Shown piece by piece: positions 1 to 64,000 of a stretch of 64,000 bases of DNA. The stretch spans positions 186,001-250,000 of the forward strand of contig NZ_JARBJP010000004.1 in NCBI RefSeq assembly GCF_029309905.1, written 5' to 3'. Origin of the DNA: Brytella acorum (GTDB taxonomy: Bacteria > Pseudomonadota > Alphaproteobacteria > Acetobacterales > Acetobacteraceae). The notes under the pieces are model-generated. The model was not told the DNA's origin and made no database searches. It saw only the letters and a list, made by a program, of their open reading frames with translations. Every line of letters starts with the position of its first letter. Position 1 is the stretch's first letter. A program made the position numbers and the translations under genes.

Positions 1-82
1 CTGTCTTCCGGTATCATGGCCGGTAGCTATGTGCCCCTCGCGCGGATTTGACAATGACGGAGTGTGGGAGGACAACGCAGCC

Positions 83-556
83 ATGTCCTGTCGGCGCGCC
101 ATGATGGATCTGTCGCGACCCTCCCAATGGTGGGTGATGCTGGCGCTGGTCTCCCTGATCGGCCAGCTCGTCGTCATGGGAGCAGGCCGACCGGGCGAGA
201 TGCCACGGGCCACGATCGAACGCCTGATCGGGCAGAGGATCGTCCCGGCCTCCGCCGTCATGCCCGATTGCGGCATGCCCGGCATGGGGCATGTCACGGC
301 GCGTTCCGGAACCGCCGACAAATCCGACAAGCCCGGTCATGACGCAGACGCGCCGTGCTTCCTGTGCCCGCTTCTGACGCTGGCTCCCGCGATCTTTCAG
401 GTCATGCCCAGCCTTCCGCGGCCCCGGAGCATCATCCTGCGACGGGCCTGGGCCGGACTGCGCGCGCGCGCTCCGCCCGCGGCCACGCGTCGCAATGCCC
501 TGCCTCGCGGGCCTCCAGTGTCTCTTCGTGAGCAGCGATTCATCATCGCTGCCTGA
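83..556 (+). CDS. DUF2946-like small protein next to copper receptor
   Basis: The predicted protein is 157 residues, with one hydrophobic segment near the N-terminus (WWVMLALVSLIGQLVV). It carries a Cys/Met/His-rich patch (PDCGMPGMGH) and a CxxC (PCFLCP) before a second hydrophobic stretch. This layout matches DUF2946-type proteins, often found beside copper TonB receptors; that is family knowledge, and metal binding is inferred. The ATG at 83 is preferred because a GGGAGGA lies about 11 bases upstream. An earlier in-frame ATG at 29 has no visible ribosome binding site. It is followed 59 bp later by the TonB receptor on the same strand, so co-transcription is likely. The Arg/Pro-rich C-terminal tail is low complexity. 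Confidence 0.6.
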   Translation: MSCRRAMMDLSRPSQWWVMLALVSLIGQLVVMGAGRPGEMPRATIERLIGQRIVPASAVMPDCGMPGMGHVTARSGTADKSDKPGHDADAPCFLCPLLTLAPAIFQVMPSLPRPRSIILRRAWAGLRARAPPAATRRNALPRGPPVSLREQRFIIAA

Positions 557-615
557 GCACCGATAAGCCTGCGTTCGCGCATGGCTGCCGTGGTTACTCC
601 GAAGAGAACGATCTC

Positions 616-2817
616 ATGTCTTTTCTGTTTTTCCGCTCGCGCCCTCTGGCGCGACGCATGCTGCTGGCCGCATTTGCCCTTGGGCCGGTCAGCCTTCATG
701 CCGCACCCGTTGTCACACTTCCCGAACTCGACGTGGACGCGGCCGATACGCCCCCGCTTCTCGATCGGACCGAAAATGCCAACGCGGTCTCCGGACGTAT
801 GCTGCGACAGCGCGCCCTGAGTTCGCCGGACAGCGCCGATCTCCTGTCACGCCTCCCCGGAGTCAGCCTCTATGGCGCAGGCGGCATATCCTCCCTGCCG
901 GTCATCAACGGCATGGCGGATGACCGTGTCGCCACATCCGTCGATGGCGTGCGGATTCCCCCTGCCTGTCCCAATCACATGAACCCGGCCATGTCTTACA
1001 TCTCGCCGGATATGGTGACGGAAGCCACGGCGGTCGCGGGCATCACCCCGGTCAGCATGGGCGGCGACAGTATCGCGGGCACGATCAGCGTCGAGCGCAA
1101 GGACCCGCGTTTCGCCCGGCGCGGCAAGATCCTGTTCACCGGCTGGGCACGCGGCGCCTATCACAGCAACGGCAACGGCTGGGAAGGCGGCCTGAGCAGC
1201 ACCGTCGCCGGTGACTGGTGGAGCCTCAATTACAGCGCCTCCTACGCCGAGCGGGGCGATTACCACGCGGGCGGCAGCGGCGGTCGCGTCCTGTCCAGTT
1301 CCTACAAGACCTACAGCCACAGCGTCACGGCGGGTTTCCACAAGGACAACCACCTCCTCGCGCTGACCTTCGCCCAGACCGACACCCCCTATGAAGGGTT
1401 TCCGAACCAGTACATGGACATGACGAACAACCGTTCGTCTTCCGTGAACGGTAAATATTCCGGCGCTTTCGACTGGGGGACGCTGGATGTCCGGGGGTAC
1501 TGGCAGCGCGTCAACCATGCGATGAACATGCTGGATGACAAGGGCGGCCATACGGCGACAACCGGCATGCCGATGAACGATGATTCCCGCTCGGCGGGCT
1601 ACAACATCAAGGCCACCATACCGCTCGGCGCACGGAACACCCTTCGGCTGGGCAATTCCTTCGATCATCAGGGCCTGAACGACTGGTGGCCGCCGCTGGC
1701 GGGCAGCATGATGATGGGGCCGGATACGTATCACAACATCAATGGCGGCGTGCGTGACCGCCTGGGCGACTATGCCGAATGGGAGTCGCGAATCACGCCT
1801 TCGTTCCACACGCTTCTCGGTTTCCGCAACGACCTCGTCATGATGAACACGGGCAGCGTGTCACCCTATGCCTGGGCCAGCGGCATGTCATCCATGGGCG
1901 GGATGAGCGGGATGGGCGGCATGGCGGGCATGGCCGCGACCGACAGCGCGGCGGCGAACGCGTTCAATGCCCAGAATCATCGCCATACGGACATCAATTT
2001 CGACGTGACGGCGCTGGCCCACTGGGACGCGACGCGGAATGTCTCGATCGAGGGGGGCTACGCCCGAAAGACGCGCTCGCCCAATTTCTTCGAGCGCTAT
2101 GCCTGGGGGCAGAGCCAGATGGCGTCACAGATGATCGGCTGGTTCGGCGACGGGAATGGTTATGTCGGCAATAACAATCTCTCGCCCGAAATCGCGAACA
2201 CGGCGTCCCTGACAGCCGACTTTCATGACGATGCGCGGAAACTCTGGAACGTAAAAATCCAGCCTTACTACACGTACGTGCATCATTACGTGAACGTCAC
2301 CCGTCTCAAGGTCTTCTCCGACGGGTTCGACCAGCTCAAATTCGTCAATCACAACGCCCAGATCTACGGCATCAACAGTTCCGCAAGCTATCAGGCATGG
2401 TCGGCTCCGCAATGGGGAACGGGCGTATTCAGTGCGAAGCTGGACTGGGTGCGTGGCCAGGATCTTCAGACCCATACCGGCCTCTATCACCAGATGCCGA
2501 CCAACGGCTTCATCGCGCTCGACGAGACCTATGGTGATTTTACGGGACGCGCCGAAATCCAGCTCGTCAAGCGTAAGAGTTCCGTGGACGCCTTGCGCAG
2601 CGAACCGCGCACGCCGGGTTATGCCCTGCTCAACCTCACGGCCGGTTATAAATGGCGCATGATGCGTTTCGAGCTCGGGCTCGATAACGTGCTGAACCAG
2701 CGAGCCTATCAGCCGCTCGGAGGCTATGCTCTGGGCAACTACAAGGCGGATGGCGACCTGATGCCCGTCGCCGTCATGGGGCGCTCCGTCAATGCGAGCA
2801 TCATGGCGTCGTTTTGA
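616..2817 (+). CDS. TonB-dependent copper receptor (OprC/NosA-like)
   Basis: This 733-residue outer-membrane receptor has a signal peptide ending near HAAP, a plug domain and a beta-barrel ending in F. The plug contains CPNHMNPAMSYI at about residues 118-129, the Cys/Met-containing stretch typical of the copper-receptor family. A barrel loop around residues 424-444 is extremely Met/Gly-rich (GMSSMGGMSGMGGM), which fits Cu(I) coordination. Copper uptake or binding is therefore inferred from family resemblance and Met content. Energy would come from TonB-ExbB-ExbD, not encoded here. The DUF2946-like gene just upstream supports a copper role. The start ATG at 616 gives a normal signal peptide (MSFLFFRSRPLARRMLLAAF). 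Confidence 0.85.
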   Translation: MSFLFFRSRPLARRMLLAAFALGPVSLHAAPVVTLPELDVDAADTPPLLDRTENANAVSGRMLRQRALSSPDSADLLSRLPGVSLYGAGGISSLPVINGMADDRVATSVDGVRIPPACPNHMNPAMSYISPDMVTEATAVAGITPVSMGGDSIAGTISVERKDPRFARRGKILFTGWARGAYHSNGNGWEGGLSSTVAGDWWSLNYSASYAERGDYHAGGSGGRVLSSSYKTYSHSVTAGFHKDNHLLALTFAQTDTPYEGFPNQYMDMTNNRSSSVNGKYSGAFDWGTLDVRGYWQRVNHAMNMLDDKGGHTATTGMPMNDDSRSAGYNIKATIPLGARNTLRLGNSFDHQGLNDWWPPLAGSMMMGPDTYHNINGGVRDRLGDYAEWESRITPSFHTLLGFRNDLVMMNTGSVSPYAWASGMSSMGGMSGMGGMAGMAATDSAAANAFNAQNHRHTDINFDVTALAHWDATRNVSIEGGYARKTRSPNFFERYAWGQSQMASQMIGWFGDGNGYVGNNNLSPEIANTASLTADFHDDARKLWNVKIQPYYTYVHHYVNVTRLKVFSDGFDQLKFVNHNAQIYGINSSASYQAWSAPQWGTGVFSAKLDWVRGQDLQTHTGLYHQMPTNGFIALDETYGDFTGRAEIQLVKRKSSVDALRSEPRTPGYALLNLTAGYKWRMMRFELGLDNVLNQRAYQPLGGYALGNYKADGDLMPVAVMGRSVNASIMASF

Positions 2818-2829
2818 CGTCCGGCGGCT

Positions 2830-3546
2830 TCAATAGGCCGTAAAGCGTGGATGGTGTTCGGCGGTCAGGCCGAGCATCCTGACGTCAACGGGATCAGGAT
2901 GCTGGCCGATATCCTGCTCCACCGTAAGGCCGATCTGGAAGGAGAGGGGTTCCGCGACAGGCAGCGCGAAAATCCCGCGCGTGCCGTTGACGACGACTTC
3001 TGTCCGTCCCGAGGGGCCGACGGCGATGCGAAAAGCGATGATCCGATCGCGGGTCATCGTGCCTCCCACGGCATCCAGGGCTTTCATGTCCGGGTCAAAG
3101 GCCTGGACCCTGATCGTGTCGCCGTCGATCGACAGGCGCAGCCGCGACACCCGATGCGTTTCAGCACCAGCGGAAAGGCCCGTCGTCGCATCGATTTCGG
3201 CAATGATGGACTCTCCGCGATGTGGTGGATGCCCTATCCGCATCGTCCCCTCATAGACGGTCGTTCCGTCGCTTGCCTTCCACGAACGTTCTTCCCGGAG
3301 CATCAGGCCCGGTGCCACCGTGTGGTAATTGGACGATCGAACGGCGTCGAAAGCCAGCGCCATGCTGCCGTCGGAACTGGGGAGGGGCGCGGCGCGAAGC
3401 CGTTCGTGGCCGGAGGTCGAGTCGCTCAGGTCGAAGCCTGCAAAGGATGCGGACCCGGAGGGATGTGTTGCTGCGGCTCCAGCTCCAGCTCCGGAAGACA
3501 GCAGCAAGGCGCCAAGGGCTACAAAGCGATACAACAGCATGAGCAT
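2830..3546 (-). CDS. Secreted protein, unknown function
   Basis: This 238-residue protein starts with a clear signal peptide (MLMLLYRFVALGALLLSSGAGAG). The mature part is rich in short alternating beta-strand-like segments, such as TTVYEGTMRIGH, SRLRLSIDGDTIRVQAF and RTEVVVNGTRGIF. This suggests a beta-sandwich or jelly-roll fold like those of some polysaccharide-binding or lyase proteins, but I do not recognise a family or catalytic residues. It is convergent with the copper receptor, 12 bp from its stop. Two in-frame ATGs (3546 and 3540) compete as starts and neither has a strong ribosome binding site. Function left open. Confidence 0.55.
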   Translation of the reverse strand: MLMLLYRFVALGALLLSSGAGAGAAATHPSGSASFAGFDLSDSTSGHERLRAAPLPSSDGSMALAFDAVRSSNYHTVAPGLMLREERSWKASDGTTVYEGTMRIGHPPHRGESIIAEIDATTGLSAGAETHRVSRLRLSIDGDTIRVQAFDPDMKALDAVGGTMTRDRIIAFRIAVGPSGRTEVVVNGTRGIFALPVAEPLSFQIGLTVEQDIGQHPDPVDVRMLGLTAEHHPRFTAY

Positions 3547-3748
3547 TTGTCTTTCGGGTCGGAATACATGGTGGCGGAGGCGTTCATCGTCATGAACGCG
3601 ACAGGAGCTGGAGGCACAACGGATGAAGGCGGCGTTGGATTGCTTCGACCCGGGCGGAATTTTTTCAGCTGGGTATGCGGAGGTGTCCCCTTGCTCTGAG
3701 TGATCCTCGATGGAAACCGATAAAAGACTTTCGTCCAGGCGGCTCTCC

Positions 3749-4942
3749 TTATGGAAGGAGAGAAAATCCGTCCAGAAGGGTCGCCAGCTGCCGTTTCATG
3801 ACGTCCGGGCCATGCATGTCCTCCACCATACGCGTCGCCGCATCGGAAACATGCTGCCAGAGAGCGTCGTCTTGCAGCAGTGACAAGGTCATCCGGATAA
3901 ACCGGGCGTCGTCGGTCGCACAGCAGGTGTCCGTAACCCCGACGGGAAAATCCATGCCTTCCGCGGCGATCGCTGACATCACACAGGGAACGCCTTGCGC
4001 AAGACTGCTGATGACCTTTCCCTTCGCGCCCGCACCGAAGCGTAGCGGCGCTACCGTGAGACGCAGTCGTTTCAGGAGTGCATCCAGGTCCGGCACGTGA
4101 CCATGGATCATGACCGTCTCCGACTGAAGCGCCCGAAGCCAGTCCGGGGCGCCGTCGCCGATGACATGAAAACGTGTGTCGGGCGAATGCGCCATAATGG
4201 ATGGCCAGAGAACATCCAGAAAATGCCGGACGGCATCGCCATTCGGACGGTGCCCGAAATTACCGATAAAGCCGATATCCCGTCGCCCGGCCGACATGGC
4301 CCTGGCGGTTACGTGGCGTGTGAGCGGCAGATGAACGCATAACGCACCCGGCACCAACTGGCGTGCCACGTCGATTTCATAACGTGAAACCATCAGGGTG
4401 GCATCGCAGGTTTCCAGCAGATGACGTTCCTGTTCGCGTGTTTGACGGGCCGCCGCAAGAGCCTCACCATCGCCTTGAAGAAGAGCTTCGCGTTCCTCAC
4501 GTAGAAAATGCAGATCGTGTGGCAGGAACAGAAAACGCGCTTTGGGAAAGGTCGCGCGCAGCGTCTCGGCGAAAGCGCCGCCGCAGCACACGCGGGCGAG
4601 AATGCAGACGCTGACGGATGGGAGCGATGCGCACGCGTCGGCGATTCCCAGATCTCCCGTCGCGCCTTGGTCTGGCGAGGGTGAAAGACACAGAACACCT
4701 TGCCGCTCTAGCGCCGCGCGTGCCTCCGGGTCCCGTTGATCCGGCGACAGGAAAAACTCCCCGAGCGCCAGAAAAGCAACCTGAAAACCAAGCCCCCGCA
4801 AACTACCGATCAGTGCGACTGTTTCGACGGAACCCGCGTCATGGAGCGGGCGGGGGAAATTGCAATCCGCGAGAAGAACTGTGTGAGGCGGAGTGACCGC
4901 CGGACCGGAGCGTGACCAAAGACCCGCGAGTTTTTTAAACAT
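3749..4942 (-). CDS. GT4-type glycosyltransferase
   Basis: The 397-residue protein has a GT-B layout. An N-terminal acceptor half is followed by GFIGNFGHRPNGDAV (about residues 223-237) and FHVIGDGAP, and then GHVPDLDALL and APLRFGAGAKGKVISSLAQG, the nucleotide-sugar-binding block of GT4/group 1 transferases. It probably transfers a sugar to a cell-surface glycan or glycoconjugate in the cytoplasm; donor and acceptor cannot be read. It lies 21 bp after rdgB on the same strand, so it may be transcribed with rph-rdgB, although the functions are unrelated. No membrane segments are evident. Confidence 0.8.
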   Translation of the reverse strand: MFKKLAGLWSRSGPAVTPPHTVLLADCNFPRPLHDAGSVETVALIGSLRGLGFQVAFLALGEFFLSPDQRDPEARAALERQGVLCLSPSPDQGATGDLGIADACASLPSVSVCILARVCCGGAFAETLRATFPKARFLFLPHDLHFLREEREALLQGDGEALAAARQTREQERHLLETCDATLMVSRYEIDVARQLVPGALCVHLPLTRHVTARAMSAGRRDIGFIGNFGHRPNGDAVRHFLDVLWPSIMAHSPDTRFHVIGDGAPDWLRALQSETVMIHGHVPDLDALLKRLRLTVAPLRFGAGAKGKVISSLAQGVPCVMSAIAAEGMDFPVGVTDTCCATDDARFIRMTLSLLQDDALWQHVSDAATRMVEDMHGPDVMKRQLATLLDGFSLLP

Positions 4943-4963
4943 GGATTCCGGTCCTTTGCCGCT

Positions 4964-5575
4964 TCAGGGCGAGGTCACACATTCCGCCAGAAAACGCTCC
5001 AGGGCGCGCCCGCGATGGCTGATCGCATTTTTTTCATCCGCCGCCATTTCCGCGAATGTGCGCGTGCTTCCCTCGGGGAGGAAAATCGGATCATAGCCGT
5101 GACCATGCGCGCCGCGCGGCGGCCAGGCGACATCCCCTTCCACGCGGCCTTCCACGCAACGCGTCTCGCCATCAGGCCACGCCAGGCAAAGCACAGCCAC
5201 AAACGCGGCGCTGCGATCCGCATGGCCGCCAAGCTGATGATTGACGCGCGCCATGGCCTTGGCGAAATCCTTGTCCGGGCCGCCCCAGCGCGCGGAATAC
5301 ACACCGGGCTGACCGTCCAGCGCGGTGACGCAGAAGCCGGAATCATCCGCGAGGGCGGGCAGGTCCGCGGCTCGTGCGGCGGCAAGAGCCTTGATTCGGG
5401 CATTGTCCTCGAATGTCTCACCTGTCTCATCAGGCTCGGGAAGGCCCAACTCGCCCGCCGAGACGATCTCGATGCCGCTATCGGCCAGCAACGCCCGAAA
5501 TTCCGCCAGCTTGCCCTGGTTGTGACTGGCGAGGACGATGCGCGCGCCACGCGACAGACGACGTTCGGTGTTCAT
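4964..5575 (-). CDS. rdgB: RdgB/HAM1 non-canonical purine NTP pyrophosphatase
   Basis: This is a 203-residue house-cleaning enzyme that hydrolyses ITP, dITP and XTP to monophosphates. Family motifs are visible: [12 protein letters not shown] at the N-terminus, [33 protein letters not shown] in the middle, and [10 protein letters not shown] with ISHRGRAL near the C-terminus. Length is normal. The ATG overlaps the TGA of the upstream rph remnant by the ATGA arrangement, so the ancestral rph-rdgB coupling survives although rph itself is damaged. Expression of rdgB probably still depends on the rph promoter between it and hrcA. Confidence 0.95.
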
Positions 5576-5838
5576 GCGATGTTCTCCAATGCGTGTTTTT
5601 GTGAGTCGAGCAACTGCGCCGTGCTCGCTTTGGCCAGACGCATCCCGTATTCCGCCGTGACCCCGCCTTGTCCCTTGCCGCGGAGAAATGGCGGTACGCG
5701 CTTCTCGATCGAGGCCGTGCAGAGCCCCTCGGTGCCGTCGACCCGGATCAGGGCCGAGCCTTCGGCGTGGCGGGCGAAGCCGAGTTCACGGGAGACCGGA
5801 CGGATTTCGTCCGGAGCGCGACCGGAAGGACGGGGCAT
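5572..5838 (-). pseudogene. rph: rph remnant with internal in-frame deletion (RNase PH)
   Basis: The frame encodes 88 residues. Residues 1-66 ([16 protein letters not shown] to VTAEYGM) are the textbook N-terminus of RNase PH. Residues 67-88 ([22 protein letters not shown]) look like the extreme C-terminus of the same enzyme. An intact RNase PH is about 240 residues, so roughly 150 residues, including the phosphate-binding and catalytic core, are missing with the frame kept. The junction lies near 5640. The stop still overlaps rdgB's ATG. The 3'-to-5' exoribonuclease activity that trims tRNA 3' ends must be lost. Assembly error is the main alternative explanation. Confidence 0.85.
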
Positions 5839-5985
5839 GAAAGTCCTTGTGACAGAGGGGTCGGGACAGTGACTTGTGGAGCATTTAGTCCGCCGATGAA
5901 CGATCCGCCACCCCATCGCGCTCTGGCAACCCTGCGCGGCGAAGCCTAGATTGAAAGAGGTATCAAGGCGGGCAGGAGAAACATC

Positions 5986-7077
5986 ATGGTGGAGTCGAGG
6001 TCTTTTCCGCCAGGCGGTTTCGGGACGGGCCCGTTTTCCGCAGGTGGTCTTTCGCAGGGTCTTGATCCCCGCGCCGCCGCCATCCTGCGCGAGATCGTCG
6101 AACAATATGTGGCGACGGGGGAGCCGATCGGCAGTCGAACCCTCTCCCAGCGTCTCAACCCCGTCCTCTCTCCCGCGACCATTCGCAACGTCATGGCGGA
6201 TCTCACTCACGCCGGGTTGCTGTTCAGTCCGCATGTGTCCGCAGGCCGCCTCCCGACGGAAAAAGGCGTGCGGCTTTTCGTCGACGGGCTGCTCCAGTTC
6301 GGGAGCCTGAGCGAGGAGGAAAGGCGCCACATCGCCAGCCGTCTTGAATCAAGGGGACGCTCGGTCGAGGACGTGCTCGGGGAGGCGTCATCGCTCCTCT
6401 CCGGCCTGTCGGCCGCCGCCGGGCTGGTTCTCGCGCCCAAAACCGATACGCCGCTCAAACATATCGAATTCGTCGCGCTCAGTCCTTCTCGTGTGCTGGT
6501 TGTTCTCGTCGGCATCAACGGTCAGGTGGAGAACCGCGTCATCGAGACGCCTCCGGGCCTGCCACCCTCAGCGCTTGTCGAAGCCGCCAATTACCTCAAT
6601 GCGCATCTGGGCGATCTGACGCTCGATGGATTGCGCATGCGGGTCACCGAGGACATGAAGGCCGATCGTCACGAACTGGACGAACTGGCCGCCAATGTCA
6701 TCGAGAGCGGACTGGCAAGCTGGGATGCCGCTCATGGCACCCTGTTTCTGCGCGGACAGGGGAAACTTCTGGCAGATATTACGGAAATAGAACGTCTGAC
6801 CACCATTCAGATGCTGTTCGAGCGTCTGGAAACACAGGAAACCATGCTGCGCCTCCTGCAACTGGCCGAGGATTCCGAGGGCGTGCGAATTTATATCGGC
6901 GCGGAAAGTGGCCTGTTCGGCATGTCGGGCGTGTCTATGGTCGTAGCACCCGCGCGCAATAGCGCCCAGCGGATCGTAGGTGCGATCGGCGTCATCGGGC
7001 CGACCAGACTGAATTACGGACGCATCGTGCCGGTTGTCGATTATACCGCCCAGATCATCGGACAGATGCTGGGGTAA
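5986..7077 (+). CDS. hrcA: Heat-inducible transcription repressor HrcA
   Basis: The 363-residue protein has the HrcA N-terminal winged helix ([23 protein letters not shown], then [13 protein letters not shown] and [20 protein letters not shown]). Its GAF-like C-terminal part ends [19 protein letters not shown]. HrcA represses chaperone genes by binding CIRCE inverted repeats and is kept active by GroEL. The start ATG follows a GGAG (gggcaggagaaacatc). It is divergent from rph as in many Alphaproteobacteria. No convincing CIRCE repeat was seen in the 147-bp intergenic region. The usual downstream partner grpE is absent: the next gene is the convergent sucD. Confidence 0.93.
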
Positions 7078-7241
7078 TACGAAAAAACCGGCTCGTCACG
7101 CTCACGCGCTTTCCATCCTTCACGTTCGGGGCCTGCCACAGGTCACGATGCCCCGTTCCCTGAAAACCGTGACGCGGCGTCAGGCGAGATCCGGCAGGAA
7201 CGGCGCGATCGCCGCGCCTGCCAGCGTATCAGCCGCCATCG

Positions 7242-8125
<884 letters not shown>

Positions 8126-8126
<1 letters not shown>

Positions 8127-9325
8127 CAGACGTTTCTCCCCTCGCGGACAGCCGCGACAATCTTGCGCGCGGCGTCTCCCAGATCGTCCGCGACCGTCAG
8201 CTTCAGGCCCGAGTTTTTCAGTTTTTCCAGCCCTTCCGCGACATTCGTCCCGGCAAGACGCACCACCAGCGGCACTTTCAGTCCGACATCGAAGGACGCG
8301 GCGATCACGGCGTCCGCGATCACGTCGCACCGCATGATCCCGCCGAAGATGTTGATGAGAACGCCTTCGACCTTGGGGTCGCCCAGCAGGATGCGGAACG
8401 CGGCCGCGACCTTCTCGCGTGACGCGCCGCCGCCGACGTCAAGGAAGTTGGCGGGCTCTTCTCCCTCGGCGTTGATGATGTCCATGGTCGCCATGGCCAG
8501 ACCCGCCCCGTTGACCATGCAGCCGATCGTGCCGTCGAGCCCGATATAGGACAGGCCGTAGCGGGCGGCTTCCTGTTCGCGGGGATCCTCTTCGTTCTCG
8601 TCACGCAGATCTTCCAGCGTGCGATGACGAAAAAATGCGCTTTCGTCGAAGCTCATCTTGGCATCGAGCGCGAGAAGCGCGCCGTCATGCGTGACGACGA
8701 GCGGATTGATTTCGATCAGGGAGGCGTCATAGGCCATGAACGCGTCATAGGCGGACTGGACGACCTGCACGAACTCGCGGATCAGCTTGCCATGCAGGGC
8801 CAGACGGACAGCGAGTTCGCGGGCCTGCCATTCCTGAAAGCCCAGAGCCGGGTCGATCAGGGTCGTCAGGACGCGCTCGGGGGTTTTCTCCGCGACCTCC
8901 TCGATATCCATGCCGCCATCCCGGGAGGCGACGATCGTCAGGCAGCGTTTCTCACGATCGATCAGAAGCGAAAGGTAAAGCTCGCGCTCGAAACGGCAGC
9001 CCGCCTCGACATAGAGTTTGCGGACGAGACGGCCTTTCGGTCCGGTCTGACGCGTGACGAGCACGCGATCAAACATCTCGGAGGCGACGTCCTCGACCTC
9101 GCTGGCGGAGTGAGCGAGGCGCACGCCGCCCGTGGACGGCTCGCCGACATAGTGTCCGGCGCCCCGGCCTCCGGCGTGGATCTGGGCCTTGACGACGAAG
9201 ACATCGCCCGGAAGCGTGCGCGCGATATCTTTCGCCTCGTCGGGCGTATGGGCCACATGTCCCTGCGGGATTGGCATTCCGCAGGATTTCAGCAGGGCCT
9301 TCGCCTGGTACTCATGAATATTCAT
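8126..9325 (-). CDS. sucC: Succinate-CoA ligase, beta subunit
   Basis: The 399-residue ATP-grasp subunit starts [20 protein letters not shown]. It contains [10 protein letters not shown], the ATP-grasp metal/nucleotide residues around [20 protein letters not shown], and [15 protein letters not shown] followed by [13 protein letters not shown]. It supplies the nucleotide and succinate sites of succinate-CoA ligase and is coupled to sucD by a 4-bp overlap. Many acetic acid bacteria are thought to lack sucCD and use succinyl-CoA:acetate CoA-transferase (AarC), so its presence here is informative. The gap to ybaK is 22 bp, so the three genes could be one transcript. Confidence 0.9.
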
Positions 9326-9347
9326 CAACGGTTCCTGAACTCTGCCC

Positions 9348-9827
9348 TTAGGCGGCCGCGATGTCGGCGATGATGGCGTTCGTGACTTTCCGTGCATCAA
9401 GCGGTGAAAGTTTCACGACAAGCCCGCGATCGCCGGCGTTGATATAGATACAGGGCTTGTCGATCGCCTGCGAGGCCATGACAACCGGAATCGCCGTCCG
9501 CGCCCCGAACGGGCTTGTCCCGCCGGATTGATAGCCCGTCAGCTCCTGGGCTTTGTCAGGGGCCATCATCTTGCTGTTGCGCCCGTCGAAAAGGGCCGCG
9601 ACAGCCTTGAAATTGACCTTCTGATCGACCGGCACAAGAACGCAGACCGGTGTTTTGCGGTCCACTTCGACAATGAGCGTCTTGAGCACATTCCCGGCAT
9701 CCTCGCCGATGGACGAGGCGGCCTGCATGCCGATCAGACCGCCGCCGGGAGCATAGTCATAGGCGTGAACCGAAAAGGAAACGCCCTGCGCGGCCAGAAA
9801 ATTCGTGGCATTTGTCTCCCGCATCAT
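9348..9827 (-). CDS. ybaK: YbaK/EbsC-type aminoacyl-tRNA deacylase
   Basis: The protein is about 160 residues. The start is set by GGAGG five bases before ATGATG (9827 or 9824). It carries the YbaK fold signatures VLKTLIVEV, VPVDQKVNFKAVA, GYQSGGTSPFG and IYINAGDRGLVVKLSPLDA. Lys in the KTL segment and the GGxSPFG loop are the usual substrate-contacting parts. The family hydrolyses mischarged Cys-tRNA(Pro), acting free in the cytoplasm as a translation quality-control factor. It is the first gene of a leftward run with sucCD, though a functional link is not evident. Confidence 0.88.
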   Translation of the reverse strand: MMRETNATNFLAAQGVSFSVHAYDYAPGGGLIGMQAASSIGEDAGNVLKTLIVEVDRKTPVCVLVPVDQKVNFKAVAALFDGRNSKMMAPDKAQELTGYQSGGTSPFGARTAIPVVMASQAIDKPCIYINAGDRGLVVKLSPLDARKVTNAIIADIAAA

Positions 9828-9996
9828 GTTGTCCTCCGTCGAAATGTCATGTGCCCGTGTAAGGGCGCGCATATGGGCATGGAATCAATAAGTATTGAAT
9901 ACTCATGGCGGGACGATCGATCGAAGGGCGCGCGCCGCGTCGTATCGGGCCTGCGATGATTTTCGGGCGCGAAGACAGATCTCCCGGCGTCCTGCT

Positions 9997-10039
9997 CAGC
10001 CCCCCCCCCCCCCGTCGGCTTCGCGCAGGGGGCTGTTTT
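9997..10039 (+). terminator. Terminator-like hairpin containing a 14-C tract, leader of polyene cluster
   Basis: CAGCCCCC (9997-10004) can pair with GGGGGCTG (10028-10035), followed by TTTT (10036-10039). The left arm is part of an uninterrupted run of 14 C (10000-10013). No rightward gene lies upstream that would need a terminator, and the first cluster gene starts 61 bp downstream, so an attenuator in the leader is a reasonable reading. Homopolymer slippage would change loop length and alternative pairing registers. The structure is visible; regulatory action is inference. Confidence 0.45.
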
Positions 10040-10100
10040 GAGACGATGCCCTTTGATGGCAATGATGGTCGCGGTTGTGTTCGAAGGCTAAGAGAAGACG

Positions 10101-10850
10101 ATGTTGCGCGCGTCCCGTCATGCCGTTCTGATTCCCTCCTATAACTCAGGCAGGCTCCTGTTTTCGACGGTTGCCGAAGCGCTGTCGGTATGGCCGGATA
10201 TCATCGTTGTGATCGATGGCAGTACGGACGGCAGCGAGAACGCGCTGTCTCTCCTGGCGGCCGCTCATTCAGGACTTCATATCGTGAAACTCGCTCGTAA
10301 TCGCGGCAAGGGAGCGGCGGTCCGCTCGGGGGCGGTCCGGGCAGCGGCACTCGGATTTTCCCATATTCTGACGATGGACGCGGATGGCCAGCATCCGGCC
10401 GAGGCGATCGCAGCCTTTGTCGAGCAGTCGCGGGCCCATCCGGCGGCGATGATCCTGGGAGTGCCGGTCTTCGGTCCGGACGCTCCGGCCCTGCGGGTCT
10501 GGGGACGCAAGATTTCCAATGTGCTGGCCGCGATGGAAACGCGTCGAGCGGTCGTGGACTGCCTGTTCGGCTTTCGGGTCTATCCCCTGAAGGATATGCT
10601 GGCCGTGATGACGTCGTCGCGTTTCATGACCGGCTTCGATTTTGATCCCGAACTGGCCGTGCGCCTATCATGGCAGGGCGTCCCGGTTCTGAATGTGCCG
10701 ACGAACGTGCGATATCTCTCGACGGCCCAGGGCGGCATTTCGCATTTTCATTATGGACGCGATAATATCCGCCTCGGCTTCATGCATCTGAGGCTGTTCA
10801 TGACCTGGGTCTGGTATAGGTGCCGCGGAACGCTGCCACCGTCGTCCTGA
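10101..10850 (+). CDS. GT2 glycosyltransferase of aryl-polyene-type cluster
   Basis: This 249-residue GT-A enzyme has HAVLIPSYNSGRLL at the N-terminus, VVIDGSTDGS, RNRGKGAAVRSG and the metal-binding MDADGQHP. The profile is that of dolichyl-phosphate-mannose-synthase-like GT2 proteins found in aryl polyene clusters. It probably glycosylates the lipid or polyene product at the inner membrane. No C-terminal transmembrane helices are evident. It is the first rightward gene of the cluster, preceded by AAGAGAAG. Its last 53 bases overlap the opposite-strand membrane-protein gene. Confidence 0.85.
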   Translation: MLRASRHAVLIPSYNSGRLLFSTVAEALSVWPDIIVVIDGSTDGSENALSLLAAAHSGLHIVKLARNRGKGAAVRSGAVRAAALGFSHILTMDADGQHPAEAIAAFVEQSRAHPAAMILGVPVFGPDAPALRVWGRKISNVLAAMETRRAVVDCLFGFRVYPLKDMLAVMTSSRFMTGFDFDPELAVRLSWQGVPVLNVPTNVRYLSTAQGGISHFHYGRDNIRLGFMHLRLFMTWVWYRCRGTLPPSS

Positions 10851-11307
10851 GTGAGACATGCTCGAAATTACGGATGATGAGACGTCTCAGCCCGGCTTCG
10901 GCGATCATCAGGATCACGACGGCGCCGAACGTGCCGCCCTGCAAGGGCCAGCGCCAGGCTCCGGCGGGGCCGAGCACGGAAAGCAGAAGCGGCGCCCCAA
11001 GCGCCAGGACGAAGAAGAGGCTCCAGAAAATCGTCAGTCGCCGCGTGTAGCGGGCGACATCGGGCCGCAGTGGGCCGTGCACGCGCCGGGCAAACAGGGA
11101 AACGATGGGCTCGCGTCCCTTGCGCAACGAGCGTGCGAACACGGCCAGAAGCGCGCCAAGGGCTCCGGCATAGATCATGACGCCGTCCAGCCCCATCGCG
11201 ATGGCGGGCCACCGCGTCGCGGCAGGAAGCAGGAGGAGCGTCGAGAACAGGATCAGCGCCGGACGTCCGAAGAGCAGAGCGGCCGACACGCCCTGGAGAC
11301 ACAGCAT
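10798..11307 (-). CDS. COG4648-type inner-membrane protein of polyene cluster
   Basis: From ATG 11307 the product is 169 residues with about four membrane segments and the family block KGREPIVSLFARRVHGPLRPDVARYTRRLTIFW (residues about 64-96), seen in COG4648 proteins of aryl polyene clusters. Here the gene is inverted relative to its neighbours. The frame stays open and hydrophobic upstream of 11307 (GSLLLFASLLCSHLPHA), but I find no ATG, GTG or TTG there, so the true N-terminus is uncertain. A run of 7 C at 11393-11399 sits in that extension, and one extra C would join an upstream GTG. Function unknown; exporter or polyene-lipid maturation is inference. Confidence 0.7.
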   Translation of the reverse strand: MLCLQGVSAALLFGRPALILFSTLLLLPAATRWPAIAMGLDGVMIYAGALGALLAVFARSLRKGREPIVSLFARRVHGPLRPDVARYTRRLTIFWSLFFVLALGAPLLLSVLGPAGAWRWPLQGGTFGAVVILMIAEAGLRRLIIRNFEHVSLRTTVAAFRGTYTRPRS

Positions 11308-11494
11308 CCCGATGGCGATCCGTCCCTCCGATCCGGTCGCATGGGGCAGATGGCTGCAAAGCAGGGAGGCGAACAGCAGCAGCGAGCCCAGTCCCCCCCG
11401 GAGTGCACTGACTTTGCCGGGTGCGCTTTGCTTTGCGATCGTAACTCGGTGTGATAGCAGGACGACCGGATCCTCGTGTGGCTTGAGACTAGTG

Positions 11495-11782
11495 GTGAAT
11501 ACGAACAGTTCTACAGCGGCGCAAACGCCTTTTGAGCACGAAGTGGCCGAAAATCTCGTCCAGGCCCTTCAGCTTGAGGTGGCGGCTGAAGACATCGCAC
11601 CCGATGCGCCGCTTTTCGGAGAGGGGCTGGGCCTCGATTCCATCGATGCGCTTGAGATTGCCCTGCTGGTCGGGCGCGACTACGGAGTGACTTTGAAATC
11701 CGACGATCCGGACAACAAACGAATTTTCGGCTCGCTGCGCTCCCTTTGTGATTACGTGCAGGCTCACCGCGCGGCAGCTTGA
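11495..11782 (+). CDS. Acyl carrier protein of polyene cluster
   Basis: The 95-residue acyl carrier protein has the phosphopantetheine attachment motif GLGLDSIDALE, with Ser at residue 49 when starting from the GTG at 11495 (a second GTG lies at 11492). It carries the growing polyene or fatty chain for the ketosynthases, ketoreductase and dehydratases encoded downstream. No ATG is available in frame near this position. Its TGA overlaps the ATG of the AMP-ligase gene (TGATG), so the two are translationally coupled. Aryl polyene clusters usually encode two ACPs; I see only this one. Confidence 0.88.
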   Translation: MNTNSSTAAQTPFEHEVAENLVQALQLEVAAEDIAPDAPLFGEGLGLDSIDALEIALLVGRDYGVTLKSDDPDNKRIFGSLRSLCDYVQAHRAAA

Positions 11783-13458
11783 TGCCAGACATCCCTCCTC
11801 CGGCGCGACAGGTCTGGCCGGACCTGTCTCTGGTTTATGCGCCGGAGCGTGTACTGTTCCAGCGTGATAATACGCTCATAACGGGCACGGAATTTCTGGC
11901 GGCCGCGCATCGCCTTGCCATGCAATTGCCCGATCAGCCCGTCATGAACCTCTGTCGCGAGCTGCGCGGTTTCACCGTGCTTTTCGCAGCCACCCTGCTG
12001 CGGGGACAGTATGTGATTTTGACGGGCAACCGGACATCGGACGGGCTGGCGACACTCGCCGCCTCTCATCGCGCCGTCTGTGTCGCGATCGACGGAGATC
12101 CGGAAAGCGCCGGTCTTCCACACGGCGCCATCACGCTGCCCGATCCGTTCGGGAGGGGCGTGCAGCCGAGGGACTCCGGCGACGCGCCCTTCAATCCGGT
12201 CATCGGGGCCGATACGCAGGTCGCCATCGTGTTTACCTCCGGGAGTACGGGTGAGCCGGTGGGCCACGCGAAGTCATGGGGCGGTCTGGTGACGCGCGGC
12301 GTCGCCCGCCGTGCGTTGCTGGACCCCGATCCCGAGCCCGCCTGCCTTGTCGGCACCGTGCCGCCCTACCACCTTTACGGCTTCGAGGCGGTGGTGATCC
12401 AGTGCCTCGCCACACGCGTCACTGCCATGACGGGGCCGGGCCGCTACCCGGCGGACTGGCGACACCAGCTCAGGCAGACGCCGACACCCGGAATTCTTGT
12501 GACGACCCCGCTGCAACTGGGCAGTCTGGTGCGATCCGGCCTTGCCCTGCCGCCAATCCGGAGAGTCGTTTCGGCGTCGGCCCCCCTCGACACCGAACAG
12601 GCGATGGCGGCGGAGACGGTGCTGGCGACGGAAGTGACGGAAATCTACGGGACCACGGAAACGGGTTCGGTGGCGACGCGCCGCACCCTCGATGGCCCGC
12701 GCTGGGAACTGTGCGAAGGTGTCGCTCTGGCGATCGACGCCAGAGGGGCGACGGTCACGGCCCCCGGCATGGCCGCCCAGCTTTTGCCGGATGTGGTCGA
12801 GCGGGATGGTGAACGCGGTCTGCGTCTGATGGGGCGTATCGGCGATCTGGTGAAATTCGGCGGGAAACGCGCCTCCATGGCGGGGCTCAACGCGGCGCTT
12901 CTCGGCATCGAGGGCGTGAGGGACGGCGTTTTTCTCCGGCCTGAAAGCAACATCCGTGAGGCCGCGACGCGGATGCGGGTTTTCGCGGTGGCGCCGGGAT
13001 GTTCGGCTGAATCCATCCTTGAGGCTCTGAGAGCGCGCGTGGAGCCCGCATTCCTGCCGCGTCGCGTTCGCCTGGTGGCCGCGCTGCCGCGCAACGCCAT
13101 GGGCAAGCTGACCCTGGGCGCCGTGCGTGATCTGGCCGCGCAAAACGACGGAATGGAAGACATCGGGACGTTCAGCATGTCCGCGACGCATCCCTGTCTG
13201 GCGGGTCACTTTCCCGACCAGCCCGTGGTGCCTGGGGTGATGTTGCTCGAAGCCGGGCTGACGCGACTGCGAAACGCGGGTTTCGGGACGGTGCGTCGGA
13301 TCGGAACGGCCAAATTTCTGCGCCCGGTTCTCCCCGGTGAGTCGGTGACGTTCTTCGCCGGATGGATGGATCACGGCCTGCGCCTGACGGGCCGGTGCGG
13401 CGATAAACTGGTCCTGCGCGCCGTGCTGCAGGCCGGAGAAGATGATGACGCGCGCTGA
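11782..13458 (+). CDS. AMP-ligase fused to C-terminal hotdog dehydratase
   Basis: The 558-residue protein is a fusion. Residues about 1-460 are an ANL-type acyl/aryl ligase with the P-loop-like IVFTSGSTGEPVGHAKSWG (about 149-167), the TEIYGTTETGS block and a C-terminal ALPRNAMGKL. Residues about 465-558 form a small hotdog domain starting THPCLAGHFPDQPVVPGVMLLEAG, matching the FabA/FabZ-like dehydratase (ApeI type). In typical aryl polyene clusters these are separate proteins. Predicted roles are loading the starter acid onto the ACP and dehydrating 3-hydroxyacyl-ACP intermediates. No frameshift or internal start explains the fusion as two genes. Confidence 0.85.
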   Translation: MPDIPPPARQVWPDLSLVYAPERVLFQRDNTLITGTEFLAAAHRLAMQLPDQPVMNLCRELRGFTVLFAATLLRGQYVILTGNRTSDGLATLAASHRAVCVAIDGDPESAGLPHGAITLPDPFGRGVQPRDSGDAPFNPVIGADTQVAIVFTSGSTGEPVGHAKSWGGLVTRGVARRALLDPDPEPACLVGTVPPYHLYGFEAVVIQCLATRVTAMTGPGRYPADWRHQLRQTPTPGILVTTPLQLGSLVRSGLALPPIRRVVSASAPLDTEQAMAAETVLATEVTEIYGTTETGSVATRRTLDGPRWELCEGVALAIDARGATVTAPGMAAQLLPDVVERDGERGLRLMGRIGDLVKFGGKRASMAGLNAALLGIEGVRDGVFLRPESNIREAATRMRVFAVAPGCSAESILEALRARVEPAFLPRRVRLVAALPRNAMGKLTLGAVRDLAAQNDGMEDIGTFSMSATHPCLAGHFPDQPVVPGVMLLEAGLTRLRNAGFGTVRRIGTAKFLRPVLPGESVTFFAGWMDHGLRLTGRCGDKLVLRAVLQAGEDDDAR

Positions 13459-14344
13459 CACGCGCTGGGTTGTCCCGGAATGGGGGAGCCGGTGGGTCAT
13501 GGCGCTGCTGCTGAAGATCGCGCAACGCGTCGGCCGACGGCGGAGCGCCGTGCTGTTATGGCCCATCAGCGTCTATTGCCTTCTCGCCCACAGGCAGGCG
13601 CGGCGCGCATCGCGCGCCTATCTGCGGCGCGTTTTGCCACGCGCTCCGGGAACTCTGGACGTTCTGCGCCACTTCCATGCGTTCGCACAGGCCATTCTGG
13701 ATCGGGCGTTCTTTCTCCTCGGCAGCGGCGACATGCCCGAGATCCGAGTAAAGGGACAGGAGGTCTTTCTCGACACCCTTGCCGCGGGTCGGGGGTGCCT
13801 GCTGCTCGGCGCGCATATCGGTTCGTTTGAAGCCATGCGGGCGATCGGTCACGCGCATGGTGTCCGGATGCGGATGCTCATGTATCGTGACAATCTGGGC
13901 GGCGCGACGGCCGCGCTCGAAGCCCTCGCCCCCGGCTATGCGGAGGCCATCCTTCCGATCGGTCCGCCCGAAACCATGCTGCGCGTGGCGGATGCCCTCG
14001 CGCATGGCGAAGCCGTCGGGATTCTCGGCGATCGCGCCGCGCGGACCGGGCGCACCGTATCCGCGTCTTTGCTGGGTGATCCCGTCGATTTTCCTGAAGG
14101 ACCTTTTCGCCTGGCGCTGGTCACACGCACGCCGCTGCTGCTGGCGCAGGCGCTGCGTCAGGACGATGGGACGTATGAGGTGCATTTCGAAGCTCTGGGC
14201 CTCGACATGCCCGACGCCGGAGAGGACCGCGCGGCCTTCACCCATGCGGCGGCGGTGCGCTATGCCGGATGGATGGACAGGACCTGCCGCGCGCATCCTT
14301 TCGCGTGGTTCAATTTCTATGACTACTGGAAGGATCTGACGTGA
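13442..14344 (+). CDS. LpxL/HtrB-like acyltransferase of polyene cluster
   Basis: The 300-residue protein of the lysophospholipid/lipid-A acyltransferase type has the HxxxxD-like block GAHIGSFEAMRA, a later GDRAARTGRTV and a C-terminal WFNFYDYW. Such enzymes in aryl polyene clusters attach acyl chains to the lipid anchor at the cytoplasmic membrane. The ATGATG start lies 17 bases inside the preceding gene, and the stop overlaps the next GTG by four bases. An Arg-rich N-terminus precedes a hydrophobic anchor (SAVLLWPISVYCLL). Confidence 0.85.
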   Translation: MMTRADTRWVVPEWGSRWVMALLLKIAQRVGRRRSAVLLWPISVYCLLAHRQARRASRAYLRRVLPRAPGTLDVLRHFHAFAQAILDRAFFLLGSGDMPEIRVKGQEVFLDTLAAGRGCLLLGAHIGSFEAMRAIGHAHGVRMRMLMYRDNLGGATAALEALAPGYAEAILPIGPPETMLRVADALAHGEAVGILGDRAARTGRTVSASLLGDPVDFPEGPFRLALVTRTPLLLAQALRQDDGTYEVHFEALGLDMPDAGEDRAAFTHAAAVRYAGWMDRTCRAHPFAWFNFYDYWKDLT

Positions 14345-14913
14345 AGTGGCGTGTCCTGATAGCGCTCTGCATGGCCCTTCATTCCGGGGGCGTGTGGGCG
14401 GCGGATGGCGGCCGGGATCTTGCGCGCGCGATCATCACGCAACTCGGACAGGTGCCGGAGCGCACGCGGACATTCCATGAAACGCGCGAGATCGGCGCTC
14501 TGACACACCCGCTGGTCTCGACGGGCATCCTGGTTTTCCATCGACCGGCCTATCTCCGCAAGGACACGCTGGCGCCCCATCCGGAAGACATGATCATGGA
14601 TGGCGATACGGTCTCGATCCGGCGCGGGTCCGGCGCCGTCCATGTCGTCACGCTCAGTCAGAATCCCGCCCTGAGTCTTCTCGCGACCACGCTGCGCGCG
14701 CCGCTGGAAGGGGACCGCGCGGCTCTCGAACGTTATTACGCGCTTGCGGCTTCGGGCGACGCACGGGGCTGGACCCTCGTCATGACGCCCCTCGGCGCCG
14801 ACGGGGCGCGTGTCGTGCGCACAGTCACGCTCACCGGCCGCAACAATGTGATCGACACGCTGCGGGTCGTTCAGGCCAATGGCGATGTCCGAACCCTGAC
14901 GCTCGATCCGTGA
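14341..14913 (+). CDS. LolA-like periplasmic carrier of polyene cluster
   Basis: The 190-residue protein has a signal peptide (MKWRVLIALCMALHSGGVWA) and the LolA-type pattern in which an early FHETREIG strand is followed by GILVFHRPAYLRK and DGDTVSIRRG. LolA-like proteins in aryl polyene loci are thought to carry the polyene lipid across the periplasm to the outer membrane. Start is GTG at 14341, overlapping the stop of the acyltransferase (GTGA), and its own stop overlaps the exporter's GTG. No other start fits the signal peptide. Confidence 0.83.
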   Translation: MKWRVLIALCMALHSGGVWAADGGRDLARAIITQLGQVPERTRTFHETREIGALTHPLVSTGILVFHRPAYLRKDTLAPHPEDMIMDGDTVSIRRGSGAVHVVTLSQNPALSLLATTLRAPLEGDRAALERYYALAASGDARGWTLVMTPLGADGARVVRTVTLTGRNNVIDTLRVVQANGDVRTLTLDP

Positions 14914-17273
14914 TCCGTCCCGTCATTCCTTGGCGGCTGGCATGGACGCTGGTGCTGTCGGCGATTTTTGCCGCCATCGTTTTCGTTGCCATCCCGCTGC
15001 GTACGGACATGACCGGCTTCCTGCCGCGCGGACATGATGTCGGCTCGCGTTTTCTCCTGCGCGAAGTGCAGAGCGGGGCTGCCGGCACCGTGATCATGCT
15101 CGGGATCGAAGGCGCTCCTCACAAAGATGTCCCCGAGGCGGAGCTTGCCCGTCTCAGCACGGGTCTGCGAAAGACCCTTTCGGGCGATCGCCGCTTCGTC
15201 GTTGTGCTCAATGGGGCTTTCGATCCGGTCGAAAGCGAGGCCCTGCATGACGTGCTGTTCCGTCATCGTTATCAGCTCTCGCCGGATAACGCGGCGCGCG
15301 ATTTCAGCGAGGCAAGCCTTAAGACAGCGTTCGGCGCCGTGCTGGACAATCTCGATTCCGCTGCCGGCAGCGCTTTCGGCGATACGTTTCTGCGCGACCC
15401 GACCAACGCGTTCGTCGATACGCTCCATGCCCTGCAACCCGATGTTCACGTCCGGATGCGTCAGGGCGTCTGGTTCGCGCCTGATCGTCCCGGCGATGAT
15501 CCACGCGCCCTGCTGCTGATCCGCACGCGCGCGACCGGGATGGATCTGCCACGGCAGAAAGACGCGCAGGGCGCGATCCGCGAGGCATTCGCCGCGCTTC
15601 ATCCCGGCAGCGCGCATCTTCTGATGAGCGGACCCGCCGTTTTCGCGCTGTCGAGCGCGACCGCCATGCGGCACGATGTCGACACGATGGCGCTATTTTC
15701 GACGCTGATCGTGGCGACGATCCTGTACTGGCGGTTTCGCTCGCTCTGGGTTCTGGCGGCGATCGGCGTGCCGTTCCTTCTCTCGCTTGGCGTCGCGATG
15801 ATCGTAGTGCGGCTGGTCTTCGGCTCGGTGCACGGCATCGCCTTCGGCTTCGGCATGACGATGCTCGGCGTCTCGCTGGATTATCCTGTCCTGCTGATCG
15901 GGCATCGCGATCGTGGCGAAGGGCCGGGCGCGACGCTGCGGCGGATCGGAGACAGTCTGCGGATCGGCGTGGCAACCGCCATTCTGGGCCTGACGGGGAT
16001 GATGTTCTGCGGTCTGCCGGGGCTGGCGCAGCTTGGTACGTTCGCGGCCGCCGGGCTGCTGACGGCGGCGATCGTCACGCTCCGCATCATGCCCGGCCTG
16101 ATCGTATCGGCGGATCTCGCACCCGTCGTCAGCGGCCCGTCGCCTTGTCTGCGGCGCGCCGAAACGGCGCGAACGTGGCGGATCGCATGCCTGATCCCCG
16201 TCGTGGCCGGGTTGGCTGCGATGGCGCTTCATCCCCTGCGCCTGGACACCCGGCTCGCCGCCCTCAGTTCCATCCCCGCGCGACGACTTGTGCTGGATGA
16301 AGCCTTCCGAAGAGAACTCGGCGTGCCTGACGCATCACTCATGATGGCGGTTTCAGGTCGTGACGCGCAGGACGTTCTGCGCCGCGAGGAAGCGATGCTC
16401 CCGGTGATGACGCGCCTGGCGGCTCAGGGCGCGATCACGGGTGCGCAGGATGCCGCGCGGCTCCTGCCTTCCGTCGCGTTGCAGCGTGGCCGTGCGCGGA
16501 CGCTCCCGGACGCGGCCACGCTGAAACAGGCCGTCACGACGGCCAGGGAGGACCTGCCCTTTCGGGAAAGTGCGTTTGACGGTTTCGTCGACGATGTGAC
16601 GGCCAGCCGCCAGATGCCCCCCCTGCGTCCCGAGGATCTCAGGGGCACGCCCCTGGCGACGGCGCTGTCTTCGCTCATCTTCGAGCGTGGCGGAAGCTGG
16701 TGGGGGCTCGTGCTGCCGGAAGGCGTGAGCGATCCGGAGGCGGTCGCCGCCGCCATGGCGGGCCGTCCCAATGTTCTGGTCCTGGATCTGCATCGGGAGA
16801 TGGACGGGCTTTCGGCCCATTACATGGCCCGGACGCTGCGCTATATGGCATTCGGTTGCCTGCTGGCGCTGGGGGTGCTCGCAGCGGGGCTGCGCGACGT
16901 GAGGCGCGCGGGGCGCGTTCTCGGAGCGGTGGGAGCCGCGCTCGTCACGCTCCTGGGCATTTTCGCGCTTCTGGATGTGAGGCTGACCCTTGTGCATTTC
17001 ATCGCCCTGCAATTCGTCACAGGTGTGAGCCTCGATTATGCTCTGTTCTTCGCCCGGCCCCAGCTCGATGACGAGGAACGGGCGCGAACCATGCGCACGC
17101 TCCTGACCTGCAACGCCATGACGGCGCTGACATTCGGTCTGCTGGCGTTGTGTCAAACGGTCATTTTGCGGCATATCGGCATGACAGTGGCTCCAGGTGT
17201 CGTTCTGGCGATGATTTTCGGCTTTCTGCTGGCTGGACAACGGATCGGGACGGGACGGGCACGCATATCATGA
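14910..17273 (+). CDS. MMPL/RND-type exporter of polyene cluster
   Basis: The 787-residue inner-membrane protein has the RND/MMPL topology. One N-terminal helix is followed by a large periplasmic loop, a five-helix bundle (about residues 255-400), a second periplasmic domain and a second five-helix bundle (about 640-780). The transporter motifs GFGMTMLGVSLDYPVLL and FIALQFVTGVSLDYALFF carry the membrane Asp residues used for proton coupling. It likely moves the polyene lipid out of the inner membrane, handing it to the LolA-like protein. GTG start, four-base overlaps at both ends. Confidence 0.87.
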   Translation: MIRPVIPWRLAWTLVLSAIFAAIVFVAIPLRTDMTGFLPRGHDVGSRFLLREVQSGAAGTVIMLGIEGAPHKDVPEAELARLSTGLRKTLSGDRRFVVVLNGAFDPVESEALHDVLFRHRYQLSPDNAARDFSEASLKTAFGAVLDNLDSAAGSAFGDTFLRDPTNAFVDTLHALQPDVHVRMRQGVWFAPDRPGDDPRALLLIRTRATGMDLPRQKDAQGAIREAFAALHPGSAHLLMSGPAVFALSSATAMRHDVDTMALFSTLIVATILYWRFRSLWVLAAIGVPFLLSLGVAMIVVRLVFGSVHGIAFGFGMTMLGVSLDYPVLLIGHRDRGEGPGATLRRIGDSLRIGVATAILGLTGMMFCGLPGLAQLGTFAAAGLLTAAIVTLRIMPGLIVSADLAPVVSGPSPCLRRAETARTWRIACLIPVVAGLAAMALHPLRLDTRLAALSSIPARRLVLDEAFRRELGVPDASLMMAVSGRDAQDVLRREEAMLPVMTRLAAQGAITGAQDAARLLPSVALQRGRARTLPDAATLKQAVTTAREDLPFRESAFDGFVDDVTASRQMPPLRPEDLRGTPLATALSSLIFERGGSWWGLVLPEGVSDPEAVAAAMAGRPNVLVLDLHREMDGLSAHYMARTLRYMAFGCLLALGVLAAGLRDVRRAGRVLGAVGAALVTLLGIFALLDVRLTLVHFIALQFVTGVSLDYALFFARPQLDDEERARTMRTLLTCNAMTALTFGLLALCQTVILRHIGMTVAPGVVLAMIFGFLLAGQRIGTGRARIS

Positions 17274-18460
17274 AGCCTCTGGTGGTGACGTCGGGAACGG
17301 TTGTCAGTGCGGCGGGCCATGGCCTTGCCCAGACGGTTCTGTCTCTGAAAGAGCGTCGTTCCGGCCTGACGGGCTGTGACTTCGCAGGGGTGACAGAAGG
17401 ATTCATCGGCCGCGTACCGGGTATTGAACAACACGGCCTGACGGCGGTGAATCCCGGTTTCGACTGCCGCAACAACCGTCTCGCCGACATGGCGCTTATG
17501 AGCGACGGTTTTTTCGACGCGGTGATGCAGGCGCGGGCTTTTTATGGCGCGGATCGTGTCGCGGTCGTTCTGGGCACGTCCACCTCCGGCATTCTCAGCG
17601 CGGAAGAAGCCTATGCGGCGGTCGATCCCGTTGCGGGCATGCCGCCAGACTCATTTGACCAGGCCCGCACGCAGGACCTGTTTGCCCTGCCGCGTTTCGT
17701 TGCGAGCCGATTGGGTCTCGAAGGGCCGCTCCTTTGCGTGTCCAACGCCTGTGCCTCGTCGTCGCGCGCATTCGTGGATGCCCGCTACTGGCTTGAGGCG
17801 GGGCTGTGCGACGCCGTGGTCGTCGGCGGCGCGGATAGTCTGTGTGGCATGACGCTGCGGGGTTTCGCCTCCCTGGGACTGATCGCGCCGGACATGACGC
17901 GTCCATGCGATGCGCGTCGCAACGGGATATCCATCGGCGAGGGAGCGGGATTCGTGCTGCTGGAGCGGGAGGGTGCGCGTCCCGATGCAACGGTCATGAT
18001 GCGCTGGCTCGGTTACGGCGTCAGCAGCGACGGCCATCACATGTCCTCGCCCGACCCGCAGGCGCGCGGGGCGATTCATGCCATGCGCGACGCGCTGGCC
18101 CACGCGGCGCTGGAGCCGTCCGATATCGATTATGTCAATCTCCATGGCACGGGCACCCTCGCCAACGACGCCATGGAGGACCGTGCGGTTCATGCCGTGT
18201 TCGGCGATGGCGTGCCCTGTGCATCGACCAAGGGCTGGACGGGTCATACGCTGGGCGCGTCCGGTATCATCGAAACTCTGTTTTCCGCCCTCATGATGCG
18301 CGAGGGGTTTCTCGCAGGCTGCCTGAATGTCGGTACCCCCGATCCGGCCTTTCGCAGTCATGTTCTGACCGCCAATCTGGAACGGATGCCGAAAGCGATC
18401 ATGAGCAACGCCTTCGGCTTCGGCGGCACGAATTGCAGCCTGATTTTCGGAGCGGCATGA
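17270..18460 (+). CDS. Beta-ketoacyl-ACP synthase (chain elongation)
   Basis: The 396-residue condensing enzyme has an intact triad: Cys161 in SNACASSS, His292 in LHGTGTLAND and His326 in GHTLGASG, plus the closing NAFGFGGTN. It extends the polyene chain with malonyl units in the cytoplasm, most likely as a heterodimer with the catalytically incomplete partner encoded next. Start ATG at 17270 overlaps the exporter stop. It is the only full ketosynthase in the cluster, whereas larger aryl polyene clusters have a second one. Confidence 0.9.
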   Translation: MKPLVVTSGTVVSAAGHGLAQTVLSLKERRSGLTGCDFAGVTEGFIGRVPGIEQHGLTAVNPGFDCRNNRLADMALMSDGFFDAVMQARAFYGADRVAVVLGTSTSGILSAEEAYAAVDPVAGMPPDSFDQARTQDLFALPRFVASRLGLEGPLLCVSNACASSSRAFVDARYWLEAGLCDAVVVGGADSLCGMTLRGFASLGLIAPDMTRPCDARRNGISIGEGAGFVLLEREGARPDATVMMRWLGYGVSSDGHHMSSPDPQARGAIHAMRDALAHAALEPSDIDYVNLHGTGTLANDAMEDRAVHAVFGDGVPCASTKGWTGHTLGASGIIETLFSALMMREGFLAGCLNVGTPDPAFRSHVLTANLERMPKAIMSNAFGFGGTNCSLIFGAA

Positions 18461-19248
18461 TGCGTATCGGCGTGCGCGGCGTGACCGTTCGAGGGCCGGG
18501 CCTGTCCGGCTGGGCGCAGGCGTTGCGCGTGCTGCGGGGGGAGGAGGACTGGGTGCCGGGTCCGGTGCACCTGCCCCCGCCTGACTGCCTGCCGCCCAAT
18601 GAACGCCGCCGCAGCGGCGCGGTGACGCGACTGGCCCTGTTGCTGGCGGACGAAGCCTGCGCGCAGGCGGGGCTGGCGGTGTCGGACGTGCGGGGCGTGT
18701 TCGCCAGTTCCAACGGCGATGGCGCCGGGATGGACGATATTCTCGCATCCCTCAGCGTGCCCGACGGCGAGGTCTCTCCCACGCGGTTTCACAACTCGGT
18801 CCATAACGCCGCCGCCGGATACTGGACGATCGGCCACGGCGCGATCACGCCGGTCGTGGCGCTGGGGTGTTTCGACTGGTCGTTCGGGCACGGCCTGCTG
18901 AAAGCGGCGGCGGAATGCCTCGTCGAGCGCAAGCCCGTGGTGCTGGTGGCGTATGACGCGCCCATTCCGGGGCCGATCGGCAGGGTGCGCGTCACGAAAG
19001 ACATTTTCGGCTGCGCGCTGGTTCTGGATGCGGAGGACGCCGCATCGGGGCTGGCGGTGCTGGACATGTCCTGCGGAGTCGGACCGGGCGAGCCGGAGGC
19101 GGAGCGCCAAGGCGTTTACGGCCTGATCGACGGCAACCCCGCGGCGAAGGCCCTGCCTCTCCTTGCAGCACTTGCGCGGGGGCAGAACCGCCGTGTCGCG
19201 CTGGATGGCGCATCGGGGCATCTTTCGATCGAGGTCCGGCCGTGCTGA
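18457..19248 (+). CDS. Ketosynthase-like partner (chain-length-factor type)
   Basis: The 263-residue protein resembles an N-terminal ketoacyl-synthase domain only. It has the conserved SVHNAAAGYWTIGHG and ALGCFDWSFGHGLLKAA segments, but no His-His half and no NACASS-type nucleophile. This is the architecture of the partner (ApeC-like, PF13723-type) that pairs with the full ketosynthase and sets chain length. ATGATG start overlaps the ketosynthase stop; a start at 18460 is equally possible. The high-GC, 4-bp-overlap organisation matches the rest of the operon. Confidence 0.82.
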   Translation: MMRIGVRGVTVRGPGLSGWAQALRVLRGEEDWVPGPVHLPPPDCLPPNERRRSGAVTRLALLLADEACAQAGLAVSDVRGVFASSNGDGAGMDDILASLSVPDGEVSPTRFHNSVHNAAAGYWTIGHGAITPVVALGCFDWSFGHGLLKAAAECLVERKPVVLVAYDAPIPGPIGRVRVTKDIFGCALVLDAEDAASGLAVLDMSCGVGPGEPEAERQGVYGLIDGNPAAKALPLLAALARGQNRRVALDGASGHLSIEVRPC

Positions 19249-19691
19249 TCGATCGCGCGGGCATCATGAGCCGGATTCCCCATCAGGGCGCGAGCTGCCT
19301 GCTGGACTCCTGTTTCGCCTGGACCGCCACCACGCTGAGCGCCCGTACGCGGGCACACCTGCGTGAGGATAATCCCCTTCGTTTTGAAGGCAGGCTTGGC
19401 CCGTTGGCGGGTGCGGAAATGGCGATGCAGGCGGCAGCATTGCATGGCGCGCTGACCGGTGCCGGCGAGAGGCTGAAGGCGCCGGCCTATCTCGCCGCCC
19501 TGCGCGATCTGGAATGGGTCTGCGAGCGGCTGGACGTGCCGGAATACGGAACATTGCATCTGGACGTCGTGCGTGAACAGAGCGACACGGCCGGGATGAT
19601 CTATGGCTTCAAAGTGACGTCCGCGAATGGCCAAAGCCTGGTGTCCGGGCGGGGCATTGTCATGTTTCGTCCCCTGGGAAGGCCGTCATGA
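19242..19691 (+). CDS. Hotdog 3-hydroxyacyl-ACP dehydratase (ApeP-like)
   Basis: This 149-residue hotdog protein starts at GTG 19242, overlapping the previous stop by seven bases. IPHQGASCLLD near the N-terminus carries the conserved His, and LAGAEMAMQAAALHGAL resembles the central helix of ApeP/FabZ-like proteins. It would act beside the dehydratase domain fused to the AMP-ligase, giving two dehydratases for conjugated double-bond formation. The split into two dehydratases is usual for aryl polyene pathways. Confidence 0.82.
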   Translation: MLIDRAGIMSRIPHQGASCLLDSCFAWTATTLSARTRAHLREDNPLRFEGRLGPLAGAEMAMQAAALHGALTGAGERLKAPAYLAALRDLEWVCERLDVPEYGTLHLDVVREQSDTAGMIYGFKVTSANGQSLVSGRGIVMFRPLGRPS

Positions 19692-20404
19692 GGCGCGCGC
19701 TGGTGACCGGGGGCACCAGTCCGATCGGCGAGGCGATCTGTCGGCGTCTTGTCGCCGATGGGTTGCATGTCATCGTGCATGCCCATCATGCGGGGGAGCG
19801 CGCCCGCGTGCTGGTGGATCAACTGCGTGCGGACGGCGCGTGCGCGGAAGTCTGGCGCTGCGATCTCGCCGATACCGTCGCGACCCGTGAGGCGCTGACG
19901 CCGGTTCTCGCGCAAGGCGTGCCGCAGGTGATCGTTCACAACGCCGGAACGCATGAAGATGTCACGATGGCGGGAATGAGCGAAGCGCAGTGGCGTGGCG
20001 TTCTGTCCGTTTCGCTCGATGGATTTTTCAACGTCGTCCAGCCCCTGCTTCTGCCCCTGACGCGGACGCGGTGGGGTCGGATCATCGCGCTTTCGTCGGT
20101 CAGCGCGCGGCTCGGCAACCGGGGGCAGGTGAATTATGCCGCCGCCAAGGCGGGTCTTGAGGGCGCCGTGCGTTCTCTGGCGCGCGAGGTCGGAAGCCGT
20201 GGCATCACGGTCAATGCCATCGCGCCCGGCATGATCGCCTCTCCCGCCACCGACTTCATCGGCGCGGACGAGGTCGCCTCCGTCGTGCCGGCCCGCAGGC
20301 GCGGGGAGCCGCGGGAAGTGGCGGATCTGGTCGGATTTCTGGCGTCCGGTCAGGCGGGATACATTTCCGGCCAGACGATCGGCATCAACGGAGGCATGGC
20401 GTGA
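19688..20404 (+). CDS. 3-ketoacyl-ACP reductase (FabG-like SDR)
   Basis: The 238-residue classical short-chain dehydrogenase has a TGGTSPIG nucleotide loop at the N-terminus, NAG (HNAGTHED), catalytic Ser in SSVSARLGNRGQ, and Tyr and Lys in NYAAAKAGLEG. PGMIASPA and GQTIGINGGMA follow near the C-terminus. It reduces 3-ketoacyl-ACP during polyene synthesis, probably with NADPH. ATG overlaps the dehydratase stop and its stop overlaps the following GTG, so it sits in the same translationally coupled run. Confidence 0.92.
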   Translation: MRRALVTGGTSPIGEAICRRLVADGLHVIVHAHHAGERARVLVDQLRADGACAEVWRCDLADTVATREALTPVLAQGVPQVIVHNAGTHEDVTMAGMSEAQWRGVLSVSLDGFFNVVQPLLLPLTRTRWGRIIALSSVSARLGNRGQVNYAAAKAGLEGAVRSLAREVGSRGITVNAIAPGMIASPATDFIGADEVASVVPARRRGEPREVADLVGFLASGQAGYISGQTIGINGGMA

Positions 20405-21666
20405 GCGTCCAGCCGTCTGCCCCGGGCGCGTGCGATGTCCTCGTCATCGGAGGTGGCCCGGCGGGCAGCACGGCGGCAACGCTTCTGGCGCGCCGGGGGC
20501 TGGCGGTGGTCATGCTGGAAAAGGATCCGCATCCGCGATTTCATATCGGTGAGTCGCTGCTGCCGTGCAATCTGCCGATCCTGCGGGATCTCGGAGTTCT
20601 GGACCAGGTCCGCGAAATCGGGGTCTTCAAACCCGGTGCCGAGTTCGTATCGGATCGTGGAGAGGGGCGCGTCGCCTTTCCGTTTCGCCTCGCCATCGGC
20701 GCCAGGGACACGCACGCCTATCAGGTGCGGCGCTCCGAATTTGACGAAATCCTCTTCCGCAACGCGGCGAAGCATGGCGTGACGACGCGCGAGGGGCTGC
20801 GGGTGACGCAGGCGCGGTTCGTGCCGGGCGGCAGGGCGCAGATCGTCGCGATCGACCGTGAGAAAAACGAGCACCATTTCGCGCCGCGCTTCGTCCTGGA
20901 CGCATCGGGCCGCGACGGGTTCCTCGCCAGTCGGCTGCACGGCCGCCATGCGGACAAGAACAATTCCACGGCGGCGATTTTCGCGCATTTTCGCAATGTC
21001 ACGCGGCGTGAGCCGGGGATGGACGGGTATATTTCCATCCACCTCGTCGAGGACGGATGGTTCTGGATGATTCCGCTGCGCGACAACATCATGAGCGTGG
21101 GGTTTGTCGGGGATAAAAAGGCATTCCAGTCTCAAAACGGACCGAAAACCGAAGTGTTCTGGAAGAAAGTGGCGCAGAGCCCGAGCGTGTCGGAACGGCT
21201 GGCGGCGGCGGAGATCCTCGGTGAGCTGACGACGACCGGTAATTATTCCTATCGCGCCGACAGCAACCGGGGCGAAGGCTATTACATGATCGGCGACGCC
21301 TACGCCTTTCTGGACCCGGTTTTTTCGTCGGGGGTTCTGCTGGCGATGCGCAGCGCATATCGCGGCGCGCGGGTCGCGCGGGCATGGCTGCGCCATCCAC
21401 AGGCAGGGCGTCGCGCCGCGCGTCGTGAAGAGCGGCGGACGCGGGCGGAAATGCGCCGCGTGGCGTGGATGATCTACGGCATCAACGATCCCGATCTGCG
21501 GGAACTGTTTCTCAATCCCCGGAATGTCCTGCGCATGCGCGACAGCGTCATTTCGCTGCTGGCGGGAGATTTTGCAGGGCGTCTGCGCGTCGAGGCGCCA
21601 TTGGCGGTGTTCCGGACGGTTCTGTCCGCGATGCGCTGGCGTCGGGCGCGGCATCGAGCGTCGTAA
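20401..21666 (+). CDS. FAD-dependent halogenase-like oxidoreductase
   Basis: The 421-residue flavoprotein has VIGGGPAGSTAATLLARRG (FAD Rossmann), RFHIGESLLP, LDASGRDGFLASRL and GDAYAFLDPVFSSG. Residues 220-225 read WFWMIP, matching the WxWxIP motif of flavin-dependent halogenases, although related cluster proteins may only oxidise or hydroxylate. It likely modifies the aryl head group or polyene chain. GTG start overlaps the ketoreductase stop. It is the last gene of the run, and its final 119 bases overlap a convergent lipoprotein gene. Halogenation itself is not demonstrated. Confidence 0.82.
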   Translation: MSVQPSAPGACDVLVIGGGPAGSTAATLLARRGLAVVMLEKDPHPRFHIGESLLPCNLPILRDLGVLDQVREIGVFKPGAEFVSDRGEGRVAFPFRLAIGARDTHAYQVRRSEFDEILFRNAAKHGVTTREGLRVTQARFVPGGRAQIVAIDREKNEHHFAPRFVLDASGRDGFLASRLHGRHADKNNSTAAIFAHFRNVTRREPGMDGYISIHLVEDGWFWMIPLRDNIMSVGFVGDKKAFQSQNGPKTEVFWKKVAQSPSVSERLAAAEILGELTTTGNYSYRADSNRGEGYYMIGDAYAFLDPVFSSGVLLAMRSAYRGARVARAWLRHPQAGRRAARREERRTRAEMRRVAWMIYGINDPDLRELFLNPRNVLRMRDSVISLLAGDFAGRLRVEAPLAVFRTVLSAMRWRRARHRAS

Positions 21667-22888
21667 GACCGGTTTCGACGCGTTTTCGCGCGTTGGTCAG
21701 CCACGCATAATAGGCGTCGTAAAAGACGGCGAAGTCCGTGGGTTCGCGCCTGAGCCACCATGCCAGCGGTTTTTTCCGGGCTTCGATCCGGCGATACAGC
21801 TCGCGATACCACAGGAGACTGGCGCGCAGATCGTGATAGCGCGGGTCATCGAGATATCGGCGGAACGCCCTGTGATAATGACCCAGGATCGGGTCGTCGT
21901 AGAAAATCAGGGAGAGATCGGTGTTGTAGACGGCGTTGGGCGCATGTGCCGGATGCGAGTCCAGAATGACGCCGGGACCGCCGGGGAGCCAGCCGTCATG
22001 GAGCAGCGTCTGCCGGGTCAGGGGATCACGATAAAGCGCGCGCAGATCACTCGGATCGTGGCGTTCCATGCGATCGAGCAGGTTGACGACCTCGTTTTTC
22101 GGGACGGGAAAACTGAAGGCGGCGGCCAGCACGAACTGGTTGATCGGCCATTCGCGCCATAAACCGGCGGCGGCGAGGGCATTATGCGTCAGGTGGTTGC
22201 AGTTGTCCTGAAGAACATTGGTCTCGAACGTCTTTTTTCCGTCGCGATAAACGGCGTTGCGCGCATTGAGGAAATCGATGACGCGCCGCATCTGCCCCGG
22301 CGTGAGCGGCACGCGGTCGCAGTAGCGCGCGCGCCCGTAGCTGACGGCGTAATCCGTGCCGATCGAAACCTCGTATTTCCAGTTTTCGCGCGACGAGCCT
22401 GCGGGACGGTCACGCACGGCCCAGTTCTGGAAATCGATGCTGGCGTAAAGGCCGCGTCGCCGGGCTTCTGCCTTCGTTGCCTGATAGGCCGCGCGTGTCA
22501 GGCCCTCATCCGGTTTAAGAATGCCGTCATAGAAGAACGTCCGGCCCGGAACGCCGACCCAGTTGGCGTTGACGAAATGGGAATTCATGCTGATGCCTGT
22601 CCCGTCACCCGAGCAGGCACGCAGAACCGGATAGGAAGAGTTCGGGTCGAGACACGCGCCCTGAAGATACATCACGGCGTGTCCTCCCGGACCGCCCGCG
22701 ATATCGGCGCCATAGCCGGGAATTTTGGAAATCTGCGAGACGGCGCATAGCTCCGCCCATGCGGGGAAAAGCGCATCATAGGCCGCGTCGGCCCGCAGCG
22801 GTCCAGGCTTGTGGAAATCCGGCGGTGTGCACCCGCCCAGAGTTCCGATCAGTGCGAGAAGGAGGATAGGAACTCGTTGAACGCGCAC
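21548..22888 (-). CDS. Lipoprotein with permuted papain-like (LRAT-type) signature
   Basis: The 446-residue protein starts at GTG 22888 with a lipoprotein signal (VPILLLALIGTLGGC, Cys20). Two conserved-looking spots stand out: GGHAVMY with His70, and DNCNHLTHNALAAAG with Cys230 and His232. A His followed later by NCxH(F/L) is the order seen in circularly permuted NlpC/P60/LRAT cysteine enzymes, so a hydrolase or acyltransferase role at the envelope is inferred. A YELY-rich C-terminal part (WYRELYRRIEARKKPLAWW) follows. It is convergent with the polyene operon and overlaps its last gene, but membership is not certain. I do not know a named family. Confidence 0.6.
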   Translation of the reverse strand: MRVQRVPILLLALIGTLGGCTPPDFHKPGPLRADAAYDALFPAWAELCAVSQISKIPGYGADIAGGPGGHAVMYLQGACLDPNSSYPVLRACSGDGTGISMNSHFVNANWVGVPGRTFFYDGILKPDEGLTRAAYQATKAEARRRGLYASIDFQNWAVRDRPAGSSRENWKYEVSIGTDYAVSYGRARYCDRVPLTPGQMRRVIDFLNARNAVYRDGKKTFETNVLQDNCNHLTHNALAAAGLWREWPINQFVLAAAFSFPVPKNEVVNLLDRMERHDPSDLRALYRDPLTRQTLLHDGWLPGGPGVILDSHPAHAPNAVYNTDLSLIFYDDPILGHYHRAFRRYLDDPRYHDLRASLLWYRELYRRIEARKKPLAWWLRREPTDFAVFYDAYYAWLTNARKRVETGLTTLDAAPDASASRTEPSGTPPMAPRRADALQNLPPAAK

Positions 22889-23017
22889 GCGATGTCCCGG
22901 GGTCGAACAGGAAGTGACCTCCGCAGACCAGCTTGAGGTCACGGAAGCGCCGGACCTTTCGCATCCGACCGTCCTTGTCCTACGCGCCGGGCCGTCTCGC
23001 TTCAAGGCCGCTGCGTC

Positions 23018-23839
23018 TCAGTCTTCGACGCGTGATCCCCCATCGGCGACGCCGTGGCGCCAATATCCCGCGGCACGAACCTGTTCGCGCGAAACCCCGC
23101 GTTCGCGAATCAGAATGTCCCGCAACGTACGCGCCGTTTCAATTTCCGCCCCGATCCAGATATAGGTGCTCCGTGCCGGAAAGGACGTATGCCACAGAGC
23201 TTCTTGCAAAAGCTCCGACCGTCCGGCCGCGATGCCTTTGCGCGGAAGCCACTGGATGGTGGCGTCGGCCTTCGTGGCGAGAGGCCGTTTTTCCTGCGCG
23301 TCGGCGACCTCGATAAGGGCCGTAACCCGTCGACCTGCGGGCATTTCCTCCAGCCGCCGGGCGATGGCGGGAAGGGCCGTTTCATCGCCGATGAGCAGCC
23401 AGGCTTGGTAAATATCGGGCACCAGAAGCGACCCTTTGGGACCACCCATGCCCAGCCATTGTCCGGGACAGGCCTGCGCGGCCCAGCGGGTGGCCGGGCC
23501 ATGTCCGTGCAGGACGAATTCGATGGCGAGTTCCCGTGCGCGCGGATCAAAGGCGCGTGGGGTGTACTGGCGCATGACATGCGGCACAGACGGATCGCTG
23601 CCCGGGCTGCCTTCGGGCGCCGTTTCACGGCGGACGGGTCTGTCGTCGCCGAGAAGGGGAAAGACGAGTTTGACGTGATCATCGGGAGCGCTGGTGACGA
23701 AATCCCTGAGATCGTCGCCGGTGAAAATGACCCTTCGCATGCGGGGTGAAACCGCTTCGACGCGGGCGACCTGCAGCATCCGTTGCCTGAGCGGATGTCG
23801 CACGCGGGTCGGTGCGAGGGAGGGAAATGGCATGTCCAT
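23018..23839 (-). CDS. Siderophore-interacting ferric reductase (YqjH/ViuB-like)
   Basis: The 273-residue cytoplasmic flavoprotein has the FAD-binding RQYTPRAF (Arg90 to Thr93), VLHGHGPATRWAA, GPKGSLLVPD and the C-terminal YIWIGAEIETARTLRDIL block of siderophore-interacting proteins. It uses NADPH and FAD to reduce ferric-siderophore complexes and release iron. It lies 23 bp downstream of the PadR regulator, the same pairing as E. coli yqjI-yqjH, whose regulator responds to nickel. It is therefore likely part of metal homeostasis controlled by the adjacent operator. Confidence 0.88.
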   Translation of the reverse strand: MDMPFPSLAPTRVRHPLRQRMLQVARVEAVSPRMRRVIFTGDDLRDFVTSAPDDHVKLVFPLLGDDRPVRRETAPEGSPGSDPSVPHVMRQYTPRAFDPRARELAIEFVLHGHGPATRWAAQACPGQWLGMGGPKGSLLVPDIYQAWLLIGDETALPAIARRLEEMPAGRRVTALIEVADAQEKRPLATKADATIQWLPRKGIAAGRSELLQEALWHTSFPARSTYIWIGAEIETARTLRDILIRERGVSREQVRAAGYWRHGVADGGSRVED

Positions 23840-23862
23840 AGGAGAGTCCTGAAACTGGGTGA

Positions 23863-24504
23863 TCAGTCCGGATTGCTGAGGATTTCGGCGGCGGCGCGGT
23901 TGAGGATCCGCGCAATGCGCCGGGCCTCGTCAGCGGAGCAGCCACGCTTGCGCATCAGGGCCTGCTTGATCGAACGGCGGGCCAGATGAACGTCTTCCGC
24001 GGCCTGCGGGTCCGCGGCGTCGACACCGGCAAAGGCATCGCGCACGTCGCCCATGCGGCTGCCGATGCGGTTCAGCATGTCGAGAATGATATCCACCCGT
24101 GCGCGGTTGGCTTCGAGAAAAGCGCGCCCCTCGTCGGTCAGGGTGTAGAGCTTGCGGTTGCCGTCCTGCGTGACGGCGGCGCGGCCGATTTCATCGAGAT
24201 AGGTGAGCGCGGGATAGACCATGCCGGGGCTGGGGGCATAGAAACCGCCAGATTTTTCTTCGAGCTGGCGGATGAGTTCGTAGCCATGCGCCGGCTTCTC
24301 GGCCAGCAGGGCGAGCAGGAGCAGCTGGAGTTCCTCCGAGCTGAACTTGCGGCCTGCCGGGAAATCACCGCCGCCAAATCCCCGACCGAAGCCTCCGAAG
24401 CCACGGCCGAAACAGCGCCCTCCATGGGCGCGACCGGCCGCCTGGAAGGCAGCGGCGAAGAAAGAGGGACGACGATGATGTTTGTGCATGTGTTCTCTAG
24501 ACAT
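23863..24504 (-). CDS. PadR-family regulator (YqjI-like)
   Basis: The 213-residue protein has a His-bearing N-terminus (MSREHMHKHHRRP) and a Gly/Arg/Phe-rich linker. The PadR winged helix (about residues 54-130) contains ELQLLLLALLAEKPAHGYELI and SPGMVYPALTYLDEIG. A C-terminal dimerisation helix with RRSIKQALMRKRGCSADEARRIARIL follows. His-rich N-termini in YqjI sense nickel; that role is inferred here from layout and from the downstream ferric-reductase gene. A palindromic AT-rich operator sits immediately upstream, so autorepression is likely. Confidence 0.87.
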   Translation of the reverse strand: MSREHMHKHHRRPSFFAAAFQAAGRAHGGRCFGRGFGGFGRGFGGGDFPAGRKFSSEELQLLLLALLAEKPAHGYELIRQLEEKSGGFYAPSPGMVYPALTYLDEIGRAAVTQDGNRKLYTLTDEGRAFLEANRARVDIILDMLNRIGSRMGDVRDAFAGVDAADPQAAEDVHLARRSIKQALMRKRGCSADEARRIARILNRAAAEILSNPD

Positions 24505-24508
24505 GTCG

Positions 24509-24533
24509 TAAGATATATAGATCTTAAGATATA
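24509..24533. promoter_or_regulatory. PadR/YqjI-like operator
   Basis: TAAGATATA occurs twice in direct orientation at 24509-24517 and 24525-24533. The second copy is the right half of a 16-bp near-perfect palindrome centred on TTAA (24518-24533, one mismatched pair). The stretch is very AT-rich in a GC-rich genome and lies 5-29 bases upstream of the PadR start, where a repressor would cover the promoter or start site. Similar TA-rich palindromes are bound by YqjI. Assignment is inference from position and symmetry. Confidence 0.6.
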
Positions 24534-24723
24534 ATTCAAGACTTGTTTGCGAGGACTCGGAAAAGTTGGGATGCGAAAACTCAGAACCCTGAAAAGAAGC
24601 AGTATTTACGTTTCAGGACGACGCGCTCGCTGAGCCGCGCCTGCGAGTCGAACGCTTCCCGCGATTGCCAAGGCCGTCGCGGACGCACACAGTTTCGCGG
24701 TCTTCTCTCCACAGGAAAATCAT

Positions 24724-25629
24724 GTGTTTCTGCGTCAACTGACCTACCTGATTGCCCTTGACCAGTTCCGGCATTTCTCGCGGGCGGCGGACCACTGCGG
24801 GGTTTCCCAGCCAGCGCTTTCCATGGCGATCCGCCAGCTTGAGCATGAACTCGGTCTGCCGATCGTGCGGCGGAACCGCCGCGTGTTCGGCCTGACGGCG
24901 GAGGGAGAGCGTGTTCTGGCATGGGCGCGCCAGACTGTGGCCGCGCTCGACGGACTCAGGCAGGAAGCCCATTTTGCTCAGGACATCGCGGGCGGAACCT
25001 TGTCGCTCGGCGTCATGCCTCCGGCCATTCAGGTGACCCGTCCGCTGATGGAAAGCCTGCGTGCCGCCATTCCCGCGCTTCATATCGAGCTGACTGTATC
25101 GGCCAGCGCCGAAGTTCTGCGCGACCTGGCGGAGCATCGACTTCACCTGGGCCTGATCTATCTGGATCAGGTTCCGTCCGACGGCGCTTTCGAGACCCAT
25201 GAGCTGTATGCCGAGCAGCATGTATTCGCGGCTCCGGCCGGCATGGCGCTGCCGACGCGCCGGAGCTGTGGCTGGGCCGATGTGGCGGAGGTGCCTTTGT
25301 GTCTGCTCGGGCAGAGCATGCGAAGCCGCCAGATCGTCGATGAGTGCTTTGACGCCGCGGGCGTGAAGCCGACCGTTCTTCTGGAAACGAACTCTCTGGA
25401 AGTGCTTTACGCGGAGCTGCTGGCGGGGCGGCTGGCGACGATCCTGCCTCTCGCCGCGCTGCCTGACCATCGTATTCACCACAACACGCTTCAGATCCGG
25501 CGCATGGAGCCTTGCCCCACACACGGCGTCGGTCTTGTACGTCTTCGGCAACCGGTTGAGACGGCCCTGATGACGCGAAGCTGGCATATTGCCCGCAGTC
25601 TCGCTCTGAAAGATGTTCTGCGGGTCTGA
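24724..25629 (+). CDS. LysR-family transcriptional regulator
   Basis: The 301-residue protein has the N-terminal LysR helix-turn-helix (LIALDQFRHFSRAADHCGVSQPALSMAIRQLEHELG, residues about 8-42) and a periplasmic-binding-like effector domain with LHIELTVSASAEVLRDLAEHRLHLGLIYLD. Start is GTG at 24724; an ATG two bases earlier is out of frame. It resembles the CynR/OxyR-like subgroup, but the effector cannot be told. The adjacent downstream FUSC exporter on the same strand is the obvious regulatory candidate. Confidence 0.9.
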   Translation: MFLRQLTYLIALDQFRHFSRAADHCGVSQPALSMAIRQLEHELGLPIVRRNRRVFGLTAEGERVLAWARQTVAALDGLRQEAHFAQDIAGGTLSLGVMPPAIQVTRPLMESLRAAIPALHIELTVSASAEVLRDLAEHRLHLGLIYLDQVPSDGAFETHELYAEQHVFAAPAGMALPTRRSCGWADVAEVPLCLLGQSMRSRQIVDECFDAAGVKPTVLLETNSLEVLYAELLAGRLATILPLAALPDHRIHHNTLQIRRMEPCPTHGVGLVRLRQPVETALMTRSWHIARSLALKDVLRV

Positions 25630-25716
25630 TGACGCATCATAAATTCCCCTTATGATGACATCACCACAAAGTCTTGGACCTGCCTTCCGGATTTTTGCAG
25701 CCTGCGGGTTTTCTGG

Positions 25717-27588
25717 ATGGAGAGAGCGTTACCTGTGGACGGGAGAGCGATTGGCCTCTGGCCTGCGGGTTTGATCGAACGCTGGCGGTGGCTGTTCGCG
25801 CCGTCTCTCGGGAATCTGGGATTCGCCCTCCGCACCTCGGTCGCGGCGATCCTGTCTTTGCTCATCGCCATGTGGATGGAGATGGGCAGTCCGCAATGGG
25901 CGCCGCTTACGGTCTGGGTGGTGGCGACCGCATCGCGGGGAGAAACGCTTTCCAAGGCGCGATGGCGTCTCGTCGGCACGGTGGTGGGATGTTGCGTCGG
26001 GATCGTGCTGATCGCGCTCTTTCCCCAGGCGGCGGGCCTGTTTTTCGCGTCGCTGGCGTTGTGGATCGGTCTGTGCTGCGGTCTGGCGACATTCTTCGAC
26101 GGATATCGGCGCTACGGTCTTCTGGTGATGAGTTTCACCTCGGCGATCGTTGCGACGGGTGCGATCAGCCAGCCGGATGACGTTTTCAACGTGGCGATGG
26201 CGCGCGGCACGTATATCATTCTTGGCATTGCCTGCGAGGCGGCGCTTGCGGCCATATTTCTGCCGGGCGTCCGGCAGGAAGCGCGCCGCCGACTGATCGG
26301 ACGCCTGCGCCAGATCACCGAGACGATCGCGGCGCGGACGGCCGCGACGGTCCCGTTCGACATCGAGGCCGAAAGCCGGTTGTTGACGGAACTGGTCGAT
26401 GCGAACACGCGCATCGAATTCGACGTGCTGGAGATGGGCCCCGGGATGCGGCGGAGCGCCGATCATGCCCGGGCGACGCTCGCGCGTCTGCTCGCGGTGC
26501 TGGCGCGCACGCGGGGCGGTGGCACCGCGCGCGATCTGGAACCCGATCTCAAGGCGGCCTGGAACCATATCCAGGCCATTATGTCTCCGTTTCGCGGGGA
26601 TCGCTTTGTGTTCCGGACGCGCTCGTCCCGCCAGATGATCGAAGCGGTCTCCAATGGTCTGCGCGCGGCCTTCGGGATCATCGGGGCGTGGCTCCTGTGG
26701 GAGGTGACCGCGTGGTCTTCAGGCGCCGCTTTCGTGTCGTTCGTGGCGCTGGTGTACGGACTTCTGGCGACTCGGGAGGTGCCCGCCCTGGCGTCGGGGG
26801 GATTTTTACGCGGTGCCGTGTGGTGCGCGGCGGTTGCGGGTCTCTACGTCTTTCTCGTCATGCCCGCCGTCACGACACCGGAATATCTCGGCATCCTGAT
26901 GCTGGTGCCGATGATGGTCGGGGGACTCGCGGCCCGTGCCCCCCGGCTCGTCAATCACGCCTTTTCGTTCAATATGTTCCTGCCCGTGCTGATCGGACCG
27001 TCCAATCTGGACCGCTACGACGAGATCTCGTTTCTGAATGGCGCGAGCGCGTTTCTTGGGGCGGTCCTTTTTGCGAGGCTGACCTTCGGCGTGGTGTTTC
27101 CTTTCCGGGCCGACAGCCATCTGAAGCGCATCGCGGCCTGGGTGGAAACACAGCTTCAGTCCCTGGGACGTACGCGGAACCGCCTTTCCATCCATCAATG
27201 GCTGGCGTCCAACGCCGACAGCATGGTGCGGGCCGTCAGGACCTGCCAGGGCGTCCCACGCGAGACCATGCTGGCCTATATGGACCGGCACATGCAGGCC
27301 ATGGTGCTGGGTATGTGGGTGATCGAACTGTGTGACGCCGTGAAGTCGGCCAGTACGCCGAACGGCGTTCGGTTGCGCCTGCGGGTTTTTCTGCGGGCAT
27401 GGCGAAAAGACAGTGACAGTCTCTCCGAGACGGCGCTTATGGTCCTGCACGGTCTTGAGAAACGTTCCGATGTCTCGCCCGGCATAAGGGCTGCCGTTCA
27501 GGGGCTTGCCGGGCATTTCCATCCCGCTCAGGAGTTGTCGCTCAGTGCGGCACGAGGAGACGGATCGCCCCGGCGGCGAGAAAAATAG
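25717..27588 (+). CDS. FUSC-family aromatic-acid-type efflux protein
   Basis: The 623-residue inner-membrane protein has two repeats, each a block of about five helices: residues about 25-185 (SVAAILSLLIAMWMEMGSPQWAPLTVWVV and the following helices) and about 310-460. A cytoplasmic stretch follows each block. The pattern is that of FUSC/AaeB transporters, which export aromatic carboxylic acids or drugs. The ATG is 87 bp after the LysR stop, suggesting an operon of regulator and exporter. Its last 47 bases overlap the convergent DUF2474 gene. Confidence 0.85.
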   Translation: MERALPVDGRAIGLWPAGLIERWRWLFAPSLGNLGFALRTSVAAILSLLIAMWMEMGSPQWAPLTVWVVATASRGETLSKARWRLVGTVVGCCVGIVLIALFPQAAGLFFASLALWIGLCCGLATFFDGYRRYGLLVMSFTSAIVATGAISQPDDVFNVAMARGTYIILGIACEAALAAIFLPGVRQEARRRLIGRLRQITETIAARTAATVPFDIEAESRLLTELVDANTRIEFDVLEMGPGMRRSADHARATLARLLAVLARTRGGGTARDLEPDLKAAWNHIQAIMSPFRGDRFVFRTRSSRQMIEAVSNGLRAAFGIIGAWLLWEVTAWSSGAAFVSFVALVYGLLATREVPALASGGFLRGAVWCAAVAGLYVFLVMPAVTTPEYLGILMLVPMMVGGLAARAPRLVNHAFSFNMFLPVLIGPSNLDRYDEISFLNGASAFLGAVLFARLTFGVVFPFRADSHLKRIAAWVETQLQSLGRTRNRLSIHQWLASNADSMVRAVRTCQGVPRETMLAYMDRHMQAMVLGMWVIELCDAVKSASTPNGVRLRLRVFLRAWRKDSDSLSETALMVLHGLEKRSDVSPGIRAAVQGLAGHFHPAQELSLSAARGDGSPRRREK

Positions 27589-27691
27589 CCGCGGTGCTGG
27601 CGATCCAGATCAGGACGAACCAGCCCAGTCGCCGACTGAGGCTTTGGGGAGCGGCCTCGCCCTGGCCTCCGACGATTTCAATGATAGGCAT
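27542..27691 (-). CDS. DUF2474 small membrane subunit of CIO oxidase
   Basis: This 49-residue protein is read directly from the complementary strand. A short polar N-terminus (MPIIEIVGGQGEAAP) precedes RRLGWFVLIWIASTAAIFLAAGAIRLL, a single membrane helix ending in PH. That is the signature of the DUF2474 proteins that follow cyanide-insensitive oxidase genes and are analogous to CydX. It overlaps the end of cioB by 14 bases, so it is translationally coupled, and is antisense to the last 47 bases of the FUSC gene. Probably stabilises the oxidase complex. Confidence 0.85.
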   Translation of the reverse strand: MPIIEIVGGQGEAAPQSLSRRLGWFVLIWIASTAAIFLAAGAIRLLVPH

Positions 27692-28697
27692 CGGCGGCCG
27701 TCACCTTTCCGCGAAACACACGATAGGAATAGATCGTGTAGGCCAAAATGATGGGAAGCAGGATCGCTGTCCCGGCGAGCTGGAAAATCTGGCTTTTGGG
27801 CGGCGATGAGACGTCCCACAAGGTCAGGGTCGGCGGCACGGCGTAGGGCCATATCGTGATGCCCAGTCCCGTCAGGCACAGGAAAAACCAGCCGAGCGTG
27901 CACAGGAACGGGGAAAGGGGATGCTTTTGGCGCAGACCGCGTTGGAACAGGAAGCCGAGTACTACGACCAGAACCGGAACCGGCGCCACGAATGCGATAT
28001 TGGGCCAGATGGTCCAGCGCGTCAGATATGGCGCGTTGAGAGTCGGCGTCCAGAAGCTGACGGCGGCAATCGAGACGAAGAGTCCGATGGCCAGGACACC
28101 GGCCCAGCGTCGACAGTTCTGTTCCAGAACGTCATCCGTGCGCCATACGAGCCAGCAGGCGCCGAGAAGGGTATAACCACACATGACCGCCAGCCCGCAG
28201 ACCACGCTGAAAGGCGTGAGCCAGTCCAGCGGCCCGCCGCTGAAGGCGCCATTCGTGACGGACACGCCCTGAATGACACCGGCGAGGATGACGCCCTGAC
28301 AGAAGGCGGCGAGGCCGGATCCGATCATGAAGCCGAGATCCCACAAGGCCTCCGTACCGCGGTCCCGGGTCAGGATACGGAACTCGAAGGCCACGCCACG
28401 AAAAATCAGGGCGAGGAGCATGAGCAGGATGGGAATGTACAGAGCTGGAAGGAGGGTTGCATAGGCGCCGGGATAGACCCCGTACAGCACCGCGCCGCCA
28501 AGGACCATCCATGTTTCGTTACCGTCCCAGACGGGTGCGATGGTGTTGACCATGACGTCCCGACGGCCACGGTCGCGTTCGACCGCGAACAGCATGCCTA
28601 TGCCGAGATCGAAGCCATCGAGGACGACGTAGATCATGATCGCCGAAGCCAGGATGACGGACCAGATGACAGGGAGCCAGTATGCGATGCCGGTCAT
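27678..28697 (-). CDS. cioB: Cyanide-insensitive ubiquinol oxidase subunit II
   Basis: The 339-residue inner-membrane CydB-type subunit begins MTGIAYWLPVIWSVILASAIMIYVVLDGFDLGIGM. It contains APVWDGNETWMVLGGAVLYGVYP, the conserved quinol-oxidase segment, then several helices ending GTAILLPIILAYTIYSYRVFRG. With CioA it oxidises ubiquinol and reduces oxygen without proton pumping, tolerating cyanide and the acidic oxidative conditions typical of acetic acid bacteria. The gap to cioA is four bases; it overlaps the DUF2474 gene. Confidence 0.93.
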   Translation of the reverse strand: MTGIAYWLPVIWSVILASAIMIYVVLDGFDLGIGMLFAVERDRGRRDVMVNTIAPVWDGNETWMVLGGAVLYGVYPGAYATLLPALYIPILLMLLALIFRGVAFEFRILTRDRGTEALWDLGFMIGSGLAAFCQGVILAGVIQGVSVTNGAFSGGPLDWLTPFSVVCGLAVMCGYTLLGACWLVWRTDDVLEQNCRRWAGVLAIGLFVSIAAVSFWTPTLNAPYLTRWTIWPNIAFVAPVPVLVVVLGFLFQRGLRQKHPLSPFLCTLGWFFLCLTGLGITIWPYAVPPTLTLWDVSSPPKSQIFQLAGTAILLPIILAYTIYSYRVFRGKVTAADAYH

Positions 28698-28701
28698 GAC
28701 C

Positions 28702-30132
28702 TCAGACTCCGTCTCTGGGACGTTGAAGCACTGTCTCGGGATGGGAACGCGCGGCCAGGATATCCGCTGGTGTTTCCTGGCTGGCATCGTGTTCGTCAGC
28801 TACAGGCTGGCGCGATAGCATCCGCATCAGGATGACAAGGCCGGAACCAAACACAAAAACATAGACGATCACGAAGGCGGTCATCGAAATGGCCATGCTT
28901 GGAAGCATGATGGGCGAGACGCTCTGCTCCGTCCGCAGAAGCCCGTAAACGGTCCACGGCTGGCGGCCGACCTCGGTCGTGACCCAGCCGCATAGCAGGG
29001 CGATGAATCCCGCCGGGGCCATGATCAGTGCAAGCCTGTGGAGAAACGGGCTGACATAGAGCCGTCCGCGCCAGCGCATGTAGAGCGACAGAAGACCGGT
29101 CGCGGCCATCAGCATACCCAGCGCGATCATGATACGGAATGAGAAGAAGATGACGGGTGAGGGTGGTCTCTGGTCTCGCGGAAAATCCTTCATGCCCGGC
29201 ACTTTGCCATCAAGGCTGTGCGTCAGGATGAGGGAGCCCGCCAGCGGCAGCCTGATCGCATAATCCGTATGTTCGGTCTTCATGTTCGGAATGCCGAACA
29301 GCAGTTCGGGCGCGCGCCCTTCGCTTTCCCAGTCGCCTTCCATGGCGGCGATTTTGACGGGTTGATATTTCAGGGTGTTCAGGCCGTGGGCGTCACCGGC
29401 GAGGATTTGTAGCGGTGCGACGATGGTGGCCATCCACATGGCCATCGAAAACATCAGTCGGATCTGTTCGCTGGGTAGTTTGCCATGACGGCGCGCCCTC
29501 AGCATGTGCCACGCGGCCGTCCCGCCGACCACGAACGCGACGGAAAGAAACGAGGCCATGCCCATATGGACCAGGCGGTAAGGGAAAGACGGGTTGAAAA
29601 TGATCGCCAGCCAGTCGTCCGGCAGGAAACGGCCGGTCGCCGGATCGATGGTGTAGCCTCTGGGTGTCTGCATCCAGGAGTTGGAGGCGAGGATCCATGT
29701 CATGGAAATGAGCGTGCCGATCGAGACGACACAGGTGGCGAAGAAATGCAGTCTCTGCCCCACCTTGTTCATGCCGAACAGCATGACGCCCAGAAATCCG
29801 GCTTCCAGAAAAAAGGCCGTCATCACCTCGTAGGAGAGGAGAACGCCAAGGATAGGTCCGGCTTTACGTGCGAAGAGAGACCAGTTTGTCCCAAATTCGT
29901 AGGACATGACCAGACCCGACACGACGCCCATTGCGAAGACGACCGAGAAAACCTTGATCCAGTAGCGATAGAGGTCGAGATAGGCCGAGCGACCGGTTTT
30001 GAGCCAAAGTCCTTCGAGCACGGCCAGATAGGCCGCCAGGCCGATGGAGAATGCGGGGAAAACGATGTGAAACCCCACCGTGAAGGCGAACTGAAATCGC
30101 GCCAGCAGCAGCGCGGAGGCCGACGTCATCAT
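28702..30132 (-). CDS. cioA: Cyanide-insensitive ubiquinol oxidase subunit I
   Basis: The 476-residue subunit I carries haems. FHIVFPAFSIG (His22) is the haem ligand region. SYEVMTAFFLEAGFLG holds the membrane Glu residues. GRQPWTVYGLLRTEQSVSP is the quinol-oxidase GRxPW block, and the short quinol loop is typical of the CIO rather than the cytochrome bd Q-loop class. The start is set at ATG 30132 (ATGATG) behind CAGGTGTGAG. Upstream in-frame codons give no membrane-like sequence. Genes run cioA-cioB-DUF2474 leftward from a promoter region between 30133 and 30306. Confidence 0.93.
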   Translation of the reverse strand: MMTSASALLLARFQFAFTVGFHIVFPAFSIGLAAYLAVLEGLWLKTGRSAYLDLYRYWIKVFSVVFAMGVVSGLVMSYEFGTNWSLFARKAGPILGVLLSYEVMTAFFLEAGFLGVMLFGMNKVGQRLHFFATCVVSIGTLISMTWILASNSWMQTPRGYTIDPATGRFLPDDWLAIIFNPSFPYRLVHMGMASFLSVAFVVGGTAAWHMLRARRHGKLPSEQIRLMFSMAMWMATIVAPLQILAGDAHGLNTLKYQPVKIAAMEGDWESEGRAPELLFGIPNMKTEHTDYAIRLPLAGSLILTHSLDGKVPGMKDFPRDQRPPSPVIFFSFRIMIALGMLMAATGLLSLYMRWRGRLYVSPFLHRLALIMAPAGFIALLCGWVTTEVGRQPWTVYGLLRTEQSVSPIMLPSMAISMTAFVIVYVFVFGSGLVILMRMLSRQPVADEHDASQETPADILAARSHPETVLQRPRDGV

Positions 30133-30306
30133 CTCACACCTGTTTTCGCGATATAAACCCGCAGATAGATATGAACGCGACGGGGTGAATTGGTTCCAAA
30201 ATAAAAAGATATACCTGCATACGCAGCGCCTTCCCGTCAGGTTTGGTTGAGGACGGGATCTTGGGAACGTTTCCGTCGATATCGGCGGAGAGAGTGCGAG
30301 TTGTTT

Positions 30307-30543
30307 ATGGGCATGGTTGCGATGAAACGATATTCGGGGGAATTCAAATCGCGGATCGCGCCGGAGACGATCCGGGGCGAACAGACGCTGGCAGAGCTGG
30401 CGTGCAGGCACGATGTGCAGCTTCACCTTTCCGGAACATCATCCTGGACGCGAGAAAATTCTTTGCGCATCCCGGGGCTTCATCCATTTCTCACACGCCA
30501 TGGTCCGGCTCCGCTGAGGGAGGCGGTACCTGAAAGACAGTGA
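30307..30543 (+). pseudogene. IS3-family transposase OrfA remnant
   Basis: The frame starts MGMVAMKRYSGEFKSRIA and continues PETIRGEQTLAELACRHDVQ, the N-terminal helix-turn-helix of IS3-type OrfA proteins. After about 45 residues it loses similarity (LHLSGTSSWTREN), and no OrfB or terminal inverted repeats are visible, so this is a decayed fragment. It marks a past insertion between cioA and the TonB receptor. The surrounding 679-bp gap (30133-30811) also holds the cioA promoter region, an AT-rich stretch near 30700-30770 and the GGAGG before the receptor gene; nothing else coding is supported. Confidence 0.7.
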
Positions 30544-30811
30544 CGCTCGTGGATGGCTGAATTTGTCTGATGAACGCATTGGGGGGGCTTTCCGAAACTG
30601 TCCCGCTCGGGTGGAAACCCTGTTTCTGGACGAGGAGCTCGACATGCGGTTAACGTCGGCGCGTCGGCCGGATGACGCCGCGAATGCAACAGGTCATAAC
30701 TTAAAGTTAATGCCAGATATCGTTTTTGAAATAGACTGAAAACACTTCGATATCGGATCGTTCCGTTATAGGTGGATTCTGGAGTCCGCCGGAACAGGCG
30801 GAGGGGCTGAA

Positions 30812-33676
30812 GTGAAGCAAGGCTATCTCAAGGCATATAAGCGATCAGTTTTGTCTGCTGGCGTGTCGGTGGTTGCTTTCGCGGTCACGACTTCGGCCCA
30901 TGCGCAGATCATATCGCTTCCCGGGACGACGAATGGGCAGCAGATTGGCAATCCGAGCGCCAGGAAGCAGTCGGTCTCAAAGACGCAGGACGGCAAGAGC
31001 GAGACGATCACGGTCGTCGGAACGCATCTGGGCGCCAGGGAAACTGCTGAAATCCAGCCTGTGGCCGTCATTACGGCCGATCAGATCCAGCAATCATCGT
31101 CCATGACGACGGGCGACATCTTTGCCCGTATTCCCTCAATGGGCTTCTCCGGCAACACATTCAGCAACGCTGGCGGCTCATGTCTGAATATTCGCAGCCT
31201 TGGCACGGCACGGACGCTGGTTCTGGTCGACGGACATCGCATGGTGAACGGCAACAGCACCGTCGACTGTCCCGATGTGAACTCGATCGCGCCCGCCATG
31301 ATCGACAGGATCGAAATTCTCAAGGACGGTTCTTCGACGAGCTATGGCGCCGACGCGATCGCGGGGGTCGTCAATATCATCCTCAAGAAGAATTTCACGG
31401 GCACGACCGTCACGGCCAATGGCGGCATCAGTGAATACGGAGACGACCAGACAGCGGCCGTCACGATCGCGCATGGTTTCAATTTCGATCATGACCGCGG
31501 CAATTTCACAATCGCAGGTTCCTACAACTATCAGGCGCCCATGGCCGCAGATCAGCGCAAATGGGCCATGCAGGAAGCCAAGGTCAACAATCCACCGGGG
31601 CAGGACCAGTATTTCGGTTCCCAGTATGGACCCCAACCGGTTTTCGCAGCCGTCAATGGCGGCAAACCCTTGACCGCGCATAGCGATGGCGTCGCCAATT
31701 CCGTCATCCAGAATTCCAACGGAACCTATAGTCCCTATAGCTGGGGCGACAATTACGACTATTCTCAGGACAATCAGATCATCTCCGAGCAGCAGATCGG
31801 AAACCTGAACGTCACCGGGCATTACGACGTCAACTCGCATTTGCAACTCTACACGTCGAATTATTTCGCGCATACACAGACGGAGGAAATCGGCACACCG
31901 ATGTATGTCGCAACTCCCGCGACGACTCTGACCGGCAATTCCGGTGCGATGGTGGTGCCGTCGGGAGAGCCGGGCAATCCGTTCGGCGAGGATGTCGCAC
32001 TCTATCAGCGCATGTTCGGCATCGGCCGCCGTTACGGCTATAATGCCATCAACTCGTTCCAGTTCACGGGTGGCGCGCGTGGGGACCTTCCGAACTCCGG
32101 TGGCTGGACTTATGACTGGTTCTTCTCCTACGGCAAGACCGTCACGGGTTCCACCGAGAGCGGGGAGGTCAACTGGCGCAATATGGAGAATGCGCTGGGC
32201 TTCCGCCAGACAGGAGGTGCCGGCTCGACCCAGGGTTATTACGACCCCAATCTCTGTGCGCAATCGCAGGGCTGCGCCGCATGGAATCCGTTCGCGGGCC
32301 CGATGTCGCAGGCGGCGGCGAATTATATCGGCTTCACGGATACCTATCCGTCCGGCCAGGAAATGCGCGATACCCAGCTCACCTTCGCCAACAAGCATCT
32401 GGCACGGCTACCTTACGGTCCGCTCGGTATCGCGGTTGGCGTCGAGCATCGCGGTCTGGACGGTTACTTCAAGGCGTCGCCCGAGGATATCGCAGGACTG
32501 AATTCCAATCAGTACCGCAACAACACCAGCGGCGGCTACAACGTCACGGAGGTTTTCGGCGAGTTGAGCATTCCGCTGCTGAAGGATCTTCCAGGGGCCA
32601 AGGCTCTTTCAGCCGAGGCGTCGGGACGTTTCTCGCACTACAACACGTATGGCCAGACCTATAATTGGCATGCCGGTCTGATCTACGCGCCGACGAAGGA
32701 TGTGAGCTTCCGAGCCAACATCGCGACGGGCTTCCGCGCGCCGACGATCATCAACCTGTATCAGGGCGCAACAATCAGCCTGACCGGTACGCGCGACCCC
32801 TGCGCTTATGTCGGAACCTATCCGACGTCCCAGCAGGCGACGATCGTGGCGAACTGCCGCGCGCAGGGCGTCAACCCTGCGACGTTCAAGCAGACCAACG
32901 GTTCGCTGAAATACGAAACGGGCGGTAATCCAGAGCTTCAGCCGGAAATCTCGCGCACCTATGTGATCGGCTCGATCCTCACACCACGCTGGCTGCCCGG
33001 CCTGACCGCGACGGTGGACTATTTCCACACGCACATCACCGAGACGATCGGTTATCCCTCGCTCGCGACCGAACTGAACGGATGCTATACGAGCGCCAAT
33101 CTTTCAAGTTCGTATTGTTCGATCCTGCATGGTCGCGACATCGACGGACAGCTTTATCCGATTTCACGCTATCATGAGAACACCGGCGCGTTCATCGAGG
33201 ATGGTCTGGATATCGCAGCCCATTACACCCAGCCGCTCGACTATCAGAACACATTGAGCTTCGGCGCCGATATTCAGGACATTATGTCCTACAAGTCCCA
33301 GAGCCAGGACGGCCAGGCGCTCATCAGCTACCTTGCGACCGACGCGGGGGTGCCGAAATGGGTCGGAAACGGAACGGCGACATGGAGCCATGGGCGCTGG
33401 AACGTTACCTATATGGTTCGTTTTATAGACGGATTTTCATTTTATCCGAATACGTCCTATGGTCCGGGACTGTCGATGTGGTGGAAAACCAATCAGGCGT
33501 GGTATCATGACCTGATGGTGACCTATCGCGGGAATATCTACACGGTCACCGCGGGCGTGAAAAACCTCGCCGGACGGAACCCGAATTTCTACGCGAACGG
33601 GTCCTACAACACATCGCCGGGAATGTACGATTACGCGGGGCGCTACATGTATATCAAGGCGCAGGTTCACTTTTGA
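30812..33676 (+). CDS. TonB-dependent receptor, large class
   Basis: This 954-residue outer-membrane receptor begins at GTG 30812 with GGAGG seven bases upstream. A signal peptide (ending TSAHAQ) is followed by the TonB box-like ETITVVG (about residues 64-70). The plug has QPVAVITADQIQQSS, SLGTARTLVLVDGHRM and RIEILKDGSSTSYGADAIAGVVNI, and the barrel ends AQVHF. The length and the SYGADAIAGVVN motif are typical of nutrient or complex-ligand receptors rather than simple siderophore ones. Ligand unknown. It is coupled to the NagX-like acyltransferase gene, so a glycan-related substrate is a possible inference. Confidence 0.88.
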   Translation: MKQGYLKAYKRSVLSAGVSVVAFAVTTSAHAQIISLPGTTNGQQIGNPSARKQSVSKTQDGKSETITVVGTHLGARETAEIQPVAVITADQIQQSSSMTTGDIFARIPSMGFSGNTFSNAGGSCLNIRSLGTARTLVLVDGHRMVNGNSTVDCPDVNSIAPAMIDRIEILKDGSSTSYGADAIAGVVNIILKKNFTGTTVTANGGISEYGDDQTAAVTIAHGFNFDHDRGNFTIAGSYNYQAPMAADQRKWAMQEAKVNNPPGQDQYFGSQYGPQPVFAAVNGGKPLTAHSDGVANSVIQNSNGTYSPYSWGDNYDYSQDNQIISEQQIGNLNVTGHYDVNSHLQLYTSNYFAHTQTEEIGTPMYVATPATTLTGNSGAMVVPSGEPGNPFGEDVALYQRMFGIGRRYGYNAINSFQFTGGARGDLPNSGGWTYDWFFSYGKTVTGSTESGEVNWRNMENALGFRQTGGAGSTQGYYDPNLCAQSQGCAAWNPFAGPMSQAAANYIGFTDTYPSGQEMRDTQLTFANKHLARLPYGPLGIAVGVEHRGLDGYFKASPEDIAGLNSNQYRNNTSGGYNVTEVFGELSIPLLKDLPGAKALSAEASGRFSHYNTYGQTYNWHAGLIYAPTKDVSFRANIATGFRAPTIINLYQGATISLTGTRDPCAYVGTYPTSQQATIVANCRAQGVNPATFKQTNGSLKYETGGNPELQPEISRTYVIGSILTPRWLPGLTATVDYFHTHITETIGYPSLATELNGCYTSANLSSSYCSILHGRDIDGQLYPISRYHENTGAFIEDGLDIAAHYTQPLDYQNTLSFGADIQDIMSYKSQSQDGQALISYLATDAGVPKWVGNGTATWSHGRWNVTYMVRFIDGFSFYPNTSYGPGLSMWWKTNQAWYHDLMVTYRGNIYTVTAGVKNLAGRNPNFYANGSYNTSPGMYDYAGRYMYIKAQVHF

Positions 33677-34872
33677 CGATTGATGAGGGTGTCGCCGTCC
33701 CCCAGGCGGTTCCGCATCGACGGATCGTCTCCGTCGATGCGCTCAGAGGTCTGACGGTTGCCGTCATGATCGTCGTCAACGATCCGGGAGACTGGGCCCA
33801 TGTCTATGCCCCGCTTCTGCACGCCGCATGGAATGGCTTTACGCTTGCCGATTTCGTGTTTCCGACGTTTCTATTTCTGGTCGGGTGCTCGATTCCGTTG
33901 GCGCTCGACCGGCGCGTCGCCCGTGGAGATTCGCGGTCGATGCTGTCATGGCATATCGCGCGGCGCGCGGGGATATTGTTCGCCCTTGAGATCCTGCTCG
34001 GCCTCTATCCCCATTTCACGCTTCATCATCTCGCGCATTTCCGGTTCTATGGCGTTCTGACGCGGATCGTCATCTGCTATCTGACGGTCGGTCTCCTCGT
34101 CGTCTGGGTGCCGCGCCCGAAAGCCATGCCCCTGCTGGGCGCGTTTCTGCTGGTCGGATACTGGGTGCTGATGCGTTATGTTCCGGTTCCGGGGCTCGGA
34201 ACGCCGGGGACGAGTTTTCCGCTCTTCGATCCTGAACGCAATCTGGCCGCGTGGATGGATCGCGGCATCACGGACTGGTCCCAGGCCTGGCTCCATACCG
34301 GGCGCCTCTATGAAGGCCGTTGGGATCCGGAAGGCCTTTTGAGCACGCTTCCCGCCCTGGCGACGACCATTTTGGGCGTGATAACGGGTCGTTTTTTGCG
34401 ACGTGGTTCTGCGTCCGCGCCAAGCGCGCTCGCGGTGAGCGGATTAATCGCACTGGCTGCCGGTGCGTGCTGGGCGCCCTTCTTTCCGATCAATAAATCC
34501 CTCTGGAGCAGTTCGTATGTGTTGTGGAGTGCGGGGTGGGGATTGCTGTTGCTCGCTTTTTTCCACCAGATCTTCGACGGCGCGCGTCTGCATGAAAAGA
34601 GCCGTCTTGCCGCAGGCCTTCTCAGACCCATGCAGATTTTTGGGACCAATGCCCTTGTGGCTTACATGTTTTCAGGGTTTTTGATCGAAACCTTCATCGC
34701 ACTGCCCGCTCCGAGCGGGCCATCGGACTCGCTTCTCAGCTGGATTTACGCATTTTTCGCGGTGCCGGTATCCACAAAAGCGACATCCCTGGCGTTTGCT
34801 CTTGTTTTCGCGGCGGCGTGTTTTGTGCCGGAATGGATGCTCTGGCGTCGTCGGATGATCGTGAAATTATAA
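33673..34872 (+). CDS. NagX/COG4299-type membrane acyltransferase
   Basis: The 399-residue protein has about ten membrane segments. Its N-terminal RRIVSVDALRGLTVAVMIVVND, with the following WNGFTLADFVFPTFLFLVG, is diagnostic for the DUF5009/NagX group related to heparan-alpha-glucosaminide acetyltransferase. Start TTG at 33673 overlaps the receptor's TGA (TTGA); no ATG or GTG lies in frame before the conserved DALRG, so this start is preferred. Its coupling to a TonB receptor suggests that both handle one substrate, perhaps an amino sugar. Reaction is inferred from family only. Confidence 0.8.
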   Translation: MTIDEGVAVPQAVPHRRIVSVDALRGLTVAVMIVVNDPGDWAHVYAPLLHAAWNGFTLADFVFPTFLFLVGCSIPLALDRRVARGDSRSMLSWHIARRAGILFALEILLGLYPHFTLHHLAHFRFYGVLTRIVICYLTVGLLVVWVPRPKAMPLLGAFLLVGYWVLMRYVPVPGLGTPGTSFPLFDPERNLAAWMDRGITDWSQAWLHTGRLYEGRWDPEGLLSTLPALATTILGVITGRFLRRGSASAPSALAVSGLIALAAGACWAPFFPINKSLWSSSYVLWSAGWGLLLLAFFHQIFDGARLHEKSRLAAGLLRPMQIFGTNALVAYMFSGFLIETFIALPAPSGPSDSLLSWIYAFFAVPVSTKATSLAFALVFAAACFVPEWMLWRRRMIVKL

Positions 34873-34874
34873 AA

Positions 34875-34914
34875 AGCGCGTCTCCGGGTGTCCTCAGGCA
34901 CCCGGGGACGCGCT
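34875..34914 (-). terminator. Rho-independent terminator (mainly for DUF1328 gene)
   Basis: A 16-base arm (34875-34890) pairs with 34899-34914 with one G-T style mismatch around an 8-base loop. On the minus strand the stem is followed by TTTTT, giving a strong terminator for the leftward DUF1328 gene. On the plus strand no T-run follows, so for the acyltransferase gene ending at 34872 it would serve only weakly. Confidence 0.8.
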
Positions 34915-34927
34915 CGTTCCTGTCAGT

Positions 34928-35098
34928 TCAGATGCTGCGTCCGCGTCCGAAAATGAAGCTGCAGATCAGCAGGACCACAAAGATGAAGAACAGGATCTTG
35001 CCAAGATAGGCGAAGCTTCCCGCAAGTCCACCGAAGCCCAGTACACCTGCGATAAGGGCCAGAATCAGGAAAATGACAGTCCAGCGCAACAGGTCCAT
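34928..35098 (-). CDS. DUF1328 small membrane protein
   Basis: The 56-residue protein has two membrane helices (LRWTVIFLILALIAGVLGFG and AYLGKILFFIFVVLLICSFIFG). It matches the DUF1328/YtjA family, whose members are often stress-inducible and of unknown function. The start is placed at ATG 35098 because the family begins MDxxRW. An upstream in-frame ATG would add unrelated sequence. The terminator at 34875-34914 follows. A 213-bp gap to nadE on the other side holds the divergent promoters; no further gene is seen there. Confidence 0.88.
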   Translation of the reverse strand: MDLLRWTVIFLILALIAGVLGFGGLAGSFAYLGKILFFIFVVLLICSFIFGRGRSI

Positions 35099-35311
35099 GA
35101 TCAAGGTTCCATTCTTATGACGGGGCCACGGAAGTGACGCCACGGTTGGGATGTTCATTCCCTCAACGCGACGACCCGCGCAGAAGTTCAACACGAAAAT
35201 AACATCGGCTTCATGTTGACCGGGGACGCGCCGCGTGAGGCCGATCAGGCGTCGTCATGATCCTTCCGAGTGTGATAGATCAGGATCTTCGACACGAGGG
35301 AGGCCCGATCT

Positions 35312-37345
35312 TTGGCTGAGTTTCGCAACCTGTATCGCCACGGCTTCGCGCGGCTCGCAGCCTGCACCGTTCCCGTGCGGCTTGCCGATCCCCAAGCCAA
35401 CCTCGCCCGGATCATCGAGATGGCCGTGGTCTGCGACGGGCGGGGAGCCGCCATCGTCACCTTCCCGGAACTCTGTCTGTCAGGCTATGCCATCGAAGAT
35501 CTGCACATGCAGGATGCTCTTCTGGACGCCGTGGAAGAGCAGTTGACAGACCTCGTCGAGGCCAGCCAGGCGTGGCGCTGCGTGATGGTCGTCGGCGCGC
35601 CGTTGCGACACGCGGATCGTCTCTTCAACACGGCTGTTATCGTGCAGCGTGGCCGCATTCTTGGCGTCGTCCCCAAATCCTATCTCCCCAATTACCGTGA
35701 ATTCTACGAGGCGCGGCATTTCGCGCCGGGGATCGGGCGGCGTGGGGAAACAATACGGATCGGCCGTCATCACGTTCCGTTCGGAACAGACCTCCTGTTC
35801 GAGGCCGAGGATCTGCGCGGGCTGACGCTCGGCGTGGAAATCTGCGAGGATCTCTGGGTTCCCCAGCCTCCGGGGACGGCTCTGGCGCTCGCGGGCGCGA
35901 CGATCATCGCGAACCCTTCCGCCAGCAACATCACGATCGGGAAATCCGAGGATCGCGATCTGCTGTGTCGTTCGCAATCGGCGCGAGCCTTGTGTGCTTA
36001 TGTCTATGCGGCCGCGGGCGTGGGTGAGTCCACGACCGACGTGGCCTGGGACGGCCAGGTCTCGATTTACGAAGCCGGAAGGCTTCTGGCGCAATCGACA
36101 CGTTTTCCCGAGGGCGCCGATTATGTGCTGGCGGATGTGGATCTGGATCTGTTGCGACAGGAACGGATGCGGATGGGGAGTTTTGGCGCGTGCGCGGATG
36201 CGAATGCCAAGATGGAATGGCGACGCATCGCATTCACCCTGACGCCCCCGACAGAGGATATCGGATTGCGGCGGGAGATCAGCCGCTTTCCGTTCGTTCC
36301 CAGCGACGATCGCAGGCTGGCACAGGACTGTTACGAAGCCTGGACGATTCAGGTGAGCGCTCTCACGCAGCGCATGCGCGCAAGCGGTGCGAGCCGCATG
36401 GTGATCGGCGTTTCCGGTGGACTGGACAGTTCGCTGGCCGTCGTCGTGGCGGCGCGCGTTGCCGATGAACTGGGCTGGGGACGCGATCATGTGGAAGCTT
36501 ACACGATGCCCGGCTTCGCGACGGGCGGCGAAAGTCTGGGCTATGCCCATGCACTGATGAATGCCCTTGGCGTATCGGCACATGAACTCGATATCCGTCC
36601 GACGGCGACGCAAATGTTGCGAACGATCGGACATCCGGCCGGGGACGGCGCGCCAGTTTACGACATCACCTTTGAAAATATACAGGCGGGGTTAAGGACC
36701 GACTTCCTGTTCCGGATCGCCAACCAGAAAGACGGACTCGTGATCGGGACGGGCGATCTGTCCGAACTGGCTCTGGGTTGGTGCACCTATGGCGTCGGCG
36801 ACCAGATGTCGCATTACAACGTCAATGCGGGGATGCCCAAGACACTCATCCAGCATCTGATCCGGTGGCTGGCCCGCGAACCGGAGACGACGGCGGCGGT
36901 ATCTGAAATTCTTTCAAAGATCGTGAGCGCCGAAATTACGCCCGAACTGGTTCCGGGCGACGTGAAGGGAGTGCAAAGCACGGAAGAGAAGGTTGGCCCT
37001 TACGCGCTCCAGGACTTCAACCTGTTCTATACGCTGCGCTACGGCTTCGCACCGTCCAAGATCGCGTTCATGGCGGAGGTCGCATGGCGCGACCCGGCGC
37101 ATGGCGCATGGCCTGCCCACTTTCCCGCCGAACGTCGGATCGCGTATGACCTCCCGCAGATCCGTCACTGGCTGGAAGTCTTCATCCGGCGTTTCTTTGG
37201 TTTCAGTCAGTTCAAGCGTTCAGCCATGCCGAACGGCCCGAAGCTGTCCCCCGGCGGCAGTCTGTCACCCCGTGGGGACTGGCGCGCTCCGTCCGACGGC
37301 AATGCCGAGGTCTGGCTCGAGGAACTCTTCCGCAACGTTCCGTAA
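35312..37345 (+). CDS. nadE: Glutamine-dependent NAD+ synthetase
   Basis: The 677-residue two-domain enzyme makes NAD+ from deamido-NAD+. The N-terminal CN-hydrolase glutaminase has the Glu53 (FPELCLSGY), Lys122 ([13 protein letters not shown]) and Cys178 (GVEICEDLW) triad. The C-terminal synthetase has the P-loop [11 protein letters not shown] near residue 370 and [11 protein letters not shown]. Start is TTG at 35312 with GGGAGG upstream; no ATG fits before LYRHGF, the family's N-terminus. It is near nadABC at 48-51.7 kb, covering the last step of the same pathway. A bidirectional terminator follows. Confidence 0.93.
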
Positions 37346-37435
37346 GGTCGCTTGCCGCCGAGTCCAGATGGTCCTACGCCGCATGGGGACATTCAAGCCG
37401 GACACGCGACGGCGGGACTCGTCTCTCATGCAGAG

Positions 37436-37463
37436 AAAAAGGGAGCCCTGTGGCTCTGTTTTT
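37436..37463. terminator. Bidirectional terminator between nadE and pyk
   Basis: GAGCC (37443-37447), loop CTGT, GGCTC (37452-37456), then TTTTT at 37459-37463 on the plus strand. On the minus strand the same hairpin is followed by TTTTT (37436-37440). It lies between the convergent nadE and pyk stops. The stem is short (5-6 bp) but flanked by T-runs on both sides. Confidence 0.65.
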
Positions 37464-37526
37464 ATGTCCCGCCTTCGCTGGCCGTGGGACCGACCCAGCC
37501 AACGAAGGTGGAAAGACGGCCGCGCC

Positions 37527-38978
37527 TCAGGAAACTTCGATGACCCTTAGCGTGTTGGTCGAGCCGCGCTCGCCGAAAGGCAGGCCCGCCATTAGCACGA
37601 TCTTGTCGCCGGTTTGGGCAAAATCTTCGCGCCGGGCGAGTTCGACGGCCTGATCGACCAGACCCTCGACTCCGAAAATCGGAATTTCCTGACCGACCGA
37701 CTGGGCGCGGACACCCCACAACAGACAGAGGCGGCGCGCGACGTCATCGTCAGGCGTCAAAGCCAGAACGGGGCAGGTCGGGCGTTCGCGCGCGATTCGA
37801 CGTGCACCCTGACCCGTGGCGGAATAGGCCACGATCGCCGACGCCGAGACCGCTTGTGCCAGCAGCCAGCCGGCTTCCGCGACGGCGCCCGCTGTGGAAC
37901 CGTCATGCTCGGGGCGGAGCACATCGAAACGCGCCCGCCACTCAGGGTCGTTCTCGACCCGGCGCACCACGCGCGCCATGATTTCGACGGCCTCTTTGGG
38001 ATAGTCGCCCGCCGCGCTCTCGGCGGACAGCATGACCGCATCGGCGCCGTCGAATACGGCGTTCGAAACGTCCGAGACTTCGGCGCGCGTCGGGCTGGGA
38101 CTCGTGATCATGCTCTCCAGCATCTGGGTCGCCACGACAACGGGCTTGCCCTGCCGGCGTGCCTCGCGAATGGCCCGCTTCTGGGCCAGAGGCACTTCCT
38201 CGGGCGGCAATTCGACGCCCAGATCGCCACGCGCCACCATCACCGCGTCGGAAAGCGCGACGATTTCCGTCAGCGCATCCATGGCCTTGGGCTTTTCAAG
38301 CTTGGTCATGATCCAGGCGGCGCCATCCACCAGGTCGCGCGCTTCCTGCACGTCTTCCGGACGCTGCACGAAGGAGAGCGCGATATATTCGACGCCCAGC
38401 GACAGCGCGAAAGCGAGATCCTTGCGGTCTTTGGCCGTCAGGGCCGGGATCGGCAGGACCACGTCGGGCACGTTGACGCCCTTGCGGTCCGAAAGCGGGC
38501 CGCCAACCATGACTTCGGTATCGAGGTGGCTGTCGCTCTTGGAGAGGACTTTCAGCCGCAGCTTTCCGTCATCGAGCAGGAGCGACGAGCCCGGCTGGGC
38601 GGCGGCCAGAATTTCGGGATGCGGGAGGCAGACACGGGCGTTGTCGCCCGGCGTGCGGTCCAGATCGAGGCGGAAGTGCTCACCCTTCTGCAGGGTGATG
38701 CGACCATTGGCGAACGTTCCGACGCGCAGCTTCGGCCCCTGCATGTCCGCGAGAATGGCGATCGGACGATCGAGTTCGGCCTCGATATCCCGGATGGTCG
38801 CGTGCCGCTCCGCATGATCGTCATGCGAACCATGAGAAAAATTGAGACGGAACACGTTGGCTCCGGCGAGCGCGAGCGTGCGGATCATTTCACGCGAGGA
38901 GGACGCTGGCCCGAGCGTGGCCACAATCTTGGTTCTGCGAACGGAGGACTCGCGATGATCGCGATCGGAACTCGTCAT
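37527..38978 (-). CDS. pyk: Pyruvate kinase
   Basis: This 483-residue enzyme transfers phosphate from phosphoenolpyruvate to ADP. The N-terminus carries RRTKIVATLGPASSS and NFSHGSHDDH. MVARGDLGVELPPEEVPLAQKRAI and VVATQMLESMITSPSPTRAE are the substrate and metal sites, and SAESAAGDYP marks the barrel end. The C-terminal regulatory domain ends ERGSTNTLRVIEV. Length and motifs are normal. Start ATG 38978 gives a short, Arg/Ser-rich lead before RRTKIV. The next gene on this strand, an SH3 protein, lies 43 bp upstream, so the two may be co-transcribed. Confidence 0.95.
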   Translation of the reverse strand: MTSSDRDHRESSVRRTKIVATLGPASSSREMIRTLALAGANVFRLNFSHGSHDDHAERHATIRDIEAELDRPIAILADMQGPKLRVGTFANGRITLQKGEHFRLDLDRTPGDNARVCLPHPEILAAAQPGSSLLLDDGKLRLKVLSKSDSHLDTEVMVGGPLSDRKGVNVPDVVLPIPALTAKDRKDLAFALSLGVEYIALSFVQRPEDVQEARDLVDGAAWIMTKLEKPKAMDALTEIVALSDAVMVARGDLGVELPPEEVPLAQKRAIREARRQGKPVVVATQMLESMITSPSPTRAEVSDVSNAVFDGADAVMLSAESAAGDYPKEAVEIMARVVRRVENDPEWRARFDVLRPEHDGSTAGAVAEAGWLLAQAVSASAIVAYSATGQGARRIARERPTCPVLALTPDDDVARRLCLLWGVRAQSVGQEIPIFGVEGLVDQAVELARREDFAQTGDKIVLMAGLPFGERGSTNTLRVIEVS

Positions 38979-39021
38979 TTTCTAACTCCCGCCTTGTGTA
39001 GCGAAAATCCTGTTCGAACTG

Positions 39022-39981
39022 TCAGGAAGGTTGGATGACCTCTCCCGGCAGTAGTCCCCAGAACAGTCTTCTCGGCAACCAGCCACTATAACCCTTGACG
39101 ACAACGCGGCACCATCCGGAGCCTTGGGGACATTCCTTTATGTTACCGACCGTCCCAGGTTCCAGGACGGCGACGACGGCGCTGCCTTCGTCCGCACGTG
39201 CGAACAGAATGGAGTCGCCCTTGAGGTCGCGTGCTTCCTGCTCACTGGCGACATGTCCGGTGACACGCGCATCCGCCCGACCGATCACATCGCCTGCTTT
39301 CGCAGAAGCTTCACCCACGGCGGCGGTGCGGCCGGTGGGAGGTTCCCCCGGAATCACGAAGGTGCGCTGCCCCACGAGCGTGGCCTGATGGACCCAGCCT
39401 TTTGTGCCATCGGCATCCTCGACAAGACGCCACACGTCGAATTCCCGCTCGACTTTCACGGGGAGGCCGCGGCGGTGATAGACCCATTCGATCGGATAGC
39501 GCTGACCCGGTCCCTTGCGCATATAGACCTTGTCCGCCCGCATCGCGGCAAAGCGCGGCAGGGGCAGGCCGGTATTGGTGCCCTTGTCCTGCGGCCCTGT
39601 CGTCACGGCGTCGGGCGGCAACTGGTCGGTCGCGTCAGGCGCCACCGCGGCGGCTGTTCCCGCGCCCGCTGCCGCCGCTCCGGCTTTCACGGGCGGGGCG
39701 ACATGAGCGTGGGCATGATGGGGATGACGGGCGGGCGGATCGTCCGCGTGAGCATGAGCGCTGGAGGCCGCCTTCTTGTGATGTCGGCTTTTGTGATGAT
39801 CGCCGTCCGCATGAGCATGAGACTTCGCGGCTGTCGTCTCCCCGCCATGAGCCTTGGCATGGGCGTGCTTCGCGGTGGCGGATTTGCTCTTATGAGTCTC
39901 GGCGTGGGCGGTCGTTCCGGCTGCGACCAGCGACGCCAATGCGACCATGCAGGAAAGAAGACCATAGCGGCGATTCGTCAT
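39022..39981 (-). CDS. Secreted SH3-domain protein with His-rich linker
   Basis: The 319-residue exported protein has a signal peptide (MTNRRYGLLSCMVALASLVAAGTTAHA). A long His/Ala/Lys-rich region follows (about residues 20-100: KHAHAKAHGGE, HADGDHHKSRHHKK, HPHHAHAHVA), then an Ala/Pro spacer. Two bacterial SH3-like domains (about residues 147-215 and 240-318) read YMRKGPGQRYPIEWVYHRRGLPVKV and AVLEPGTVGNIKECPQGSGWCRVVVKGYSGWL. The SH3 part probably binds the cell wall. The His-rich part may bind metals, which is inference. The start at 39981 was chosen because it directly precedes the signal peptide. Confidence 0.75.
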   Translation of the reverse strand: MTNRRYGLLSCMVALASLVAAGTTAHAETHKSKSATAKHAHAKAHGGETTAAKSHAHADGDHHKSRHHKKAASSAHAHADDPPARHPHHAHAHVAPPVKAGAAAAGAGTAAAVAPDATDQLPPDAVTTGPQDKGTNTGLPLPRFAAMRADKVYMRKGPGQRYPIEWVYHRRGLPVKVEREFDVWRLVEDADGTKGWVHQATLVGQRTFVIPGEPPTGRTAAVGEASAKAGDVIGRADARVTGHVASEQEARDLKGDSILFARADEGSAVVAVLEPGTVGNIKECPQGSGWCRVVVKGYSGWLPRRLFWGLLPGEVIQPS

Positions 39982-40056
39982 GGTTGCATGGGTGCCAAGT
40001 TGTCGGCCTGAGAGCAAGGGGGGCGTGCCGGAAGGCGGTGCATGTCTGTCATTGAT

Positions 40057-40434
40057 TCACAGACCGAGGAACGGGCCGTTACCGGCACATTCGAGGAAAT
40101 GAACCGCACCACGGACTTCCACGCCCTCGCATAACGCGGCCGCGTCCAGACCTGTCATGCGCATGCCCGCCTCGCACGCCATGAGCGTGCCTCCGAGATC
40201 GATGACGGCCTGCCGCAGGGTCGTGAAATCCGCCACGCCGCATCTCTGGAGGGCTTCGTCCTGTTCCGCGCCGTGGAGCCGGACCCATGTTTCGGCTGTC
40301 AGGGCGAGAACGCTTTGCCCTCCTGCGAAAAGAAGCACGTCCCGGCCGAGCGAGAGCGCGCTTGCCGCCATGACGAAAGCCTGGTGGGCGCGGGCGAAAG
40401 AGCGGTCGGACAGGGTGATGGCAAGGCGGCTCAT
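40057..40434 (-). CDS. DsrE-family protein
   Basis: This 125-residue protein has the Rossmann-like DsrE/DsrF fold pattern: LAITLSDRSFARAHQAFVMAASALSLGRDVLLFAGGQSVLAL, then a Cys in GTLMACEAGMRM and a second in FLECAGNGPF. Such proteins relay sulfur or act as small peroxiredoxin-like factors in the cytoplasm. The ATG overlaps the stop of the HesA/MoeB gene (ATGA), so it is the second gene of a two-gene operon. A role in sulfur transfer with the adjacent activating enzyme is inferred. Confidence 0.75.
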   Translation of the reverse strand: MSRLAITLSDRSFARAHQAFVMAASALSLGRDVLLFAGGQSVLALTAETWVRLHGAEQDEALQRCGVADFTTLRQAVIDLGGTLMACEAGMRMTGLDAAALCEGVEVRGAVHFLECAGNGPFLGL

Positions 40435-41240
40435 GATGTGTGCTGTTCCGGTCGGGTTTCTCCGCATCCCGGACAGTGAGGGTCGCGCTCCAGCGAAAGA
40501 TATCGAAAGCTGCCTTCCAGCGCGTCCCAGAGCAGGACGCGTCCCTGAAGACTCCGGCCCACACCCGTAATCTCCTTGAGTATTTCCGTGGCGGCCAATG
40601 TTCCGATGACACCCGTGACCGAGCCAAGGATTCCGGCCTGCCCGCATGTCAGTGCGTCGGCCTGTGTCATGTCGGGGTAGAGACACCGGTAACACGGACC
40701 TCCGAATTGCGGACGAAAGGTCGAAAGCTGGCCCTGAAACTGGGAGACGGCGCCCGAAACCAGCGTCTTTCCGGCGCGTACGCAGGCATCCGACACGGTC
40801 TGGCGCGTCGGGAAATTGTCCGATCCGTCAAAAACGAGATCGTAGCCCGCGATCAGGGCGTCCGCCGTAACGCTGTCCACATGGACGTCATGGCCGATGA
40901 CGGTCGTCTCTTCGTTGAGAGCCGTGAGCCGCCGGTGCGCGGCTTCAACTTTGGACGTGCCGATCATGGAACCGTCAAAGACGATCTGACGTTGAAGATT
41001 TGTAAGGTCGACGTGATCGGCATCGACCAGCCCGATCGTTCCAACGCCTGCGGCGGCAAGATAGAGGGCGACCGGCGATCCAAGGCCGCCTGCGCCGATC
41101 AGGAGCACTCTGGCCTTTCGCAGACGCGCCTGTCCGATCGCACCCACCTGCGGCAGCAGGATGTGGCGGGAATATCGTCTGAGTTCATCAGGCGAGAAGT
41201 CCAGGTCGGGCGCGGCAGGATCGTTCATCGGGCCTATCAT
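40431..41240 (-). CDS. HesA/MoeB/ThiF-family adenylyltransferase
   Basis: The 269-residue E1-like enzyme adenylates the C-terminus of a ubiquitin-like sulfur carrier such as MoaD or ThiS. Visible features are RYSRHILLPQVG, the ATP loop LIGAGGLGSP, DGSDNFPTRQTVSD, the catalytic-type Cys in DALTCGQAGILG, and Zn-binding CYRC and CPGC pairs. Start could be ATG 41240 or 41228 (MNDPAAPD). Overlap with the DsrE gene suggests a common sulfur-transfer function. No sulfur-carrier gene is visible next to it. Confidence 0.88.
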   Translation of the reverse strand: MIGPMNDPAAPDLDFSPDELRRYSRHILLPQVGAIGQARLRKARVLLIGAGGLGSPVALYLAAAGVGTIGLVDADHVDLTNLQRQIVFDGSMIGTSKVEAAHRRLTALNEETTVIGHDVHVDSVTADALIAGYDLVFDGSDNFPTRQTVSDACVRAGKTLVSGAVSQFQGQLSTFRPQFGGPCYRCLYPDMTQADALTCGQAGILGSVTGVIGTLAATEILKEITGVGRSLQGRVLLWDALEGSFRYLSLERDPHCPGCGETRPEQHTS

Positions 41241-41451
41241 GATGGCAAGGACGGAAGAAAAGAAGGAATCGGTGTGGTTTTAGTTGAACTTCACGTAATG
41301 ATGATGCCATTCTCCCGCCATGATTAAAACGCCGCGTCCGGACGGGCGATAAGGCCGTTGTCGCTGCCAAACAGGTCGTTCCGCTACAGAAGTGTAGCAT
41401 CCTTCCATGCCGTGAAATGCTTTCAGTTCGAGACATGAGAGACTACAGACC

Positions 41452-42036
41452 ATGAGACGCATCGCCCGCCTTCCACAGATGTCCGCTGCCGGCATTGCCG
41501 TCATGGCCCGGGCGTTGCCGCGAGCCCTTCCCGTTCCCCGTCGGCATCACATGGCTGTCGCGGCATTTCTGGTCGTGGTCGTGACCTATGCTCTCTCTCC
41601 GTTCATGGCGCTGTGGTCGGTCAATGATGCGTTGCTGGCGCACAATGCCGGTGCGCTTTCCAGCCATATCGACTGGAGTGCCCTGAATGCGAACCTCAAG
41701 AAAGACACGATCACCGAAATCCTCGGTCCCCCGCCCACCAATGACGATCTTCCGGATTTCGGGTCGGCCTTTGCCGCGGACGCTGTGTCTCACGCGATCG
41801 ATACGCGGCTGACGCCCAACATGATCCTTGATCTGGCGGCCCGCATGATGCCGCCTTCGAGCCGCAGCGTCTCCTGGACCAGCCTGCTGTCGAGTATCTC
41901 GGCTCACTTTACGGGCCCCGACCGTTTCGAGGCCCGCCTCTACTCCGCGAGCGGCAAGCCGGAAGGCATTTTGCGGATGAAATTCGAGCATTGGCGTTGG
42001 CAGATTACAAGCGTGACGATGCCGAAGGCCGCCTGA
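41452..42036 (+). CDS. DUF2939 membrane-anchored protein
   Basis: The 194-residue protein has one N-terminal membrane helix (MAVAAFLVVVVTYALSPFMALW, residues about 34-55). The DUF2939 pattern follows: SVNDALLAHNAGALSSHIDWSALNANLKKD and a C-terminal FEHWRWQITSV. It is probably anchored in the inner membrane with a periplasmic domain; function unknown. The stop is followed by a strong bidirectional terminator shared with the DUF3126 gene. The 211-bp gap upstream holds no gene. Confidence 0.8.
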   Translation: MRRIARLPQMSAAGIAVMARALPRALPVPRRHHMAVAAFLVVVVTYALSPFMALWSVNDALLAHNAGALSSHIDWSALNANLKKDTITEILGPPPTNDDLPDFGSAFAADAVSHAIDTRLTPNMILDLAARMMPPSSRSVSWTSLLSSISAHFTGPDRFEARLYSASGKPEGILRMKFEHWRWQITSVTMPKAA

Positions 42037-42085
42037 TCTCCATCATCTGCCAGATATCCTTCATCTGAAGGTTCGAGCCGCAAAA

Positions 42086-42122
42086 AAAATCCCCGCCGTT
42101 CCGAGAGGAGCGCGGGGATTTT
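42086..42122. terminator. Bidirectional terminator
   Basis: AAATCCCCGC (ending 42096) pairs with GCGGGGATTT (from 42112) around a 15-base loop. A run of eight A precedes the left arm and T-rich sequence follows the right arm. It sits between the convergent DUF2939 and DUF3126 genes, so it can end both transcripts. Confidence 0.85.
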
Positions 42123-42126
42123 TCGT

Positions 42127-42351
42127 TCAGGCCGGAGGAAGGTCTTCCTCAAGAACGATGATGTTGACGGCGTAGGATACTTCGCCTTCGTCTTCGTCGC
42201 GGTGAATGGTGCCAATCACCTCGTCATGCGCGGAAATTTCGACCGAAAGGCCGGGACGGGGAGGGGCATTGACCCGAAGGCTCGGGGAGCCCAGGAGGCG
42301 GCGCAGCGTGGTTTGCAGTCGCGTGATTTCCGACGCGGAAATGGCGGCCAT
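42127..42351 (-). CDS. DUF3126 small protein
   Basis: The 74-residue protein contains SEITRLQTTLRRLLGSPSLRV, GTIHRDEDEGEVSYAVNIIVLEEDL. This is the characteristic DUF3126 pattern restricted mainly to Alphaproteobacteria; function unknown. The acidic RDEDEGE turn is conserved in the family. Length is complete, and the terminator at 42086-42122 follows immediately. It supports the taxonomic placement of the window. Confidence 0.85.
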   Translation of the reverse strand: MAAISASEITRLQTTLRRLLGSPSLRVNAPPRPGLSVEISAHDEVIGTIHRDEDEGEVSYAVNIIVLEEDLPPA

Positions 42352-42521
42352 GGCATTATGCTTTCGATCTGTGGGACGGACGCTGACGCACGTGCCCTGT
42401 GGTCTCTGCGTCGCTCTGTAGCAGCATCGACCCCGTTCGTGAAACCGGGAAGCGCGACCTTGCCCCGCAATCGCCGCCTTGCGGCCTCAGGACTGTCACA
42501 TGGCCCCTGTCAGATCGCAGC

Positions 42522-42986
42522 ATGGTCGCCAAATCATCCTTCCTCGTCCCGCTCTGGTCCGGCCTGATGCACCTGCTGCCGGTGCACGACAGTGCGCAGG
42601 CCGTTCTGCTGCGCGAAACCGGGCGTTACGAAACACCGCAGACGCTGACCGACGGGCGACGCTGGTCATCCTTTGCGCGCGACCTCGCCGCGGGCAATCC
42701 GGCTCTCGACCCTTCGGTGACACTCACTTTTCTTCATGAGGCTCCGAAGTCCGCCATATCAGGTCTCCAGACAGCCCTGCGTCAGCGTCTCATGCATGAT
42801 GAGCGCGAGGGCCTTCGCCTGCTCGATCCGGCTCACAGAAGCTCATTCGGAGGTCGGGAGGTTTGTGATGGCGGCTCACTCCGTTGGAAGCGCGTCATGG
42901 CGTCGCGTCTCGCGCAGGATCATGATCTGGAGACGGCCTTCCAGCGTCAGGACTGCACGGAAGCCCTTTCCGGCAAGGCACCCTGA
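42522..42986 (+). CDS. Hypothetical protein
   Basis: An open frame of 154 residues from ATG 42522. It reads MVAKSSFLVPLWSGLMHLLPV, then TDGRRWSSFARDLAAGNPALDPSVTLTFLHEAPKSA, and ends with an Arg/Asp-rich tail. I recognise no family and see no strong ribosome binding site, so translation is possible but not certain. It sits alone between the DUF3126 gene and the IclR regulator. The frame also extends upstream of 42522 without a better start. Confidence 0.35.
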   Translation: MVAKSSFLVPLWSGLMHLLPVHDSAQAVLLRETGRYETPQTLTDGRRWSSFARDLAAGNPALDPSVTLTFLHEAPKSAISGLQTALRQRLMHDEREGLRLLDPAHRSSFGGREVCDGGSLRWKRVMASRLAQDHDLETAFQRQDCTEALSGKAP

Positions 42987-43137
42987 CCGCACAAGCTGCT
43001 TCATGACGACAGATTATCGAAGGCATGTCCTAAAATTTATGTGATCGTATCATTTGTGGTGCTATTTATAACTGATCATATGTTATCTGTTGGATCCAGA
43101 TGGTTTCCTGTCCGTCCCTTCCAGCAAGACAGCAGAT

Positions 43138-43926
43138 ATGCATGCCATGTTCCTATCCAGAAACAAGACTGAATGGCCCGCCGGCACTCAGACCCTCGGT
43201 CGTGGTCTCTCCATCGTCCACGCGGTCAGCAACGGCGCCTCGACGCTCACCGAACTGGGACGCGCCGTAGGATGCACGCGCAGCACCACGCAGCGACTGG
43301 CATCCGCGCTATTGCGGCAGGGCTGGCTAAGGCTCAATCCGTCGGGACGTTACGTCCTGGGGCCGCAGTTGTCCCGACTGGCGAGTCAGGCTCAATCCGG
43401 AACGCCGCTGGCTATTCTATGTCGTCCCGTTCTGCAGGATCTTGCGGACCGAACGCGTGACGCCATTCTTCTGGCGTCCCGGGAAGAAGACAGTTTCGAA
43501 TGTCTGGATCGCATCGAGAGCCGAAGAGAGGCCGAGACTCGTTTGCGACCGGGTCAACGCGCGCTCCTCGCCTCGTCGGGTCTGGGGCAGGCGCTGCTGA
43601 TCGACGAGGACGTGGAAGACTGGGCCGATCAGTTTGCCATCGCCTATGGCGAGGACAAGTCGCCCGATGCCTGGATTGACGCGATGCATGCCCATCGTGC
43701 GCGGGGTTGCGTCTTTGATTTCGATGTAAGCGAGGCGGGTTCGCGCAGTGTCGCCGTTCCCTTGCGTGACGGCCACAACACCATTGTTGGCGCGATCTGT
43801 CTGACGGCGCCTTCGGCCTTCATGGGAGAGGCCCGTGTTCGTACGCTCGCGCCGATTGTCATGCATGCGGCTCATGAGATTTCAGCGAAGCTGGGATGGC
43901 AGCCGACCGCCCACGCGGCTGAGTAG
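43138..43926 (+). CDS. IclR-family transcriptional regulator
   Basis: The protein is 262 residues from ATG 43138; a longer TTG start at 43090 would lack family support. The N-terminal winged helix includes GLSIVHAVSNGASTLTELGRAVGCTRSTTQRLASALLRQGWL. The C-terminal ligand domain contains LASSGLGQALLI and DVSEAGSRSVAVPLRDGHNTIVGAICLTAPS. IclR proteins control catabolic genes in response to small acids, but no obvious target flanks it. The AT-rich gap before it (42987-43137) likely holds its promoter. Confidence 0.88.
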   Translation: MHAMFLSRNKTEWPAGTQTLGRGLSIVHAVSNGASTLTELGRAVGCTRSTTQRLASALLRQGWLRLNPSGRYVLGPQLSRLASQAQSGTPLAILCRPVLQDLADRTRDAILLASREEDSFECLDRIESRREAETRLRPGQRALLASSGLGQALLIDEDVEDWADQFAIAYGEDKSPDAWIDAMHAHRARGCVFDFDVSEAGSRSVAVPLRDGHNTIVGAICLTAPSAFMGEARVRTLAPIVMHAAHEISAKLGWQPTAHAAE

Positions 43927-44189
43927 ATCGGAAATCCTGACCTTTCTGGTCGATCGACTTTGAGACGACGCGCTCCGCTGCCTCCATTGTGATCGTTTTT
44001 CTGGTCAGGAGGCGGCTGGTTGATCGATCAAGTGTTTCGTCGCCGGTGGCGCCGGAGTGGTTGGACGCCCTCCCATATAGAATCTCGTGGGGCATGGGTG
44101 TCGCGCTGCACTTGTCATTGACCCGACGCGCCCATTCGGGGGATTCCCTGCAAAGACATTTCACACGAACGACCTATGCGATCCTGTGC

Positions 44190-44507
44190 TCAGAAGCTCG
44201 CGGTGCCGTGGTTGATCAGGAGCAGAAAAAGCTGCCGCAGTCCCGGTACGATAATAAATTGAAGCACCAGCAGCACGACGAGGGGCGAGAAGTCCATCAT
44301 CCCCGTGCGTGGAAGCATGTTGCGAACCGGTGCCAACACGGGCTCCGTGACCCGATTGAAGAAATCGGCTGCCGACCATACAAGCCGGTTTCGCGGATCA
44401 AGGACTCCGAACGCAAGCAGCATGCTTAACAGGCACGACAGAATGAGTGCCCATGTGAAAAGCTTTATGACAAGCATGAGAAGATTGAAAATCGTCAGCA
44501 GAAGCAC
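44190..44507 (-). CDS. YggT-family inner-membrane protein
   Basis: This 105-residue protein has two YggT halves: LLLTIFNLLMLVIKLFTWALILSCLLSMLLAFG with NRLVWSAADFFNRVTEPVLAPVRNMLP, then FSPLVVLLVLQFIIVPGLRQLFLLLI. The family is implicated in membrane-protein assembly and osmotic response. Length is normal for a single-repeat member. It is oriented away from the tRNA-Ala gene. The 263-bp gap (43927-44189) between it and IclR contains no gene I can support. Confidence 0.87.
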   Translation of the reverse strand: MLLLTIFNLLMLVIKLFTWALILSCLLSMLLAFGVLDPRNRLVWSAADFFNRVTEPVLAPVRNMLPRTGMMDFSPLVVLLVLQFIIVPGLRQLFLLLINHGTASF

Positions 44508-44648
44508 GGCATCTGACCTTTGGTCGCGCGGTCGAAGGAGACAGGATCCGAAGAGTAGCCCCGAGCGGTCCCGACCTCAACAGCAGGGTACAGTCTCTCT
44601 TTTGCGCCGGGCATGATCTTCCCGTCCCGGACATCCTCGCGAAGGGAG

Positions 44649-44676
44649 TTGACTTGGGCGAAAACCGGTTTATGTA
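44649..44676 (+). promoter_or_regulatory. Promoter of tRNA-Ala(CGC)
   Basis: TTGACT at 44649-44654 and TATGTA at 44671-44676 are separated by 16 bases. The position, 14 bases before the mature tRNA end, fits a sigma70-type promoter for the tRNA gene. Confidence 0.6.
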
Positions 44677-44690
44677 GCTTAGCGCACCGT

Positions 44691-44766
44691 GGGGCTGTAG
44701 CTCAGATGGGAGAGCGCCTCGTTCGCAATGAGGAGGTCAGGGGTTCGATTCCCCTCAGCTCCACCA
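44691..44766 (+). tRNA. tRNA-Ala(CGC)
   Basis: The 76-nt gene folds as a standard cloverleaf. Acceptor GGGGCTG pairs with CAGCTCC, D stem GCTC with GAGC, and the T stem is AGGGG/CCCCT with TTCGATT loop. The anticodon arm CCTCG-TTCGCAA-TGAGG carries CGC, reading Ala GCG. CCA is encoded. A promoter lies just upstream. No intron interrupts this tRNA, unlike the tRNA-Lys in this window. Confidence 0.95.
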
Positions 44767-45149
44767 TGGTGTTTTTCTCCTTATAAAGGATTGGTTTCGC
44801 GGCCACGTCCACGATGGCGGGATCGGATATCGGCGATAGCCGTTCCATCGACGAGCTTCCTGGCGAGAGGGGCCGCGGCTTCGGAACTCCTGCTGTCCGT
44901 CGCCAGTCTTCATGACTGTCGGATGCTGGAGTCCCTTCCGGATGCGATGCTTTCCATCCAGGGATAAAAAGGACGATGACAGCGTCGCTTCATCGTTCAC
45001 TACAAACGCGAAGCCGATATCGACCTCTCTTTCACGCTGATCGTTTGACCTGCTTCTCCGGCCTCAATCCTAGTGGATTGAGTTTTCCGCGTCCCTGCGG
45101 GATATATCGGAACGATCATCACATTCACGAACTGATAAGAGAGAACTAC
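44767..45149. other. Gap with no supported gene
   Basis: Between tRNA-Ala and the small membrane-protein gene. Short frames exist on both strands, but none has a recognisable motif or ribosome binding site. The last part (45080-45149) is likely the promoter and leader of the next gene, with AAGAGAG just before its GTG. Confidence 0.5.
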
Positions 45150-45530
45150 GTGAGCCGAACGCCACGCGAGTCCGAGCTTGAACTGGCGCAGGCGGACCTG
45201 ACGGACCAGATAAACTCTCTTCATCGCAGCACGACGGCTACGAAAGAAGACTGGGATTTGCTCGCTGTGCGCGCGAAAGCGGTCAATGACCAGCTCACTG
45301 CGATCCGCACGCCTGATGCCCGTCTCACGCAACGGGTGACGATCTATCAGGTCGGGGCCGGGATCACCGTCGCGTTGATTGCGGCGACGACGCTTTACTA
45401 CACGTTCAAGGTTCCCCATGTTAAAGAGGTCTACCTCCAGAAAGGAGAAGTGACATGCAGTCCGACCAAACCCGGTTCATGTATACTGTCTGGATCGGCG
45501 CTGTGGCGCTCGCCGTCATCTACGCCGTAG
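45150..45530 (+). CDS. Small single-helix membrane protein, unknown
   Basis: The 126-residue protein starts at GTG 45150 after an AAGAGAGAAC leader. Residues about 1-55 are charged and helical (SRTPRESELELAQADLTDQINSLHRS), a possible coiled coil. One membrane helix follows (YQVGAGITVALIAATTLYYTF, about 68-88) and then a short outer tail. The last 25 or so residues overlap the next small gene in another frame and look less protein-like (CSPTKPGSCILSGS). No family recognised. It probably forms an operon with the 29-residue protein. Confidence 0.55.
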   Translation: MSRTPRESELELAQADLTDQINSLHRSTTATKEDWDLLAVRAKAVNDQLTAIRTPDARLTQRVTIYQVGAGITVALIAATTLYYTFKVPHVKEVYLQKGEVTCSPTKPGSCILSGSALWRSPSSTP

Positions 45531-45544
45531 CGCTGTTCCACTAG
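45455..45544 (+). CDS. 29-residue membrane microprotein
   Basis: ATG at 45455 follows a strong Shine-Dalgarno (AAAGGAGAAG, 8 bases away). The product begins MQSDQTRFMYTVWIGAVALA and continues VIYAVALFH, a short polar start followed by one membrane helix. It overlaps the end of the previous gene in a different frame. Such short single-helix proteins often act as subunits or regulators of membrane complexes. Function unknown; reality rests on the strong ribosome binding site and the clean helix. Confidence 0.55.
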   Translation: MQSDQTRFMYTVWIGAVALAVIYAVALFH

Positions 45545-45762
45545 AGACGCGACATTCCCCAGACTCCTCTCGCTGCCCATGTCGGCATAAGCGGGAATAC
45601 CGGCCCTGCTGACAAAAGGCTGCGGTCCGCTGCGATGATTGAGCCCGTTTCGAGCGGGAGGTCCGGGATCGGTAAGGTTCGGGGGGTGGACATCCCGTTC
45701 ATCAAGGATGACAGGAATGTCCTTATGGCGGCGTTAGGGAAACGTCGGCCGCCTTTGTCCCG

Positions 45763-48051
45763 TCAGTTCGCGTGGGGCGGAGCTGCCTGCATCACGAAAT
45801 GCAGTTCACCGCCTTTGAGAATGTCCTGCTGGCGCAGATGGATCAGGTCCACGGCTTTGCCGTTGAGCGTCACGCTGCGTACATACGGATGGGCGTCGTC
45901 CAGATAGTCGGCCACCATCGTGAAAGTCCGGCCATTCTGCAGATGGATCACCGCCCTGGGCACGAAGGGGCGACCGACGACATACTCGTTACTGGCGGGC
46001 GTGACCGGGTAGAAGCCCAACGCCGTATAGATATACCAGGCCGACATCTGGCCGAGGTCGTCATTGCCCGCCAGCCCGTCGGGGCGGCCCGAATACTGGG
46101 TATCCATGATCTGCTTTAGGCGTTGCTGGGCTTTCCAGGGAGCTCCGGCATAATCATAGAGATAGGCGACGTGATGACCGGGTTCGTTGCCGTGCGCATA
46201 CCATCCGATCAGGCCGGTGATATCCTCGACATTCTTGAAGATCGCCGGATCGACCTTCGTATCGAACAGGGCATCGAGCTTGGCGACGAATTTCGCATTG
46301 CCGCCCATCGCCGAGATCATCGCGGGGACATCCTGCGGCACGTACCACGAATACTGCCACGCATTCCCCTCGGTATAATCCGTGCCATAACCTGCGGAGC
46401 CGGGATCGAACGGCGTCCTGAATTCCCCATGGCTCAGCCGTGCGCGCATGAACCCGCTTTTCGGATCCCAGACGTTCCGCCAGTTGGTTGAGCGTTTCTC
46501 GAATTCCCTGGCGATGTCCGTCTTGCCCATGGCCTTGGCCATTTGCGCCAGAGACCAGTCATCATAGGCATATTCGAGCGTCTTGGATGCGCCTTCGGGT
46601 TCCCTGTCGATGGGGACATAGCCCATTTTCATGTAGTCCTTGAGATCGCCGTACGCGCTGTATGTGGCGCTGGAGACCATGGCCTTGAGCGCGGCCTTCG
46701 CGTCAAAGCCACGCACGCCCGCGAGATAGGCATTCGCGATGACCGGCACTGCATGGTAGCCGACCATGCACCACGTCTCCAGTCCCTGGTACGCCCAGAT
46801 CGGCAGGACGCCGAACGGGCTGTCCTGCTGCGATGCGATGAGCGAACGCACGAACTGCGAACTCAGGTCCGGTCGCAGGAGCGCCAGAAGCGGCTGTTGG
46901 GCACGATAGACGTCCCAAAGCGACCAGGTCGAGTAAAAGTCAAAGCCGTCCGCCTTGTGGACCTCGTAGTCAGGCCCGCGATATTCGCCGTTGACGTCCA
47001 TGCTCAGCGTCGGCGCGAGCATGGTGTGATACATCGCCGTGTAGAACTGGGTGCGCTGGGCCGCCGTGCCGGACACGTCGATGATCGAAAGCGCCCTGTT
47101 CCATGTGGTCGTGGCGTTCGCCCGTTGGGCGTCGAAGTCCCAGCCCTGGCCTTCCTGGTCGAGATTGGCGATGGCGTTCGCTTCGCTGACCGGCGAGATC
47201 GCGGTCTTGACCAGCAGAGGCTTGTCCAGCGTGCCGAAATCAAACACGCCTTCCAGGGCGCGTCCGCTCGATGCGTCCTGATCCACCGGTTGATTGCCAG
47301 GCCCCCGGAAGCCCCGATAGGTCACATTCGTTTCGCGATTGTAAAGCGCGCGCGTGATGAGCGGTTGCGAGAAGCGCATGGCAAAGCACAGCACGCGTCC
47401 CGGTGCCCAGCCACGTGTCGTGCGACAACCGGTGATCGTGCCGTCCTGGCGGACACGGAGGTTCGACCACAGCACCTTGCCCGGGTAATCGTAAATGCTC
47501 GGGCGAAAATCCAGCAGCAGATGGGCCGGTTTATGAGCGGGAAACGTATAGCGATGCCAGCCTACGCGACGGTTCGCGGTCAACTCGGCATGGATGTCGT
47601 AATCGCTGAGCTTCACGCCGTAATAACCGGCTTCCTCGACTTCGTCGTCATGACTGAAGCGGGATCGGTAGCCGCTGCCGGGTTTCGTCGCATCGCCCGG
47701 ATCGAGTTTCACCTCGCCCGCGATGGGCATCACCAGAACGTCGCCCAGATCGGAATGGCCCGCCCCTGAAAAATGCGTATGTGAAAACCCCATGATGGTG
47801 GGGTCGTTATATTGATAGCCCCCCGCGTGATCGTACGCATGTTTGAAATCCGGCATCGCCGTATCCGGCGAAAGCTGGATCATGCCGAACGGCACGGTCG
47901 CGCCCGGAAATGTGTGTCCGGGGCCCCCCGTGCCGATACGAGGATCGACAGATGCCGCCGGTCCGGTGTCAGCGAAAGCAGGCTTGCCGGTGACTGTCAG
48001 GGCGAGGGCCAGAGCCGCTGGCAGACACGGCAATATCGTGGGGCGCTTCAT
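45763..48051 (-). CDS. GH92 alpha-mannosidase-type glycosidase
   Basis: The 762-residue exported enzyme has a signal peptide (MKRPTILPCLPAALALALTVTGKPAFA). The GH92 beginning VDPRIGTGGPGHTFPGATVPFGMIQLSPDT is followed by GFSHTHFSGAGHSDLGDVLVMP. An (alpha/alpha)6 part includes YTEGNAWQYSWYVPQD and GNDDLGQMSAWYIYTALGFYPV, with the acidic residues and metal region typical of calcium-dependent exo-mannosidases. It removes mannose from glycans in the periplasm or outside. It stands alone here, without sugar-uptake genes. Start ATG 48051 sits directly before the signal peptide. Confidence 0.9.
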   Translation of the reverse strand: MKRPTILPCLPAALALALTVTGKPAFADTGPAASVDPRIGTGGPGHTFPGATVPFGMIQLSPDTAMPDFKHAYDHAGGYQYNDPTIMGFSHTHFSGAGHSDLGDVLVMPIAGEVKLDPGDATKPGSGYRSRFSHDDEVEEAGYYGVKLSDYDIHAELTANRRVGWHRYTFPAHKPAHLLLDFRPSIYDYPGKVLWSNLRVRQDGTITGCRTTRGWAPGRVLCFAMRFSQPLITRALYNRETNVTYRGFRGPGNQPVDQDASSGRALEGVFDFGTLDKPLLVKTAISPVSEANAIANLDQEGQGWDFDAQRANATTTWNRALSIIDVSGTAAQRTQFYTAMYHTMLAPTLSMDVNGEYRGPDYEVHKADGFDFYSTWSLWDVYRAQQPLLALLRPDLSSQFVRSLIASQQDSPFGVLPIWAYQGLETWCMVGYHAVPVIANAYLAGVRGFDAKAALKAMVSSATYSAYGDLKDYMKMGYVPIDREPEGASKTLEYAYDDWSLAQMAKAMGKTDIAREFEKRSTNWRNVWDPKSGFMRARLSHGEFRTPFDPGSAGYGTDYTEGNAWQYSWYVPQDVPAMISAMGGNAKFVAKLDALFDTKVDPAIFKNVEDITGLIGWYAHGNEPGHHVAYLYDYAGAPWKAQQRLKQIMDTQYSGRPDGLAGNDDLGQMSAWYIYTALGFYPVTPASNEYVVGRPFVPRAVIHLQNGRTFTMVADYLDDAHPYVRSVTLNGKAVDLIHLRQQDILKGGELHFVMQAAPPHAN

Positions 48052-48282
48052 GGATGACCTTGGCTCGAAATTGAAATCGTTTCGAACGATAGATGAAAAT
48101 GCCCGGTGATCGAAGTCTGTTCGGAAGAAAATGACGATCATGTCTCAAACGTTATGAAGCGCCGTTATCTTCGGTGTTCCTGGCATGACGTCCGTTCGAT
48201 CGTTCCTGTCAGCGCCTCGGATAGCCGCAGGACTTCCATGCCGGTGAAGGCGCGGGCTGGCATGATGATCGTATTGCGGAGC

Positions 48283-49137
48283 TCAGCACTCGATATCGAG
48301 GCCGATATCGAGTGCCGTAACGCTGTGCGTGAGCCAGCCGAGCGAGAGAATATCGACGCCGGTTTCGGCGATGGACCGGGCCGTGCGGGGCGTGATGCCG
48401 CCGGACGCCTCGGCGATCGCCTTGCCGTCGATCATGCGCACGGCTTCGCGCAGCATGTCCGGCGGCATGTTGTCGAGGAGATAGGCGTCCGCGCCCCCCG
48501 CCGCGATGGCCTCACCGAGCTGTTCCAGCGTATCGACCTCGAGTTCGATCGTCATGAGATGACCGGCCCGGCGACGTGCGCCGTCCAGGGCGGGTTTCAC
48601 CCCCCCGCACAAGGCCAGATGATTGTCCTTGATCAGGATGGCATCGTCGAGACGATAGCGATGGTTCGATCCGCCGCCCGCCATGACGGCATATTTCTGA
48701 AAGGCGCGCAGACCGGGAAGCGTCTTGCGGGTGCAGCAGATGCGCGTCTTCGTGCCTTCCGTGGCGCGGACGACCTCATGGGTCGCCGTGGCGATGCCGC
48801 TCAGGTGGGAGAGCAGATTGAGCGCCGTGCGTTCGCCTCCGAGCACGGTCTCCGCGCCCGCTTCGATCGTGGCGATGACGTCGCCGGGTGCGAGCAGGGC
48901 GCCATCCTCACGCGCCACGTCAAGGTGCGCCTTCGGGTCCAGCAACGTGAAGGCCAGTCGCGCCGCGCTCAACCCGGCGACGACGCCCGGTGCGCGCGCG
49001 CGGAAGGTGGCGCGCAGTGTTTGCCCCGGTCGCATGACCGCCTGGGTGGTCACATCGCCCCCGACGCCCAGATCCTCCAGAAGCCCCGTGCGGACGATGG
49101 GTTCCCACATGATGTCGGGCAGGGAAAACACGGCCAT
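48283..49137 (-). CDS. nadC: Quinolinate phosphoribosyltransferase
   Basis: The 284-residue enzyme converts quinolinate and PRPP to nicotinate mononucleotide. Visible motifs are ERTALNLLSHLSGIAT, TRKTLPGLRAFQKYAVMAGGGSNHRYRLDDAILIKDNH and the C-terminal DILSLGWLTHSVTALDIGLDI. ATG at 49137 overlaps the nadB stop (ATGA), so it is the last gene of nadABC. A longer in-frame start at 49164 would overlap nadB coding sequence further and is less likely. Confidence 0.94.
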   Translation of the reverse strand: MAVFSLPDIMWEPIVRTGLLEDLGVGGDVTTQAVMRPGQTLRATFRARAPGVVAGLSAARLAFTLLDPKAHLDVAREDGALLAPGDVIATIEAGAETVLGGERTALNLLSHLSGIATATHEVVRATEGTKTRICCTRKTLPGLRAFQKYAVMAGGGSNHRYRLDDAILIKDNHLALCGGVKPALDGARRRAGHLMTIELEVDTLEQLGEAIAAGGADAYLLDNMPPDMLREAVRMIDGKAIAEASGGITPRTARSIAETGVDILSLGWLTHSVTALDIGLDIEC

Positions 49138-50693
49138 CAGACAAACTCCTCGGACATGCGACAAAGCGCCGCCATGGTTTCCGGCCCCTGCCGGAAGCGC
49201 TGGGGTAACCCGGTTTGCGGAAAATCGCTGCGCCAGTGGCTGCCCCGGCTTTCACGGCGGCGCCATGCGGCCTGGGCGATGAGTGCTCCGATCAGCGCAT
49301 GATCATCCGTCGCGACGCGCGGCGCCAGCGCGTTCAGCAGCCGGGTCAGTCCCGCCTCGTCCCGCAGCAGCCCGGCCTCCGCGCTCATCAGGCGGCCGAC
49401 ATCGCCGTGTTGATGAAGGGGGGGCTGATGAAGGGTAGGCGGCGAAAGCGCGGGCGAATGCGTCGTTGAGAGCGGATGGTTGGCGATGTCCCCGGCAACG
49501 TTCCGACCCGTGACGAACGCTTCAAGCAGCGAATTGCTGGCGAGCCGGTTCGCGCCGTGCAGGCCCGTGCAGGCGGCTTCCCCGCAGGCCCACAGGCCCG
49601 CAAGCGTCGAACGGCCATGCCCGTCCACCGCGATGCCCCCCATATGATAATGCACGGCTGGCGCCACAGGGATCGGCATGGTGGCGGGGTCGATGCCTTC
49701 GGCCCGGCAGACTTGCGTGATTCCGGGGAAATGGGCCGCGAACTTCGCGCCCAGCGCCAGACGGGCGTCGAGGAAAACACGATGACCCGCGCGCCGGTGC
49801 GCGGCGATGGCGCGCGCCACGACATCGCGCGGCGCGAGTTCTTCCGTAAAGCGCGCGCCGGTCTCGTCGATCAGAACAGCGCCAGCGCCTCGCACCGCTT
49901 CGCTGATGAGCGGACGCTGCCCGGCGCGGCCCGTATCGAGGGCCGTGGGGTGGAACTGCACGAATTCCATATCACCCAGCGCCGCCCCGGCGCGGATGGC
50001 GACGGCCAGTCCCCGGCCGGTATTGCCGCGTGGGCTGGTGGCCTCGGTGTAAAGTGCGCCCACGCCGCCGGACGCGATGACGCACGCCCCGGTCGGGAGA
50101 TAGGAATCATGACCCCCATGCCTGATCCACACGCCCTCGACGCGGCCTTCGGGCGCATGCACCGCTTCCAGCGAGGCGCCTTCCAGCACCGTGATGCGGG
50201 GTGTCTCGCGGATGCGGCGGATCAACGCGTCCATGATGGCGGCGCCAGAGCGGTCTCCCCAGCCATGGGCGATGCGCGGATGGCTGTGCGCGGCTTCGAG
50301 ATGAAGATCGAAGCTTCCATCCGTGCGCCGGTCAAACGCGACGCCCCAGTCCGCAAGCTGTTGCACCGCGTTCGGGGCGGCCTCGGTCATGGCGCGCACG
50401 ACATCCGGATCGCACAGTCCCGCGCCCGCGGCGAGCGTATCGGCGGCATGCAGGGCCGGTGAGTCGCCCGGTCCCAGGGCGGCGGCGATTCCACCCTGCG
50501 CCAGACTGCTGGCCGTATCCGTGCCCAGCGGTGTGGGCGTCAGGACGATGCACGGGCCGTCCATATGCAACGCGACCGATAGCCCCGCGAGGCCGCCGCC
50601 CGCGATGACCGGCTGTCCGGCAAGCTTTGGGCTGGCAAGCTTTAGACCGGCAGGCGTCGACCCGGCAAGCCTCGAAGGCATGGACCCGCTCAT
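49137..50693 (-). CDS. nadB: L-aspartate oxidase
   Basis: The 518-residue FAD enzyme oxidises aspartate to iminoaspartate for NadA. The N-terminus has VIAGGGLAGLSVALHMDGP. Further on are SSLAQGGIAAALG, EAAHSHPRIAHGWGDRSGAAIM, the active-site HPTALDTGRAG region and PAVHYHMGGIAVDGHGRSTLAGLWACGEAACTGLHGANRLASNSLLEA. The C-terminal helical part is Pro/His-rich around residues 410-425 (HSPALSPPTLHQPPLHQH), an unusual insert. The gap to nadA is four bases. Confidence 0.93.
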   Translation of the reverse strand: MSGSMPSRLAGSTPAGLKLASPKLAGQPVIAGGGLAGLSVALHMDGPCIVLTPTPLGTDTASSLAQGGIAAALGPGDSPALHAADTLAAGAGLCDPDVVRAMTEAAPNAVQQLADWGVAFDRRTDGSFDLHLEAAHSHPRIAHGWGDRSGAAIMDALIRRIRETPRITVLEGASLEAVHAPEGRVEGVWIRHGGHDSYLPTGACVIASGGVGALYTEATSPRGNTGRGLAVAIRAGAALGDMEFVQFHPTALDTGRAGQRPLISEAVRGAGAVLIDETGARFTEELAPRDVVARAIAAHRRAGHRVFLDARLALGAKFAAHFPGITQVCRAEGIDPATMPIPVAPAVHYHMGGIAVDGHGRSTLAGLWACGEAACTGLHGANRLASNSLLEAFVTGRNVAGDIANHPLSTTHSPALSPPTLHQPPLHQHGDVGRLMSAEAGLLRDEAGLTRLLNALAPRVATDDHALIGALIAQAAWRRRESRGSHWRSDFPQTGLPQRFRQGPETMAALCRMSEEFV

Positions 50694-50697
50694 CGCC

Positions 50698-51699
50698 TCA
50701 GATGGCCAGCATCCGCTCCACGGAGCGACGCGCGGGCAGGAAATGCTCCTGCGGAATTTCGACCTGCTGCGTCATGGTCTCCAGCGCATGGCGGATGGCC
50801 GGCAGGGTGATGCGCTTCATGTGCGGGCAGAGATTGCACGGACGCACGAACTGCGTGGCCGGGAACAGGGCCGCGAGATTGTCGCTCATCGAGCATTCGG
50901 TGACGAGGAGCACCTTCTCGGGATGCCGGTCGGCCACGAAGTCCAGCATGCCGGCGGTCGATCCCGCGTAATCCGCTTCCGCGACCACTTCCGGCGGGCA
51001 TTCCGGATGCGCCAGCACGATGACGCCCTGGTGCATCCGGCGATACTGGCGGATCTCCTGTGGCGTGAAACGTTCATGCACTTCGCAATGTCCCGGCCAG
51101 GTAATCATCTCGATGCCGGTCTCGTTCTGGATGTTGCGGGCGAGAAACTCGTCGGGAATCATGATGATGCGCGACGTGTTCCATTCCCGGGCGACCGTTT
51201 CGACGACACGCTTGGCATTGCCCGATGTGCAGCACACATCCGTTTCGGCTTTCACGGCTGCCGATGAATTCACATAGGTCACCACCGGTACGCCGGGATT
51301 GGCCCGCTTCAGGGCGCGGATATTTTCTGCCGTGATCGACTCCGCCAGAGAGCAGCCCGCCCGTTCGTCCGGGATCAGGACCGTCTTTTCCGGGTTCATG
51401 AGCTTGGCGGTTTCGGCCATGAAGTGGACGCCCGCCATGACGATCACCGAAGCCTCCGTATTCTGGGCCTCGCGGGCGAGAGCCAGGCTGTCGCCGCGAA
51501 TGTCCGAAATGCAGTGGAAGATCTCGGGCGTTTGGTAGTTATGGGCGAGAATCACGGCGTTGCGTTCGCGCTTGAGGCGAAGGATGGCCTCGATATCGTC
51601 AGCGAAACGCGCTTCCCAGTCGGGTCGTGTCATCACGCGCTCGACGGGCGCGAAAAGGGCATCGCGAGATGGAAGATCGATGGGCGCGAACTGGTCCAT
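50698..51699 (-). CDS. nadA: Quinolinate synthase
   Basis: The 333-residue [4Fe-4S] enzyme condenses iminoaspartate with dihydroxyacetone phosphate. The iron-sulfur cysteines sit in ETDVCCTSGNA, ITWPGHCEVHERF-adjacent and FVRPCNLCPHMKR segments. VILAHNYQTPEI and GVHFMAETAKLMNPEKTVLIPD are family signatures. Start ATG 51699 follows GGAGGGG. It is the first gene of the nadA-nadB-nadC operon, with a perfect palindrome 13 bases upstream that may control all three. Confidence 0.95.
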   Translation of the reverse strand: MDQFAPIDLPSRDALFAPVERVMTRPDWEARFADDIEAILRLKRERNAVILAHNYQTPEIFHCISDIRGDSLALAREAQNTEASVIVMAGVHFMAETAKLMNPEKTVLIPDERAGCSLAESITAENIRALKRANPGVPVVTYVNSSAAVKAETDVCCTSGNAKRVVETVAREWNTSRIIMIPDEFLARNIQNETGIEMITWPGHCEVHERFTPQEIRQYRRMHQGVIVLAHPECPPEVVAEADYAGSTAGMLDFVADRHPEKVLLVTECSMSDNLAALFPATQFVRPCNLCPHMKRITLPAIRHALETMTQQVEIPQEHFLPARRSVERMLAI

Positions 51700-51712
51700 T
51701 GTTCCCCTCCAT

Positions 51713-51733
51713 TTATGCTCACTTTGAGCATAA
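51713..51733. promoter_or_regulatory. NadQ-like operator upstream of nadABC
   Basis: TTATGCTCA-CTT-TGAGCATAA is a perfect inverted repeat with 9-base arms and a 3-base spacer, 13 bases before the nadA start. As I recall, NadQ sites in Alphaproteobacteria have a similar TATGCTCA/TGAGCATA form and repress nadABC when NAD is ample. The palindrome is plain in the sequence; naming the regulator is inference, and no nadQ gene lies in this window. Confidence 0.75.
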
Positions 51734-51838
51734 TCGGGATAAGACGAAACTCGTCTTTACGAATTGGTCCGTGACGCCGTTCTGTCAAGCACACTCTTGC
51801 GTGAAGCTTGCCGGCGACGTGCGACAGGCGTCCCGGCG

Positions 51839-51867
51839 TTGACAGGGCTTCGCGCCCGGTGTTATCA
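51839..51867 (+). promoter_or_regulatory. Promoter of split tRNA-Lys gene
   Basis: TTGACA (51839-51844) and TTATCA (51862-51867) with a 17-base spacer, ending 13 bases before the mature tRNA 5' end. This is a near-consensus sigma70-type promoter reading rightward into the tRNA. Confidence 0.7.
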
Positions 51868-51880
51868 GCCCGCCCTGCGT

Positions 51881-52166
51881 GAACCGGTAGCTCAGCCGGT
51901 AGAGCATTCGACTTTCAATGGGAGCGCTGCGGGGAAACCCGTTGCTGAACAGACCTTAAATTCGGTGAACGCTCTGACCTTCCGGGTCGTGCCAATACCG
52001 AGCCAATCCCGACTCAGGTCGGGCAGGTGTAGAGACTTGACAGGGTCCACCTAACGGCTTCGGCCCATGGTGAAGATAAAGTCCAGACCACGAACCTTCG
52101 GGGCGGCGAAAGTCGAAGTGGTACGTAATCGAATGGTCGTGGGTTCGAGTCCCACCCGGTTCACCA
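51881..52166 (+). tRNA. tRNA-Lys(UUU), interrupted by a group I intron
   Basis: Exon 1 (51881-51915) gives acceptor GAACCGG, D arm and the 5' anticodon stem TTCGA plus CTTT. Exon 2 (52126-52166) gives TAATCGAA, variable loop, T arm GTGGG/CCCAC and CCGGTTC with ACCA. Joining them yields a perfect cloverleaf with anticodon loop CTTTTAA, anticodon TTT, Lys. Without splicing the anticodon stem cannot close, so the 210-nt insert between anticodon positions 35 and 36 must be removed. Reading the unspliced exon 1 would wrongly suggest Glu (TTC). CCA is encoded. Confidence 0.92.
51916..52125 (+). ncRNA. Self-splicing group I intron (IC3-like) in tRNA-Lys
   Basis: About 210 nt, no open reading frame. 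The exon ends in T and the intron ends in G, as group I splicing requires. P1 can form between exon CTTT (51912-51915) and GGAG (51921-51924), including the T-G pair at the splice site. Core strands are visible: GTGTAGAGACTTGACAGGG (R-like, about 52027-52045), CCACCTAACGG, and GAAGATAAAGTCC (S-like, about 52072-52084), closely matching group IC3 introns of bacterial tRNAs. CAATACCGAGCC upstream may be part of P/Q. Splicing activity itself is inferred. Confidence 0.9.
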
Positions 52167-52280
52167 TGGTTCCAAATGTCCGCCGCTTGCTCACGACTCC
52201 GCATGGCGCTTGCACACAGCCCGCGTTGTTGACAGGCTTTACCTGCGTGTTCCGCTTGGAAACCGGCAGGGAGATCCCTC

Positions 52281-52874
52281 ATGTCGTTTGGCAACAATGC
52301 GTTTCGTCTCCTCACGCGTTATGCGCTGGCCTACCAGATCGAGGAATGGGGCTGGCAGGTCGGGCCGCACAGCTATGGATCGCCGAACGTCATCGAGGCG
52401 GGCGAGGCCGGGCTGACGATCGGCGACTACGTCTCGATCGGCCCGAATGTCACGATCATTCTCGGCAACCATCGCCTCGACCTCGTGACCACCTATCCGT
52501 TCAGGACACTGTCCCATTTCTGGCCCGCCGCCGCCGAAGGTCAGGCGGACCACGCCACCAAGGGCGATATCGTCATCGGCAATGATGTCTGGATCGGCGC
52601 GAATGCAACCATCATGTCCGGCGTCACGATCGGCGACGGCGCCGTGATCGCCGCGAACGCTCTGGTCACGAAGAACGTACTGCCCTACGCCATCGTGGGA
52701 GGCAATCCCGCCCGGGTGATCCGCTTTCGCTTCACCGAGGACATCGTATCGCGGCTTCTGGCTCTGGCCTGGTGGAACTGGCCGGAGGATGTTCTGGCCC
52801 GGCGACTCGCGCATCTCATGAGCGACGATATCGAGGCCTTCCTGACACTTTACGAACCGCCCTCGCCGGATTGA
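52281..52874 (+). CDS. CatB-like hexapeptide acetyltransferase
   Basis: The 197-residue left-handed beta-helix protein has hexapeptide repeats TIGDYVSIGPNVTI and DIVIGNDVWIGANATIMSGVTIGDGAVIAANALVTKNVLPYAIVGGNPARVI. The FRTLSHFW segment and the C-terminal WWNWPEDVLARRL are usual in xenobiotic or CatB-type O-acetyltransferases. It transfers acetyl from acetyl-CoA to a sugar or antibiotic hydroxyl; substrate unknown. It lies 114 bp after the tRNA-Lys gene and is convergent with the lipoprotein gene. Confidence 0.88.
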   Translation: MSFGNNAFRLLTRYALAYQIEEWGWQVGPHSYGSPNVIEAGEAGLTIGDYVSIGPNVTIILGNHRLDLVTTYPFRTLSHFWPAAAEGQADHATKGDIVIGNDVWIGANATIMSGVTIGDGAVIAANALVTKNVLPYAIVGGNPARVIRFRFTEDIVSRLLALAWWNWPEDVLARRLAHLMSDDIEAFLTLYEPPSPD

Positions 52875-52879
52875 TCCTC

Positions 52880-53329
52880 CTACCAGCCGAATGGTCCTGA
52901 AAAGCCGGGGTCCCAGTTTCCCCACGCGGAGTTCCATCCGTTGAAGCCCGGCATCCACGGGCCCCAGTCCCAGGCCGTGTTCTGATAGTCGAAGGCGGTC
53001 GCGCGTCGTTCATCGGCCTGGGCCTGTTGCTGCACATAGGCCTGATAGCGGTCATAGGCGGCGCCGTCGCCCACATACAGGCACCCGCAGATGGTCGGAT
53101 CGGAATAGACATAAAAGGTCTTCCCGTCCTTCACACGACGCAGGAAGCGATGATCCGGCAATGTGTTGAGCATGTTCTGGAGCGTCGGGGTGTCCGCTGG
53201 CCTGAACGCGAAACCGGCCGCCTGCAGGTGATCTTCCTTGTGGATGATCCGATCGCTCGGCGTTTCGCAACCGGTGAGTGCGATCACGGTTGCAAGGACG
53301 GGAAAGAGCGTTCTGCGGGCGATCATCAT
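52880..53329 (-). CDS. Small lipoprotein, unknown function
   Basis: The 149-residue protein has a lipoprotein signal (LFPVLATVIALTGC). The middle part reads LQNMLNTLPDHRFLRRVKDGKTFYVYSDPTICGCLYVGD, and the C-terminus is rich in Trp, Gly and Asn (NTAWDWGPWMPGFNGWNSAWGNW). I do not recognise a named family. The CGCLYVG stretch could form a disulfide in the periplasm. It starts MMIARR at 53329 or one codon later. Placed alone between convergent and same-strand neighbours. Confidence 0.6.
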   Translation of the reverse strand: MMIARRTLFPVLATVIALTGCETPSDRIIHKEDHLQAAGFAFRPADTPTLQNMLNTLPDHRFLRRVKDGKTFYVYSDPTICGCLYVGDGAAYDRYQAYVQQQAQADERRATAFDYQNTAWDWGPWMPGFNGWNSAWGNWDPGFSGPFGW

Positions 53330-53464
53330 ATGTTTTTCCCTGCAAGTGCTGACGGGAGAGTGTGAGCGCTTTTCGGCGCGGCGTCACCCGGCTTTGGCGG
53401 GTTTCCAACAAGGTCTGCCGAAGATGTGCGACATGCCGGCCGGTCCTGTATGGATCTCAGGGCG

Positions 53465-54784
53465 TCAGAACGTGTCCTGAGCGAGAGCATTGGCCTGCTG
53501 TCGGATTTCGGGGATCGCTGTGGTCTCGAAAAGCGTTCCGGCTCGGAGAGGACCTATGGCGCAGATGCAGGGAAGAGCCCTGCCCGTCGCGTCGATGACC
53601 ATGCCCCGATCATTGGTGACCAATGCCGAGCCCATCGCCCCGCTGACAATATGACCGCCTCGCAGGAGTTGATTCAGCAGCGGGGAGGGAACGCGATCAT
53701 AACGGGTATCCGGCCCCGAACAGTTGATGACCAGCCCCGCGGGGATAAGTGTCGTTCCCTCCGCTGTTCGAAGTTTGACTTCAGCGCCCCGCCCAGAGCG
53801 GGTGATGGTCTCTACATGGGCGCGTCGGATAACGAGTGTCCCGGCTTCGCGTTCTCTCTCGATGACAGCGGCGATCGGGGGCGCCATCCTGTGACGCGAG
53901 ATATTCCACAGGTGAAAGAGGTGTCTTCGGAAGCGTTTCTGCTCGTTGGGAGGCAGGCGTTGCCAAAGGGCATTGGTCACAGGGCGAATGCTGTCCACTG
54001 CGGTGCGCCACGCGACGCGATCGGCAAGAGACGCGCGGAAACACCGCAGGTAAGCCAGTGCGGTGGCCGTGGTTTCGAGTGGCACCACGCTTGGAGAAAG
54101 GGGGGACGATGGTTCCGTATGCGCGTGGCTCAGAAGTCCGTGCCGCGAGACCATCGTGACGGGACCGCGATGACCCTGTTCGCGTAAATTCAGGAGCATA
54201 TCGATGGAGGTCAGGCCCGTGCCGATCAACACGACAGGCTCGTCCACGCCAAGGGCGCGATCCGGGAAGGTTCGGCTCCATGCGTCGGGGCGGTAGCAGC
54301 CGCTTTCGAGAACATCCGGCGCGTATTGCGGAATATCCACAGGGGGGAAATGCCCGAGCGCCAGCACCGCGCGATCGGCCGACAGAACGGTGCCGTCAGA
54401 CAGGGTGGCTCGGACGCCAGAGTCTTCGGGCGACAGGGCCGTCACCGTTTGCTGTCGGTGAGCGATGCCGGCTGCGGCGAACAACGCCTCAAGGTAATCC
54501 CCATAAAGTTTGCGGGGCATGAACGCGTCCGCATCGGTCGGCGTGTTATTCTTTTCGTTGAGCCATCTCAGGAAATGACCGGGATCATCGGCATAGGCTC
54601 CCATATTGCTGGCACGAACGTTGAGAAGATGGCGGCTGTTGGATGTGGAATACGCAATGCCGCGTGCCGGGATCTTTTCCGGGCTGACGACAAGAATATT
54701 CCCAGCCCCGATATGGCGTGCCTGATGGAGGGCGGTCAGCGTGCCACTGGCGCCGCCGCCAATGATCAGAAGTTTCACACGCAT
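53465..54784 (-). CDS. FAD/NAD(P)-binding protein
   Basis: The 439-residue flavoprotein of the FAD-NAD(P)-binding (PF13454-like) type has an N-terminal LLIIGGGASGTLTALHQARH loop, SRHLLNVRASNMGAYADDPGHFLRWL, VVLIGTGLTSIDMLLNL (second dinucleotide loop) and a C-terminal VINCSGPDTRYDRV and CAIGPLRAGTLFETTAIPEI. Members hydroxylate or oxidise varied substrates, often siderophore precursors or amines; the substrate is not readable here. Start ATG 54784 is clear. It is divergent from the antiporter gene. Confidence 0.8.
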   Translation of the reverse strand: MRVKLLIIGGGASGTLTALHQARHIGAGNILVVSPEKIPARGIAYSTSNSRHLLNVRASNMGAYADDPGHFLRWLNEKNNTPTDADAFMPRKLYGDYLEALFAAAGIAHRQQTVTALSPEDSGVRATLSDGTVLSADRAVLALGHFPPVDIPQYAPDVLESGCYRPDAWSRTFPDRALGVDEPVVLIGTGLTSIDMLLNLREQGHRGPVTMVSRHGLLSHAHTEPSSPLSPSVVPLETTATALAYLRCFRASLADRVAWRTAVDSIRPVTNALWQRLPPNEQKRFRRHLFHLWNISRHRMAPPIAAVIEREREAGTLVIRRAHVETITRSGRGAEVKLRTAEGTTLIPAGLVINCSGPDTRYDRVPSPLLNQLLRGGHIVSGAMGSALVTNDRGMVIDATGRALPCICAIGPLRAGTLFETTAIPEIRQQANALAQDTF

Positions 54785-55130
54785 GGTTTGGTCCCCGCCT
54801 TGATGCCGTGTCCAGCATGTGACGCGCTGAAAAGGCTGTCGATGGCCGCCTGAAAAAAACAGACGCCCGTTACAAGATGTTTCGCGAGTTCGCGCTGATC
54901 TGGGCTGACGAACGCCCGGAGTGGAGGGCAGGAACGGATGCTAATGCGTATTGTGTCGACACCGGAGACTCGCTCGCATCGCCCATGCTGGTCGCGTTTC
55001 TTTTCCCACAACTTCCGGGTGGAGGGTGTGTTCCATCTTGCATTGGGGCGGCGGCCGCGGAGATGAGATTTGCATAAACGCCTTACAGTCAGTTAATCTT
55101 CACTCACCTAAGGGCAGGAAGGGGTTATTG
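54785..55130. other. Gap with regulatory sequence only
   Basis: 346 bp between divergent genes. Frames here are short or Arg-rich and lack motifs. An AT-rich leader and GGAAGGGG precede the antiporter start at 55131. No RNA gene recognised. Confidence 0.5.
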
Positions 55131-56387
55131 ATGTCGAATATTGGGGGTCTTATTGCAGACGCTGCTGTGTTCGTTTTTCTGCCATGGATTTTGTGGCGCG
55201 TTCTACAGCGTATGATTCCGATTGTTGTTTTGCCAATACTCATAGGTATACTTATTGCGGTCTGGCATATCCCGGTCGGATATATCGGAATTCCTTCTCT
55301 ATATGGTAATGATGTCGGATGGGTTGCTGTTCTCGTTCTCGCTTTTACTGCTGGACTGGAAATGTGGCTCGGCACGGAAGGTGATGAAGAGCGTCATGCC
55401 CTGCCGCCGTCTTCGGTGCAGCGTCTGCTGGGAAGTGCAGCGGTTGCGTTGCTCGGGCCGTTTCTGATCGGCTCCTTTTTTGCTTATGAATTTCTGCTGC
55501 CACTCGATGGTTGGCATGCGCCGCGCGCCAAACCCTGGGTAGCCGCGGCTTCGATCGGTCTATGCGTGGCCGTCAGTGCGCTGCCGGTCCTCATCGGGCT
55601 CGTGCGTGAACTTGATCCGGCTCGCCGCCCTCTTGGCCAGCTTGCTCTCAAGCTCGCTGTCGTAGACGATGCCGCTCTCTGGATTGGGCTTGCCGCATTG
55701 CAATTCGCGGCCAAGGGCACCGCCGCCCTGCATGGCTGGACGGGCCTCGAGGTTCTTGCCGTCGCGTTGCTCGTCGGCCTGGCACTGGCCGGGCGCTGGG
55801 CATCACGCCATTTCCGGCATCCTCCGTTGGTGGTAGTCTGGCTCGCCGTGCCCGTTTATCTGGCGGCGGGCTCCTGGGCGAGCATGCAACTCGGGCTTCA
55901 TGAACTGATCGGCGCCTATTTCGCGGGTGCCATCATGCCGCCAAGCTGGGTTCGCCGTCTGCCGGTGGAGTGGATTGGCACGTTCGCCTTGATTTGGCTG
56001 GCGCCGATGTTCTTCGGTCATAGTGGACTGCGTATCGACGGCGATGCCCTGACCTGGCCTTCGGTCGTCGCGTCGCTTTCCCTTGCGGGCGTATCCATCG
56101 TCTCGAAAATTGCGGTCGTCTATTTCTATCCCCCCGCACCCGGTCTCAGTCACCGTCAGGCCCTTGGCGTAGGGTCTCTGCTGCAGTGCAAAGGGCTGAT
56201 GGAAATCGTCGCCGCCACCATTCTCCACGGCCAGGGGATGATTTCCGAATTCGCATTCGCGTCGCTTATGGTGCTCGCCGTGCTTTCCACCGTGCTGACC
56301 GGGCCTCTATTCAAGCTGGTGGCTCCGCGCGCAACGTTCGTCCGCCCGGTTGCGGAGCCTTCGGTGAACGCGGTGACGGTCGAATAG
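55131..56387 (+). CDS. CPA2-family cation:proton antiporter
   Basis: The 418-residue protein has about twelve membrane helices (VFVFLPWILWRVL and so on). The core LAFTAGLEMWLGTEG, LKLAVVDDAALWIGLAALQ with the two adjacent Asp, and HELIGAYFAGAIMPPSWV are the Na+/H+ or K+/H+ exchanger signatures of the KefB/NhaA-like CPA2 superfamily. No TrkA-N tail is present. Start ATG 55131 follows GGAAGGGG. The first 250 bases are distinctly AT-richer than neighbouring genes, a possible sign of recent acquisition or local composition. Confidence 0.83.
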   Translation: MSNIGGLIADAAVFVFLPWILWRVLQRMIPIVVLPILIGILIAVWHIPVGYIGIPSLYGNDVGWVAVLVLAFTAGLEMWLGTEGDEERHALPPSSVQRLLGSAAVALLGPFLIGSFFAYEFLLPLDGWHAPRAKPWVAAASIGLCVAVSALPVLIGLVRELDPARRPLGQLALKLAVVDDAALWIGLAALQFAAKGTAALHGWTGLEVLAVALLVGLALAGRWASRHFRHPPLVVVWLAVPVYLAAGSWASMQLGLHELIGAYFAGAIMPPSWVRRLPVEWIGTFALIWLAPMFFGHSGLRIDGDALTWPSVVASLSLAGVSIVSKIAVVYFYPPAPGLSHRQALGVGSLLQCKGLMEIVAATILHGQGMISEFAFASLMVLAVLSTVLTGPLFKLVAPRATFVRPVAEPSVNAVTVE

Positions 56388-56496
56388 AGCGCTGCGAGCG
56401 TGTTAAGGACGGCCTGCCGTCCGGACGTCAGGCTTGCTCTTTTCGCCGGAGGTGCGGACACGGTAGTCTGGCCCGCGCGGCTGGAAAGGAAAGAAC

Positions 56497-58194
56497 ATGA
56501 GAGAGAAGATCGCCCGACGGATCAGGCAGGGACAGGGGCTTGAACCCGCCGATCTTGTCATCCGGGACGTGCGATTGTTCGATCTTGTGACCGGTGTCCT
56601 GATCGAGACGGATATCGCGATCTGCGATGACACGATCGTCGGAACCTGCGCGCGCTATACGGGCCAGCGCGTGATCGAGGGGCGGGGTCGCATCGCGGTG
56701 CCGGGGTTCATCGACACGCATCTGCACGTCGAGTCGTCGCTCGTCACGCCGTTCGAGTTCGACCGCTGCGTGCTTCCGCATGGCGTAACGACGGCCATTT
56801 GCGATCCGCACGAGATGGCCAATGTCCTCGGCACAGCGGCTTTCGACTACTTTCTGGCCTGCGCGACGCGGACCGTCATGGATCTGCGTGTCAATCTTTC
56901 AAGCTGCGTTCCGGCCACGCCCATGGAGACATCCGGCGCGTCGCTGAATGCCGCGGACCTGCTGCCTTACCGCGATCATCCCAAGGTGATCGGGCTGGCC
57001 GAATTCATGAATTTTCCGGGCGTTCTGGGTGAAGATCCCGTGTGCCTGGAAAAGCTGTCCGCCTTTCATGGCGGCCATATCGACGGGCACGCCCCGCTTC
57101 TGCGGGACAGGGCGCTCAACGGCTACCTCGCCGGTGGCATTACGACCGACCATGAGGCGACGGCGGCGGACGAAGCGCTTGAAAAAATCCGCAAGGGGAT
57201 GACCGTACTGATCCGCGAAGGCTCGGTCTGCAAGGATCTCAAGACGCTCGTGCCGCTGCTGACGCCCGAAACGTCGCCGTTTTTCGCGTTCTGCACCGAT
57301 GATCGCAACCCGCTCGAAATCGCCCATGAAGGGCATATCGATTTCATGATCCGCAGTGCGATCGCTCAGGGCGTCGCGCCCCTGGCCGCCTATCGCGCCG
57401 CCTCGCTTTCGGCGGCCCAGGCTTTCGGTCTGCGGGATCGGGGGATGATCGCGCCCGGACGTCGCGCGGATATCGTGCTGCTGGACGATCTGGAGCGCTG
57501 TGCGGTTTCCGATGTCGTCAGCGCCGGACGGCTCGTCGACGGTGCGCTGTTCGCCGCCCGTGAAACGGTGCCGCCCGTGGGTTTGAGCAGCATCCATCTG
57601 CCGCGCGCCATGACGCGGGCCGACATGGCGATTCCCGGTGACGGGATCGGACAGCCGGTCATCGGCGTGATCCCGGGGCAGATCATCACGAAGTTCGAGC
57701 GTCACGACCTGCCGGTTGTCGATGACGTCGTCGTGGCGGATCCGGCGCGCGATCTTCTGAAGGTCTGCGTCGTCGCGCGTCATGGTGTCAACGACCATAT
57801 CGGGCGTGGTTTCGTGCGTGGCTTCGGTCTGAAGGCAGGGGCGCTCGCCTCGTCAGTGGGGCATGACAGCCATAATATCTGCGTCGTCGGCACGAACGAC
57901 GCGGACATGGCCCTTGCGGTCAACCGGCTGGGCGCGCTCGGAGGCGGTTTCGTGGCTGCGCGTGATGGAGACATCGTCGCGGAAATGCCGCTCCCGGTGG
58001 CGGGGCTTATGAGCGATGCACCCTTTGAAACCGTACGCGACCAGCTTTCTGCCCTGCGCGATGCCGCACGCACCCTGGGTGGCACGCTGGAAGAGCCGTT
58101 CCTGCAACTTGCCTTCCTGCCCCTGCCGGTCATTCCCTATCTGAAGATCACCGATCGCGGCATGATCGACGTCACGACCATGACGCTGGTCTGA
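56497..58194 (+). CDS. ade: Adenine deaminase
   Basis: The 565-residue amidohydrolase converts adenine to hypoxanthine. Metal-binding [10 protein letters not shown] is at about residues 72-81, followed by [19 protein letters not shown], a later [13 protein letters not shown] and the Asp-containing [11 protein letters not shown]. The C-terminal adenine-deaminase domain includes [32 protein letters not shown]. Full length. Start ATG 56497 after GGAAAGGAAAGAAC. It ends 7 bp before the iron ABC permease start, so the two could share a transcript, although no functional link is known. Confidence 0.93.
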
Positions 58195-58201
58195 CCGGTT
58201 C

Positions 58202-59203
58202 GTGTCGAGAGCGCGTTATCATCGCTGGGTGCTGGGTAGCGCCATGGCCATGCTGCCCGTCGTGCTGGTGATGGCGCTCGGGGCGGGCCGTTATGCGTTG
58301 TCGCCGCTCGAAGTGCTCCATGCGCTCGCAGGCGACGGCTCGCCGATGGCGCAGGCCATTGTCTGGCACGCCCGGCTGCCGCGCATTCTCGCGGCGGCCC
58401 TGCTCGGCGCGGGTCTGTCGGCCAGCGGCGGAGCCTGTCAGGCCGTGTTCCGCAATCCTCTGGTGGCCCCGGACCTTCTGGGCGTGCTGAGCGGGGCCGC
58501 ATTCGGAGCAGCCTTGTCGATCCTGCTGGGGGCAGGCGTCGCCGGGATTCAGGTCGGTGCCTTCTGCGGCGGTCTGCTCGCCATGGGGGGCGCGCTGGCC
58601 GTGGCCCGGCAACTGGGCGGGCGCGGACTTCTCGGGCTCGTGCTGGGCGGGCTGATCGTCAATGCGTTGTTCACGGCGGCTGTTTCCATGCTGAAATACA
58701 TCGCCGATCCTCAGGATCAGTTGCCCGCCATCATTTACTGGCTCATGGGCAGCCTGTCGCAGATCGGGTGGGGCACGCTGGGCTGGACGGCGCCGCTGCT
58801 GATCGTTGCGACCGGCGCGTTGCTGGTTCTCTGCCACACGCTCGATCTTCTGTCCCTCCATGATGACGAGGCCCGCAGCCTCGGGCTTTCGGTCACCGCA
58901 TGGCGACTGGCCATCATCGGCCTCGCGACGCTCGCGGCGGCGCTGACGGTCTCGATCGCGGGCATCATCGGCTGGGTCGCGTTGCTGATGCCGCATCTGG
59001 CGAGGCTGCTCGTGGGCGCGCCTCATGCCCGCATGATGCCGCTTTGCGTTCTCCTCGGGGCGATCGGAGTGGTTCTGGCGGATAGCTGCGCGCGCATCCT
59101 GACGCCGGGCGAAATCCCGCTGGGCATGATTACGGAGCTGTTCGGCGCCACCGCCTTCATTTTCGTGCTTCGCGGCGTGGGCTGGCGCCGTGAAGCGGAG
59201 TGA
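58202..59203 (+). CDS. FecCD-family iron-chelate ABC permease
   Basis: The 333-residue permease has about nine to ten helices and the FecCD/BtuC features LPRILAAALLGAGLSASGGACQAVFRNPLVAPDLLGV near the N-terminus, and AGIIGWVALLMPHLARLLVG and the C-terminal GEIPLGMITELFGATAFIFVL. It forms the membrane channel for ferric-chelate or cobalamin-type uptake, with the ATPase and binding protein encoded downstream. GTG start at 58202. Specific ligand not readable. Confidence 0.9.
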   Translation: MSRARYHRWVLGSAMAMLPVVLVMALGAGRYALSPLEVLHALAGDGSPMAQAIVWHARLPRILAAALLGAGLSASGGACQAVFRNPLVAPDLLGVLSGAAFGAALSILLGAGVAGIQVGAFCGGLLAMGGALAVARQLGGRGLLGLVLGGLIVNALFTAAVSMLKYIADPQDQLPAIIYWLMGSLSQIGWGTLGWTAPLLIVATGALLVLCHTLDLLSLHDDEARSLGLSVTAWRLAIIGLATLAAALTVSIAGIIGWVALLMPHLARLLVGAPHARMMPLCVLLGAIGVVLADSCARILTPGEIPLGMITELFGATAFIFVLRGVGWRREAE

Positions 59204-59283
59204 AGACGATTTCGGTCGCCCGACAATTGTGTTTGGCATGCATGATGGCGCACCCTGAAGGGCCGGTTTAAAAGGAGAGACGC

Positions 59284-59475
59284 ATGGCACAGGTTTATAT
59301 CGAGCCCCGTCCGAAAGGGCGCAGGGACGGCGAAGCCATCGAGGTTTTCGTGGTCGAGGATCACAAGGATCATGTGCGGGCCACGTTCAGGACCCAGCAT
59401 GAAGCCATCGTCTGGGCAACGAAAGAGCGCCACCTGAATGACAAAGCCATGCCCGGACACTGGCGCGCCGTCTAA
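59284..59475 (+). CDS. Small conserved-looking protein in ABC operon
   Basis: The 63-residue protein has AAAAGGAGAGACGC before its ATG, a strong ribosome binding site. The sequence starts MAQVYIEPRPKGRRDGEAIE, then FVVEDHKDHVRATFRTQHEAIVWATKERH. This beta-alpha pattern resembles small DUF2188-like proteins. It lies between the permease and the ATPase genes of an iron-uptake operon, unusual for that transporter class. Function unknown; co-expression with the transporter is likely from spacing (80 bp and 14 bp). Confidence 0.65.
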   Translation: MAQVYIEPRPKGRRDGEAIEVFVVEDHKDHVRATFRTQHEAIVWATKERHLNDKAMPGHWRAV

Positions 59476-59489
59476 GGCGCGCGAAGAGC

Positions 59490-60287
59490 ATGAAATTCTC
59501 CCTCGAAGCCCGCGACCTGAACTTCGTTCGCGGCGGGAGATCAGTCCTGAAAGGGATTGATTTCCATCTGCGTGGCGGAGAGATGGTCGGGCTTCTCGGC
59601 ATCAACGGCGCCGGAAAAAGCACTTTCCTGCGCCTTCTTCTGGGACTTCTCAGACCCTCCTCAGGACAGATCCTTCTGGACGGTGTGGATCTCCAGGACT
59701 GGCGCCGACGTGAGATCGCATCTCGCATCGCCTATGTACCGCAGGCGTTTGATGTCGAACTGCCCTTTACGGTGCGGGAAATGGTGACGCTGGGTCGCGC
59801 GCCGCATCCGAGAGAGGGGCGGTTCAGCGCGGGAGCGGACCGGGATGCTGTCGATCGGGCCCTGACCCGGCTGGCGCTCCAGCCTTTGGCGGACCGGCCC
59901 TGCGCGGAACTTTCCGGGGGAGAGCGCCAGCGCGTCATGCTCGCGCGCGCGCTGGCGCAGGAGACGCCTGCTCTGGTGCTCGACGAGCCGACGAACGGTC
60001 TCGATTACGGCCATCAGATCCGGCTGCTCGATCTGTTGCGTCGTCTGGCCGATGAGGGGCGAACGATCCTCCTGACCTCTCATCACCCGGAGGAGCTTTA
60101 TACGCGTGCCGATCGCGTGGCCGTGCTGAAAGAGGGCGACATTCTCGCGGACGGACGCCCCGACGCGATTATTCACGAAAGCGTGATGTCGGCACTTTAT
60201 GCTGTTCCTCTCGCGCAGATCGATCATGGTCACCACCGGTTTTTTCACAGTCGGGAGACGTCTTCAGACGGATATCCGGACGCGTGA
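59490..60287 (+). CDS. Iron-chelate ABC transporter ATPase
   Basis: The 265-residue ATPase has Walker A GINGAGKSTFLR, Q-loop PQAFDVELP, signature LSGGERQRVMLARALAQ, Walker B ALVLDEPTNGLD and switch His in LTSHHPEEL. It is a FecE/BtuD/HmuV-type subunit working with the permease encoded 286 bp upstream and the binding protein 21 bp downstream. Start ATG 59490 with a GAAGAGC lead. The operon order permease, small gene, ATPase, binding protein is atypical but coherent. Confidence 0.92.
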   Translation: MKFSLEARDLNFVRGGRSVLKGIDFHLRGGEMVGLLGINGAGKSTFLRLLLGLLRPSSGQILLDGVDLQDWRRREIASRIAYVPQAFDVELPFTVREMVTLGRAPHPREGRFSAGADRDAVDRALTRLALQPLADRPCAELSGGERQRVMLARALAQETPALVLDEPTNGLDYGHQIRLLDLLRRLADEGRTILLTSHHPEELYTRADRVAVLKEGDILADGRPDAIIHESVMSALYAVPLAQIDHGHHRFFHSRETSSDGYPDA

Positions 60288-60308
60288 TCGCGGGAACGGG
60301 ACAGGACG

Positions 60309-61280
60309 ATGCGCTACAAAGCTCCGCTGTCAGGATTTCTCCTGACAGGACTTCTCTCGGCTCTGACGCCCCCGATGGCGCGAGCCACGCCTCCACAACG
60401 CATCGTGGAAGGCTGGTACGCCCATAACGCGACGCTGATCCTGCTCGGCGCGACGGACCGGATCGTGGCGACGGTCGATAGTCCGAAGCGTGTGCCCTGG
60501 ATGTTCCGGCTCGTGCCGCGACTGAACGATGCGACACTTCTCGACGTGCCGATGATGAATGCCGAAGAAATGCTCCGCCTGAAGGCGGATCTGGTTTTCG
60601 TCATGCAAAGCACCCATTCCGCGACCGCGCTGCGCGCGGCGGGGGTGAAGGCCGTCGAAGAAGGATTCAGCACCTTTCAGGGTCTCATGGACTGCGTGAC
60701 ATCGACCGCGGCATTGCTGGAAGATCCGCTGGCTCAGGCGCGCGCGCAGGATTATGTCGGCGCGCTCAAAATCGAACTGGCGAAATCCCCGTCTCTCGAA
60801 GGGCGCGCGCCTCCACGCGTACTGCATATCCAGTCTCTCACGCCCCTGAAGGTCGACGGGGACGGGACGATCATCGATGAATGGATACGCGCGGCGGGCG
60901 GCCGGATGGCGGCGCAAAACGTGCATGGCAATATGCAGCCGGTGACGATCGAACAGGTGATCGCATGGAATCCCGACATCATCATCGTGGGGGCTCATGC
61001 CGGCGACATCGCGCCGTTGAAAAACGATCCGTTATGGCGGCAGGTCGCCGCCGTGCAGGCGGGACATGTGTACCGGAACCCGGAAGGCGTCTTCGCATGG
61101 GATCGCTACGGACCGGAGCTTCTGCTTCAGCTTCAGTGGGCGCGCGGCATCATTTCGGGGAAGGGTGTCGATCGCCCGGCGATGATGGCGCGCATCCGGG
61201 CGTTTTATGCCCGATTCTACGACATCAGGCTCAGCGAAGAGGATGCCGGGCGTATTCTGGACGCCCAGCCTCCGGGATGA
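60309..61280 (+). CDS. Iron-chelate periplasmic binding protein (FecB/TroA-like)
   Basis: This 323-residue exported protein has a signal peptide (GFLLTGLLSALTPPMARA) and a class III substrate-binding fold. ADLVFVMQSTHSATALRAAGVKAVE joins the lobes, and VIAWNPDIIIVGAH and KNDPLWRQVAAVQAGHVYRNPEGVFAWDRYGPELLLQLQWA are family-typical. It delivers the metal chelate to the permease. The TonB partner may be one of the receptors elsewhere, but there is none adjacent. It ends 10 bp before the convergent DUF934 stop. Confidence 0.9.
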   Translation: MRYKAPLSGFLLTGLLSALTPPMARATPPQRIVEGWYAHNATLILLGATDRIVATVDSPKRVPWMFRLVPRLNDATLLDVPMMNAEEMLRLKADLVFVMQSTHSATALRAAGVKAVEEGFSTFQGLMDCVTSTAALLEDPLAQARAQDYVGALKIELAKSPSLEGRAPPRVLHIQSLTPLKVDGDGTIIDEWIRAAGGRMAAQNVHGNMQPVTIEQVIAWNPDIIIVGAHAGDIAPLKNDPLWRQVAAVQAGHVYRNPEGVFAWDRYGPELLLQLQWARGIISGKGVDRPAMMARIRAFYARFYDIRLSEEDAGRILDAQPPG

Positions 61281-61290
61281 AAGGTCTCGT

Positions 61291-61698
61291 TCAGGGCGGG
61301 GTCACGTCGCCGATCGCGCGCTGATAGACGGTCGAGAAACGCCGTAATTCCCGGTGCCACGGCGCGTCATCGGCGTTCTCGCCGAGCATCACGCCATCCA
61401 CGCCGCAGCGGCGCAGATGGTTGGCCTGATCCGGCAGGACGTGGCCTTCGGCCCGGATTTCTCCCGTGAACCGGCCATATTCCCGCAGGGCGCGCGCCTG
61501 GGTGAAGCCGCGACCATCACGAAAGATCGGGAAGGTGAGGACGATGAGGTCCAGGCGCGCAAGGTAAGGTTTCAGGGCGTCCCATGCGATGTCCGACGTC
61601 AGCACCACGCCGCGCGCCCTGGGGTGCTCGGCGAGTTCCGCGAACGGCACGGCATCGACCGTGCTTGCGGCGCGCGTGCTCAGTTCAAGCCGTTTCAT
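61291..61698 (-). CDS. DUF934 protein of sulfite reductase operon
   Basis: The 135-residue protein ends the cys operon. Family features are GVVLTSDIAWDALKPYLARLDLIVLTFPIFRDGRGFTQARALRE and QANHLRRCGVDGVMLGENAD. DUF934 proteins regularly follow cysI in Alphaproteobacteria and may assist sulfite reductase, but the exact role is unknown. The start ATG 61698 lies inside the end of cysI (overlap of 14 bases), indicating coupling. Confidence 0.87.
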   Translation of the reverse strand: MKRLELSTRAASTVDAVPFAELAEHPRARGVVLTSDIAWDALKPYLARLDLIVLTFPIFRDGRGFTQARALREYGRFTGEIRAEGHVLPDQANHLRRCGVDGVMLGENADDAPWHRELRRFSTVYQRAIGDVTPP

Positions 61699-63355
61699 AA
61701 GCGGCCTCCCTGAAGGGCGCGTCACCCAGACGCGAGAGGGTGTCAAGGAACGTCTCGCCCAGTTCGCGGATCGAGAGATAGCGGTCCACGATGCGCGCGA
61801 TCGCGTCCACCGTATCGTCTTCGGGAAGCGCCGGCCCCAGGATTTCACCAATGGCCGCGTTGTTGTCGGACCGCCCCCCGAGCGTGATCTGGAAGAACTC
61901 CTCGCCGCGCTTGTCCACCCCCAGCAGGCCGATATGACCGGCATGGTGATGGCCGCAGGCATTGATGCAGCCGGAGATGTTGATGCGCAGCCTGCCGACT
62001 TCCTCCTGAAGCGTCGGGTCGCCGAAACGCGCCGAGAGCTTCTGGGCGATGGGGATCGAGCGTGAATTCGCCAGCGCGCAGTAATCGAGGCCAGGGCAGG
62101 CGATGATGTCGCTGACCAGCCCGACATTGGGTGTGGCGAGGCCGAGTTCGTCCAGCGCCTGAAACAGGTCGAACAGGCGATCCTGCCGCACATGCGCCAG
62201 TACAACGTTCTGCATATGGGTGATGCGCAGTTCGCCAAACGAATAGGAGTCGGCGAGATCGGCCAGTCCGTCGATCTGGCTGGATGTCGCGTCGCCCGGA
62301 ATGCCGCCCGCGGGCTTGAGCGAAACGGTGACGGAAATATAACCCGGCGCGCGATGGGGATGCGTGTTGCTGCGCGTCCAGCGGTCGAAGGCCGGGTGAC
62401 GCGCGCGATCCGCCTCAAACGTGGCGGTGGCATCCGGCGGCGCCGTGAGGTCCGGCGCGGCGAAGCGCGCGCGGATGGCCGCGACCATGTCCGGGGTCAG
62501 GCGGTAGAGCGCCATGTCCATCTGCGCGAGTTCGGCGAGGACCGCCTCGCGATAGGCGTCGATGCCCAGCGCCTCGACGAGAATCTTGATGCGGGCCTTG
62601 TAGATGTTGTCGCGTCGGCCATGCGCGTTATAGACGCGCAGGATCGCTTCGAGTGTGGCGAGGAGGTCTTCCTCGCGGACGGAATCGAAGATTTCCTTGC
62701 CGACGGCCGGTGTGCGTCCCATGCCGCCGCCCACGAAAATGCGAAACAGCGTTCCATCCGGCCCCGGTCGGGCGATGACGCCAACGTCATGGAAGCGCGC
62801 GGCGACGCGGTCTTCGGGGCTCCCCGAGACCGCGAGCTTGAACTTGCGCGGCAGGAAAGTGAATTCCGGGTGCAGCGTCGACCACTGGCGCAGGATCTCC
62901 GCATGGACGCGCGGATCGACGAGTTCGTCGGCGGAAGCGCCCGCGAACTGATCGGAGGTGACGTTGCGGATGCAGTTCCCGCTTGTCTGGATGGCGTGCA
63001 TGTCCACGCTGGCGAGGCGGCGCAGGATCTCGGGCGTGTCCTCGAGGCGGATCCAGTTGAACTGGATATTCTGCCGCGTCGTGAAATGACCGTAGTCGCG
63101 GTCATAGGTCCGGGCGATTTCGGCCAGCATCCGCATCTGGCGGCTGTCGAGCGTTCCGTAGGGAATGGCCACGCGCAGCATATAGGCATGAAGCTGGAGA
63201 TACAGGCCGTTCATCAGGCGGAACGGCTTGAACTCGTCTTCGGTCAGCGCGCCGTCGATCCGACGGGCCACCTGATCCGCGAATTCGTCGATGCGGGCCG
63301 CCAGAAAGTCGCGATCGACGGAATCATACTGATAGTGACCGATCGGCGCGTTCAT
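61685..63355 (-). CDS. cysI: Sulfite reductase haemoprotein (nitrite/sulfite reductase family)
   Basis: The 556-residue sirohaem enzyme reduces sulfite to sulfide. The [4Fe-4S]-sirohaem ligands appear as Cys-x5-Cys in IACPGLDYCALA and Cys-x3-Cys in GCINACGHHHAGHIG. The ferredoxin-like half has LRITHMQNVVLAHV, and the N-terminus carries FTTRQNIQFNWIRLED. Nitrite reductase cannot be excluded by fold, but the neighbours (adenylylsulfate kinase, DUF2849, DUF934) point to sulfite. ATG at 63355 overlaps the DUF2849 stop. Confidence 0.9.
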   Translation of the reverse strand: MNAPIGHYQYDSVDRDFLAARIDEFADQVARRIDGALTEDEFKPFRLMNGLYLQLHAYMLRVAIPYGTLDSRQMRMLAEIARTYDRDYGHFTTRQNIQFNWIRLEDTPEILRRLASVDMHAIQTSGNCIRNVTSDQFAGASADELVDPRVHAEILRQWSTLHPEFTFLPRKFKLAVSGSPEDRVAARFHDVGVIARPGPDGTLFRIFVGGGMGRTPAVGKEIFDSVREEDLLATLEAILRVYNAHGRRDNIYKARIKILVEALGIDAYREAVLAELAQMDMALYRLTPDMVAAIRARFAAPDLTAPPDATATFEADRARHPAFDRWTRSNTHPHRAPGYISVTVSLKPAGGIPGDATSSQIDGLADLADSYSFGELRITHMQNVVLAHVRQDRLFDLFQALDELGLATPNVGLVSDIIACPGLDYCALANSRSIPIAQKLSARFGDPTLQEEVGRLRINISGCINACGHHHAGHIGLLGVDKRGEEFFQITLGGRSDNNAAIGEILGPALPEDDTVDAIARIVDRYLSIRELGETFLDTLSRLGDAPFREAAYETA

Positions 63356-63663
63356 GGCTCGAGTTCCGTTGCGAATTCAGGATGCACGGTCGGGCCGAAA
63401 GCCCGGATGCGTTCACGTACGCTGACGGGGCTGGGGGGAATTCCCGGATGGACCGCGACTTCGTACACGCCGACGACACCCTCTTTCTGGGCGTCGAGCG
63501 TTTCGAGCGCGGTCTGCGCGGTGTCCGTGTCGAGCTGCGCCGCGTGCGTGATCGAGGGACGCCACTGCCCGGCGGCATCCCGCCAGACAATATGTCCGTC
63601 GAGCAGGCGATTGGCGGTCAAAATCAGCTTCTGGCCTTCACCAAGGCGTGTGGGACGCTTCAT
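63352..63663 (-). CDS. DUF2849 protein of cys operon
   Basis: The 103-residue protein reads LTANRLLDGHIVWRDAAGQW, then TAQTALETLDAQKEGVVGVYEVAV, the DUF2849 pattern typical of Alphaproteobacteria and almost always before cysI. Function unknown, presumably in sulfite reduction. It overlaps the cysI start by four bases and begins inside the stop of the adenylylsulfate kinase gene. Confidence 0.85.
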   Translation of the reverse strand: MKRPTRLGEGQKLILTANRLLDGHIVWRDAAGQWRPSITHAAQLDTDTAQTALETLDAQKEGVVGVYEVAVHPGIPPSPVSVRERIRAFGPTVHPEFATELEP

Positions 63664-64000
63664 TCCGGCAGAACCGTTCGGGTGACGAAAGATGTCAGAC
63701 GTTGCGTGGTGGCCTGCACGTCCTCGCCGCTCAGATGCAGGGCGGCAGTTTCCGGTGCTTCGTAAGGCGCCGTGACGCCCGTGAACTGCGGGATGCGCCC
63801 TGCGCGCGCGGCGGCGTACAGACCCTTGGGATCGCGGGATTCGCAGGTCTCCAGCGGCGTGTCGACGAAGACCTCGTGGAAGTCCGCGCCCACGATCTGT
63901 CGCGCAAGCGCGCGGTCCGCACGCAGGGGAGAGACGAGCGCCACGATGACGATCTGTCCGCTTTCGGCGAGAATCTTCGCGACATGCGAGGCGCGGCGGA
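63660..64000 (-). CDS. cysC: Adenylylsulfate kinase, C-terminal part (cut by window edge)
   Basis: The 5' part of the gene lies beyond the right edge. The visible frame from 64000 reads RRASHVAKILAESGQIVIVALVSPLRAD, then FHEVFVDTPLETCESRDPKGLYAAARAGRIPQFTGVTAPYEAPE. This is the APS kinase C-terminal half, with substrate-binding FTGxxxPYE and KGLY. It phosphorylates adenylylsulfate to PAPS. It may be a separate CysC or the C-terminal domain of a CysN-CysC fusion, which cannot be decided here. The GTG at 63944 is internal, not a start. It is coupled to DUF2849. Confidence 0.9.
   Translation of the reverse strand, partial: RRASHVAKILAESGQIVIVALVSPLRADRALARQIVGADFHEVFVDTPLETCESRDPKGLYAAARAGRIPQFTGVTAPYEAPETAALHLSGEDVQATTQRLTSFVTRTVLPE

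Follow-up and report, generated by a model that had tools for sequence, protein, structure and literature searches.

A group I intron in tRNA-Arg(CCU) of Agrobacterium and other alphaproteobacteria was reportedly described by Reinhold-Hurek and Shub in 1992, and Paquin et al. are said to have dealt in 1999 with bacterial tRNA-Arg(CCU) group I introns, again in the alphaproteobacteria. The tRNA-Ile(CAU) intron of Azoarcus belongs to subgroup IC3 and has a P2 helix capped by GAAA. The main text of a 2014 review of bacterial group I introns, as far as it is accessible, contains no word that starts with 'Lys' or 'lysine' (PMC3984707). A 'group I intron' has been claimed for tRNA-Lys(CTT) of Gloeocapsa, given in the accessible part of the paper either as nucleotides 38-74 (37 nt) or as 49 nt (PMC5733544); like the case reported here it is a named group I intron in a tRNA-Lys, but on that part of the text its anticodon is CTT and the insert is too short for a group I core, and hence it is not comparable. 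Searches of the open literature turned up, in the papers that they listed, no earlier group I intron in a bacterial tRNA-Lys(UUU).

The stretch of DNA analysed here (the window, 64,000 nucleotides of the Brytella acorum genome) carries what is very probably a small group I intron of the bacterial tRNA anticodon-loop type, lying between U35 and U36 of tRNA-Lys(UUU) and predicted to splice itself out to leave an ordinary tRNA. On the plus strand a 5′ exon (51881-51915, tRNA nucleotides 1-35) and a 3′ exon (52126-52166, nucleotides 36-76, with CCA encoded) flank an insert of 210 nt (51916-52125) with a terminal G. When the exons were joined (51881-51915 + 52126-52166), a check akin to the tRNAscan-SE run proposed in a sequence-only reading of this DNA, ARAGORN returned a cloverleaf named tRNA-Lys(TTT), and the intact tRNA-Lys(UUU) genes of three other genera of the same family (loci L122, L123 and L061 of genomes G008, G025 and G022) are identical to the join at 76/76 positions. 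The insertion is in the anticodon loop and would leave the spliced tRNA intact, with lysine identity and anticodon UUU, by ARAGORN on the join and by orthologue identity alike. Ten intact tRNA-Lys(UUU) genes were compared in all, one of which (G015, 75 bases) was left unscored for its other length; the remainder differ from the joined exons at two (G009), three (G029), four (G013) or five (G030) positions, or share with them 62/76 (G005) and 56/76 (G524) positions. As the insert starts with C, ends with G and is flanked by T's, sliding is impossible and its placement between U35 and U36 is unique, and because the intact orthologues match the join the boundaries are anchored by an empty site, beyond the fold alone. 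The exon and insert coordinates first read from the letters proved exact to the base.

Relatives did not help with synteny: no tRNA was reported by ARAGORN near nadA in any of the 15 named relatives tested (of 80 loci), and a split-tRNA finder found no split tRNA at any of the 80 nadA loci. Among the matches listed for the window's quinolinate synthase, the Asaia bogorensis protein is closest (82%) and the first 12 named ones all come from genera of the Acetobacteraceae, which makes membership of that family very probable. A perfect 9-bp palindrome, TTATGCTCA-CTT-TGAGCATAA (51713-51733), lies immediately before the start of nadA (minus strand, 51699) and resembles a putative operator for an NAD-biosynthesis regulator.

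The intron matches the Rfam group I model RF00028 over its full length (model positions 1-253) with 40.7 bits and E 4.4e-9 in a 451-base stretch. A genome-wide search gives it E 7.3e-9 and has two matches in all at E<=0.001. The covariance-model search suggested beforehand thus gave a sub-threshold yet highly significant match. It should be noted that the curated gathering score of RF00028 is 50 bits, and because the score lies under this cut-off the intron is absent from a default Rfam scan. Rfam run on the window at the curated threshold reported a tRNA-Ala(CGC) alone and missed the split Lys gene, which also went undetected by ARAGORN as run here on the window, the only tRNA so reported being that same Ala(CGC) gene (44691-44766). 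The authors of tRNAscan-SE themselves state, in the accessible part of their paper, that tRNA genes split by such introns go missed (PMC8450103).

The core from P3 to P8, with its P3/P7 pseudoknot, is that of a group I intron. P3 is formed by GACCUU (51952-51957) and AGGGUC (52042-52047), five of its six pairs changing on both sides among 24 introns; P4 by UCGGU (51962-51966) and ACCGA (51997-52001); P6a by 52008-52013 and 52018-52023, and P8 by CACC (52048-52051) and GGUG (52069-52072), both placed by the core alignment; and P7, the pseudoknotted guanosine-binding helix, by GACUU (52034-52038) and AAGUC (52079-52083). A P2 hairpin with a GAAA loop and one U-U mismatch (51926-51945) and a P9 helix (ACCAC, 52087-52091, with GUGGU, 52118-52122) were read from the sequence. 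The R- and S-like strands noted earlier are thereby both present, as P4/R (UCGGU/ACCGA) and P7/S (GACUU/AAGUC). Across the 24 aligned cores, with P7 drawn as a pseudoknot, pairing holds in 96.9% of 778 cells, and 21 of the 33 pairs show changes in both partners; the alignment includes the window intron, and because the hand structure was drawn on that intron its own pairs are not independent. None of 500 shuffles, which keep relatedness, reached the real alignment on any of five measures, and sliding the partner strands by one to three columns lowered pairing to 29-48%. RNAalifold, unaided, recovered P3, P4, two P5 pairs, P6a and P8 (31 pairs, of which 18 vary in both partners and five make up an alternative helix where P7 belongs), pseudoknots being something that this program cannot draw. 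In P7 two of five pairs change on both sides, three are invariant and all cells (100%) are paired, the commonest form being GACUG/CAGUC as against GACUU/AAGUC here. In P4 four of five pairs are invariant and the fifth, the last, is the usual G-C in 22 of 24 rows and U-A in a single row, that of the window intron. Judged from the alignment, these P4 and P7 differences are compensated changes. The folding energy does not stand out (z -1.38, a level reached by 19 of 200 shuffles), and no sigma-70-like promoter or terminator was found near the interrupted gene, a scan that is weak evidence in this group.

The 5′ splice site would be recognised, on the pairing seen, through a P1 helix between exon CUUU (51912-51915) plus intron C51916 and the internal guide GGGAG (51920-51924, plus strand). 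The paired exon bases are C32, U33, U34 and U35, and the last of these, U51915, faces G51921. The T-G pair, the exon ending in T and the intron ending in G all stood up, the boundary itself being set by the intact orthologues. As two of its pairs are U-G the window's P1 is weak; in the Lys(CUU) introns of L235, L236 and L238 one such pair is C-G against the same GGGAG guide. Each of the 13 Lys introns examined has at least four exon pairs and a U-G at the splice site. With the RF00028 match and the co-varying core, P1 supports identification as a group I intron. The precursor would fold the ribozyme core and dock exon CUUU on the guide GGGAG; external guanosine would attack after U35, at the U-G pair; and U35 would then be joined to U36 after the intron's terminal G, giving an ordinary tRNA-Lys(UUU). 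The anticodon loop is also the site of tRNA introns spliced by protein, and the insert might in principle be removed by an archaeal-type tRNA endonuclease and ligase and not by its own ribozyme. Bacteria are not known to have such machinery, and the insert has P1 and a full group I core that co-varies and includes P7, all of which speaks against this explanation, to which we give next to no credence. Self-splicing is the preferred account, and we infer that the interrupted gene is transcribed, that its intron removes itself and that the cell would depend on this for reading AAA.

How far the cell depends on the gene turns on whether it is the sole copy. The assembly (3,321,354 bases, 42 contigs, 99.81% complete) gave 49 places in a tRNA-model search at E<=10, two of them the halves of the interrupted gene, and ARAGORN found no intact Lys(TTT) at the other 47, the single Lys gene there being Lys(CTT) (L007). 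A strict pattern for intact tRNA-Lys(UUU) had no match in this genome and one match each in G008, G022 and G025, which served as positive controls. When the intron and the 3′ exon together served as a DNA query, they gave, in this genome, this gene and an intron in tRNA-Arg alone, and the search picked up the 3′ exon stretch in many relatives. The census of tRNA-Lys genes called for by the sequence-only reading therefore finds Lys(CUU) in the assembly and, besides the interrupted gene, no Lys(UUU). Genes for tRNA-Ala(UGC) and tRNA-Ile(GAU) were likewise not found in the assembly, which means that it has gaps and that some tRNA genes are missing; the gaps are probably the rRNA operons. For the assembly the interrupted gene is the sole Lys(UUU) copy, and for the cell the case is strong but not final. 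In the nine window ORFs chosen as genes there are 22 AAA and 54 AAG among 3,773 codons, and under established decoding rules AAA should not be read by Lys(CUU).

These gaps bear on the alternative that the intron no longer splices, so that the gene is a decaying pseudogene and an unassembled tRNA-Lys(UUU) gene serves the cell. As the assembly is in 42 contigs and lacks findable genes for Ala(UGC) and Ile(GAU), a tRNA could be absent from it; the RF00028 score is under the cut-off; and G181, alone among the nine genomes whose Lys(UUU) gene is interrupted, keeps an intact Lys(UUU) gene as well, in a cluster of nine tRNA genes. However, the exons are identical to intact orthologues at 76/76 positions and the changes in P4 and P7 are compensated, both signs of selection, completeness is 99.81%, and the strict pattern finds no intact copy in the other eight of the nine genomes. 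Decay is on this evidence improbable, with a small chance of being correct, and we favour a functional gene. That Lys(UUU) introns lie mostly in sole copies is suggested by these eight genomes, the pattern being strict and two of the genomes incomplete (G046 77%, G196 81%).

The second place in the genome that matches RF00028 (C3:285079-285279) is an intron that interrupts tRNA-Arg(CCU) after U36 (L002 1507-1741, G000:C3), in a gene also missed by ARAGORN. It is homologous to the Lys intron (70% identity over the matched part), and the Lys intron might accordingly have been copied within the genome from it. By blastn the Lys intron comes closest to two Arg(CCU) introns from other genera (75-76%), and approximately unbiased (AU) tests allow the genome's own Lys and Arg introns as one clade (p 0.35) and also a tree in which the Lys intron joins all the Arg introns (p 0.51, with a likelihood 0.79 above the free tree). 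Against this, in a tree of 57 introns the 35 Arg(CCU) introns are grouped with support 88/88 and the genome's own Arg intron falls inside, beside that of G025, whereas the free tree leaves the Lys intron out of this group; other families, too, have Lys(UUU) introns at this site; and uniting the Lys introns of this genome and of G232, both at 35/36, raises the likelihood by 8.07 (p 0.66). A within-genome copy is thus a rather unlikely origin. As the constrained 35/36 pair is more likely than the free tree, the free search missed a better tree. The four Lys(UUU) introns in the tree (five found later were left out; the bootstrap is unsettled and some branches are long) fall in four places, none in any well-supported set, and neither their union as one clade (p 0.26) nor the placing of Lys with Leu introns (p 0.25) is rejected. 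As the AU tests reject none of the groupings tested, the branching order and the donor stay compatible with all.

Common ancestry with the introns of Leu(UAA), Arg(CCU) and Ile(CAU) is indicated by DNA similarity to the Leu and Arg introns and by a single model that finds all three, this model containing the window intron and Leu and Arg introns and no Ile introns. The 5′ exon end GACUU is common to tRNA-Lys and tRNA-Leu(UAA). Lys introns at 34/35 have the guide GGAG, like many Leu introns, and those at 35/36 have GGGAG, which suggests that one extra G in the guide goes with a splice site one base further on. An intron of 210 nt is too small to hold a homing-endonuclease gene, and as there is no room for one it is most likely that the intron is now vertically inherited and that either reverse splicing at the RNA level or recombination brought it in.

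In the family sample 38 of 150 genomes (this one included) have an RF00028 match. These matches, taken with those of the DNA search, gave 55 distinct introns, in Arg(CCU) (35), Leu(UAA) (11), Thr(GGU) (3), Lys(UUU) (2), Asn(GUU), Leu(CAA) and Arg(UCU) (1 each), with no host named for one, and three of the 55 (G042, G044 and G046) come from other families. When 385 genomes of the class were searched with a model built from the 24 intron cores, 49 of them gave 59 places in all; two of these places are one intron of G385 and one (G235:C262) is a chance match, leaving 57 introns, in Leu(UAA) (19), Arg(CCU) (10), Lys(UUU) (9), Thr(GGU) (7), Lys(CUU) (4), Leu(CAA) (4) and Thr(CGU) (2), with two lacking a named host. 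Among the 385 genomes, Lys(UUU) introns occur in nine genomes of seven families and at two sites: at 35/36 in this genome (G000, f1), G232 (f84), G196 (f48) and three genomes of one genus (G181, G309 and G406, f33), and at 34/35 in G046 (f12), G518 (f93) and G204 (f56). All Lys(CUU) introns (G519, G272, G379 and G278) are at 35/36. The sequence-only reading could name no Lys(UUU) host, but the host is recurrent within the class, in nine of 385 genomes. Its list of known hosts, Leu, Arg(CCU) and Ile(CAU), was borne out by homologous introns at Leu(UAA), at Arg(CCU) and at tRNAs with a CAU anticodon, the last (L308, L311 and others) found by the 24-core model. In the phylum sample 41 of 398 genomes match at E<=1e-6, with 19 places in 13 genomes outside the class. 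Thirteen hosts were accepted there, Leu(UAA) (7), a CAU anticodon (5) and Arg(UCU) (1); at the six further places, for which the finder named no host (three) or an untrusted one (three), no Lys-type exon pair was present on either strand, seven known Lys loci all being positive. Lys hosts are therefore seen, in these samples, only in this class.

Several points govern how these counts are read. The split-tRNA finder accepts only introns that follow a T and end in G, which builds these bases into the survey rows; the window boundaries are independent of the finder. Where it gave alternatives (e.g. Arg(CCT), His(ATG)) the option fitting a known host was taken. Hosts were set by eye for L231, L237, L244, L245, L249, L250, L251, L254, L257, L260, L262 and L266, and further for L052, L063 and L114; at L245, L260 and L262 the contig stops within the locus, and the name comes only from the 5′ exon; the finder's name for L242 (G518) was wrong and the gene was read as Lys(UUU); and L113, L259 and L263 have no host named. 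Rfam applied to 11 loci at E<=0.01 matched RF00028 in nine, among the scores being, for two Lys(UUU) introns, 50.2 bits for L211, over the cut-off, and 35.9 bits for L258; as the Lys(UUU) introns L210 and L253 gave no match at this threshold, they rest on the 24-core model and P1. Two candidates were rejected, L267 (E 8e-4) as a chance match in apparent coding sequence and G524, one of five pattern-search matches, as an intact tRNA-Lys.

Other introns of the survey have features of their own. That of L080 (1511-1757, G166:C1; 247 nt) lies after U36 of tRNA-Asn(GUU), has the top RF00028 score of the family sample (78.5 bits) and is distant from the other introns in the tree. Thr(GGU) introns lie after U36 in L052 (G024), L058 (G021) and L104 (G111), and L250 and L252 have Thr(CGU) as host. 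Directly upstream of the interrupted gene both L210 (about 1340 to 1500) and L235 carry a partial 5′ tRNA-Lys copy, where ARAGORN finds no intact tRNA. The tRNA-Leu(UAA) intron of L266 (G385:C76) has a long insert between two core parts, hence two model matches. At L113 (G024:C1:444141-444738) a group I intron interrupts a Leu-like tRNA that has no U33, so that its anticodon loop is unreadable; the gene is possibly degenerate.

Taken further, these data might mean that the tRNA group I introns of the alphaproteobacteria are an unrecognised radiation, in which one lineage came to occupy at least eight tRNA species, entered tRNA-Lys(UUU) repeatedly at two adjacent sites, aided by the shared GACUU exon and by a guide shift from GGAG to GGGAG that moves the site by +1 nt, and captured the sole AAA reader in most genomes concerned. 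We put this forward tentatively, as somewhat short of an even chance. What the survey adds is that such introns recur in several families and use a wide range of tRNA hosts within the class. The AAA-reading tRNA appears to depend on a ribozyme at each maturation event, standard annotation (ARAGORN and default Rfam here) reports such split genes as absent, and the many tRNA hosts together with exact empty sites make a good natural data set for site changes of group I introns.

Compared with the known systems, the Lys(UUU) host and its 35/36 site appear to lack precedent, but the element and its mechanism are of a familiar type. Introns of tRNA-Arg(CCU) share with the Lys intron a homologous core, a similar size, the anticodon loop and splice sites marked by U (5′) and G (3′), but lie after U36 with the guide UUGGG, whereas the Lys intron lies after U35 with GGGAG. 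Those of tRNA-Leu(UAA) have a homologous core, the same 5′ exon end GACUU and similar guides (GGAG or TGAG); they lie after U34, whereas the Lys intron lies after U35 and its guide is one G longer. The Azoarcus tRNA-Ile(CAU) intron is of similar size and has the GAAA-capped P2 also seen in the Lys intron, and by this analogy we presume the window intron to belong to subgroup IC3; the two differ in host tRNA and in site.
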